DNA of 37,702 nucleotides from Calditrichia bacterium. Its GTDB lineage: Bacteria > Calditrichota > Calditrichia > Calditrichales > Calditrichaceae. Each line of letters begins with the position of its first letter. Position 1 is the stretch's first letter. Positions 1 to 37,702 of the stretch are shown in pieces. The translations under genes and the position numbers were made by a program. The stretch lies in the NCBI GenBank assembly GCA_026983775.1, contig JALSTK010000147.1, positions 1 to 37,702 of the forward strand, read 5' to 3'. The notes below the pieces were generated by a model. That model had not been told where the DNA came from. It was given only the letters and a program-made list of their open reading frames with translations, and searched no databases.

Positions 1-33
1 ATTCATTAAACAACTCTCAGAAGGAGAACGCAA

Positions 34-372
34 ATGATGGAATTTATTTTATTAATGGCTCCTGCGGGCCAACAACAAGGTGGCGGAGGGGCAAATCCTT
101 TAGTTTCTTTTTTACCCTTTCTGCTGATCATTGTGATCATGTATTATCTGATGATTCGCCCCCAAAGCAAAAAGCAGAAAGAAAAAAAATTGATGCTGGA
201 AGCTTTAAAAAAAGGTGACAATGTAATTACTATGGGGGGCATTCATGGCAAAGTGGCCGGTTTTGCCGATGATAATAAGACGGTCATCCTTAAGATTGAT
301 GACAATGTTAAGATCAAAGTGGACAAAACGGCTATAACGTTAGTCATTCCTGTGGGTAGCCCCAAATCATAA
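34..372 (+). CDS. yajC: Sec translocon accessory subunit YajC
   Basis: Small inner-membrane protein that associates with SecDF and the SecYEG translocon. The 112-residue product has a glycine/glutamine-rich N-terminus, one hydrophobic helix at about residues 24-43 ending in the family's YYLMIRPQ motif, then a lysine-rich stretch and a C-terminal domain containing GDNVITMGGIHGKV, typical of YajC. AAGGAG at 21-26 precedes two adjacent ATG codons (34 and 37), and either could be used. The stop codon shares one base with the fmt start (TAATG), which suggests translational coupling. secD, a frequent neighbour of yajC in other bacteria, is not next to it here. The left edge (ATT CAT TAA at 1-9) may be the tail of an upstream gene, too short to identify. 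Confidence 0.95.
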   Translation: MMEFILLMAPAGQQQGGGGANPLVSFLPFLLIIVIMYYLMIRPQSKKQKEKKLMLEALKKGDNVITMGGIHGKVAGFADDNKTVILKIDDNVKIKVDKTAITLVIPVGSPKS

Positions 373-1301
373 TGAAAATCGTTTTTATGGGAACCCCGTC
401 TTTTGCGGCCGTCTGCTTGAAAGGTATTCTGGCCTCTGAGCATTCCGTGCTGGCCGTGGTTACTATTCCGGATAAACCGCAGGGAAGGGGACGGAAGATT
501 AAGCCGTCGGCCGTTAAAAAAGTAGCCGAGGAAAACAGGATTAAAATATTTCAGCCGGAAAGCCTGAAAGAACCTGTTTTTATTAAAAAATTACAAAATC
601 TCAATGCAGATCTTTTTGTAGTGGTTGCTTTTAAAATCTTACCGAGAGAAGTGTTCACGATTCCGGCTAAAGGCACATTGAATGTTCATGCTTCCTTATT
701 ACCGAGGTATAGAGGGGCGGCACCCATTAACTGGGCGATTATTAATGGTGAAAAAGAGACCGGGGTAACCACTATGTTGATCGATGAACAGATCGATACG
801 GGTGGTATTCTTCTCCGGGACAGACAATCCATCTCTTCGGATATGACGGCCGGAGAATTGCATGATCTTTTGGCAGCAAAGGGAAGCCGGCTCTTGATCA
901 AAACCCTCGATTTATTGGAAGAAGGCCTTATCCAACCTCAGAAGCAGGATAATCGTCTGGCGAGCAAGGCACCTAAGATTACAAAGGAATTATGCCATAT
1001 CGATTTTAATAAGCCGGCCGTGCATGTATATAATCTGATTCGAGGTTTAGACCCTTATCCTGCAGCTTTTACATTGCACAGGGGCCGCTTACTCAAAATA
1101 TTCAAATCATCTTATTCGTTGCTTCCCATGGGAAATATCAAGGCGGGGACCATCATTGCAAAAGGGAAGAAATCATTCACCGTTGCCTGTAATCCGGGAT
1201 CTATTGAGGTATTTGAGGTCCAGTTGGAAGGGAAAAAACGGATGGCGGTTCACTCATTTTTTAACGGCTATCCATTATCGGTTGGGGAAGTATTGAATTA
1301 A
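372..1301 (+). CDS. fmt: Methionyl-tRNA formyltransferase
   Basis: Formylates the amino group of Met-tRNA(fMet) using 10-formyl-tetrahydrofolate, providing the initiator tRNA for translation. The length (309 aa) is normal for the family. The N-terminus has the FMGTPSFA motif. The formyltransferase core contains NVHASLLPRYRGAAPINW, giving the catalytic Asn104 and His106, and the third catalytic residue Asp142 lies in DEQIDTGG. The C-terminal part (from about residue 205) is the tRNA-binding OB-like domain. The gene starts inside the yajC stop codon. def, which removes the formyl group from finished proteins, lies about 2.5 kb downstream but outside this cluster. Confidence 0.97.
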   Translation: MKIVFMGTPSFAAVCLKGILASEHSVLAVVTIPDKPQGRGRKIKPSAVKKVAEENRIKIFQPESLKEPVFIKKLQNLNADLFVVVAFKILPREVFTIPAKGTLNVHASLLPRYRGAAPINWAIINGEKETGVTTMLIDEQIDTGGILLRDRQSISSDMTAGELHDLLAAKGSRLLIKTLDLLEEGLIQPQKQDNRLASKAPKITKELCHIDFNKPAVHVYNLIRGLDPYPAAFTLHRGRLLKIFKSSYSLLPMGNIKAGTIIAKGKKSFTVACNPGSIEVFEVQLEGKKRMAVHSFFNGYPLSVGEVLN

Positions 1302-1302
1302 A

Positions 1303-1320
1303 AAAAGGAAACCTTTTTAT
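1303..1320 (+). terminator. Weak hairpin after fmt
   Basis: AAAAGG (1303-1308) pairs with CCTTTT (1312-1317) across a three-base loop and runs into a short T/A tract. Only two G-C pairs support the stem, so it could at most reduce read-through from fmt into rpsU. Confidence 0.25.
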
Positions 1321-1365
1321 TTTAACGATCGTTTCACAAGTAATTATATAAATCAGGGGGTAGAA

Positions 1366-1533
1366 ATGATCGGAGTCAATGTCAGTAATTACAGTAACTT
1401 TGACGCAGCCTTAAAAGCGTTTATTTCCAAGGTTCGGCGGGAACGTATTATCGATACCATAAATCGGAAAGCACATTATATGAGTCCCAGTGAAAAACGA
1501 CATCGTTCGCATCTTAAGAAAAAACATCTATAA
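1366..1533 (+). CDS. rpsU: 30S ribosomal protein bS21
   Basis: Small basic ribosomal protein of the 30S platform, near the anti-Shine-Dalgarno end of 16S rRNA, that assists initiation. The 55-residue product begins MIGVNVSNYSNFDAALKAF, continues with the basic helix around SKVRRERIIDTI, and ends with the signature PSEKRHRSHLKKK. Length and motif order match S21 well. A G-rich ribosome binding site (AGGGGG) lies just upstream of the ATG. The gene stands 64 bases after fmt and may be transcribed from it or from its own promoter. Confidence 0.93.
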   Translation: MIGVNVSNYSNFDAALKAFISKVRRERIIDTINRKAHYMSPSEKRHRSHLKKKHL

Positions 1534-1555
1534 TTCGGGCCGCCAGATTTCAACG

Positions 1556-1600
1556 GCCTTTTATAGATGAAACGCGGTTTAAAAAAGGCTTCATTTTTTT
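1556..1600 (+). terminator. Possible terminator after rpsU
   Basis: GCCTTTT (1556-1562) can pair with AAAAGGC (1583-1589) across a 20-base loop, followed by a seven-T run at 1594-1600. The long loop makes it weak, and a competing pairing of ATGAA (1567-1571) with TTCAT (1590-1594) is possible. Confidence 0.3.
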
Positions 1601-1684
1601 CCTTAAACTGCAATTTTGACTTTGTTTTAATGGAATCCTTTTTTATATTTGCTGTCAATGAGTTTTATTAAGAAAAAGTAGTAA

Positions 1685-1690
1685 TATAAT
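1685..1690 (+). promoter_or_regulatory. -10-like TATAAT upstream of the ferredoxin gene
   Basis: A perfect TATAAT lies 39 bases before the ferredoxin start, in AT-rich DNA after the possible rpsU terminator. No good -35 box is visible at 16-18 bases upstream, so the assignment rests on the -10 element and its location only. Confidence 0.28.
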
Positions 1691-1729
1691 TATATTATTC
1701 GTTCAACCTAAGTAAAAAGGGGACTACAA

Positions 1730-1978
1730 ATGGCTTTACTAATTAACGAAGACTGTATCGCTTGTGACGCATGTTTACCCGAATGCCCGAATGAAGCTAT
1801 TACCGAGGGTGATCCTATATATGTGATCAATCCCGACCTGTGTACGGAATGCGTGGGATTCTTCGATGAACCGCAGTGTGCAGCAGTGTGTCCTACCGAT
1901 GCCTGTGTACCGGATCCTAATCATGTGGAAACGCCTGAAGAATTAATGGAAAAGAAAAAACGTATTCATGGCGAATAA
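1730..1978 (+). CDS. YfhL-type 2x[4Fe-4S] ferredoxin
   Basis: Small cytoplasmic electron carrier of 82 residues expected to bind two [4Fe-4S] clusters. The first cluster motif is C9-X2-C12-X2-C15-X3-C19-P. The second is the expanded form C38-X2-C41-X8-C50-X3-C54-P followed by C59. The eight-residue insertion in the second motif is characteristic of the YfhL/Allochromatium-type low-potential ferredoxins. The C-terminus is a charged tail. AAGGGG precedes the ATG at good spacing. The gene is monocistronic in appearance, with a -10-like box upstream and a strong terminator directly after it. Its redox partner cannot be read from the neighbours. Confidence 0.93.
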   Translation: MALLINEDCIACDACLPECPNEAITEGDPIYVINPDLCTECVGFFDEPQCAAVCPTDACVPDPNHVETPEELMEKKKRIHGE

Positions 1979-1998
1979 TAGGTCGGTATCATAGATTG

Positions 1999-2033
1999 AA
2001 AGGCAGCCGCTTTCAGACTGGGCTGCCTTTTTT
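1999..2033 (+). terminator. Intrinsic terminator after the ferredoxin gene
   Basis: A perfect 10-bp inverted repeat (AAAGGCAGCC, 1999-2008, with GGCTGCCTTT, 2021-2030) encloses a 12-base loop and leads into a T run, about 20 bases after the ferredoxin stop codon. Confidence 0.9.
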
Positions 2034-2103
2034 ATTTCATTCCCATCCTGACCCTCTTCACAATCATCCAGTAAGCTTTGTTTGCAAACTAATTTTAAAA
2101 CCG

Positions 2104-2135
2104 TTAACTTTATAAAAATAAATTTATGTTATAAT
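2104..2135 (+). promoter_or_regulatory. Possible promoter for rny
   Basis: TATAAT at 2130-2135 lies 64 bases before the rny ATG, in AT-rich DNA downstream of a terminator. The best -35 candidate (TTAACT, 2104-2109) is 20 bases upstream, which is longer than ideal. Location supports a promoter here; the exact boxes are uncertain. Confidence 0.3.
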
Positions 2136-2199
2136 AGGAATAAAATTTATCTGTTATGGAACTCTTTTAAAGATATAATCAAGGAAGCGGAGTATACTA

Positions 2200-3786
2200 A
2201 TGCCAACTTTTAATAGTTTACAAATAGGTGTTCTGGCTGCGATTTTTATTGTGGGCGGAATCATCGGCTACGTCATGCATCTTTTTATTTTGCGAGCCAA
2301 AAAGCAGGAAGCCCGAGAGATTATCGAACAGGCTAAAAGAGATGCCGACAAGATAAAAAAAGACAAATTATATGAGTTTAAAGTAGAAATGCAGAAGATG
2401 CGTTCCAAAGCTCAGATCGAAATCAGACGGCAGGAAGAAAAATCGGCAAAACTCGAGGCTCAGATTCTCAATAAAGAAAAAGACCTGCGCAGAGAAGAGA
2501 ACCAGCTTAAAATTCGTGAAAACAGGTTAGAGGTCAAAGAGAAGAAGATTAATGAACTCGAAGAATTGCTTTATGAAAAGCATAAAAAAGTAGATGATAT
2601 TCTGGAAGTTCAGAACCGGAAATTGGAGCAGATAGCAAATTATTCCATCGAAGACGCAAAAAAGGTTTTGCTGAAGAACCTTGAGAGCCAGGTTAAACTG
2701 GAATCCGTTCAGATGGCTAATGAGATCAAACAGATCGCCAAAGAGAGAGCTCAGATCGAGGCCAAGGAAATCATTGCCACCGCCATAGAGAATCTCGCTT
2801 ATGAATTTACCATGGAATCCACTTTATCCACCGTGGAGTTGCCGAATGAACGTTTTAAGGGAATGATCATTGGTCGTGAAGGACGAAATATACGAGCTTT
2901 CGAGGAGGCCACCGGAGTAAAAGTAATTGTAGACGATACACCGGAATTAGTCGTTTTATCCGGTTATGATCCGGTAGCCCGGGAGATAGCCCGGGTTGCC
3001 ATGCAATATTTAATTAAGAATAAATCGGTTAATGTTAATGTCATCCGTCAAATGGTGCAAAGAGCTAAAAATGAAGTACAGCGTTCCATTTTAAAAGCGG
3101 CCGACGAGACCTTACGCGAATTGCAGATAAAGAATGTCCATCCCATTATGCGTGAAAATCTGGGACGACTGAAGTATCGTTATAGTTATGGACAGAACAT
3201 GCTGCAGCATTCCAAGGAAGTTGCATATCTCTCCGGTTCGATGGCTGCCGAATTGGGCTTTAATGTAAAATTAGCGCGACGGGCCGGGTTGTTTCATGAT
3301 ATCGGTAAAGCAATCAGTAATAATTCCGAAGGCAGTCATGTGACCCTTGGAGTAGAACTTGCCCAAAAATGCAAGGAACATGAAATTGTGATCAATGCCA
3401 TTTTGGCTCATCATGAAGAAGCGGAGCCGATTTCTCCCATATCCGTTTTAGTTACGGCCGCAGATCGCATCAGCGGCAGCCGTCCCGGTGCCCGGCGGGA
3501 TACGTTGGAAGCCTATACAAAGCGTATCACCAAATTGGAAGAGATTGCCAATTCGTTCGAAGGGGTTTCGAAGACATATGCTATTTCTGCGGGAAGAGAG
3601 ATTCGCGTTATTGTGGAGCCGGATCGGATCAAAGACGAACAGGCAGCCGTTCTTTCTTCGGATATTGCAGCCAAGATCAGGGAGTCTATGGAATTTCCTG
3701 GCCAGATTAAAGTCTGTGTCATTCGGCATACCATTGCTTCCAAATTTACGGACGAAGCCGCGGAAAGCCTTAGTTTGGAAGATTAA
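2200..3786 (+). CDS. rny: Ribonuclease Y
   Basis: Membrane-anchored endoribonuclease that initiates mRNA decay. The 528-residue product has the full RNase Y architecture. An N-terminal transmembrane helix lies at about residues 8-30. A long, highly charged coiled coil rich in Lys/Glu/Gln covers about 35-200. A KH RNA-binding domain contains FKGMIIGREGRNIRAFE. The C-terminal HD phosphohydrolase domain has its metal-binding HD pair in GLFHDIGKA and a second conserved histidine pair in AILAHHEEAE. Length is typical. A weak ribosome binding site (AAGGAAG) precedes the ATG, and def follows 25 bases after the stop. RNase Y is common in Gram-positives but also occurs in several FCB lineages that lack RNase E. 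Confidence 0.97.
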   Translation: MPTFNSLQIGVLAAIFIVGGIIGYVMHLFILRAKKQEAREIIEQAKRDADKIKKDKLYEFKVEMQKMRSKAQIEIRRQEEKSAKLEAQILNKEKDLRREENQLKIRENRLEVKEKKINELEELLYEKHKKVDDILEVQNRKLEQIANYSIEDAKKVLLKNLESQVKLESVQMANEIKQIAKERAQIEAKEIIATAIENLAYEFTMESTLSTVELPNERFKGMIIGREGRNIRAFEEATGVKVIVDDTPELVVLSGYDPVAREIARVAMQYLIKNKSVNVNVIRQMVQRAKNEVQRSILKAADETLRELQIKNVHPIMRENLGRLKYRYSYGQNMLQHSKEVAYLSGSMAAELGFNVKLARRAGLFHDIGKAISNNSEGSHVTLGVELAQKCKEHEIVINAILAHHEEAEPISPISVLVTAADRISGSRPGARRDTLEAYTKRITKLEEIANSFEGVSKTYAISAGREIRVIVEPDRIKDEQAAVLSSDIAAKIRESMEFPGQIKVCVIRHTIASKFTDEAAESLSLED

Positions 3787-3811
3787 AAGGAGTAAAAGAA
3801 AAAGTTTAAAT

Positions 3812-4315
3812 ATGTACAAGATACGATATATAGGTGATCCCGTATTACGCAAACCGGCTCAGCCTATCACCCTGTTTGATGAAAAATTACGATCTTTTAT
3901 AAAAGAGATGACGGAAATCATGTATACCGAGGATGGCATCGGGTTGGCCGCACCGCAAATCGGATTTTCGAAGAGTTTGACCATTGTAGATGTTTCCGAA
4001 CTGGACGATACCATCCCTTCCGGTGCCCAGGTTTTTATCAATCCCCAAATAATAGAATCTTCCGGGCAATCCGTTGTGGAAGAGGGTTGTCTCTCCATCC
4101 CCGGTGTAAATGAAGAGGTAACCCGGCCGGATACGATTAAAATGACCTACCAGAATGAGAACGGCGAAGAATTTACCAAAACTTATACGGGATGGATGGC
4201 CCGGGTTCTTCAACATGAGATTGACCATCTGAACGGTATTTTATTCGTAGACCACATCAGTCCCTTAAAAAGAAATTTACTGATTAATCAAGGAGCGATT
4301 CCCGAAATATACTAA
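3812..4315 (+). CDS. def: Peptide deformylase
   Basis: Metal-dependent hydrolase that removes the N-formyl group from nascent proteins. The 167-residue product has all three family motifs: GIGLAAPQ at 42-49, EGCLS with the metal-binding Cys93, and QHEIDHLNG with His135, catalytic Glu136 and His139. The reading frame is open far upstream, but that extension lies inside rny in another frame and has no deformylase similarity. The ATG at 3812, giving MYKIRYIGDPVLR, matches the normal family N-terminus. AAGGAG at 3787-3792 is rather distant from this ATG (about 19 bases), so initiation may be weaker or depend on coupling to rny. pepA follows 14 bases downstream. Confidence 0.96.
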   Translation: MYKIRYIGDPVLRKPAQPITLFDEKLRSFIKEMTEIMYTEDGIGLAAPQIGFSKSLTIVDVSELDDTIPSGAQVFINPQIIESSGQSVVEEGCLSIPGVNEEVTRPDTIKMTYQNENGEEFTKTYTGWMARVLQHEIDHLNGILFVDHISPLKRNLLINQGAIPEIY

Positions 4316-4329
4316 ACGCAAGGAGTTCT

Positions 4330-5832
4330 ATGTTTCAAATTGCCACAGTCCCACGCTTAGGCCTGAATACCAACCTATTAGTTATTTTCCTCTCTAAAAA
4401 ATTTGTAAAATTACGTCAAAAATCTTTTTCGGGCTTTCCTAAAGATATACACCAGGATATTCAAAAATTCCTCGAATACAAGGATTTTAAAGGGGAACTT
4501 AACGAAACGGCTCTAATCTATACAAATAAGTCGAAAAAGGTGGAAAGAATTTTCATGATAGGACTCGGTGACGGCGAAGAACCGAATGCGGATGAGGCCC
4601 GGTTGATCGGTTTTAACATAGCCGAAATGCAGGAAAAAATCAGAGCGCGCCGTGTTCATCTATATTTAGGGAATCTGAAAGTCTGTCATATCGACTTTAT
4701 CCGTTATATTACGGAAGGCATTTATTTCCAGAGATACCGGTTCCTGGAATATAAAACGGAACCTTCGAAAAGAGAGATCAAAACAAAGTTTATATATGTG
4801 TGTCATAAAAAGGAGTATACACCTCGTTTCAGACAGACCGTAGTGGAAGTGCAAAATTTTATGGCCGGTGTTACCATCACCAAGGATCTGGCCAATCAAC
4901 CGGCAAACTATCTCAACCCGGAAAAATTGGTCGAATTCGTTAGAATGCATTTCAAAGATACACCTCATATTACCCTGGAAATTCTCGATCGTAAGTCTCT
5001 GGAAAAAAAGGGGCTTAATGCGATCCTGGCCGTGGCCCGGGGCAGTGCTCAGCCTCCCTATTTGATCCTTATTAAATATACTCCTTCTAAAAAATCTACA
5101 AAATCACTGGCCCTGGTTGGTAAAGGAGTTACCTTCGATTCGGGCGGCATCAGCATTAAACCGGCTGCGAATATGGACGAAATGAAATATGATATGTCCG
5201 GTGCGGCTGCAGTGATCGGATCCATGCATGTTGTGAACCTGCAACAACCTGCCATGAATGTATATGGAATTATCCCGGCTGTTGAGAATATGCCCGGAGG
5301 TAATGCAACCAGGCCGGGTGATATCATCAAAGCCTATAATGGCAAAACGATTGAAATTCTTAATACCGATGCGGAAGGCAGACTGATATTAGCCGATGCA
5401 TTGGCCTATACGGTCGACAGGATTAAGCCGAATATTATTATTGATTTCGCTACACTAACCGGAGCTTGTGTCGTTGCGTTGGGAGATAAACGTGCCGGCT
5501 TATTCACCAAAGACGAAAAACTGAAAAATATTTTAACTCAATACTCCGAAACTGCCGGAGACCTTCTTTGGCCCATGCCTATGGATGATATCTATAATAA
5601 AGATTTGGAAAGTGATGTAGCGGATATTAAAAATATCGGTAGTCGTTGGGCCGGTGCCATCACGGCTGCAAAATTCCTGGAACACTTTGTAGGGAAGGTA
5701 CGCTGGGCCCATATTGATATGGCCGGAACGGCAAATCATGTAAAACATAAAGAATATCTGGGAAAAGGCGCTACGGGTTTCGGCCCCAGATTAATCGGTT
5801 CTTCACTAAATAAAATCGAAAAGAATATGTGA
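4330..5832 (+). CDS. pepA: Cytosol (leucyl) aminopeptidase, M17 family
   Basis: Dizinc/manganese exopeptidase that removes N-terminal residues from peptides, acting as a cytoplasmic hexamer. At 500 residues it has normal family length. The variable N-terminal macro-like domain covers about 1-170. The catalytic domain contains the metal-binding GKGVTFDSGGISIKPAANM, the conserved MKYDMSGAAAV, and the signature NTDAEGRLILADAL. AGGAG lies just before the ATG, so translation should be good. Placement directly after def fits a protein-maturation role, with deformylation followed by N-terminal trimming, though this link is only inferred from position. Confidence 0.96.
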   Translation: MFQIATVPRLGLNTNLLVIFLSKKFVKLRQKSFSGFPKDIHQDIQKFLEYKDFKGELNETALIYTNKSKKVERIFMIGLGDGEEPNADEARLIGFNIAEMQEKIRARRVHLYLGNLKVCHIDFIRYITEGIYFQRYRFLEYKTEPSKREIKTKFIYVCHKKEYTPRFRQTVVEVQNFMAGVTITKDLANQPANYLNPEKLVEFVRMHFKDTPHITLEILDRKSLEKKGLNAILAVARGSAQPPYLILIKYTPSKKSTKSLALVGKGVTFDSGGISIKPAANMDEMKYDMSGAAAVIGSMHVVNLQQPAMNVYGIIPAVENMPGGNATRPGDIIKAYNGKTIEILNTDAEGRLILADALAYTVDRIKPNIIIDFATLTGACVVALGDKRAGLFTKDEKLKNILTQYSETAGDLLWPMPMDDIYNKDLESDVADIKNIGSRWAGAITAAKFLEHFVGKVRWAHIDMAGTANHVKHKEYLGKGATGFGPRLIGSSLNKIEKNM

Positions 5833-5886
5833 CGATTCCACGAGTGACATTATTTTCTGCTATTAAAAGGAAAGGAGAGGGGCACA

Positions 5887-7902
5887 ATGCATCCCACTAA
5901 CGGTACGGTCGCCTATGTAATCTATATCGTTTTTTTTGTTGTAATGATGGTGCTGTTCATCTACCTCATGTACCGGCGCATAGCGATAGTCCTCAAAGGC
6001 CAACCTAAAAATCGCTTCGACCAGATAGGTAAACGCATTGTTCTTCTGATCAAAGTGGTGCTCGGACAAACCCGTATTCTGAATCGTAATTTTTTAGGGG
6101 CCGGGTTTTTACATGCCTTTATTTTTTGGGGATTCGTTGTGCTGCTAATCAATTCCACCAATGTGCTTATCGGGGGCTTTTTTCATGAGTTTCACTTTCC
6201 CTTTCTGAATAATGGCAGCACCGCCCTGACCGTTTATTATTATATGCGCGATATTTTTGAAATCATAGTTGCCGTAATGGTTCTCATCGCCGTATTTCGC
6301 AGATCGGTACTCAAACCGAAACGGCTGACCATCAATTGGGAAGGCTATTTAATTCTGCTCTTTATTTTTCTAATCATGCTGTCTGATTTTGTCATGAACG
6401 GTGCCGAAAAAATTTTGCATCCCTCTCATCTAAATAATGCGTCTCTCATGAACTATTGGATGGGCAGCCTCTTTCAATCCTGGCATATATCCGTAAGAAC
6501 GGCACAAATTTTACTGGATATGGGCTGGTGGACCCATGCCGGTGTATTGCTATTATTTCTGAATTTCTTGCCGCTTTCCAAACATTTCCATGTAATTACA
6601 GCGCCTTTCAATGTGTTTTTCAGAAGATTAGACCCCGAGCCGATACCTGCCATTGATATCGAAAATGCCGAGCATTACGGTGCTTCAAAAATTCATCACT
6701 TTGCATGGAAAGATATCTTGGATGTTTTTACCTGTACCGAATGCGGCCGTTGTCAATCCGTGTGTCCGGCATTTAATACCGGGAAATTGCTTTCTCCCAA
6801 AAAGATCAATGAGGATATGCGTCATTATATCAACGAAAACATGAGTCTCCTGGTCGCTCATTCGGCTAAAGAATTGGATGAGTTACAAGCGACACACGAT
6901 CCGCTGGTAGGCAACGTTATCTCGGAAGAAGTTTTATGGGCCTGTACCACTTGTAGAGCGTGTGAAAACGCCTGTCCGCTCACCATCGAATTTATTGATC
7001 GTATCGTGGAAATGCGCAGACATTTGGTGTTGGAAGAGAGCCGATTTCCCAGGGAATTACAATCGGCTTTTAACGGCATGGAGCGTAACGGCAATCCCTG
7101 GAATATGAATGAAGATCGTCTGGCCTGGGTCAAAGAAGACCCCTCTCTGGAAGTAAAGACCGTTGACGAAAACCCGGATTTTGAGATTCTCTACTGGGTG
7201 GGATGTGCCGGGGCGTTTGATCAGAAAGGACAAAATATCGCTCGTGCCTTTACCAAAATTCTGAATCATGCCCAAGTAAATTTTGCCGTACTCGGAAATA
7301 AAGAGAGCTGTACCGGAGACAGCGCCCGCCGATCCGGTAATGAGTATCTGTTTTCGATGATGGCCGAAGCAAATGTGCAAACATTGAATCAGGCCAAAGT
7401 GAAAAAAATTGTGACTACCTGCCCCCACTGCCTGCACACCTTAAAGAATGAATATCCTCAATTCGGCGGTCAGTATGAAGTGATTCATCATACACAATAT
7501 ATCGAAGAACTGATTCATAGTGGCAGAGTAAAACTATCCCGCGATGAACAACAGCGCAAGGTGGCTTTTCATGATCCCTGTTATTTGGGCAGACATAACA
7601 GGGTGTTTGATGCGCCGAGAGAAGATGTTCGCCAATTGGGATTTGACCTTGTGGAATTGAAAGATCATCGTGAAAACAGCTTCTGCTGCGGTGCCGGTGG
7701 TGCTCAGATGTGGAAAGAGGAGGAACCCGGCCAGGAACCGGTCAGGCAACACCGGTTTAAAGAGGTTCAGGAAAGCGGGGCGGACATTTTAGGAACCGCC
7801 TGCCCCTTCTGTTTAACCATGCTACATGACGCTTCCAATGAGCTGGAATCGGATATCCGGGTGAGAGATGTGGCCGAATTAGTTGCCGAACAGTTGCAAT
7901 AA
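5887..7902 (+). CDS. Membrane Fe-S oxidoreductase, HdrD-like / EMO-type
   Basis: A 671-residue membrane protein with an N-terminal part of five or six transmembrane helices (about residues 8-240) resembling the heme b-binding NarI/gamma-subunit fold. Two [4Fe-4S] motifs follow, CTECGRCQSVCP at about 282 and CTTCRACENACP at about 355. Two CCG (cysteine-rich) domains are at the end, marked by CPHCLHTL, FHDPCYLGRHN, FCCGAGGAQMW and TACPFCLTML. This is the layout of heterodisulfide-reductase-like proteins, including the ETF:menaquinone oxidoreductase (EMO) described in fatty-acid-oxidising syntrophs. The likely role is electron transfer between a cytoplasmic donor such as ETF and the quinone pool. 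No etfAB or acyl-CoA dehydrogenase gene is adjacent, so the partner is unproven. A strong GGAGAGGGG site precedes the ATG. Confidence 0.85.
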   Translation: MHPTNGTVAYVIYIVFFVVMMVLFIYLMYRRIAIVLKGQPKNRFDQIGKRIVLLIKVVLGQTRILNRNFLGAGFLHAFIFWGFVVLLINSTNVLIGGFFHEFHFPFLNNGSTALTVYYYMRDIFEIIVAVMVLIAVFRRSVLKPKRLTINWEGYLILLFIFLIMLSDFVMNGAEKILHPSHLNNASLMNYWMGSLFQSWHISVRTAQILLDMGWWTHAGVLLLFLNFLPLSKHFHVITAPFNVFFRRLDPEPIPAIDIENAEHYGASKIHHFAWKDILDVFTCTECGRCQSVCPAFNTGKLLSPKKINEDMRHYINENMSLLVAHSAKELDELQATHDPLVGNVISEEVLWACTTCRACENACPLTIEFIDRIVEMRRHLVLEESRFPRELQSAFNGMERNGNPWNMNEDRLAWVKEDPSLEVKTVDENPDFEILYWVGCAGAFDQKGQNIARAFTKILNHAQVNFAVLGNKESCTGDSARRSGNEYLFSMMAEANVQTLNQAKVKKIVTTCPHCLHTLKNEYPQFGGQYEVIHHTQYIEELIHSGRVKLSRDEQQRKVAFHDPCYLGRHNRVFDAPREDVRQLGFDLVELKDHRENSFCCGAGGAQMWKEEEPGQEPVRQHRFKEVQESGADILGTACPFCLTMLHDASNELESDIRVRDVAELVAEQLQ

Positions 7903-8391
7903 CACAAGTAATGCTTGCCCTTCGGGCCATGTCTGGTGAACTAAGTTATTCAGAAAGATTTGCAGCGATTTTGATCTAATCGCTGTGCGTAGCGGTTTAA
8001 ACCGGAAATTTCTATTAATGGCACGGGATTTATTTTCTGCATCTTCATTTATGATCAATTACAAATTCCTTTTTTCGGTGCCTGAAAAAGTCTTCTCTAT
8101 ATAGGACCTTCTCCGTCCGGATCTTTCTTCAGTAGTTACGGTTAATTTTGACATTATTCCTTATTTTACCTAACTTTAAAGGTTTTGTGAGAATAAATCC
8201 CAAACGGTTTTCCGGCTGCTGTAAAAGGAACTTTATGTGGTCGGTAATCGTATTAGATTCATTATTTGAAGAATACATAAAATTTAATAAATAAAAGACG
8301 GCAAAGTTGCATATCTATCTGATAATTAAAAATATTATGAAGCCGAATTTTGATTTTTCTTTAAATGGTTAAAAGTTCGAAAAATATTTAA
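7903..8391 (+). other. 489-base stretch without genes
   Basis: No reading frame with convincing coding character was found on either strand. It holds a short GCCC/GGGC hairpin at 7917-7927 just after the oxidoreductase stop and a perfect 8-bp inverted repeat at 7963-7985. It also holds a long imperfect A/T stem around 8070-8090 and a TTGACA at 8148-8153. Seventeen bases after TTGACA comes TAACTT (8171-8176), a poor -10 match, so a tamB promoter here is only a possibility. The tamB start has no clear Shine-Dalgarno sequence. A decayed gene or an unrecognised small RNA cannot be excluded. Confidence 0.5.
7963..7985. repeat. Perfect 8-bp inverted repeat
   Basis: CAGCGATT (7963-7970) and AATCGCTG (7978-7985) are exact reverse complements around a seven-base loop. 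No T run follows, so it does not look like an intrinsic terminator. An RNA stem or a protein-binding palindrome are both possible. Confidence 0.5.
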
Positions 8392-11300
8392 ATGAAACGA
8401 TTCTTTATATCTTTGTCTATTTTCATTACGATTATCGGCCTGCTGATTACCGCTTCTCCGTATATTCTGAATCTGACCGGTCTGGATAAACCGTTTAAGA
8501 AATGGATTATTCCCAAATTATTCAATGGATCCGGTTCGCAAATCGATATGGATCGTTTCTCCCTTGGATTGGGGACTTTGAATATTAATGATGTGAGTAT
8601 AACCGGAGCCAATAATTCTTATAGGCTACTGATTAAAAAAATTGAACTACATTTTTATTTACATGAGCTGCTTTTTTCGGGAACAAAAGTTAAAAAAGCA
8701 TTAAAACGAATTATTTTGCGCGAACCCCGTTTGATTTTATCAAAAAAAGACACGGATCCTGCAAAGAGGTCTGCTACCATTCAGGCTGACAATACCTCAG
8801 ATGCCATCTTAAAAAAAATCCGGGCCCTCAGTGTGATTCGATCAATATCCATCCAGGAGGGTCGAATTATCTGGAAAGACCCAAAAAATCTGTTTTATGT
8901 AATTGCTCAAAATTTAAACGGGGATATTCGGTCGGAAGGAGATTCCCTGCTTATCCTCAATGCGGAAGGTGATATGTTTTCGTCTACAGAGCCCAATTTT
9001 ACACTGGACGCTCAGATAAATTACCGTGAAGGTTTCTTTAACAGCCAGCTCTCCTTGCATAAATTTACATTGAATTCATCGGTACTGCCCGCGGATTTGT
9101 TTCCGCAAATTCATGTGCGTGACGGTGAAATAGACGGACTGTTAAGTATTCATGGTAATCCATTAGACCTTTTACACTCGGATTTGGAAGGGAAGCTTCG
9201 TTTATCCAAACTCACTTTGGACAGTAAAGATCAAATTTTATCCGATCTTTCGGCAACGATACAAATAGATTCGAACCGGGTACTGCTTCAGGATGGAAAA
9301 GGGCATTATTTTGATCAACCTTTTGAATACTCTCTCAGTATAGCAAATATTTATAAGCCGGAGTTAAGGACTCATATCACCTTCGCAAAATTGGATATCA
9401 CTCCCCTGAACGATGGTTTTAACTTCTCTCTGCCCAAACTTACTTTTGCGAATTTTAATGCAGATATCGGCATAAATTGGAAACGACCGAATATAGAGGC
9501 CCAAATTTCTGCAGAACGTTGCGTCTCTGATGAACAGCCCTTTGCAAGACAAATATCGACACATATAAACTGGAATCCTCAAAATACCTTCATTTCCAAT
9601 TTAAAGATGCGTAGTTATGGTTTTGATGTCCTGGCCAGCGGTGCATACAAAAAGGATGCAAAGCTCATTTCATTTTCACTGAGAGGTCGGCGAACCAATA
9701 CAATCCATCTTATTCTAAACCGTTTATCCGATGCCAGACAGGATATACATCTAAGAGGATACTATCAATTCACCACTAAAAATTTAGTGGGTGACTGGAG
9801 TTATGATCTTACCGAGAAGGCGGATTCGGTACTGGCTCTATCCGGCAATTTCAGGGGATCCGAACAAAAACTTTCGATTGGACTGCTTAAAACCAATGTC
9901 CCTGATTTTGAGGCGCAAATCAATATTGCCCAACCGTTTCGTAAACCGCTTTTGCAAAAATCTTATTTCAATCATATTCCCTGGCAGGTATTGACCACAG
10001 AACCTTCGTTAACCGATTTCTTTACAAAATATACTGCCGATGCTTCCGTTTCCGGAACACTGGATAATTTTAAAGGCTTGTTTGCGGTCTCTAATCGCAA
10101 GAATAAAAATCTCAGCCTCAAATTACATTCATTCGTCCATGGGCTATTTACCGCAAATAAAAAGATGTGGGGCAGTATCGAATTTAAAAATTTATTCGGT
10201 TATTATTCCATGGACATTAATGATCAGAATATAGTGAGCAGACTTAATTTCCCATCGGGAATCAACGGATCTGTCCTGCTGGACCTTACTAAAAACGGGG
10301 CCGTATCAGGCCGGTTGAATGTACACGATTTTAATCCATTTCAAATTTTTAGCGATTCCACCTTTATTCGTAACGCAAACTATGAAGGGCAAGTTAACGG
10401 CACACTGAGTTTATCCGGCTCTTTTAAAGACCCGCATCTGTCCGCCCGTCTCAGTGGTGATCGCTTCATTCTAAACAATATCGGTTATTATCAGGGGTCC
10501 CTTATAGCCGAAGCAGATAAAAAGACATTTGGCCTCGATTCACTCTCCCTCAGTCTGAATAACGTGCCCATCCTGGCCGGAACCATGGCAGGCGATCTTG
10601 CAGCCGAATCGCTCCGCGGACATTTTTCTGCTTCGAGTTGCGAATTACAACCTCTGATTCATACCTTTTATCCTGCGAATCCCTGGTTGGACGGTACACT
10701 TGAATATACGATCGATATTAGCGGAACGATCCATCAACCGAATATGTATCTGGATTCCCGGGTTACGAATGGAACCTTGTATAAAATTCCCTTTGATCAA
10801 ATCCATTTGCAGGCTAAAGATGTTGTTAAACCCGGTGGTAATTTTATACATCTTCAGGATCATACATTAGCGGTTAATACATTTAATTTTGTTCGTGACG
10901 GACAGATTAATTTTACGGCAGACGGTTTAGTTCCGGTCGATGCCAATGATTCCCTGGGTGTGAATCTGGTATTCCGGGGAGATTTTCTCAGTTTGCTTCC
11001 CGGGTGGGTACCGTTCTTTCCTAAAGCCACATCGAACTCTTTAATTGAGATGTCCTTAGCAAGGACAGCCCGAAAATGGCGCATTCTTCATGGCATAGCT
11101 CAAATCGATCGGGGCGAGCTGTGGATGCGGGCGGTTGCGCCTCATGTTAAAAACATCAGCGGTACCATAAAACTGGAAGATGGCACCAATCAGGTGGATA
11201 TGATTAATATTAAGGGCGAAGTGGACGGTCAACTTTTAACGATCAATACGGTAAGAGGTGTGGTTACCAAAAGCAGAGGTAAATTAAAACCATGGTATTT

Positions 11301-12537
11301 CAGAGACCTGGATCTGGATTTTGGCATATTAAAAATGACAACTTCCGGTCGGGGTGTGAATATTAATCTTCCGGGAATAATGGAACCGGAAGATTTTGGC
11401 AATTTGGCCCTATCCGGGCGGGAGGGAAGTTCCTCTTTTTATTTCGCAGGACCTGTAAAACATCCCGTTGTTTATGGAACCGTTACTCTTTACGATAGCC
11501 GGGTAACCTATCCCTTTATTTCCAGCGGGAAACCCGGCGCAAAAAAATCGGTTGCCGTGGAATTTCTTGAGAATATTGACTGGGACGTATTACTTAAACC
11601 GGGTGAAGACGTGGTTTATAACCGGGATATTCCGGCTTATATCGATAATGTGCACACCGAGTTATTCCTCGATGAAGCCAGCCGGGGATTAGCCTTCAAT
11701 GGAGTTTATAACAATCGTACTCTAAAAGTCCTGGGTCGGATCTCTTCAAGCCGGGGACGTCTGGAATATCTGGATCAGTCTTTTAAGGTGGATCATTTTT
11801 GGATTGAATTTAATAAATGGGATGATTATCCTGAGATCGGCGGTCGGGCCTGGACAACCATCCGTGACAGTCTGGGGGGGATTCCTAAGACTATTTATCT
11901 TAAATTATATGGAGTCAATAAAGAGACCGGATCGGTGCAGGCCCAGGGTCGGTGGGAAGATTTTAGATTTAAGCTGGAATCGGCTGATCCCCAGATTGGG
12001 GAGACCCAGGAACAAGTTTTGGCCTATATGGGTTTCTCCGTGAAAAATATAAAAGATAAGGCAACCAGCGTGGGAGGGGCCATTACGGAAAAGTATCTCA
12101 TCAGGCCTTTGTTACGGCCCATCGAACGGGTTCTGGAAAGAAGCCTCGGCCTTGATATGGTTAGGATTAATTCCAACATTGCCAGAAATTTATTCTACGG
12201 AACCCTCGGATTTGCCGATCGATCCTCACCATTGTACAATCCGTTCAACACCAGTAATTTTTATATGTTTCTCATGCAGAGTTCCGAGTTGACCATAGGT
12301 AAATATTTATCTCCGAATTTATTCTTAACTTATACGGGACAATTGGTATCCGTGTACGACAAGAATCAGTCCAAGTTGAATTTCAATCATTCTCTGGGCT
12401 TGGAATATCGCTTTTTCAGGAACGTTTTATTGGAAATTGAGTATGATCGGGAGCTGATGGGCTATTATCCATTATCCACCAGTCAGCAATATCTAAATGA
12501 TATCAAAATACGATTGCGTCATTCATTTACATTTTAA
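8392..12537 (+). CDS. tamB: Translocation and assembly module protein TamB (DUF490)
   Basis: Very large (1381 aa) AsmA/TamB-type protein, anchored in the inner membrane by one helix at about residues 4-27 and spanning the periplasm as a long beta-rich groove. Family members move phospholipids to the outer membrane and assist outer-membrane protein assembly. The body is made of repeating beta-strand segments without cysteine motifs. The C-terminal 400 residues match the conserved TamB/DUF490 domain, including GRLEYLDQSFKVDHFWIEF, YLKLYGV and the late barrel-like segment. The stop lies 13 bases before the bamA start. This supports a functional pair in which the Omp85 partner may be BamA itself, since no separate TamA is seen here. 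Confidence 0.88.
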   Translation: MKRFFISLSIFITIIGLLITASPYILNLTGLDKPFKKWIIPKLFNGSGSQIDMDRFSLGLGTLNINDVSITGANNSYRLLIKKIELHFYLHELLFSGTKVKKALKRIILREPRLILSKKDTDPAKRSATIQADNTSDAILKKIRALSVIRSISIQEGRIIWKDPKNLFYVIAQNLNGDIRSEGDSLLILNAEGDMFSSTEPNFTLDAQINYREGFFNSQLSLHKFTLNSSVLPADLFPQIHVRDGEIDGLLSIHGNPLDLLHSDLEGKLRLSKLTLDSKDQILSDLSATIQIDSNRVLLQDGKGHYFDQPFEYSLSIANIYKPELRTHITFAKLDITPLNDGFNFSLPKLTFANFNADIGINWKRPNIEAQISAERCVSDEQPFARQISTHINWNPQNTFISNLKMRSYGFDVLASGAYKKDAKLISFSLRGRRTNTIHLILNRLSDARQDIHLRGYYQFTTKNLVGDWSYDLTEKADSVLALSGNFRGSEQKLSIGLLKTNVPDFEAQINIAQPFRKPLLQKSYFNHIPWQVLTTEPSLTDFFTKYTADASVSGTLDNFKGLFAVSNRKNKNLSLKLHSFVHGLFTANKKMWGSIEFKNLFGYYSMDINDQNIVSRLNFPSGINGSVLLDLTKNGAVSGRLNVHDFNPFQIFSDSTFIRNANYEGQVNGTLSLSGSFKDPHLSARLSGDRFILNNIGYYQGSLIAEADKKTFGLDSLSLSLNNVPILAGTMAGDLAAESLRGHFSASSCELQPLIHTFYPANPWLDGTLEYTIDISGTIHQPNMYLDSRVTNGTLYKIPFDQIHLQAKDVVKPGGNFIHLQDHTLAVNTFNFVRDGQINFTADGLVPVDANDSLGVNLVFRGDFLSLLPGWVPFFPKATSNSLIEMSLARTARKWRILHGIAQIDRGELWMRAVAPHVKNISGTIKLEDGTNQVDMINIKGEVDGQLLTINTVRGVVTKSRGKLKPWYFRDLDLDFGILKMTTSGRGVNINLPGIMEPEDFGNLALSGREGSSSFYFAGPVKHPVVYGTVTLYDSRVTYPFISSGKPGAKKSVAVEFLENIDWDVLLKPGEDVVYNRDIPAYIDNVHTELFLDEASRGLAFNGVYNNRTLKVLGRISSSRGRLEYLDQSFKVDHFWIEFNKWDDYPEIGGRAWTTIRDSLGGIPKTIYLKLYGVNKETGSVQAQGRWEDFRFKLESADPQIGETQEQVLAYMGFSVKNIKDKATSVGGAITEKYLIRPLLRPIERVLERSLGLDMVRINSNIARNLFYGTLGFADRSSPLYNPFNTSNFYMFLMQSSELTIGKYLSPNLFLTYTGQLVSVYDKNQSKLNFNHSLGLEYRFFRNVLLEIEYDRELMGYYPLSTSQQYLNDIKIRLRHSFTF

Positions 12538-12550
12538 GTTGGAGGAAGAA

Positions 12551-14875
12551 TTGCGAAAGCTAATCTCTGTTATCATTGTTCTTATCCTGTTCGGGTTAAG
12601 TTACGGACAAACACAGAAAGTGCGAATTAATTCGATTACTATAGAAGGAAATGAAGTTGCCGATGCCAGTACCATTCGTTTCAATTCCGGACTAAGCGCC
12701 GGTGATGAAATCTCAGGAGATGATATTCAGCAGGCTATAAAGAATTTATGGTCATTGAATTTGTTTTCGGATATTCAGGTCTATGTGATGAATCAAACTG
12801 CGAACGGTTTAGACCTTCTGATTAAAGTAAAGGAATATCCCCGTTTAAGAGAGGTGAAAATTACCGGTTACGATGCTCTTTCTAAAAAAGATGTGGATAA
12901 GGAGATCAATACATACCGCGGTATGGTGATCAGCCCGTACAGAATCTCAAAAATGAAAAACAACTTACTCAAAAAATATCACGATGAGGGTTATTTGCTT
13001 GCTGCGGTACATATTGATACGGTTCACGCCGGTAAGAATTATGTTAATTTGCTGGTAAATATTAAAGAAGGTAAAGAAGTACAAGTTGAAAAAATACGTT
13101 TCCATGGTAATAAACACTTTGACGACGGAGATCTCAAAGGGGCGATGAAGGACATCAAGGAGGACAGATGGTGGAGAAGTGCTGATTTTGATCCTAAAAA
13201 ATATGAAAAAGACAAGGCCAATGTCGTTGAATTCTATAAAGAGCACGGATATAGGGATGCGGAAATTGTACGCGATTCTTTGTCCTATAACAAAGATAAA
13301 ACCGATCTGTATATCGATATTTGGGTTAATGAAGGGCATGTTTACTATTTTGGCGATATAACTTTCGAAGGGAATACCGTCTTTAGCGGGGAAGAATTAA
13401 AGCGGGCCTTAGATATCACCAGGGGGGATCTATACGACCAGAAAAAATATGACGAGGGTGTACGGGACCGCTTACAAAAAATGTATTATGACCAGGGCTA
13501 TCTCTTTGCCAATATTCAGCCCATCGAAATGCCGGTGCACCAGGATACTCTGAATATTGATTTTAAAATTACCGAAGGCCATGTGGTTCGGGTCAAGGAA
13601 ATAATCATTCATGGCAATACCAAGACCAATGAGAAAGTAATTCGGCGTGAGTTTAAAATTCATCCCGGAGATATTTTTAATTCCAGCAAGCTGGAACGCT
13701 CTATCAGGAATATTACCATTTTAAATTATTTTTCCAATGTTAAACCGGATGTTAAACTTTTACCGAATGATGACAAAGATGTCAATCTGTTAATTGATGT
13801 TTCCGAAAAGTCTACCGATATGGCTAATATGTCTGCGGGATACAGCGAGCGGGACGGTCTGATCGGCAGCCTGGGATTGACCTTCAATAATTTTTCATTA
13901 AGCCATCCTTTTTCCGGCGGAGACGGGCAACGTCTGGTGTTCGACTGGCAATTCGGAACCATCTATCGCTCTCTTTCCCTGAGTTTTACCGAACCATGGA
14001 TGTTTGATACACCGACTTTGGGAGGCTTTTCCATTTTCGATACAAGGCGAGGCGGCGGTTACTATCCCTGGGATCAGAATGACCGTGGTGCTTCGATCCA
14101 TTTAGGGCGTCGCTTTTTCTGGCCGGACAACTTTTTCCGTGGCGACTGGATCATCAGAGTGGCTCAATCACGTATTTCTAATATTCGAGATCCCGAGTTA
14201 GCCGCTCAGTATCAAAGATATTACGGGGCCGGCGGATTTTCGAAACAGGTGAGCCTCACTCAAATTATAAGCAGAGATAGCCGTAATAATCCCGAATTCC
14301 CGACACGCGGTTCCGTGCATTCCATCAGTACCCAATTATCCGGCGGCCCTCTGGGTGGAGACCAGGATTTCTTTAAGGTAAATTTCTCGGCAGAATGGTT
14401 TATTCCCATGCCGCACGGGTTGGTGTTGTACAGCCATAATAAAGCCGGATTTATTGAACCTTTAAATAATCATACCAATATTTTATATGGCGAGTATTAT
14501 TATCTCGGTGGTAGCGGATTAGGGTTTTCCGAAGGATTGCGTGGATATGATGACGGGCAGGTGGGACCCTTAACCTCTTCCGGCAGCCCCATCGGCGGTA
14601 AATCTATGATTAAGAATACTCTGGAACTTCGTTTTCCGATCGCACCCAATCCCACCATTTTCGGTTTATTGTTTGCCGAGGCCGGTAATGCCTGGAGAGA
14701 AGTTAGCCAGACCAACCCGTTCGACTTGCGCCGCTCCGTGGGAGTCGGAGTGCGCTTATTCATGCCGATGATCGGCATCATCGGGATAGATTTCGGATAT
14801 GGTTTTGATTATTACAACGAATTCGGCCAACGTTCCGGAAAATGGAAGGTACATTTTCAATTTGGTCGATTTTAG
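12551..14875 (+). CDS. bamA: Outer membrane protein assembly factor BamA (Omp85)
   Basis: Core subunit of the BAM complex, which folds beta-barrel proteins into the outer membrane. I start it at the TTG at 12551 because GGAGG lies five bases before it. It also yields a proper signal peptide (MRKLISVIIVLILFGLSYGQ) and removes the overlap with tamB. An in-frame start at 12497 would put 18 unlikely residues in front. The 774-residue product has about five POTRA repeats over residues 20-410, seen as recurring ITIEGN / IRFHGNKHF / ITFEGNTVF / IIIHGNTKT units. A C-terminal 16-strand barrel follows, ending in the outer-membrane Phe signature (KVHFQFGRF). skp and the lpx genes follow directly. Confidence 0.95.
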   Translation: MRKLISVIIVLILFGLSYGQTQKVRINSITIEGNEVADASTIRFNSGLSAGDEISGDDIQQAIKNLWSLNLFSDIQVYVMNQTANGLDLLIKVKEYPRLREVKITGYDALSKKDVDKEINTYRGMVISPYRISKMKNNLLKKYHDEGYLLAAVHIDTVHAGKNYVNLLVNIKEGKEVQVEKIRFHGNKHFDDGDLKGAMKDIKEDRWWRSADFDPKKYEKDKANVVEFYKEHGYRDAEIVRDSLSYNKDKTDLYIDIWVNEGHVYYFGDITFEGNTVFSGEELKRALDITRGDLYDQKKYDEGVRDRLQKMYYDQGYLFANIQPIEMPVHQDTLNIDFKITEGHVVRVKEIIIHGNTKTNEKVIRREFKIHPGDIFNSSKLERSIRNITILNYFSNVKPDVKLLPNDDKDVNLLIDVSEKSTDMANMSAGYSERDGLIGSLGLTFNNFSLSHPFSGGDGQRLVFDWQFGTIYRSLSLSFTEPWMFDTPTLGGFSIFDTRRGGGYYPWDQNDRGASIHLGRRFFWPDNFFRGDWIIRVAQSRISNIRDPELAAQYQRYYGAGGFSKQVSLTQIISRDSRNNPEFPTRGSVHSISTQLSGGPLGGDQDFFKVNFSAEWFIPMPHGLVLYSHNKAGFIEPLNNHTNILYGEYYYLGGSGLGFSEGLRGYDDGQVGPLTSSGSPIGGKSMIKNTLELRFPIAPNPTIFGLLFAEAGNAWREVSQTNPFDLRRSVGVGVRLFMPMIGIIGIDFGYGFDYYNEFGQRSGKWKVHFQFGRF

Positions 14876-14941
14876 TTTTTTTTATATATTCTATGTTTGA
14901 AAAAAAAAGCAACTGAATTAATTATCCAAGAGGAGGTTAGA

Positions 14942-15490
14942 GTGAACTTTAAAAAGTATTTAGCAGTCATTACACTGGCCATAATGCTGGCCATCCCGGC
15001 CTTTGCTCAAAAGTTGGCCTATGTTCAATCGCAACGTATTCTGTCCGAATACCAGGAATTTATTGATGCTCAAAATAAACTGGATAAAATTCGTAACGGA
15101 TATGATGCCGAATATCAAAAGATGCTCAAGGAATACAACGATATGCTACAGGAAATTGATTCCCAGAGTCTTCTGTTAAGTCCGGAAAAGAAGCAGGAAA
15201 AAACACGCCAGGCTCAGGAAAAGGCTATGGCTATTGAAAAATTCAAGTATGATAAATTGGGTCCTGAAGGTGAATTCTACAAAAAAAGTCAGGAATTGAC
15301 CAAACCGATTATCGATAAAATCAACAAATTGATTTCAAAAATCGGTGAAGACGAAGGGTATGATTTTATCTTTGACGCTTCTTCCGGTGCATTAGTGCAT
15401 GCTTTGCCGAAATACGATATAACCGATAAAGTAATTGAAGCACTGAATAAAGGTGCCGGTACGACCACATCGGGAAAATCAAAAAAATAA
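14942..15490 (+). CDS. skp: Periplasmic chaperone Skp/OmpH
   Basis: Jellyfish-shaped trimeric chaperone that holds unfolded outer-membrane proteins in the periplasm for delivery to BamA. The GTG at 14942 is chosen because AGAGGAGG lies five bases upstream and it gives a clean signal peptide (MNFKKYLAVITLAIMLAIPAFA, cleaved before QKLAYV). An upstream in-frame start at 14897 would spoil this signal. The mature protein has the OmpH features: an N-terminal strand with KLAYVQSQRILSEY, a long Lys/Gln/Glu-rich helical arm at about 40-115, and a C-terminal strand containing YDFIFDASSG. The order bamA-skp-lpxD is widely conserved in Gram-negative bacteria. Confidence 0.93.
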   Translation: MNFKKYLAVITLAIMLAIPAFAQKLAYVQSQRILSEYQEFIDAQNKLDKIRNGYDAEYQKMLKEYNDMLQEIDSQSLLLSPEKKQEKTRQAQEKAMAIEKFKYDKLGPEGEFYKKSQELTKPIIDKINKLISKIGEDEGYDFIFDASSGALVHALPKYDITDKVIEALNKGAGTTTSGKSKK

Positions 15491-15496
15491 ATCCCG

Positions 15497-16525
15497 ATGA
15501 CCTTAAAAGAAATTGCTCAAATCATCCATGGTCGAGTAGTTGGCCCGGAAGATATTGAAATTACAGGCCCGGCTAAAATAGAAGAAGCCGGGCCGGGTGA
15601 GATCACCTTTCTGGCTAATCCCAAATATCGTCATTTTCTTTCTCAGACCGAAGCCAGCGCCATCATTGTTGATCAAACAGTTGAAAATATTCCTCTGCCG
15701 CATATCGTTGTAAAAGATGCTTATGTGGGCTTTGTCTTAACCTTAAAACTGTTTGAACCTCCGAAACATGTCTGGATATCCGGAATATCCGATAAAGCTT
15801 TCATCGATCCCTCGGCCACCGTATCGCCGTCCGCTCGTATAGCACCGATGGTTTATATCGGTCCGAATGTTTCGGTTGATTCGGATACGATCATTTATCC
15901 GGGAGTCGTAATCCTCGAGAAAGTGCAAATCGGCCGGGATTGTGTTCTGTACCCCAACGTTACGATCAGAGAAGAGTGCCGGATTGGAGACCGTGTTATT
16001 CTGCATAATGGTTGTGTGGTCGGCAGCGACGGTTTCGGATTTGCACCCTCGGAAGGTCGGTACATCAAAATACCGCAGATGGGTAATGTGATTATCGAAG
16101 ATGATGTGGAAATCGGGGCCAACTCAACCATTGACCGGGCAACCGTGGGTTCAAGCGTTATAGGCCGGGGAACCAAACTGGATAATCTGGTTCAGGTCGC
16201 CCATAATGTGATCATCGGACAACATACGGTTATCGCTTCACAATCGGGTGTTGCCGGCAGCACCCGGGTGGGAAATCATGTGACCATAGGAGGCCAGGTG
16301 GGGATTACCGGACATGTGCAAATCGGTGATGATGTCGTTTTCGCCGCCCAAGCGGGAGTCACCAAGAGCCATAAAAGTCCCGGCGTCTTTTGGGGTTCTC
16401 CGGCCCGTCCTCTTAACGAGCAAAAACGGATTGAAGTAAGTCTTCGCAAACTACCGGATTTGGTGAAACGCGTCCAGCAATTAGAAACGGAAATATTCAC
16501 TTTGAAAAACGACAAAAAGAAATAA
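15497..16525 (+). CDS. lpxD: UDP-3-O-acylglucosamine N-acyltransferase LpxD
   Basis: Third step of lipid A synthesis: adds the N-linked hydroxyacyl chain to UDP-3-O-acylglucosamine, using acyl-ACP, in the cytoplasm. At 342 residues it has normal length. The N-terminal uridine-binding domain contains ITFLANPKY. The long left-handed beta-helix of hexapeptide repeats includes the catalytic-histidine region [20 protein letters not shown] and the following [16 protein letters not shown]. The C-terminal helix is basic. The ATG lies six bases after the skp stop and has no strong Shine-Dalgarno sequence, suggesting translational coupling. Confidence 0.97.
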
Positions 16526-16535
16526 CGGAGTCGCA

Positions 16536-17945
16536 ATGGATAAGAGGCAGAGAACCATAAAAAAGACGATTTCTCTGAGCGGGAGAGGGCTGCATACGGG
16601 TAATGAGACGACCATTACTTTTAAACCGGCTCCAGTCAATTACGGGCGTAAATTTGTGCGTATTGACATCCCTAATTCACCGGAAATTCCGGCTCTGGTT
16701 GACTATGTGGTTCAGGACCAGGAAATCGATAGTTTACGTGGGACTACCCTCAGGGTTGATAAAGTTGTGGTACATACGGTTGAACATGTTTTGGCGGCCC
16801 TGGCCGGCTTGGAAATTGATAACGTGCGTATCGAATTAAACGGCAACGAACCTCCTATCGGAGACGGTTCCGCTATGCCCTTTGTGAATGTCCTTCTGGA
16901 AGCGGGGATAGAAGAACAAGAGGCCATGAAAGAGTATGTGATTATTGATGAACCGTTGAGTTATTCCGACGAGCAACGGGGAATTGAATATGCCGCTCTG
17001 CCCACAGATGATTACCGAATTACCGTAATGGTAGATTATAAGAATCCGGCTTTAGGAAGTCAACATACGGGAATGTTCTCTCTGGAACGGGAATTTATTT
17101 CTGAATTTGCGCCGGCCAGAACCTTCTGCTTTTTACACGAAGTTGAAATGCTGGCCGAACAGGGATTAATTAAAGGCGGAGATCTGGATTCCGCCGTGGT
17201 TATTGTAGATCGCAAGCTAACCGCAGATGATCTGAATCGCCTGAAAAAAATGTTTCATATCGATGAGGCCGTCGAATTGGGAACCAACGGCATTTTAAAT
17301 AATAAAACATTGCGTTTTAAAAATGAACCATGCCGTCATAAGCTATTGGATTTAATCGGTGATCTGGCTCTGGCCGGAGTCAATATAAAAGCGCAAATCC
17401 TTGCCGCACGTCCGGGACATCAAAATAATATCGAATTTGCACGCCAAATCCGCAACTATTATAAAAAGCAATCGCTCACCCGAAAATTTCAGGATATAAG
17501 CCGGAAAGGGGTTGTTTTTGATATCAATGCTATTAAGAAAATTTTACCCCATCGCTATCCCTTTTTATTGGTGGATTCCATTATTGAATTTGAGCCCGAG
17601 AAACGTGCGGTAGGTGTAAAAAACGTGACCATGAATGAGCCCTTTTTTCAGGGCCATTTTCCGCAAAAACCCGTCATGCCGGGGGTTTTGATTGTGGAAG
17701 CCATGGCTCAGGTCGGCGGTATTTTATTGTTGAATGAACAGGCTGAAGTGGAAAATAAACTTGTCTTTTTTATGGCCATCGATAATGTACGTTTTCGCAG
17801 AATCGTTCAACCGGGAGACCAACTGGTGATGGAACTCGAAATGTTAAAAAACAGGCGTACCACTTTTAAAATGGCAGGGAAGGCCTATGTGAAGGGCGAA
17901 TTGGTTTGTGAAGCTGAAATGATGGCTGCAGTAAGGGAAAATTAA
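16536..17945 (+). CDS. lpxC-fabZ: Fused LpxC deacetylase - FabZ dehydratase
   Basis: Bifunctional 469-residue protein. Residues 1 to about 310 are UDP-3-O-acyl-GlcNAc deacetylase (LpxC), the committed zinc-dependent step of lipid A synthesis. Its zinc/active-site motifs are TVEHVLAALAGLEIDN, GDGSAMPF and RHKLLDLIGDLALAG. From about residue 325 it is 3-hydroxyacyl-ACP dehydratase (FabZ), with the catalytic His in ILPHRYPFLLVDSI and Glu in PGVLIVEAMAQVGG. No stop, frameshift or internal ribosome site separates the parts. The fusion is known in Bacteroidota and related FCB bacteria and puts two enzymes competing for hydroxyacyl-ACP flux on one chain. GGAG precedes the ATG; lpxA follows after 11 bases. 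Confidence 0.97.
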   Translation: MDKRQRTIKKTISLSGRGLHTGNETTITFKPAPVNYGRKFVRIDIPNSPEIPALVDYVVQDQEIDSLRGTTLRVDKVVVHTVEHVLAALAGLEIDNVRIELNGNEPPIGDGSAMPFVNVLLEAGIEEQEAMKEYVIIDEPLSYSDEQRGIEYAALPTDDYRITVMVDYKNPALGSQHTGMFSLEREFISEFAPARTFCFLHEVEMLAEQGLIKGGDLDSAVVIVDRKLTADDLNRLKKMFHIDEAVELGTNGILNNKTLRFKNEPCRHKLLDLIGDLALAGVNIKAQILAARPGHQNNIEFARQIRNYYKKQSLTRKFQDISRKGVVFDINAIKKILPHRYPFLLVDSIIEFEPEKRAVGVKNVTMNEPFFQGHFPQKPVMPGVLIVEAMAQVGGILLLNEQAEVENKLVFFMAIDNVRFRRIVQPGDQLVMELEMLKNRRTTFKMAGKAYVKGELVCEAEMMAAVREN

Positions 17946-17956
17946 GGAGCCGGTCG

Positions 17957-18730
17957 TTGACAAAAATTCATCCTACCGCTTTAGTCGATGCGGAAGCGCA
18001 GCTTGGACAGGATGTGCAAATAGGGCCTTATGCCATTATTGAGAAGAAGGTTCAAATCGGAGATGGCAGTACGGTCGGACCCCATGCCGTTCTTGCCCAG
18101 GGAACGACCATCGGTAAAAATTGTAAAATAAGTCCCGGGGCTGTCCTGGGAACCGTGCCCCAGGACCTGAAATTTAATGATGAAGAAACCTTTGTAGTGA
18201 TTGGCGACAATACGACCATTCGCGAATATGCTACGGTTAACAGAGCTACGGATTACAGCTATTATACCAGGGTAGGCAATGATTGCTTATTAATGGCCTA
18301 TTCCCATGTTGCTCATGATTGCAAACTGGGCGATCATGTGGTCATCGCCAATTCGGTCAATATGGCCGGACATGTAGTCATTGGAGATTATGTCGGTGTG
18401 GGCGGGCTAACCGCCATTCATCAATTTGTACACATCGGCGCGCATAGTTTTATCGGAGGGGGATTGCGTGTGTCTAAAGATGTACCTCCCTTTATTTTAG
18501 CCATGGGAGAACCTTTAAAATATGGCGGACTTAATGTAATCGGTTTAAAGCGCCGCGGATTCTCGGATGAAGCTTTAAAAGAGATTAAGCGCGCCTTTAA
18601 TGTGCTTTATCGCCAGAAATTAACTTTTAAAGAAGCCATATCAGAGATAGAAGAAAACTTTCAACCCCTGCCGGAAATTCTTACTCTGCTTGAATTTTTA
18701 AAAGGTAGTGAACGCGGTGTCATTCGCTAA
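17957..18730 (+). CDS. lpxA: UDP-N-acetylglucosamine acyltransferase LpxA
   Basis: First step of lipid A synthesis: transfers a 3-hydroxyacyl chain from ACP to UDP-GlcNAc. The start is the TTG at 17957, supported by AAGGAG eight bases upstream and by the family N-terminus TKIHPTALVDAEAQLG. The 257-residue product is a hexapeptide-repeat beta-helix, with the catalytic His in YSHVAHDCKLGDHVVIAN, followed by GGLTAIHQFVHIGAHSFIGG. The C-terminal helical domain starts at NVIGLKRRGFS. Length matches the family. Its last codons overlap the next gene's start region. Confidence 0.96.
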   Translation: MTKIHPTALVDAEAQLGQDVQIGPYAIIEKKVQIGDGSTVGPHAVLAQGTTIGKNCKISPGAVLGTVPQDLKFNDEETFVVIGDNTTIREYATVNRATDYSYYTRVGNDCLLMAYSHVAHDCKLGDHVVIANSVNMAGHVVIGDYVGVGGLTAIHQFVHIGAHSFIGGGLRVSKDVPPFILAMGEPLKYGGLNVIGLKRRGFSDEALKEIKRAFNVLYRQKLTFKEAISEIEENFQPLPEILTLLEFLKGSERGVIR

Positions 18731-19544
18731 AAAACAAACCCTTCCTTTTAAACGGATCAGAATTATTCCCTTTGCCAAATATAGCGGATCTCAGAACATG
18801 GCTTTGGATCATCTTTTGGCTACTACCATGCCCAATGACGGAATACCCGTACTGCGCTTTTATGGCTGGGAACCTTTCTGCCTCTCCCTAGGACGCCACC
18901 AGGATTCAAACAAGATCAATGGAAACGCATTAAAAGGGGATGGATATGAACTGGTGCGCAGGCCCACAGGAGGAAGTGCCGTCTTACATGCCCATGAACT
19001 GACCTACAGTTTTATCGCCCCCTTAAAAAAAATAGACCATCATCAAATCTTTTCTTTACTTCATCGTATTTTAGCCGATGCTTTAAATAATCTAAATTAT
19101 GAAGTTGTCCTGGAAGGTGATTCAATCTCAGGTAATTATCTGAAAGAGGGCGAAAAATCGTTTGCCTGTTTTAACCGTTCGGCTCAATTCGAAATTCAGT
19201 TCAAGGGGAAGAAGCTGGTGGGAAGCGCACAAAGAATCTATCATAATGTTGTATTGCAGCATGGATCCATATTACTCGATTCGACCCAAAATAGAATAGT
19301 TAAATATTTTAAAGCGAATGAACCTAACTTGAAACAAATGGGGACTCAGTTACATAATCATGCTATTGCTTTAAAAGATATACGATCCGCGGGAATTACC
19401 GAACTGAAAATTCAGGAATCCATAGTCGATATTTTGGAGAAGAAGTGGAAAATTTCCGTGTTTTTTCAATATCCGACCAAAAATGAATTGACAAATTCAA
19501 AAAAATTTCTTAATCACTTTGCTGTACAATTAAACTCAGACTGA
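18708..19544 (+). CDS. lipM: LipM-like octanoyltransferase (lipoate ligase A/LipM family)
   Basis: Likely transfers octanoyl from octanoyl-ACP to lipoyl domains, the first step of lipoic acid synthesis. The 278-residue length matches LipM and lacks the accessory domain of LplA. Family motifs are RRPTGGSAVLHAHELTYS (84-101) and CFNRSAQFEI with the candidate catalytic Cys154, followed by GKKLVGSAQ with the conserved lysine. The CF motif favours LipM over LplA. Two in-frame GTG starts exist at 18708 and 18717. AAAGG at 18701-18705 is only two bases from the first but 11 from the second, so the second may be preferred. Both overlap the end of lpxA, implying coupling. LplA or an unrelated ligase activity remain alternatives. 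Confidence 0.8.
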   Translation: MNAVSFAKKQTLPFKRIRIIPFAKYSGSQNMALDHLLATTMPNDGIPVLRFYGWEPFCLSLGRHQDSNKINGNALKGDGYELVRRPTGGSAVLHAHELTYSFIAPLKKIDHHQIFSLLHRILADALNNLNYEVVLEGDSISGNYLKEGEKSFACFNRSAQFEIQFKGKKLVGSAQRIYHNVVLQHGSILLDSTQNRIVKYFKANEPNLKQMGTQLHNHAIALKDIRSAGITELKIQESIVDILEKKWKISVFFQYPTKNELTNSKKFLNHFAVQLNSD

Positions 19545-19562
19545 CCATGACAGGAGGTTGCT

Positions 19563-20426
19563 ATGAAGCGATTATTTGTTTTGCTGGTATTTACCATGTT
19601 CATGATGATTCCAATGCACTCCAGAAGCCAGACAGTGGTTAATTATTTAACCTCTATTGTCTCCAAGGGTTATGGGAGTGACTACGTTAAGGGGTATATG
19701 CAGCCTTTTTCCAATGCTCTGGGAAGTGCAATGGGACAGGCTCTTTATCACCGGGGTTATTCAAAAACTTTTCCGCGCTTCGATGCGGGAATCAGTGCGG
19801 TCTATATCTTCATCCCCGATGAGGCCAGGTCCTTTGTCAGTCCCCATAATTTTCAGGGTGAGGTACCTACTCTCTTTGGGAACGATAATCCGTCGATCAC
19901 CGGCGCGATTCCGGGTTTTGATAAAAAGGCCTTATTATTACCCATGTTGCAGGCCAATATAGGATTAATAGGCAATTTGGAAGCGACGGTTCGCTACGCT
20001 GCTACTAAAGTCGATTATTTAGGCGATCTCAAATTATATGGCGGGGGGTTAAAATATGAATTGAGTAGCCTGATTCCCATTCCTATGTTTCCGCTTGACT
20101 TCGCTATCCAGGCTGCTTATCATAAGTTCACTCTGGGAAATATTTTAGATTCCGGAACCTTTTCCATGAATGTACAGGCTTCGGCCTCCGTTCCCATTTT
20201 ACCGGTAGATGTCTATGCCGGGCTCGGATATGATAATTCTTCCTTAACGGTTAATACGGTCGAGTTACTCAGTACGTCTACTTTAGGAAAAATCACAATC
20301 GACGGTGAAAATAAATTACATCTTAATGCCGGACTTAGTTTCACTTTCTTATTCTTTAATGCTCATGTAGATTACAATATTGGTAAATATTCTTCTTTAG
20401 CGGGCGGTTTAATGATCGTCCTGTAA
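19563..20426 (+). CDS. Predicted outer-membrane barrel protein, DUF6588-like
   Basis: A 287-residue secreted protein with a signal peptide (MKRLFVLLVFTMFMMIPMHSRSQ). The rest is rich in alternating hydrophobic strands and aromatic residues with no cysteines, typical of a small beta-barrel. Features resembling DUF6588 proteins of Bacteroidota include the segment on Pro-rich VYIFIPDEA and the PTLFGNDNP motif. The function is unknown. AGGAGG lies four bases before the ATG, giving one of the strongest ribosome binding sites in the window, and a perfect intrinsic terminator follows. It is therefore the last gene of the envelope run. The family call is from memory of the fold pattern and is moderate. 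Confidence 0.65.
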   Translation: MKRLFVLLVFTMFMMIPMHSRSQTVVNYLTSIVSKGYGSDYVKGYMQPFSNALGSAMGQALYHRGYSKTFPRFDAGISAVYIFIPDEARSFVSPHNFQGEVPTLFGNDNPSITGAIPGFDKKALLLPMLQANIGLIGNLEATVRYAATKVDYLGDLKLYGGGLKYELSSLIPIPMFPLDFAIQAAYHKFTLGNILDSGTFSMNVQASASVPILPVDVYAGLGYDNSSLTVNTVELLSTSTLGKITIDGENKLHLNAGLSFTFLFFNAHVDYNIGKYSSLAGGLMIVL

Positions 20427-20443
20427 TCAACCTGTTTTCTCTT

Positions 20444-20477
20444 AAGCCCTGTTCTAATGAGACAGGGCTTTTTTTTT
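20444..20477 (+). terminator. Intrinsic terminator closing the envelope run
   Basis: AAGCCCTGT (20444-20452) and ACAGGGCTT (20462-20470) form a perfect 9-bp stem with a nine-base loop, running into nine consecutive T residues. It separates the DUF6588-like gene from rseP. Confidence 0.93.
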
Positions 20478-20582
20478 AGTGGGAAATGTAGTAGATTAAC
20501 ATTATATTCATGAGGAAACATTTATCGCTATATTTACGTTAAGGAAGAGAAATAAACCTAAACTTTTTAGAAAGAATACCAT

Positions 20583-21896
20583 ATGATATCTGTAATTGCC
20601 GTAATTTTTGTTTTTAGTGTGATTGTTTTAATTCACGAATTGGGCCACTACCTCGCTGCCCGGGCAATGGGTGTTCGTGTCGATAAATTTTCAATTGGCT
20701 TTCCACCAACCGTTTTTTCAAAAAAATATGGACAAACCGAATTTAGTATCGGTGCCATACCGCTGGGCGGTTATGTTAAGATGGCGGGTTTTATCGATGA
20801 GAGCCTCGATGCCAATGAGACGGGTGCGGAAGATGAATTTAATTCAAAATCAACCTGGCGTAAGGTTATAATTATTACAGCCGGTGTGGTTATGAATCTG
20901 ATTCTGGCTATTGCCGTCCTGGGATTTCTGAACTATTCCAATGGGGAACGCATCATACCGGAAACAACCGTGGGCCTTGTCGGTGCACAGGGTATTGCCC
21001 AAAAAGTTGGCTTTAAAATCCATGATAAAATCCTGGCCGTCAACGGAAAGGCGGTTCATAACTGGAATGAAATCCAACAAGCCTTCGTAGATAATCTTAA
21101 CAAAGAAATTATTTTTACGGTAGAACGCAACGGGCAGAGAATAAATCTCGACTATCACAAATCCTGGTTCAAAGAAAAGAAGGGTGAAGTACTGGATATC
21201 CAACCCCTCTTTTCGGCCAGAGTCGGCGATGTGTCTTATAGCATGCCGGCCGGTAAATTGGGTCTGAAAAAAGGGGATTTAATCACTTCTATCGCCGGGA
21301 AACCGGTAAAAGATTGGCAGGAAATGACCGAATCCATCCGTTCCCATCCGGGGCAGGAGATTGAAATTCAATGGAAACGGGGATACCAACTTCTTTCCGG
21401 TAAAATAATCCCCCAAAAATTCGAAGAGACCGATAAGGACGGTAAAAAAATAGAAGTCGGTAAAATCGGTATTAGTTACTATTATGAATCAAAAGATGTC
21501 GGTGTTGCCAGAGCTTTAGTGAATGGAGTGAATCAAACCTACGATCTGATGGCTCTTAATCTGAAGAGCTTGGGGTGGGTATTAACCGGTACCAAATCGG
21601 CTTCGGAAATTATCGGCGGACCGATCATGATCGCTAAAATGGCAGGTGATGCAGCTCATGCCGGGTGGGATTATCTTCTGTATCTGATCGCCGCTCTGAG
21701 TGCTGTTCTGGCCCTGTTCAATATTTTCCCGATTCCCGGACTGGATGGTGGTCATTTATTCTTTATATTACTGGAAGGGATTATGCGTAAACCGCTTCCG
21801 ATCCAGGTCCGTGTAAAAATACAGCAGATAGGTATGGCCATCTTGCTTACACTAATGATATTTATTTTCTATATTGATTTGCGCCGATTTCTTTAG
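20583..21896 (+). CDS. rseP: Regulated intramembrane protease RseP (site-2 protease)
   Basis: Membrane zinc metalloprotease that cleaves transmembrane anti-sigma factors and leftover signal peptides. The 437-residue product has the zinc motif HELGH at 18-22 in the first membrane helix. Two periplasmic PDZ-like regions follow, one around VGFKIHDKILAVNGKAV and one around LGLKKGDLITSIAGKPV. The C-terminal LDG motif is in FNIFPIPGLDGGHLFF, and a final helix completes the protein. Length is normal. It starts after a terminator, so it probably has its own promoter in the 105-base gap, though I see no clear boxes. No sigma-E or RseA gene is present to show its target. Confidence 0.96.
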   Translation: MISVIAVIFVFSVIVLIHELGHYLAARAMGVRVDKFSIGFPPTVFSKKYGQTEFSIGAIPLGGYVKMAGFIDESLDANETGAEDEFNSKSTWRKVIIITAGVVMNLILAIAVLGFLNYSNGERIIPETTVGLVGAQGIAQKVGFKIHDKILAVNGKAVHNWNEIQQAFVDNLNKEIIFTVERNGQRINLDYHKSWFKEKKGEVLDIQPLFSARVGDVSYSMPAGKLGLKKGDLITSIAGKPVKDWQEMTESIRSHPGQEIEIQWKRGYQLLSGKIIPQKFEETDKDGKKIEVGKIGISYYYESKDVGVARALVNGVNQTYDLMALNLKSLGWVLTGTKSASEIIGGPIMIAKMAGDAAHAGWDYLLYLIAALSAVLALFNIFPIPGLDGGHLFFILLEGIMRKPLPIQVRVKIQQIGMAILLTLMIFIFYIDLRRFL

Positions 21897-21941
21897 AATT
21901 TAACTCTAAAATTTTAAAGAATAGGTGCGCATCCAAAATCT

Positions 21942-24161
21942 ATGATCAATAAAGAAAAGATAATCACCGGGTTTAAACAATTTATCCGGAAAGCCGCTTC
22001 CTTTCCGCTTAGTTCTCAATTTTCGTTCCAACCTTCGGTACAACATTTCCAAAGTACGGAGCTTACGGATAGGAAGCATCACTTAAAATTGGTTCCCGTT
22101 TCAGAAGATACGGACACTTCGGTTAAAAGCGATGCGTATCGCCTGCATTTTCCACAAACACGCATTTTTCATACCCTATTCCAACAAGCTCATTTCACCG
22201 TACAATGGCTGGAATATCTTAATATCCATGTACTTTTAATCGAAGTATTTGAAAATAAGCATTTGACCGTTGAAACAGAGCTTGGCGATGAACAGGCTAT
22301 ACGCAGCTTGTACCATCCCGTAAATACCGGACATCATCCAATTCGTATTGAAATAACCGGCCAGGATTTGCTACTTATACAGCCTGTGCACAACGATCTT
22401 TCCTTAGAAAATTTACTTCCCAATCTGGAAGCTTGGTTGGAGAATGAACACAGGAACCATCCGTTACAATATATAACCTGTCCTCAACAGGAAACGATTC
22501 AAACCATCGATGATTTGTGGGCTCAAATATCCTGGCCCGACCGGGATGACCGGTCCGGCAATAAAGCCTTTTTTGCAGAACATCCGATGGATTTTTTCTG
22601 GCTTCAGGAATTGTATATTCGATTAGGCCGGGGTGCCGAATGGAAGGCAACCTATTGGTCAGCAGCAAAGAATCGGCTTAGCTCAGAGCAAGCATCTGTT
22701 TTACAAAAGACCCTAAAGCGATATGAGGCGCTTGATAATCCGAATACATATTTGGCTTCTGCTAAAAAAATATCCCCTTCCGAATTCATGCCTTATTTAG
22801 TTTCGAATCATCCGTTGAATGGGAAGGCCCTGCATGAGCTGCAAGACTGTTGGGATCGGATCAGTCAGCCTTTTTTATCGCTTTGGTTCAGTAAAGAGAT
22901 CGAAAAAAATACGGAAGAGTATATCGCTTTTATGCTGTTGGCCCGGGAAAAGGATTTCTGGTGGGCTGATCAGGCATACCGGCTCATTGTACCTTTGTTA
23001 CCTGAATCAACCAGGCGGATTATTCAACTCATTTGGTCGGTTCAGTCGGTTGTTAATTATCATCCGGGCCGCAATGAATTTACATTTTCTGTGGAAGGCA
23101 CGCTCTCTTTTATTCAGGAAATTTTTTATCCGGATTTAGGATGGGATGTGAAGTTCAGTAAAAAACAGGATAAAGAATTTATAGAGGTGAAAGGAAAAGA
23201 AGGATTCACTTTCCGCATGGATAAAAATGTCCGTTTATCCATTGATATTGAGAATAAAGTTATAAACATTCGGCCGCGTCTTCTTCGTCCTCCATTAAAA
23301 AAACCTGCGTTATCCCGGACAAAGATAGAAATAGACGGCTTTACAGTACACATTCCCTTAGCTTGGGGACAGTTTTATATAGTGCTTAATGAAAATCGCA
23401 TAAAATTTATTCGAAAGAAGAAGCGTTTTCAGCTCAGCTTCAGGGTGCGCAAAGATTTACCTGCCCTGAAAATAGATGGCCGGGAAATTAAGTATGCGAC
23501 CCGTTATTTTAAAGACTATGTACCTGTGCGGAACGTAACAGTAAGCCATACTCTTCAATTATATACCCCTGCGGGCAGATCCCTGCGCTGGTTTTCCGGC
23601 AGCAAGGATACCTTTGTTGTGGCCGGTTACGCGGTTGATGTCCACGGCTTGATTCAGACCCGGTTTAATCTGTCGCTTCCGGGATATTCCAGGAATCGGG
23701 TAATTCATACTAATGGCGAATATGATCGCATCGAATGTCCGACAGAATATACACGCTATCGTTTGAAGGCCCGTTATTATCCGGCAATAGAATTGGAAAT
23801 GAAACCTAATTTTGCTTTTATCAGAAAATTAATAAATACCGAGGGTATACAATTGGTACGACGTCTTAGAGTATTTTTGTCCCCCTCGATTGTGCAGGAT
23901 ACGGTTTCATTGCGGCAAAAATTCTTTAAATATTGGGGATTCTATCCTGATATTTCAAGTGAGATGCACGATTTTGGGAAGGATGAGTTTACATTCTTCA
24001 TATATTCTAAAAATGATCATTTTTCCTATACGGTGATCTCCGAATTTCCCGCATTTAAACTGATCCGAACTGATGAACAAACCGGACATCCCGCTCTGTT
24101 TATTGATAGGGAAGATATAGAGGAATTCTTTGCCCGGGGATTTACATGGTCCTCTAAATAA
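21942..24161 (+). CDS. Hypothetical 739-residue protein of unknown family
   Basis: I do not recognise this protein. It has no signal peptide or membrane helix, so it should be cytoplasmic. The N-terminal part (about 1-60) is basic and low in order. Residues about 65-175 form a compact mixed segment containing FTVQWLEYLNIHVLLIEVFE. Residues about 185-360 are helical and Trp-rich (DFFWLQELYIRLGRGAEW). From about 365 on the protein is beta-rich with many aromatic and basic residues. No catalytic motif, metal-binding Cys/His cluster or NTP-binding loop is visible. NEFTF (about 384) and DEFTF (about 685) recur, hinting at related segments. The ribosome binding site is weak. It follows rseP by 45 bases and precedes a tRNA gene. 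Confidence 0.75.
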   Translation: MINKEKIITGFKQFIRKAASFPLSSQFSFQPSVQHFQSTELTDRKHHLKLVPVSEDTDTSVKSDAYRLHFPQTRIFHTLFQQAHFTVQWLEYLNIHVLLIEVFENKHLTVETELGDEQAIRSLYHPVNTGHHPIRIEITGQDLLLIQPVHNDLSLENLLPNLEAWLENEHRNHPLQYITCPQQETIQTIDDLWAQISWPDRDDRSGNKAFFAEHPMDFFWLQELYIRLGRGAEWKATYWSAAKNRLSSEQASVLQKTLKRYEALDNPNTYLASAKKISPSEFMPYLVSNHPLNGKALHELQDCWDRISQPFLSLWFSKEIEKNTEEYIAFMLLAREKDFWWADQAYRLIVPLLPESTRRIIQLIWSVQSVVNYHPGRNEFTFSVEGTLSFIQEIFYPDLGWDVKFSKKQDKEFIEVKGKEGFTFRMDKNVRLSIDIENKVINIRPRLLRPPLKKPALSRTKIEIDGFTVHIPLAWGQFYIVLNENRIKFIRKKKRFQLSFRVRKDLPALKIDGREIKYATRYFKDYVPVRNVTVSHTLQLYTPAGRSLRWFSGSKDTFVVAGYAVDVHGLIQTRFNLSLPGYSRNRVIHTNGEYDRIECPTEYTRYRLKARYYPAIELEMKPNFAFIRKLINTEGIQLVRRLRVFLSPSIVQDTVSLRQKFFKYWGFYPDISSEMHDFGKDEFTFFIYSKNDHFSYTVISEFPAFKLIRTDEQTGHPALFIDREDIEEFFARGFTWSSK

Positions 24162-24230
24162 ATTTGATTTTAAGAGGGTCGTTTAATAAATTTCATTGCT
24201 CAAATTTGAGGATAGGGATATGTCGTATTG

Positions 24231-24304
24231 GGGCCCATAGCTCAGTTGGTTAGAGCAGCCGACTCATAATCGGCTGGTCCGGGGTTCGAGTCCCTGTGGG
24301 CCCA
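24231..24304 (+). tRNA. tRNA with CAT anticodon, probably tRNA-Ile2 (lysidine type), possibly tRNA-Met
   Basis: A 74-base cloverleaf. Acceptor GGGCCCA pairs with TGGGCCC, and the D arm holds AGCTCAGTTGGTTAGAGC. The anticodon stem is GCCGA/TCGGC with loop CTCATAA (anticodon CAT, 24265-24267), and the T arm has TTCGAGT. The discriminator is A and CCA is not encoded. C4-G69 and C5-G68 in the acceptor stem are the pairs TilS uses to recognise tRNA-Ile2 in E. coli, and the anticodon arm resembles that tRNA. This favours the Ile isoacceptor whose C34 becomes lysidine, reading AUA. An elongator tRNA-Met cannot be excluded. It is not the initiator, which would carry the GGG/CCC anticodon-stem pairs. 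Confidence 0.95.
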
Positions 24305-24381
24305 CTTCTTACAATAACAAGGTGTAAATTGAGACATCTTTATAGCATTGGGAAATCAGTTAAAAATTTATTTTATACAGT

Positions 24382-24416
24382 AAAGTGCATTCATCTTTCG
24401 ATGGGTGCACTTTTTT
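24382..24416 (+). terminator. Hairpin with T run between the tRNA and the zinc-ribbon gene
   Basis: AAAGTGCA (24382-24389) pairs with TGCACTTT (24406-24413), with an inner CAT/ATG stem, followed by six T residues. It looks like the terminator of the tRNA transcript, although a stem-loop in the leader of the next gene is possible because that gene starts only 25 bases later. Confidence 0.75.
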
Positions 24417-24441
24417 ATTTTAACACAGGAGGTCTGTTGGA

Positions 24442-25158
24442 GTGCAGAAGACTTTGTATTCTTTATTAGAATTACAGGAGATTGATAATCGTCTCGATGA
24501 ACTCAGGGAAGAGCGGGGCGATCTACCACTCATTGTAAAGGAACTTCAGGAAAAGCTTGACAGTAAAATTCAAGAGATGGAAAAGAATCAGGAAACTTTA
24601 AAGAATGCACGTTTGCGTCATCGGGAGCTTGAACTGATTATAGAAGATTCCCGGGAGAAGCTTTCAAAGTTTGAGGAGCAACTATACCAGGTCAAAACGA
24701 ATAAAGAGTATGATGCGATCACGGCCGAGACCGATTCGGCAAAAGATCAGTTAAACAAAAGTGAAACGGAACTACTCGAAATCGATGAAGACATGGAAGC
24801 TTTGGAAGAATCGATCCATTCCATTGAGGCGGAAATAGGTAAATTGGAGCAAGAATTATCCGAGAACAAAGAAGAGCTTGAGCAAACTTTAAATGCGACC
24901 GCGGAAGAAGAGAATTTGCTCAGGCAGGAGCGGGAAATAATTATTAATAAAGCCGATCCGCAACTCATTAAAACCTATGAACTGGTGCGTGAAGCGCGCG
25001 GTGGCCAGGGAGTTGCCATTGTGACTAACGGTGTTTGCGGTGGTTGTTATTCCTATATCCCGCCACAGAAAATCGTAGAGGTAAAAAAGATGGAGAAAAT
25101 CTATACCTGCGAGATCTGTGGAAGAATCTTGGTCTGGGATGAGATTCATTCGAAATAA
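24442..25158 (+). CDS. Coiled-coil protein with C4 zinc ribbon (zf-RING_7 type)
   Basis: A 238-residue cytoplasmic protein. About residues 5-165 form a long, highly charged antiparallel coiled coil rich in Glu, Lys and Gln. The C-terminal 50 residues carry a C4 zinc ribbon with CGGCYSYIPPQ and YTCEICGR. This is the family called C4-type zinc ribbon or zf-RING_7, nearly universal in bacteria and resembling Helicobacter HP0958/FlgZ. Its general function is not settled; nucleic-acid or sigma-factor/flagellar roles have been proposed for members. The GTG start is supported by AGGAGG nine bases upstream. The rnpB gene begins 17 bases after the stop, so the two are probably on one transcript. Confidence 0.88.
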   Translation: MQKTLYSLLELQEIDNRLDELREERGDLPLIVKELQEKLDSKIQEMEKNQETLKNARLRHRELELIIEDSREKLSKFEEQLYQVKTNKEYDAITAETDSAKDQLNKSETELLEIDEDMEALEESIHSIEAEIGKLEQELSENKEELEQTLNATAEEENLLRQEREIIINKADPQLIKTYELVREARGGQGVAIVTNGVCGGCYSYIPPQKIVEVKKMEKIYTCEICGRILVWDEIHSK

Positions 25159-25175
25159 ACAAATAAACCATAAAT

Positions 25176-25594
25176 CCAGACCCCTTCAGGTAGTCGCTCC
25201 GCTTTATAAAAAAGGCGGGGAGGAAAGTCCGAACATCACGGGCAAAACTTTCTGAGAGATCAGAAGCTGCATAATCATGCAGACGGAAAGTGTCACAGAG
25301 AAAAGACCGTCCCGCCTCTTGGCGGGATAAGGGTGAAACGGCGAGGTAAGAGCTCACCACTTTGTTCCGGCAGGAATACCGGCAGGTACGATTAACGCAA
25401 AGGTAGGACAAACCCAGTTTGATGCAAAATCAAGTATAGAAGGATTTCGCTGCGGCGAAAGCGTGTTGCCCGGCACGCGTTCCCAGGAACACACTTCGGG
25501 GTAGATTGCTTAAGTTGACCGGAAACGGTTAATTTAGATAAATGGCTACCACCCACTTCGGTGGGAACAGAATTCGGCTTATGATGGGGTCTGG
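25176..25594 (+). ncRNA. rnpB: RNase P RNA, bacterial type A
   Basis: Catalytic RNA that removes 5' leaders from tRNA precursors, acting with RnpA. Ends are set by the P1 helix: CCAGACCCC (25176-25184) pairs with GGGGTCTGG (25586-25594). Conserved blocks are present in order: GAGGAAAGTCCGAACA near the 5' end, CAGAGAAAAGACCG, GGGTGAAACGGCGAGGTAAG, and AGATAAATGGCTACC then ACAGAATTCGGCTTAT near the 3' end. The length of about 419 bases suits the ancestral type A. It sits 17 bases after the zinc-ribbon gene and 19 bases before the recJ ATG, so processing or its own promoter must define its ends. Confidence 0.96.
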
Positions 25595-25613
25595 ATATAT
25601 TTATGGGGTGGCC

Positions 25614-27332
25614 ATGAAATTTCAGTGGGTATTCCCGGAAAAAACCAATCCGGAGGCGGTAAGAAACCTAAAAGATCAGTTTAATTTACATACTCTTATC
25701 GCACAAATTCTTATCCAACGTCAAATTGAACAAGCGGATCAAATAAGACGTTTTTTTAATCCCAGTCTGGATGATCTGTACGACCCTTTTTTAATCCCGG
25801 ACATGGATAAAGCGGTTGAGCGCATCCTCAAAGCACTTCGCGACGGTGAAAATATTCTTATTTACGGGGATTATGATGTAGACGGCGTTACCAGCGTATC
25901 CATCCTGTATGATGGTTTATTTCGCATGGGAGGCAAGGTTTCCTTTTTTATTCCCAGCCGTTTTAAAGAGGGATACGGTGTGTCCAATGCCGGAGTACGA
26001 ATTGCCCGCAATCGCGATGTTTCACTTCTTATCACGGTGGATTGCGGGATTACGGCTGTTCAGGAAGTGGAATATGCCCGGGAATTCGGCATCGATGTAA
26101 TTATTTGTGATCACCATGAACCCGGAGAAGAAGTACCCAAAGCAGTCGCTGTTGTTAACCCGAAGTTAATGAAGTCCGAGTATCCCTTTAGAGAACTGGC
26201 CGGCTGTGGGGTCGCTTTTAAAGTCTTACAGGCAGTTACCCGGAAAATCGGTCTGGAAAAAACCTATGCCTATAAATATCTCGATCTCGTTGCCTTGGGT
26301 ACGGCAGCGGATATTGTTCAATTGACGGATGAGAACCGCATTTTGGTTAAGTACGGTCTGGAAAAGCTTCAGTCCAAAGAGCGTCCCGGTGTTTACGCTC
26401 TGGCACAGAGCAGCGGGCTTATTGACCGGGAAATCACGGTAAGTGTAATCGTATTTGTCATTGCACCCCGTTTGAATGCGGTCGGCAGAATATCCAACGC
26501 CAAAAAAGCCGTTCATCTACTGACAACGGATAGTATGCAACAAGCACGAAATATTGCCCGGATTCTGGAAAAAGAAAATAAAAAGCGCAAAGATATTGAT
26601 GAAATAACCTTTCAATCGGTTAAGGATATTATAGATAGGGAAATTGATCTGGATTCGACCCGGGTCATTGTTCTTGCCCATAAAGACTGGCATCCGGGAG
26701 TTATTGGAATTGTAGCCTCGAGAATCATGGAAAAGTATAGCCGACCCACTCTATTGATTTCTATCCAGGACGGCATCGGGAAAGGATCTGCCAGATCCAC
26801 ACAAAATTTTGATATTTATCGGGCCTTTAGCAAACTCAAACATTTATTTATCGCCTTCGGCGGACACCGTTTTGCAGCCGGAGTGACTATTAAAGAAGAA
26901 AATATTCCTCTTTTGGCCCGGGAAATAAACGAAATATCCGAAGCGTTCCTCGAAGTGGAGGATATGGTACCTAAATTGCAAATTGATGCCGAAGTGGAAT
27001 TCGATCAGTTCAATCCTCAATTTTTTAACGGACTGAAACGGTTGGCACCCTATGGGCCGAGTAACATGAGACCTGTTTTCATTTCCAGGAACTTACAACT
27101 CTTCGGAAATGCAATGGTAATTGGAAATAATCATCTAAAAGTAAAATTTAAACAAAAAGCCGTTGTGCTCGATGCCATCGGCTATCACCTGGGTGAATAT
27201 GTGGATGTCCTCAATCGTCCACATAGTTATATCAATTGTGCCTATGTCATTGATGAAAACACCTGGAACGGTCAGACGACCATCCAAATGAAAATAAAAG
27301 ATTTTGAGGTTTATCCCCATGGAAGAACATAA
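25614..27332 (+). CDS. recJ: Single-stranded-DNA-specific exonuclease RecJ
   Basis: 5'-3' exonuclease of recombinational and mismatch repair. The ATG at 25614 is chosen. The frame is open back to 25542, but that part lies inside rnpB, and MKFQWVFPEKTNPEAV is a normal RecJ N-terminus. The 572-residue product has the DHH phosphoesterase motifs GDYDVDGVTS, VDCGIT and CDHHEPGEEVP, and LGTAADIVQL. HPGVIGIVASRIMEKY follows, then the DHHA1 signature GGHRFAAGVTI and a C-terminal OB-fold-like domain that contacts DNA. GGGGTGG just upstream is a possible ribosome site. Its end overlaps the RodZ-like gene by 14 bases. Confidence 0.95.
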   Translation: MKFQWVFPEKTNPEAVRNLKDQFNLHTLIAQILIQRQIEQADQIRRFFNPSLDDLYDPFLIPDMDKAVERILKALRDGENILIYGDYDVDGVTSVSILYDGLFRMGGKVSFFIPSRFKEGYGVSNAGVRIARNRDVSLLITVDCGITAVQEVEYAREFGIDVIICDHHEPGEEVPKAVAVVNPKLMKSEYPFRELAGCGVAFKVLQAVTRKIGLEKTYAYKYLDLVALGTAADIVQLTDENRILVKYGLEKLQSKERPGVYALAQSSGLIDREITVSVIVFVIAPRLNAVGRISNAKKAVHLLTTDSMQQARNIARILEKENKKRKDIDEITFQSVKDIIDREIDLDSTRVIVLAHKDWHPGVIGIVASRIMEKYSRPTLLISIQDGIGKGSARSTQNFDIYRAFSKLKHLFIAFGGHRFAAGVTIKEENIPLLAREINEISEAFLEVEDMVPKLQIDAEVEFDQFNPQFFNGLKRLAPYGPSNMRPVFISRNLQLFGNAMVIGNNHLKVKFKQKAVVLDAIGYHLGEYVDVLNRPHSYINCAYVIDENTWNGQTTIQMKIKDFEVYPHGRT

Positions 27333-28176
27333 AGAAAATCAACCATCCATTTTCGAAGAGCTGAAATCTGCTCGCGAAGAAAAAGGCTTATCTCTTCAGG
27401 ATATTGCCCAACGGACCCATATTAGATTGGATTTTCTTCAGGCTCTGGAAGAAGGAAACCTGGGTAAAATTCCCCATGTGTATGATAAGCTCTTTTTCCA
27501 GACCTATTTACGTGTTTTAGGAATAGAAGATGAAGAAAAATATATTAAAGCTTACCGCGAGTTAAGAAAAGAACTGCAACCCCAATATACCACGACCATC
27601 GGCAAATTAACTTCGGTCAATACATCTCCGGGGCGGATGCATTGGATTAAGATTCTTTATATAGCCATTCCCGCTCTCATTTTGGCGCTTATTATCATCC
27701 TCCTGGCTATTAATTCCAGCACCATCACCCCGGTTGATCATGTAGCGGTAAACGCTATTACACCCCGGGAAATTGTAAAAAATATTCAGAAAAACCGCGC
27801 CCTAAGAGCGCTGGCGGCAGATACGATCAAAGAAAATAGCAAAACGGTTACCCTGACAAACCGTAACTCGGATGTTAAAGTCGAATTAAAGGCGCTTGAT
27901 AAAACCTGGGTACGGGTGGTTCGCGATCGTGCCGATACCCTGGAATATTTGCTGCAAAAAGGAAATGAGATTACGATCAAGGGGGATTCTCTGCTTAATT
28001 TCATACTCGGAAATGCCGGTGGAGTGCGCGTAACCGTCAATAACCGGGATGAAGGTATTCTGGGCAAACCGTATCAGGTCGTTACCAGACTTGTTGTAAA
28101 TCAAAAGGGGATCATTCAAAAATTAATAAAAGATGTAGGGAAGAATCATGTCAAAGTCGATTCGCTTCAACTTTAG
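27319..28176 (+). CDS. rodZ: RodZ-like protein: HTH_25 domain, membrane helix, DUF4115
   Basis: Bitopic membrane protein that links MreB to the elongasome in rod-shaped cells. The ATG at 27319 is chosen because GAGGT lies eight bases before it; an in-frame TTG at 27304 has no such support. The 285-residue product has an N-terminal helix-turn-helix with LKSAREEKGLSLQDIAQRTH. A conserved FFQTYLRVLGI follows, and one transmembrane helix lies at about 112-136. The C-terminal beta-rich domain of DUF4115 type contains WVRVVRDRADTLEYLLQKGN. These are the RodZ hallmarks. It overlaps recJ at its start and the next gene by 29 bases at its end, so the three are likely coupled. MreB genes are not in the window. 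Confidence 0.88.
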   Translation: MEEHKENQPSIFEELKSAREEKGLSLQDIAQRTHIRLDFLQALEEGNLGKIPHVYDKLFFQTYLRVLGIEDEEKYIKAYRELRKELQPQYTTTIGKLTSVNTSPGRMHWIKILYIAIPALILALIIILLAINSSTITPVDHVAVNAITPREIVKNIQKNRALRALAADTIKENSKTVTLTNRNSDVKVELKALDKTWVRVVRDRADTLEYLLQKGNEITIKGDSLLNFILGNAGGVRVTVNNRDEGILGKPYQVVTRLVVNQKGIIQKLIKDVGKNHVKVDSLQL

Positions 28177-28669
28177 GGTAATCCTTGTAATTGCCGTTCT
28201 GCTATTATTCGCCTGTCAAACCAGGTTAAGCAGTAAAAAAGTAATGATTGACGGCCGGGAAATGCTGGTGGGCCCGCTAAGCATCCGCCAATTATTTTTC
28301 GACTATCCGGAGTGGAAAAAATTAAAAGAAGCCTATCAGCCCGATTCATCGATTATCCGAAAATTAAAAAAGATCGATCGGCCTTTTCAAGTTGAGATTT
28401 TCATGGCAACCTGGTGCCCGGACAGTAAAAGGGAAGTCCCTCATTTTCTTAAAATCATCGACAGAGCCCATTTGAACAAAAAAGCCGGGATAAAAATGTA
28501 TGCTTTGAACCGGAAATTAAAAATGGATAACGATCTTCCGGAACAATACGGTATCAAACGGGTGGCGACTTTCATTTTTTTGAGGGATGGTAAGGAGTTG
28601 GGAAGAATTGTGGAAAGGCCGCAATCGTTTCTCCTGGAAGAGGATATTCTTACAATTCTGAACAAATAA
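28148..28669 (+). CDS. Thioredoxin-like lipoprotein with a CxxS site
   Basis: A 173-residue predicted lipoprotein. The signal segment ends in LLLFAC, placing the lipidated cysteine at residue 23. The mature part is a thioredoxin-like domain with MATWCPDSKREVPHF, where the usual second cysteine of CxxC is Ser. The later GIKRVATFIFLRDGKELGRI occupies the cis-proline strand region, with Ala-Thr in place of the usual Thr-Pro. One active cysteine suggests a monothiol or isomerase-like role, or thiol binding in the periplasm, rather than dithiol reduction. The precise function is unknown. The gene starts within the end of the RodZ-like gene. Confidence 0.8.
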   Translation: MSKSIRFNFRVILVIAVLLLFACQTRLSSKKVMIDGREMLVGPLSIRQLFFDYPEWKKLKEAYQPDSSIIRKLKKIDRPFQVEIFMATWCPDSKREVPHFLKIIDRAHLNKKAGIKMYALNRKLKMDNDLPEQYGIKRVATFIFLRDGKELGRIVERPQSFLLEEDILTILNK

Positions 28670-28718
28670 TCATTTTAGATGTTAACCTGCCTGTGAAAGG
28701 ACTTGTGAAGATAGCTGA

Positions 28719-30410
28719 ATGAAAAACTTCCTGATATTTCTTATCCTTCTAAACTTCTTTTGGATTGATCCGGGACATACCCGTCCGTTCCGTCCGATCC
28801 GGGCCGAGAAGGGAATGGTGGTCTCCGCCGACTCGATTGCTTCCCGGGTTGGTGTGAATATTTTGCAGCAGGGCGGTAATGCGATCGACGCTGCAATTGC
28901 CACTGCATTTACCCTGGCGGTAACCTATCCGACCGCAGGAAATATCGGTGGGGGTGGATTTATGATCATACGGGATAGTTCCAAGAGGGTCTATGCCCTC
29001 GATTACCGCGAAACCGCCCCGGCAAAAGCCACAAAAAACATGTATCTCGATTCAACGGGAAAGGTGATTAAAGATGCCAGTATCCGCGGCTATTTAGCGG
29101 CCGGTGTTCCCGGAACAGTGTGCGGGATGTGGGAAGCGCATAAAAAATTTGGGACACTGAAGTGGGCGGAAATCTTAAAACCGGCCATCCGTTTAGCTGC
29201 CAACGGCTTTGCGCTGGACGAGTATAAGGCCCGCATTTTTAACGCCTTTAAACAAGAATTTCAACAGTTTCCCGCAACGGCACAAATATTCGTCAACCCG
29301 GACGGACCCTTTACAAAAGGATATCTATTTAAACAGACCGACCTTGCCCGAACTCTGAAACGGATAGCCCGGCTGGGTGTAAAAGGATTCTACAGCGGTC
29401 CGCTTGCAGAAAAAATTGCTAAAGATATGCAATCTCATGGCGGATTGATTTCCTTAAAAGATTTGAAATCCTATCGGTGTAAATGGCGTACACCGATACA
29501 AATAGACTATCGGCACTATGCTATTTACACCATGCCTCCTCCCAGCTCCGGCGGGGTCGTTTTGGCAGAAATTTTGAATACGTTGGAAGGATTCCATTTG
29601 CACCGTTTGGGCCATAACAGTTCCAACATGATACGGTTGTGGGTGGAAACGGAGCGCTATGCCTATGCCGATCGCGCCTTCTGGCTGGGCGATGCCGATT
29701 TTGTTACAATGCCGTTGAATGTGCTGCTTTCTAAAGAATACGGCCGAAAACTACGTTGTAAGTTACATTATTTTAATGCCGGTGTATCCGATTCCATCCA
29801 TCCTTCTCTTCCCAATTTTAAGGAGAAGGATCAAACGACCCATTTCTCTATTGTGGACCAGTGGGGTAATGCCGTTTCCAATACCTTTACTTTAAACGGT
29901 TCTTTCGGTTCCATGGTAGTCGTTCCCGGAACAGGAGTCTTGCTGAATAATGAAATGGATGATTTTAGTATTAAACCGGGGCAGCCCAACTCTTACGGAC
30001 TTCTGGGAGGATATGCCAATGCCATTCAGCCCGGGAAGCGTATGCTCAGTTCGATGACACCGGCCGTTGTTACGCACCATGATTCTCTATTCATGGTGCT
30101 CGGTTCTCCGGGAGGAGCAAAAATTATAACCACCGTTGCCCAGGTGATCTCGAATATCATTGATTATCGGATGAATATTCGTCAGGCCATTGAAGCGCCC
30201 CGCTTTCATTTTCAGTGGAAACCGGATAGTCTTGTTCTCGAATATAATCGCTTCAACAGTGATACCATTCACAATTTGCTAAATGCAGGATATGCTATAT
30301 TGTACGACAAATATATGGGCTATGTCCAGGGTATTCTTATTGAAAACCGTAGTTCATCGATTACCGGATGGAGTGACCCGAGAAGCAACGGGCGGGCCAT
30401 CGGATATTAA
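28719..30410 (+). CDS. ggt: Gamma-glutamyltranspeptidase
   Basis: Periplasmic or secreted Ntn-hydrolase that cleaves the gamma-glutamyl bond of glutathione and similar compounds. The precursor is 563 residues with a signal segment (MKNFLIFLILLNFFWIDPGHT). The start of the large subunit has GGNAIDAAIATAFTLAVTYP and NIGGGGFMIIR. Self-cleavage is expected before the nucleophile Thr373 in DQTTHFSIVDQWGNAVS. Downstream substrate-binding motifs are LNNEMDDF and SSMTPAVV followed by LGSPGGAKI. All key residues are present. Only a short 49-base gap separates it from the thioredoxin-like lipoprotein gene. Confidence 0.96.
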   Translation: MKNFLIFLILLNFFWIDPGHTRPFRPIRAEKGMVVSADSIASRVGVNILQQGGNAIDAAIATAFTLAVTYPTAGNIGGGGFMIIRDSSKRVYALDYRETAPAKATKNMYLDSTGKVIKDASIRGYLAAGVPGTVCGMWEAHKKFGTLKWAEILKPAIRLAANGFALDEYKARIFNAFKQEFQQFPATAQIFVNPDGPFTKGYLFKQTDLARTLKRIARLGVKGFYSGPLAEKIAKDMQSHGGLISLKDLKSYRCKWRTPIQIDYRHYAIYTMPPPSSGGVVLAEILNTLEGFHLHRLGHNSSNMIRLWVETERYAYADRAFWLGDADFVTMPLNVLLSKEYGRKLRCKLHYFNAGVSDSIHPSLPNFKEKDQTTHFSIVDQWGNAVSNTFTLNGSFGSMVVVPGTGVLLNNEMDDFSIKPGQPNSYGLLGGYANAIQPGKRMLSSMTPAVVTHHDSLFMVLGSPGGAKIITTVAQVISNIIDYRMNIRQAIEAPRFHFQWKPDSLVLEYNRFNSDTIHNLLNAGYAILYDKYMGYVQGILIENRSSSITGWSDPRSNGRAIGY

Positions 30411-30421
30411 AAAGGAAAAAC

Positions 30422-30742
30422 ATGTCAGGAAAATCTTCAAAAAAATTACGTGAACAGCAGACAAAGGGTGTTCATCAGTCCCATGGCAATGAACCTCAAT
30501 CGCAAGAATTCAGTCCCAGAGTTGAACGCTTTTATAAGCTGATGCTAAGAACGATGAGTTGGATTGTAGGCATCGCTTTTGCGGCCATCCTGGTTCTGCC
30601 CGAATTCAATTCACCCACCTTAGATTCGGTTACCACCCTATTATTCGATTTCGGCTTTGCCATTTTACTCATTTTTATTGTCATTGAATTTATTAGTGAT
30701 CCTTTTAAACGATTATTGAGTTCCTTTATTCATGAAGAATAA
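30422..30742 (+). CDS. Small two-helix membrane protein, unknown
   Basis: A 106-residue protein I do not recognise. The first 40 residues are hydrophilic and basic (Lys/Gln/Ser-rich). Two hydrophobic helices then follow at about 46-62 and 70-90, with a charged tail (SDPFKRLLSSFIHEE). The helix pair and short loop suggest an inner-membrane hairpin with both ends on the same side, probably cytoplasmic. A Shine-Dalgarno-like AAAAGGAAAA precedes the ATG. Its last 11 bases overlap the start of the receiver-histidine kinase gene, so the two are translationally coupled. A role as membrane partner of that soluble kinase is possible but is inferred from position only. Confidence 0.7.
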   Translation: MSGKSSKKLREQQTKGVHQSHGNEPQSQEFSPRVERFYKLMLRTMSWIVGIAFAAILVLPEFNSPTLDSVTTLLFDFGFAILLIFIVIEFISDPFKRLLSSFIHEE

Positions 30743-32300
30743 CGTAAACCATAAAATACTCATCATTGATGATGATGCCGACCTGAGGGATACCTTAAAA
30801 CTATTTCTTGAAGATGACCAGTATCAAATATACGATTGCGGTACGGCGGCGGAAGCGGAATCCCTTTTAGAAAACAACCATTTTTCGGCCATTGTTCTGG
30901 ATATATTTCTTCCCGATCGTAACGGGTTGGATTTTATTCAGACGATCCGGGATATGAATATCCAGACTCCCATAGTGATTATTACCGGTAGTTCCGATCT
31001 GGAGGTCGCCCGTCAGGCCCTTCGCGTCGGGGTATTCGATTATATTGTGAAACCTTTCAAACAAGGCCAGTTACATCAAATACTGCACAATGCCATTCAA
31101 AAGAATTACATCATTGAAGAGAAAGAAGCTCTGGAAAATCAGCGCCGTGTATACCAGGAAGAACTGGAAAAGATGGTACAACGCAAGGTTAAGGAACTTC
31201 AGGAATCGGAATCAAAATATCGCAGTTTGGTTGAACAATCTCTGGTAGGTGTATTTATTACCAAAGACAATGTATTTAAGTATGTTAATAAAAAGACCTG
31301 TGAAATTCTTCAATGTCCCAAAGAAAATCTGCTCTCTGATAAATGTATGCTCGATTTTGTTTTTGATGAAGATAAAACCAAAGCCGAATCTTTTATTGAG
31401 TTTATGAAAGAACGGAGCAAGTTGGGGCATAGTGTGCGGGTGCGGGCAAAGACATTGAATAATGAAGAACGCATCCTGGAAATCTGGATGACGAAAATAA
31501 CCTATCAGGGAGAAGATGCCTACGAAGGCGTGATGATCGATGTTACCGAACAGGATAAATTTAAAGAACGTGAACGACAGTTGCAGATGCAGTTACTCAA
31601 TGAGCATAAGATGGCGGCCATCGGACGTTTGGCAGCCGGTATTTCACATAATCTGAATACACCGATCGCCATCATTCAGGGCAATGCGGAATTATTGAAA
31701 TTGCACTATCCCCAGGACTCGGAAGTCGATCGAATATTAAAACAGACCGAGCGTATGACCGCTTTGATTCAAACCATTCTGGATAAGGGCCATAAAGAGC
31801 AGGAAACCCAACTGATGGAAATTAATTTAAATGACCTTCTATTGCAGGAATTAGAGTTTCTGAATGCCAATCTTTATTTTAAGCATCATGTTAAAAAAGA
31901 AATAAATCTTGAGGATAATTTACCACCGATTAAAGGGATTTACAGCGATTTTTCACAAAGCATTACCAATATTATTCAGAATGCCGTCGATGCAGTTTAC
32001 AAAAGGGAAACACGGGTCATACGCATCACAACCAGACGGGTGAACCAACATATTGAACTGAGTATTGCGGACACGGGCCATGGAATAGCGGATGAAGACT
32101 TGCCAAAAATATTTGATCCTTTTTTTACAACAAAACCCACGGAACGGGAAGATACCAATGACCCGGATGCACCGTTGGGTACGGGTTTGGGTCTGTCTCT
32201 GGTTTATAATTTGTTAACTCCGTACGGTGTGAAAATCGACGTACAAAGCAAAATCGATTCCGGAACTACTTTTATTCTTCAATTTCCTCTCAACACATAA
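30732..32300 (+). CDS. Receiver-PAS-histidine kinase hybrid
   Basis: A 522-residue soluble signalling protein with the receiver domain at the N-terminus. The receiver (8-110) has the acidic pocket Asp13-15, phospho-accepting Asp57 in VLDIFLPDRNG, Thr85 and Lys107. A coiled coil follows at about 120-160, then a PAS domain (about 160-275) beginning YRSLVEQSLVGVFITKDN. The HisKA domain has the phospho-accepting His306 in AAGISHNLNTPIA, followed by a HATPase domain with the N-box QNAVDAV, DTGHGI and GTGLGLSL. The residue after His306 is Asn instead of the usual Glu/Asp. No membrane helix is present. The layout suggests phosphorelay input through the receiver modulating the kinase. Confidence 0.92.
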   Translation: MKNNVNHKILIIDDDADLRDTLKLFLEDDQYQIYDCGTAAEAESLLENNHFSAIVLDIFLPDRNGLDFIQTIRDMNIQTPIVIITGSSDLEVARQALRVGVFDYIVKPFKQGQLHQILHNAIQKNYIIEEKEALENQRRVYQEELEKMVQRKVKELQESESKYRSLVEQSLVGVFITKDNVFKYVNKKTCEILQCPKENLLSDKCMLDFVFDEDKTKAESFIEFMKERSKLGHSVRVRAKTLNNEERILEIWMTKITYQGEDAYEGVMIDVTEQDKFKERERQLQMQLLNEHKMAAIGRLAAGISHNLNTPIAIIQGNAELLKLHYPQDSEVDRILKQTERMTALIQTILDKGHKEQETQLMEINLNDLLLQELEFLNANLYFKHHVKKEINLEDNLPPIKGIYSDFSQSITNIIQNAVDAVYKRETRVIRITTRRVNQHIELSIADTGHGIADEDLPKIFDPFFTTKPTEREDTNDPDAPLGTGLGLSLVYNLLTPYGVKIDVQSKIDSGTTFILQFPLNT

Positions 32301-32376
32301 TGGCTTGAAGAAATTTGAAATAACTCCTTAAAAATTGTAAATTTAAATAATTTAATATAACGGATTTTTTATAAAA

Positions 32377-33375
32377 ATGGTTACACTTACCAGACAGCGC
32401 GTGGAACAGCTCTTCGACTCTTTTCGGGGTGAAAAAATATTTGTTATCGGTGATCTGATGATCGATCGCTATCTTAGGGGAAGAGTTAGCAGATTGTCCC
32501 CGGAAGCTCCCGTACCTGTTGTTGAGATGGATAGTGAGACCTATCATTTCGGTGGAGCCGCTAATGTTGCCTTAAATCTGCAGACACTGGGATGTGATCC
32601 CATCTTAATCGGTTTGGTCGGAGAAGATGAGTATGGACGAAGATTTGAACAATTATTAAAGGATAACAATCTGAGCAGTGAGGGAATTATTTTTACCCGG
32701 GACCGGCCGACTACTGTTAAGACCCGAATTATCGGGGATAACCAGCACCTGGCCCGTGTAGATATTGAACGTATCGTCTACTCCGGAGAAGAATCGGAAA
32801 AGAAACTGCTGCAACGCATTAAAAGTCTATTTCCTCTGGGGAAGGCGGTTATACTGGAGGATTACAACAAGGGTGTATTGACGGAGAGGGTCATTGCTGA
32901 AACACTTTCTCTGGCTCAGGTTCAGGAAAAGATCAGCACGGTCGACCCGAAGTTTATTAATTTTATGGCTTATCGGAACCCGACCGTATTCAAACCGAAT
33001 ATTCGAGAGACCTCTCAAGCTCTGGGTAAACTACTCGATGATGAAACAAAGGTTGAGCAGGCCGGATTTGAACTGCTGGAGCGCCTGAAAGCCCAATCCG
33101 TTTTACTGACCCGGGGTGCCGACGGCATGTCATTGTTTGAGCAGAATCGGCAAGTACAGCATATAGCCACCCGGACCCGCAAAGTAGCCGACGTCTCCGG
33201 GGCCGGAGATACGGTTATCGCTACAATGACTGCGGCTCTGGTCGGCGGTGCAAATTTCAGGGAGGCCGCAACTTTGGCCAATAGTGCCGCAGGAATCGTC
33301 TGCGAAGAGGTCGGTATTGTGGCTATTCAGGCTGAACGACTAAAAAAGGTATTATTGGAACAAGATCGCCTATGA
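32377..33375 (+). CDS. rfaE1: D-glycero-beta-D-manno-heptose 7-phosphate kinase
   Basis: PfkB-family sugar kinase that phosphorylates heptose-7-phosphate at position 1 on the route to ADP-heptose for LPS core. The 332-residue product has VIGDLMIDRYLRGRV, the sugar-binding FGGAANVALNLQTLG, and the PfkB signature DVSGAGDTVIATM with the catalytic Asp. It equals the N-terminal half of E. coli HldE. AT-rich DNA before it (32335-32361) contains TTGTAA and TATAAC 15 bases apart, a weak promoter candidate. Its stop overlaps the adenylyltransferase start (ATGA), so the split halves are still made together. Confidence 0.94.
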   Translation: MVTLTRQRVEQLFDSFRGEKIFVIGDLMIDRYLRGRVSRLSPEAPVPVVEMDSETYHFGGAANVALNLQTLGCDPILIGLVGEDEYGRRFEQLLKDNNLSSEGIIFTRDRPTTVKTRIIGDNQHLARVDIERIVYSGEESEKKLLQRIKSLFPLGKAVILEDYNKGVLTERVIAETLSLAQVQEKISTVDPKFINFMAYRNPTVFKPNIRETSQALGKLLDDETKVEQAGFELLERLKAQSVLLTRGADGMSLFEQNRQVQHIATRTRKVADVSGAGDTVIATMTAALVGGANFREAATLANSAAGIVCEEVGIVAIQAERLKKVLLEQDRL

Positions 33376-33854
33376 CCGAAATTATTCCTTTCGCCCATAT
33401 TGAGCATTTTGCACAAGAATGGCACCATAAAGAAGGGGGATCCATCGTCTTCACCAACGGTTGTTTCGATGTTTTACACAGGGGGCATGTCCAGTATTTG
33501 GAGGCCGCAAAAAAATTGGGTGTTCTGTTGTTAGTGGGTATTAATTCCGACCGTTCCGTGCAAAGGCTGAAAGGAGAAGGGAGACCTCTTATTAATCAGG
33601 AGGACCGGGCCTATCTTTTGTCACGACTAAAACCGGTAGATGTAGTCTGTATTTTCGACGAAGATACCCCCGAAGAGTTAATCAGACGAGTGAAACCCGA
33701 TATATTGGTGAAGGGCGGGGATTACGCCCTTGATGAAATCGTAGGAAGGGATTTAGTCGAATCCTATGGCGGTCTTGTACGCACTATTCCGTATGTCAAA
33801 GGGTATTCTACCACAGCCTTCATCGGACGTATCAAAAAACAGGGTTCACTATGA
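33372..33854 (+). CDS. rfaE2: D-glycero-beta-D-manno-heptose 1-phosphate adenylyltransferase
   Basis: Nucleotidyltransferase that attaches AMP to heptose-1-phosphate. The 160-residue product has the Rossmann-like nucleotidyltransferase motif FTNGCFDVLHRGHVQYL (HxGH) and the family-typical GRPLINQEDRAYLLSRLKP and VDVVCIFDEDTPEELI segments, ending with KGYSTTAFIGRI. It corresponds to the C-terminal half of HldE. Start and stop overlap both neighbours by four bases, so rfaE1, rfaE2 and the transglycosylase are tightly coupled. Confidence 0.94.
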   Translation: MTEIIPFAHIEHFAQEWHHKEGGSIVFTNGCFDVLHRGHVQYLEAAKKLGVLLLVGINSDRSVQRLKGEGRPLINQEDRAYLLSRLKPVDVVCIFDEDTPEELIRRVKPDILVKGGDYALDEIVGRDLVESYGGLVRTIPYVKGYSTTAFIGRIKKQGSL

Positions 33855-35713
33855 GGAAACATATATTGTCCTATTTAAAACAATATATAACGGCTGTTTT
33901 AATTCTGTTCCTGTTTCTTGCCTGCCATCCGGTGGTTATGAAAAATCAGTTATCTACAGAGGGACAGGAATTCCCCACCTCTTTACCCGATAGTATTTGG
34001 GTTGCGGAGAGCTTCCAGGACAGTCTGGATTCTATCCTGGCGTATTACAATCAGGCCAATAAAAAACTGTCCCAGGGTGATACTATCGGCGCAGAAATCT
34101 ATTTTGACGAAGCTTTCGGAGTCCTGGCCAATCTCTCCGATGAAGACCGCTCCAGTCTGCAATATTGGGCGGACTATGATTCCGTTTTTAAAGAGATGAA
34201 TCATAAATACGAGCAAATTTATTTAGAAACGCAGGAACCCCTGGAAGCCGAAGAGGTACTGGAAGATATTACCGATCTGGAGGAGGCTACCTTCCCGGAT
34301 TCCATTTTATTCGGTGACGGCACCGTAGTCGATACCAGCGGTGATCTCCCGTTGACGCTTAACCGGAAAGTTCGCTTAGCCATCCATTATTTCGAGACCA
34401 GAGGCCGTTATGTTTTTACCAAATGGTTGCAAAGAAGCGGTCGCTACGAATCCCTGGTCAAAGAAATTTTGCGTGAAAAAGGACTACCGGAAGATCTTGC
34501 TTATTTGGCCATGATTGAGAGCGGATTTAATCCTCGTGCCCGGTCTTATGCCCGGGCAGTGGGTATGTGGCAATTTATTTCCGCTACAGGGCGCCATTAC
34601 GGTTTGCGACATAATTGGTGGTTTGATGAACGACGCGATGTTATTAAAGCCACCCGGGCGGCAGCCAGTCATCTAAGTGATCTGTACCAACGTTTTGGAG
34701 ATTGGTATCTGAGTCTGGCGGGCTACAACTGCAATCCGCGTAAAGTGGAACGTAATGTAAGACGCTACCGAACAAAAGATTTCTGGAAGTTAAAGCGCTT
34801 GCCGCGACAGACCAGAAACTATATCCCGACCTATCTTGCAGCCCTGATTATCAGCAAATCTCCGGAAAAATTCGGTTTCTTTGTGGATAAGTTAACTCCT
34901 TTAAAGGTAGATACGGTTCTTATATCCGAATCAGTCGACCTGAACGTGATCGCCCAATTGGTAGATACCACCTATCGATATATTAAGGAAATCAATCCTG
35001 CGGTTCTGCGGTGGGTGACCCCTCCCGGCGTGAAAAATTTTACATTGTATCTTCCGCAAGGTACTAAAGAAAAATTCAAAGCCGGTTATAAAAAAATTCC
35101 GAATGAAAAGAAACGATCCTGGGTAAGACATCGTATTCGTTCGGGAGAAACCCTATCTACCATTGCTCAAAAATACCATACTTCCATGTCGGTTTTGAGG
35201 TCCACAAATAAACTGCATAGCAATCGAATTCGTGCCGGAAAATATTTATTAATTCCCGTTCCCCAAAATAAACGGGCCTATTATGCGGAAGCTCCTGTAA
35301 CGAGCAGAAGAAGACGGCATTATTCATATCGTAAAATCACTCATGTACCGGGCCATAAAAAAATTATTTATAAAGTGAAGCCGGGGGATACTCTGGGAGA
35401 AATAGCTGAATTATACCATACCCGGGCAAATAAAATACGGTTATGGAACGGGCTGCGCTATGGCCAGTACATTCGACCCAAACAAAATTTAGTGCTGTGG
35501 ATACCAAAGGACGGATTGGAATTTCCAACCAGGACAAATAAAAAAACGGTTAACAGAGAAGAGCCCGGTAAATACTATATTGTCCAAATCGGAGACACTC
35601 TTTGGGATATTGCAAAGAAATACGGTATCAGCATTCGGAAAATTAAACGGCTGAACAGAAAAAGATCGGCCCGGATTCGCCCTGGAGAGCGTTTAAGAGT
35701 ATCTGAAAATTAA
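33851..35713 (+). CDS. MltD-like lytic transglycosylase lipoprotein with LysM domains
   Basis: Predicted outer-membrane lipoprotein that cleaves peptidoglycan glycan strands. The 620-residue product has a lipobox (LFLAC) with Cys25. A hydrophilic helical region at about 40-170 is followed by an SLT domain. Its catalytic Glu223 lies in LAYLAMIESGFNP, followed by AVGMWQFISATGRHYGL and LSLAGYNCNPRKV. At the C-terminus lie three LysM repeats (about 440-485, 513-560, 576-620), with RSGETLSTIAQKYH, KPGDTLGEIAELYH and QIGDTLWDIAKKYG. This is the MltD architecture. It overlaps rfaE2 by four bases (ATGA), tying wall remodelling to LPS heptose synthesis. Confidence 0.92.
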   Translation: MRKHILSYLKQYITAVLILFLFLACHPVVMKNQLSTEGQEFPTSLPDSIWVAESFQDSLDSILAYYNQANKKLSQGDTIGAEIYFDEAFGVLANLSDEDRSSLQYWADYDSVFKEMNHKYEQIYLETQEPLEAEEVLEDITDLEEATFPDSILFGDGTVVDTSGDLPLTLNRKVRLAIHYFETRGRYVFTKWLQRSGRYESLVKEILREKGLPEDLAYLAMIESGFNPRARSYARAVGMWQFISATGRHYGLRHNWWFDERRDVIKATRAAASHLSDLYQRFGDWYLSLAGYNCNPRKVERNVRRYRTKDFWKLKRLPRQTRNYIPTYLAALIISKSPEKFGFFVDKLTPLKVDTVLISESVDLNVIAQLVDTTYRYIKEINPAVLRWVTPPGVKNFTLYLPQGTKEKFKAGYKKIPNEKKRSWVRHRIRSGETLSTIAQKYHTSMSVLRSTNKLHSNRIRAGKYLLIPVPQNKRAYYAEAPVTSRRRRHYSYRKITHVPGHKKIIYKVKPGDTLGEIAELYHTRANKIRLWNGLRYGQYIRPKQNLVLWIPKDGLEFPTRTNKKTVNREEPGKYYIVQIGDTLWDIAKKYGISIRKIKRLNRKRSARIRPGERLRVSEN

Positions 35714-35781
35714 TTGACATGAATGGGCAAATTCATTAAAATCAAAAGCTCATGGAATTTATTATTTAGCCATAGAAGGAG

Positions 35782-36504
35782 TTGAATATCGCGAAGATTT
35801 GTCCGAAATGCGGGACTGAAAACGTAGATAATGCCAGATTTTGTATAAATTGTGGCTCACCGATGGCTTCCGTTAAATCCGGCACACCCACTGCCCAAAC
35901 CTCAAAAGCCTCATCTAAGATCGATTCTTATGTAATCCTTGGCGGAGTGTTTGTGCTTACTTTAATAATCATTTTACTGGTTTTGAGTTCCAATCGTAAA
36001 ACCTTAAATGCAAAGTTGGAAAAAGTGCGTAACCGTAGTGCAACATCTATGGAAGCTTCGGCTCAACAACCACCCATGGAAGTCATGCAAAAAATCCAGG
36101 GTTTAAAAGATGCTTATCAACAAAATCCGCATGATTTATCTACTTTAGTCAATTTGGGAAATAGTTATTTCGATATCAATCGCTTCAATCAAGCTGTTTT
36201 TTATTATAGAAAGGCAATTGCCTTAAAGGGTGATCAACCCGATGTCCTCATTGATCTGGGCATATCCTATTTCAATCTGCAGCATGGTGATTCGGCTATT
36301 TATTTCGTAAAAAAAGCTTTAGAGTTCAGCCCGAATCATCTTACGGGAATGTATAATTTAGGAATTATTTATTACAACTTAAAACAGAAGGATAAGGCGA
36401 TTCAAACCTGGCAAGAGTTAATCAAAAAAAGTCCTGAAAGTCGTGAAGCTCAGGCCGCAAAGCAGTTTATCAATCAAATTAAAGATAAAATAAATAAGTC
36501 GTAA
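35782..36504 (+). CDS. Zinc-ribbon, membrane-anchored TPR protein
   Basis: A 240-residue protein with an N-terminal zinc ribbon (C7-X2-C10 and C21-X2-C24). A hydrophobic helix follows at about 49-68 and then three or so tetratricopeptide repeats over about 107-225, for example LVNLGNSYFDINRFNQAVFY and MYNLGIIYYNLKQKDKAI. It is probably an inner-membrane scaffold with the ribbon in the cytoplasm and the repeats outside. The TTG at 35782 is the only ordinary start that keeps the ribbon, but it directly touches GAAGGAG (35775-35781), leaving no spacer. ATC at 35788 would have normal spacing, which makes the true start uncertain. The partner is unknown. Confidence 0.78.
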   Translation: MNIAKICPKCGTENVDNARFCINCGSPMASVKSGTPTAQTSKASSKIDSYVILGGVFVLTLIIILLVLSSNRKTLNAKLEKVRNRSATSMEASAQQPPMEVMQKIQGLKDAYQQNPHDLSTLVNLGNSYFDINRFNQAVFYYRKAIALKGDQPDVLIDLGISYFNLQHGDSAIYFVKKALEFSPNHLTGMYNLGIIYYNLKQKDKAIQTWQELIKKSPESREAQAAKQFINQIKDKINKS

Positions 36505-36520
36505 AGAAGAGGAAGTATTT

Positions 36521-36616
36521 ATGCCAAGTGGTAAAAAACGGAAACGGGCAAAAATGGCAACCCATAAACGGAAAAAACGTTTACGTAAGAACCGCCATAA
36601 AAAGAAAAACCGTTAA
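36521..36616 (+). CDS. mS38/AURKAIP1-COX24-like small ribosomal protein
   Basis: A 31-residue, very basic peptide (two-thirds Lys, Arg or His). The sequence begins MPSGKKRKRAKMATHKRKK and ends in an RKNRHKKK motif. It matches the short bacterial proteins of the AURKAIP1/COX24 domain, homologous to the C-terminus of mitochondrial ribosomal protein mS38 and comparable to mycobacterial bS22. These bind rRNA in the small subunit near the decoding region. A good purine-rich site (AAGAGGAAG) lies nine bases before the ATG. A hairpin with a T run follows directly after. It is too small to be picked up by ordinary gene calling. Confidence 0.85.
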   Translation: MPSGKKRKRAKMATHKRKKRLRKNRHKKKNR

Positions 36617-36621
36617 AATTC

Positions 36622-36651
36622 AAGGGTTCATTTTCTAATGAGCCTTTTTTT
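36622..36651 (+). terminator. Intrinsic terminator after the mS38-like gene
   Basis: AAGG plus TTCATT (36622-36632, with one bulged G at 36626) pairs with AATGAG plus CCTT (36637-36646) around a four-base loop, and a seven-T run ends at 36651. It lies only eight bases before the first possible xseA start. Confidence 0.75.
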
Positions 36652-36659
36652 ATTATTTT

Positions 36660-37702
36660 ATGGGTGTGCCCATGATTGCATCGCACATATTTTCAGTCAG
36701 CGAAATTACTTCGACCATCAAACTCCTTCTTGAAGAAAACATTCCTACAATTTGGGTCGAAGGGGAAGTCTCAAACTACAAGGCCCATTCCAGCGGTCAT
36801 TTCTATTTTACACTCAAAGATTCAAATGCACAAATATCCTGTGTTATGTGGCGCTCCAGAGCCTATCATCTAACCTTTCTACCGGAAGATGGGATGCAGA
36901 TTCAGGTTAACGGCAACATCCGGGTATATGAAAAAGGCGGGCGGTACCAATTAGATGTTTTAGCCATGCAACCCGTCGGGCAGGGTAGATTACAACAGCA
37001 ATTTGAAGCATTAAAGCAAAAACTTCAGGCCGAGGGATTATTCGCAGAAGACCATAAAAAACCGTTACCGCAATTTCCGGAAAAAATCGGTATTGTCACT
37101 TCGGATACGGGAGCTGCTTTACGCGACATCCTGAACGTTTTACGCAGAAGAGCACCCCATGTTCAGGTTGTTCTCAGACCAACCTTGGTGCAGGGAGCCG
37201 GCGCAGCAGAAGACATCTCGAATGCCATTGATGAATTGAATCGTTTTGGTGCATTGGACCTTCTGATTGTAGGGAGAGGAGGCGGTTCTCTGGAAGACCT
37301 GTGGCCCTTCAATGAAGAACGAGTGGCAAGAGCTATTTACGATTCACACCTACCGGTTATATCTGCTGTCGGACATGAAATTGATTTTACTATTGCTGAT
37401 TTTGTGGCAGATTTACGGGCACCGACTCCTTCTGCTGCAGCAGAATTAGCTGTGCCGGACTATATACAAATTCACGAGGACCTGCTTTATTACATGACTC
37501 GTCTTGCGCGGATCATGAAACAGAAAATCAGCCAGGGTTATCAAAAAATTGATGCGGTACAAAGAAGCTATGGATTTCGTCGGCCGGAAGATATAGTTCG
37601 TCAGTATGCCTTGCACATCGACGATTTAAGTAATCAGTTGGAACGTATAATGGGGCAAATCCTGCAAGAAGAAAGAACTTCTCTGCAACAAATCGAACAA
37701 CG
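36660..37702 (+). CDS. xseA: Exodeoxyribonuclease VII large subunit, 3' end missing
   Basis: Nuclease subunit that, with XseB, degrades single-stranded DNA. The frame stays open to the edge of the window, giving 347 codons of an expected 400-450. The N-terminal OB-fold has IPTIWVEGEVSNYKAHSSG and FYFTLKD. The catalytic part has KIGIVTSDTGAALRDILNVL, LLIVGRGGGSLEDLWPFNE and VISAVGHEIDFTIADFVAD, followed by the coiled-coil region. Starts are possible at ATG 36660, GTG 36666 and ATG 36672. The last gives MIASHIFSVSEITSTIK, closest to the usual family start. No strong Shine-Dalgarno sequence is visible. Confidence 0.96.
   Translation, partial: MGVPMIASHIFSVSEITSTIKLLLEENIPTIWVEGEVSNYKAHSSGHFYFTLKDSNAQISCVMWRSRAYHLTFLPEDGMQIQVNGNIRVYEKGGRYQLDVLAMQPVGQGRLQQQFEALKQKLQAEGLFAEDHKKPLPQFPEKIGIVTSDTGAALRDILNVLRRRAPHVQVVLRPTLVQGAGAAEDISNAIDELNRFGALDLLIVGRGGGSLEDLWPFNEERVARAIYDSHLPVISAVGHEIDFTIADFVADLRAPTPSAAAELAVPDYIQIHEDLLYYMTRLARIMKQKISQGYQKIDAVQRSYGFRRPEDIVRQYALHIDDLSNQLERIMGQILQEERTSLQQIEQ

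Follow-up and report, generated by a model that had tools for sequence, protein, structure and literature searches.

A gene for a 31-residue bS22-type ribosomal protein upstream of xseA in a Calditrichia genome

The ribosomal protein bS22 has been located in a pocket of the 16S rRNA in Borrelia, Flavobacterium johnsoniae and Mycobacterium smegmatis (PMC10618245). The pocket is described as being formed by h2, h27, h44 and h45 in Borrelia, where the protein also contacts H68 of the 23S rRNA (PMC10618245), and by h27, h44 and h45 in Cutibacterium acnes, with a contact to H67 (PMC10085706). In M. smegmatis the protein was named uL41 (= bS22) and placed in a pocket of h27, h44 and h45 near the decoding centre (PMC5876184). 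Structural likeness between bS22 and the mitochondrial protein mS38 is stated in three papers (PMC10618245, PMC10085706, PMC6582356), and in yeast mS38 is reported to restrain h44, with efficient initiation on COX mRNAs said to depend on it (PMC6582356). The composition of the small subunit varies among the bacteria concerned: Escherichia coli is described as having no bS22 (PMC10085706), M. smegmatis as having no bS21 (PMC5876184), and both proteins are described in B. burgdorferi and F. johnsoniae (PMC10618245). The B. burgdorferi gene was itself unannotated and begins with GUG, and bS22 was the one ribosomal protein not detected there by tryptic LC-MS/MS (PMC10618245); trypsin would cut a peptide as basic as this into very small fragments. 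Here, a gene of this type is reported from a member of the Calditrichia and compared with these systems.

The window, that is, the whole stretch of DNA that was analysed, comprises 37,702 nucleotides of contig JALSTK010000147.1 (assembly GCA_026983775.1). The features relevant to the analysis are as follows.

1366..1533, + strand: second, divergent bS21 paralogue, 55 aa, outside the bS22 unit (PF01165, 42.4 bits; cut-off 27)
35714..35742, + strand: promoter-like TTGACA-17-TAAAAT directly past the stop of the preceding gene (consensus scan, 11/12 matches)
35782..36504, + strand: protein with zinc ribbon, membrane segment and TPR-like part, 240 aa with the listed TTG start (ORF; domains by inspection)
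36509..36513, + strand: Shine-Dalgarno (SD)-like GAGGA, 7 bases before the ATG (sequence)
36521..36616, + strand: bS22 gene, 31 aa and stop (ORF, PDB matches, single genome match, conservation, codon changes)
36622..36647, + strand: intrinsic-terminator-like hairpin of 11 pairs, then a T-rich tail (scan)
36660..37702, + strand: xseA, exodeoxyribonuclease VII large subunit, running off the window (ORF; name by inspection)

Elsewhere in the window, positions 16536-17945 hold a frame that resembles an LpxC-FabZ fusion on inspection of its translation.

The sequence-only reading had proposed a tiny gene for a basic peptide at 36521-36616, and an exact ATG-to-TAA frame is indeed present there on the forward strand, encoding 31 residues (MPSGKKRKRAKMATHKRKKRLRKNRHKKKNR) that are rich in lysine and arginine and strongly basic. 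The ORF before it stops 16 bases short of this ATG, and on the opposite strand the complementary frame is interrupted by a stop. The duplex of the bases upstream of the ATG with the 16S tail was calculated at -7.4 kcal/mol, a value equalled at 9.4% of 2000 random window positions. The AlphaFold2 model of the peptide is a single helix over residues 4-30 (mean pLDDT 86.6); DSSP assigned an unbroken helix 4-30 to this lone chain, whereas the papers describe a bend in the helices of bS22 and mS38, one that may need rRNA. A lone predicted helix of 31 residues says little about function.

The identity of the peptide was indicated by a search of PDB chains, in which only three distinct sequences were matched up to E 10, all of the bS22 type. 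These were 9I5V chain 10, titled 'AURKAIP1/COX24 domain-containing protein' (E 4.8e-9), 7JIL chain 5, named both S22 and L38 (E 2.2e-8), and 8FMW chain V, named bS22 (E 8.9e-6); neither of the two whose organism is identified (7JIL, 8FMW) is a ribosome of this lineage, and none is named in the papers cited here. In all three the alignment is gap-free from the first residue to residue 28 or 29, and the parts of the chains typed into alignment A1 are 90% (9I5V), 86% (7JIL) and 71% (8FMW) identical to the window peptide. Entry 7JIL is the F. johnsoniae ribosome (PMC9976891), whose 30-residue bS22 (chain 5, with four later entries) shares the N-terminus MPSGKKRKR with the window peptide and was matched over residues 1-29, with few substitutions among the 29 typed into A1. 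The B. burgdorferi protein (8FMW chain V, bb0822) was matched over residues 1-28, and its gene differs in the start codon, ATG being used in the window instead of GUG. The Mycobacterium and Cutibacterium proteins (uL41), published in the corresponding pocket (PMC10618245, PMC10085706, PMC5876184), are represented by PDB chains that were not reached at E<=10 by profile A1 or by the wider profile A2; the C. acnes protein is reported to share 37% identity with that of F. johnsoniae (PMC10085706).

Curated models recognize the peptide poorly. The Pfam model COX24_C (PF08213) gave 13.8 bits against a cut-off of 23 (E 0.057) and matched 9 of the 16 A1 members at E<=1 (best 0.045); searched against the window's own genome it returned nothing at E<=10, and among 14 control genomes it had matches in three, above the cut-off in one. 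No NCBIfam model matched the window peptide. The AURKAIP1/COX24 motif proposed earlier is thus supported in part, being detectable below the Pfam threshold and not with NCBIfam. By contrast, the statement that such genes are often missed by annotation was fair: neither Pfam nor NCBIfam calls this peptide, and the Borrelia gene had gone unannotated as well (PMC10618245). Taken with the PDB matches, these results describe a ribosomal protein of the bS22 type that escapes the curated models. The probability that positions 36521-36616 hold a genuine gene for bS22, a part of the small subunit predicted by homology to lie in the 16S pocket, is put at about 96%.

The proposed kinship with mS38 was also considered. 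Neither the window peptide nor profile A1 matched any mS38 chain in the PDB at E<=10, and profile A2 reached three such chains at E 0.015, 0.25 and 3.9, which is suggestive but not significant. Two of these are longer than bS22 (128 and 137 residues), and the third has 31 residues. Since sequence reaches mS38 at E 0.015 at best, the status of bS22 as the bacterial counterpart of mS38 rests on the published structures (PMC10618245, PMC10085706, PMC6582356).

The matches could in principle reflect composition or charge. A purely compositional match was rejected by a control: at E<=1e-3, 20 shuffled versions of the peptide gave no match among 16,465 stop-to-stop frames taken from 112 loci, compared with 40 matches for the real peptide under identical settings. 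A related reading is that of a cationic antimicrobial-like peptide, secreted or intracellular, which would resemble bS22 in charge only. Free C. acnes bS22 is reported to inhibit E. coli cell-free translation and, in disc assays, the growth of both E. coli and staphylococci (PMC10085706), and the lysine/arginine content of the window peptide fits such an activity. However, 16 columns are invariant across the 13 window and locus peptides and the three PDB chains of A1, a position-specific pattern; the shuffled peptides found nothing; no signal peptide was seen by eye; and the gene adjoins xseA in each of the 30 loci compared within the class (the window's own and 29 relatives). This reading is thus very improbable.

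The double naming of one PDB match raises a further alternative, namely that the peptide is another tiny ribosomal protein such as bL38. The same 30-residue sequence in the group of 7JIL chain 5, comprising that chain and four later entries, carries two labels, '30S ribosomal protein S22' and '50S ribosomal protein L38'. The two proteins are nevertheless kept apart in PMC10618245, in which bS22 is a helix in the 16S pocket and bL38 consists of beta strands near H95/uL6, and the F. johnsoniae bS22 is named as such. The window peptide is predicted to be helical, and it directly matches the chain named bS22 in 8FMW, the entry of that same paper. Assignment to bL38 or a similar protein is accordingly extremely improbable.

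The identification as bS22 is accompanied by a wide distribution. The gene was found in 38 of 40 genomes of the class and in all 23 of good quality (completeness of 90% or more, contamination of 5% or less); no match was found in two class genomes, G002 (87% complete) and G024 (88%). The window's own genome (4.03 Mb in 179 contigs) holds one bS22 match at E<=10, and the gene is present in a genome of the same family assembled as one contig of 4,978,541 bases (G005). In class genome G014 a further bS22-like match, at C228:6854-6919, covers only residues 1-22 (86% identity) and may reflect contamination or the end of a contig. In a wider sample searched with profile A1, bS22 was detected in 159 of 385 genomes, that is, by subtraction, in 121 of 345 outside the class, counts in which some weak matches may be false and from which divergent forms such as the actinobacterial one may be missing, because A1 was built on this type of bS22. 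The gene is near-universal in the class and frequent in the sample of other bacteria.

Conservation is also visible at the codon level. The first 30 codons of the window gene were compared with those of 39 homologues (29 of the class and 10 from the named xseA loci described below). Among 657 changed codons in these 39 pairwise comparisons, which share ancestry and all take the window as reference, 536 carried synonymous changes only and 121 were non-synonymous, against an expectation of about 20% synonymous for random single changes; 613 of 851 base differences from the window fell at third codon positions. This pattern indicates purifying selection on the bS22 frame among relatives. The sequence-only reading had looked to relatives for conservation of the frame, and such conservation is found there, both in the 38 of 40 class genomes and in the mostly synonymous changes. 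That the frame is an untranslated chance opening, as its shortness and the lack of a Pfam or NCBIfam call at cut-off might suggest, has a probability close to nil, being contradicted by the PDB matches to bS22 chains, the class distribution and the codon changes, and opposed also by the SD-like site upstream, the empty shuffled control and the single match in the own genome.

The gene order TPR-bS22-xseA is kept in the class. The downstream xseA lies on the same strand as bS22 in all 30 class loci, and 28 of them carry a homologue of the zinc-ribbon/TPR gene upstream of bS22, again in the same orientation (at a distance of 460 bases in L014), the contig stopping before the TPR position in the remaining two (L022 and L023). 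Outside the class, the named xseA relatives (45-58% identity) include a Deferribacteres bacterium, KSB1, Neomarinimicrobiota, Zixiibacteriota and others. Within the flanks examined, bS22 was found upstream of xseA on the same strand in 10 of 80 such loci: two titled only 'bacterium', one KSB1, one uncultured Deferribacteres and six Neomarinimicrobiota. The gap between the two genes in these 10 loci ranged from 93 to 2742 bases, and a TPR homologue was found in none of them. The named xseA relative with the best E value, L033, showed no bS22 in the 2.2 kb upstream of xseA. The linkage of bS22 to xseA is therefore loose outside the class. In four of the 10 loci (L034, L035, L038 and L039) bS22 begins with TTG, a further reason why gene callers could miss it.

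Transcription signals around the gene were assessed by simple scans and by their recurrence. The scans found three promoter-like sites in the region, against a mean of 3.6 in shuffles, and one terminator-like site, against a mean of 1.1; as neither signal exceeds the shuffles, recurrence is the evidence. The strict promoter form TTGAC[AT]-N17-TAAA[AC]T was present before the TPR gene in 10 of the 30 class loci, the window's own included and a few of the 30 ending short of the promoter stretch, and it gave seven matches in loci L033-L112. Immediately past the bS22 stop, 19 of the 30 class loci have a compact stem followed by a T-rich tail, 18 of these loci belonging to the same order as the window and one to a different family of the class; a 20th locus (L029) has only a weak and different hairpin, and 10 have none by the same criterion. 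Neither the terminator-like hairpin nor the promoter-like site extends across the whole class. The window's bS22 gene is likely co-transcribed with the preceding zinc-ribbon/TPR gene, and the transcript would end at the hairpin after bS22.

The placement of the protein can be proposed by analogy with its homologues. The Calditrichia bS22 is predicted to be buried in the 16S pocket of h2, h27, h44 and h45 below the decoding centre, where its lysine and arginine side chains would neutralize phosphates of the pocket helices and hold h44 in place; one end of the protein may reach the 23S rRNA and so provide an extra inter-subunit bridge. The location, the bridge and any effect on decoding or initiation should be read as drawn from the homologues.

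The presence of bS21 in the same window had been taken as a hint of non-standard small-subunit composition in this lineage. The window does contain a bS21 gene by its PF01165 match, but this is a second, divergent copy, and the main rpsU (bS21, 65 aa) is on another contig (C21). The hint was overstated, given that bS22 was found in 121 of the 345 genomes outside the class and that the published co-occurrence of the two proteins in Borrelia and Flavobacterium (PMC10618245) makes the pair not unusual. When aligned with the main bS21 and with the second bS21 proteins of relatives, the window bS21 proved to be of a distinct second type. A bS21 match was obtained in 38 of the 40 class genomes and two PF01165 matches in 17 of the 40, the own genome included and one second match falling below the cut-off. 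Among second copies sampled from 10 of 16 relatives, nine resemble the window copy, with a KSHYISPSxKRH-like signature; the second bS21 of G015 (L140) looks canonical. The distance between second bS21 and bS22 is about 10 kb in G005 (L134, G005:C1:3191800-3203500), 31 kb in G008 (contig C143) and 35 kb in the window; in other drafts with both genes they are on different contigs, and the nearness in the three genomes may be plain synteny.

Paralogues of bS21 are listed for many other phyla and are hypothesized to change which mRNAs are initiated, with support in Francisella (PMC9976891). It is conceivable, though rather unlikely, that two kinds of 30S subunit exist here, in which bS22 is constant and canonical bS21 is exchanged for the second type, changing mRNA choice; bS22, being next to h44/h45, could modulate that choice. 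Ribosomes of Bacteroidia are reported to fail to recognize SD sequences (PMC9976891). A Bacteroidia-like lack of SD use was looked for in the present organism and not found: its own 16S keeps the anti-SD, carrying GGATCACCTCCTTTCT, and 13 of 26 window starts, hand-picked from ORF lists and some possibly wrong, pair better than -6 kcal/mol, compared with 18.5% of 2000 random positions. The retained anti-SD and the enrichment of SD-like sites thus distinguish this organism from the Bacteroidia, the F. johnsoniae system included.

The gene in the window is an ordinary, well-supported bS22, by which a known protein is extended to another lineage. After the structures from Mycobacterium, Flavobacterium, Cutibacterium and Borrelia its presence is not surprising, though it is of use in annotation. 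Wherever ribosome composition is modelled on E. coli, bS22 will be missed, and proteomics databases built from annotation may miss it too.
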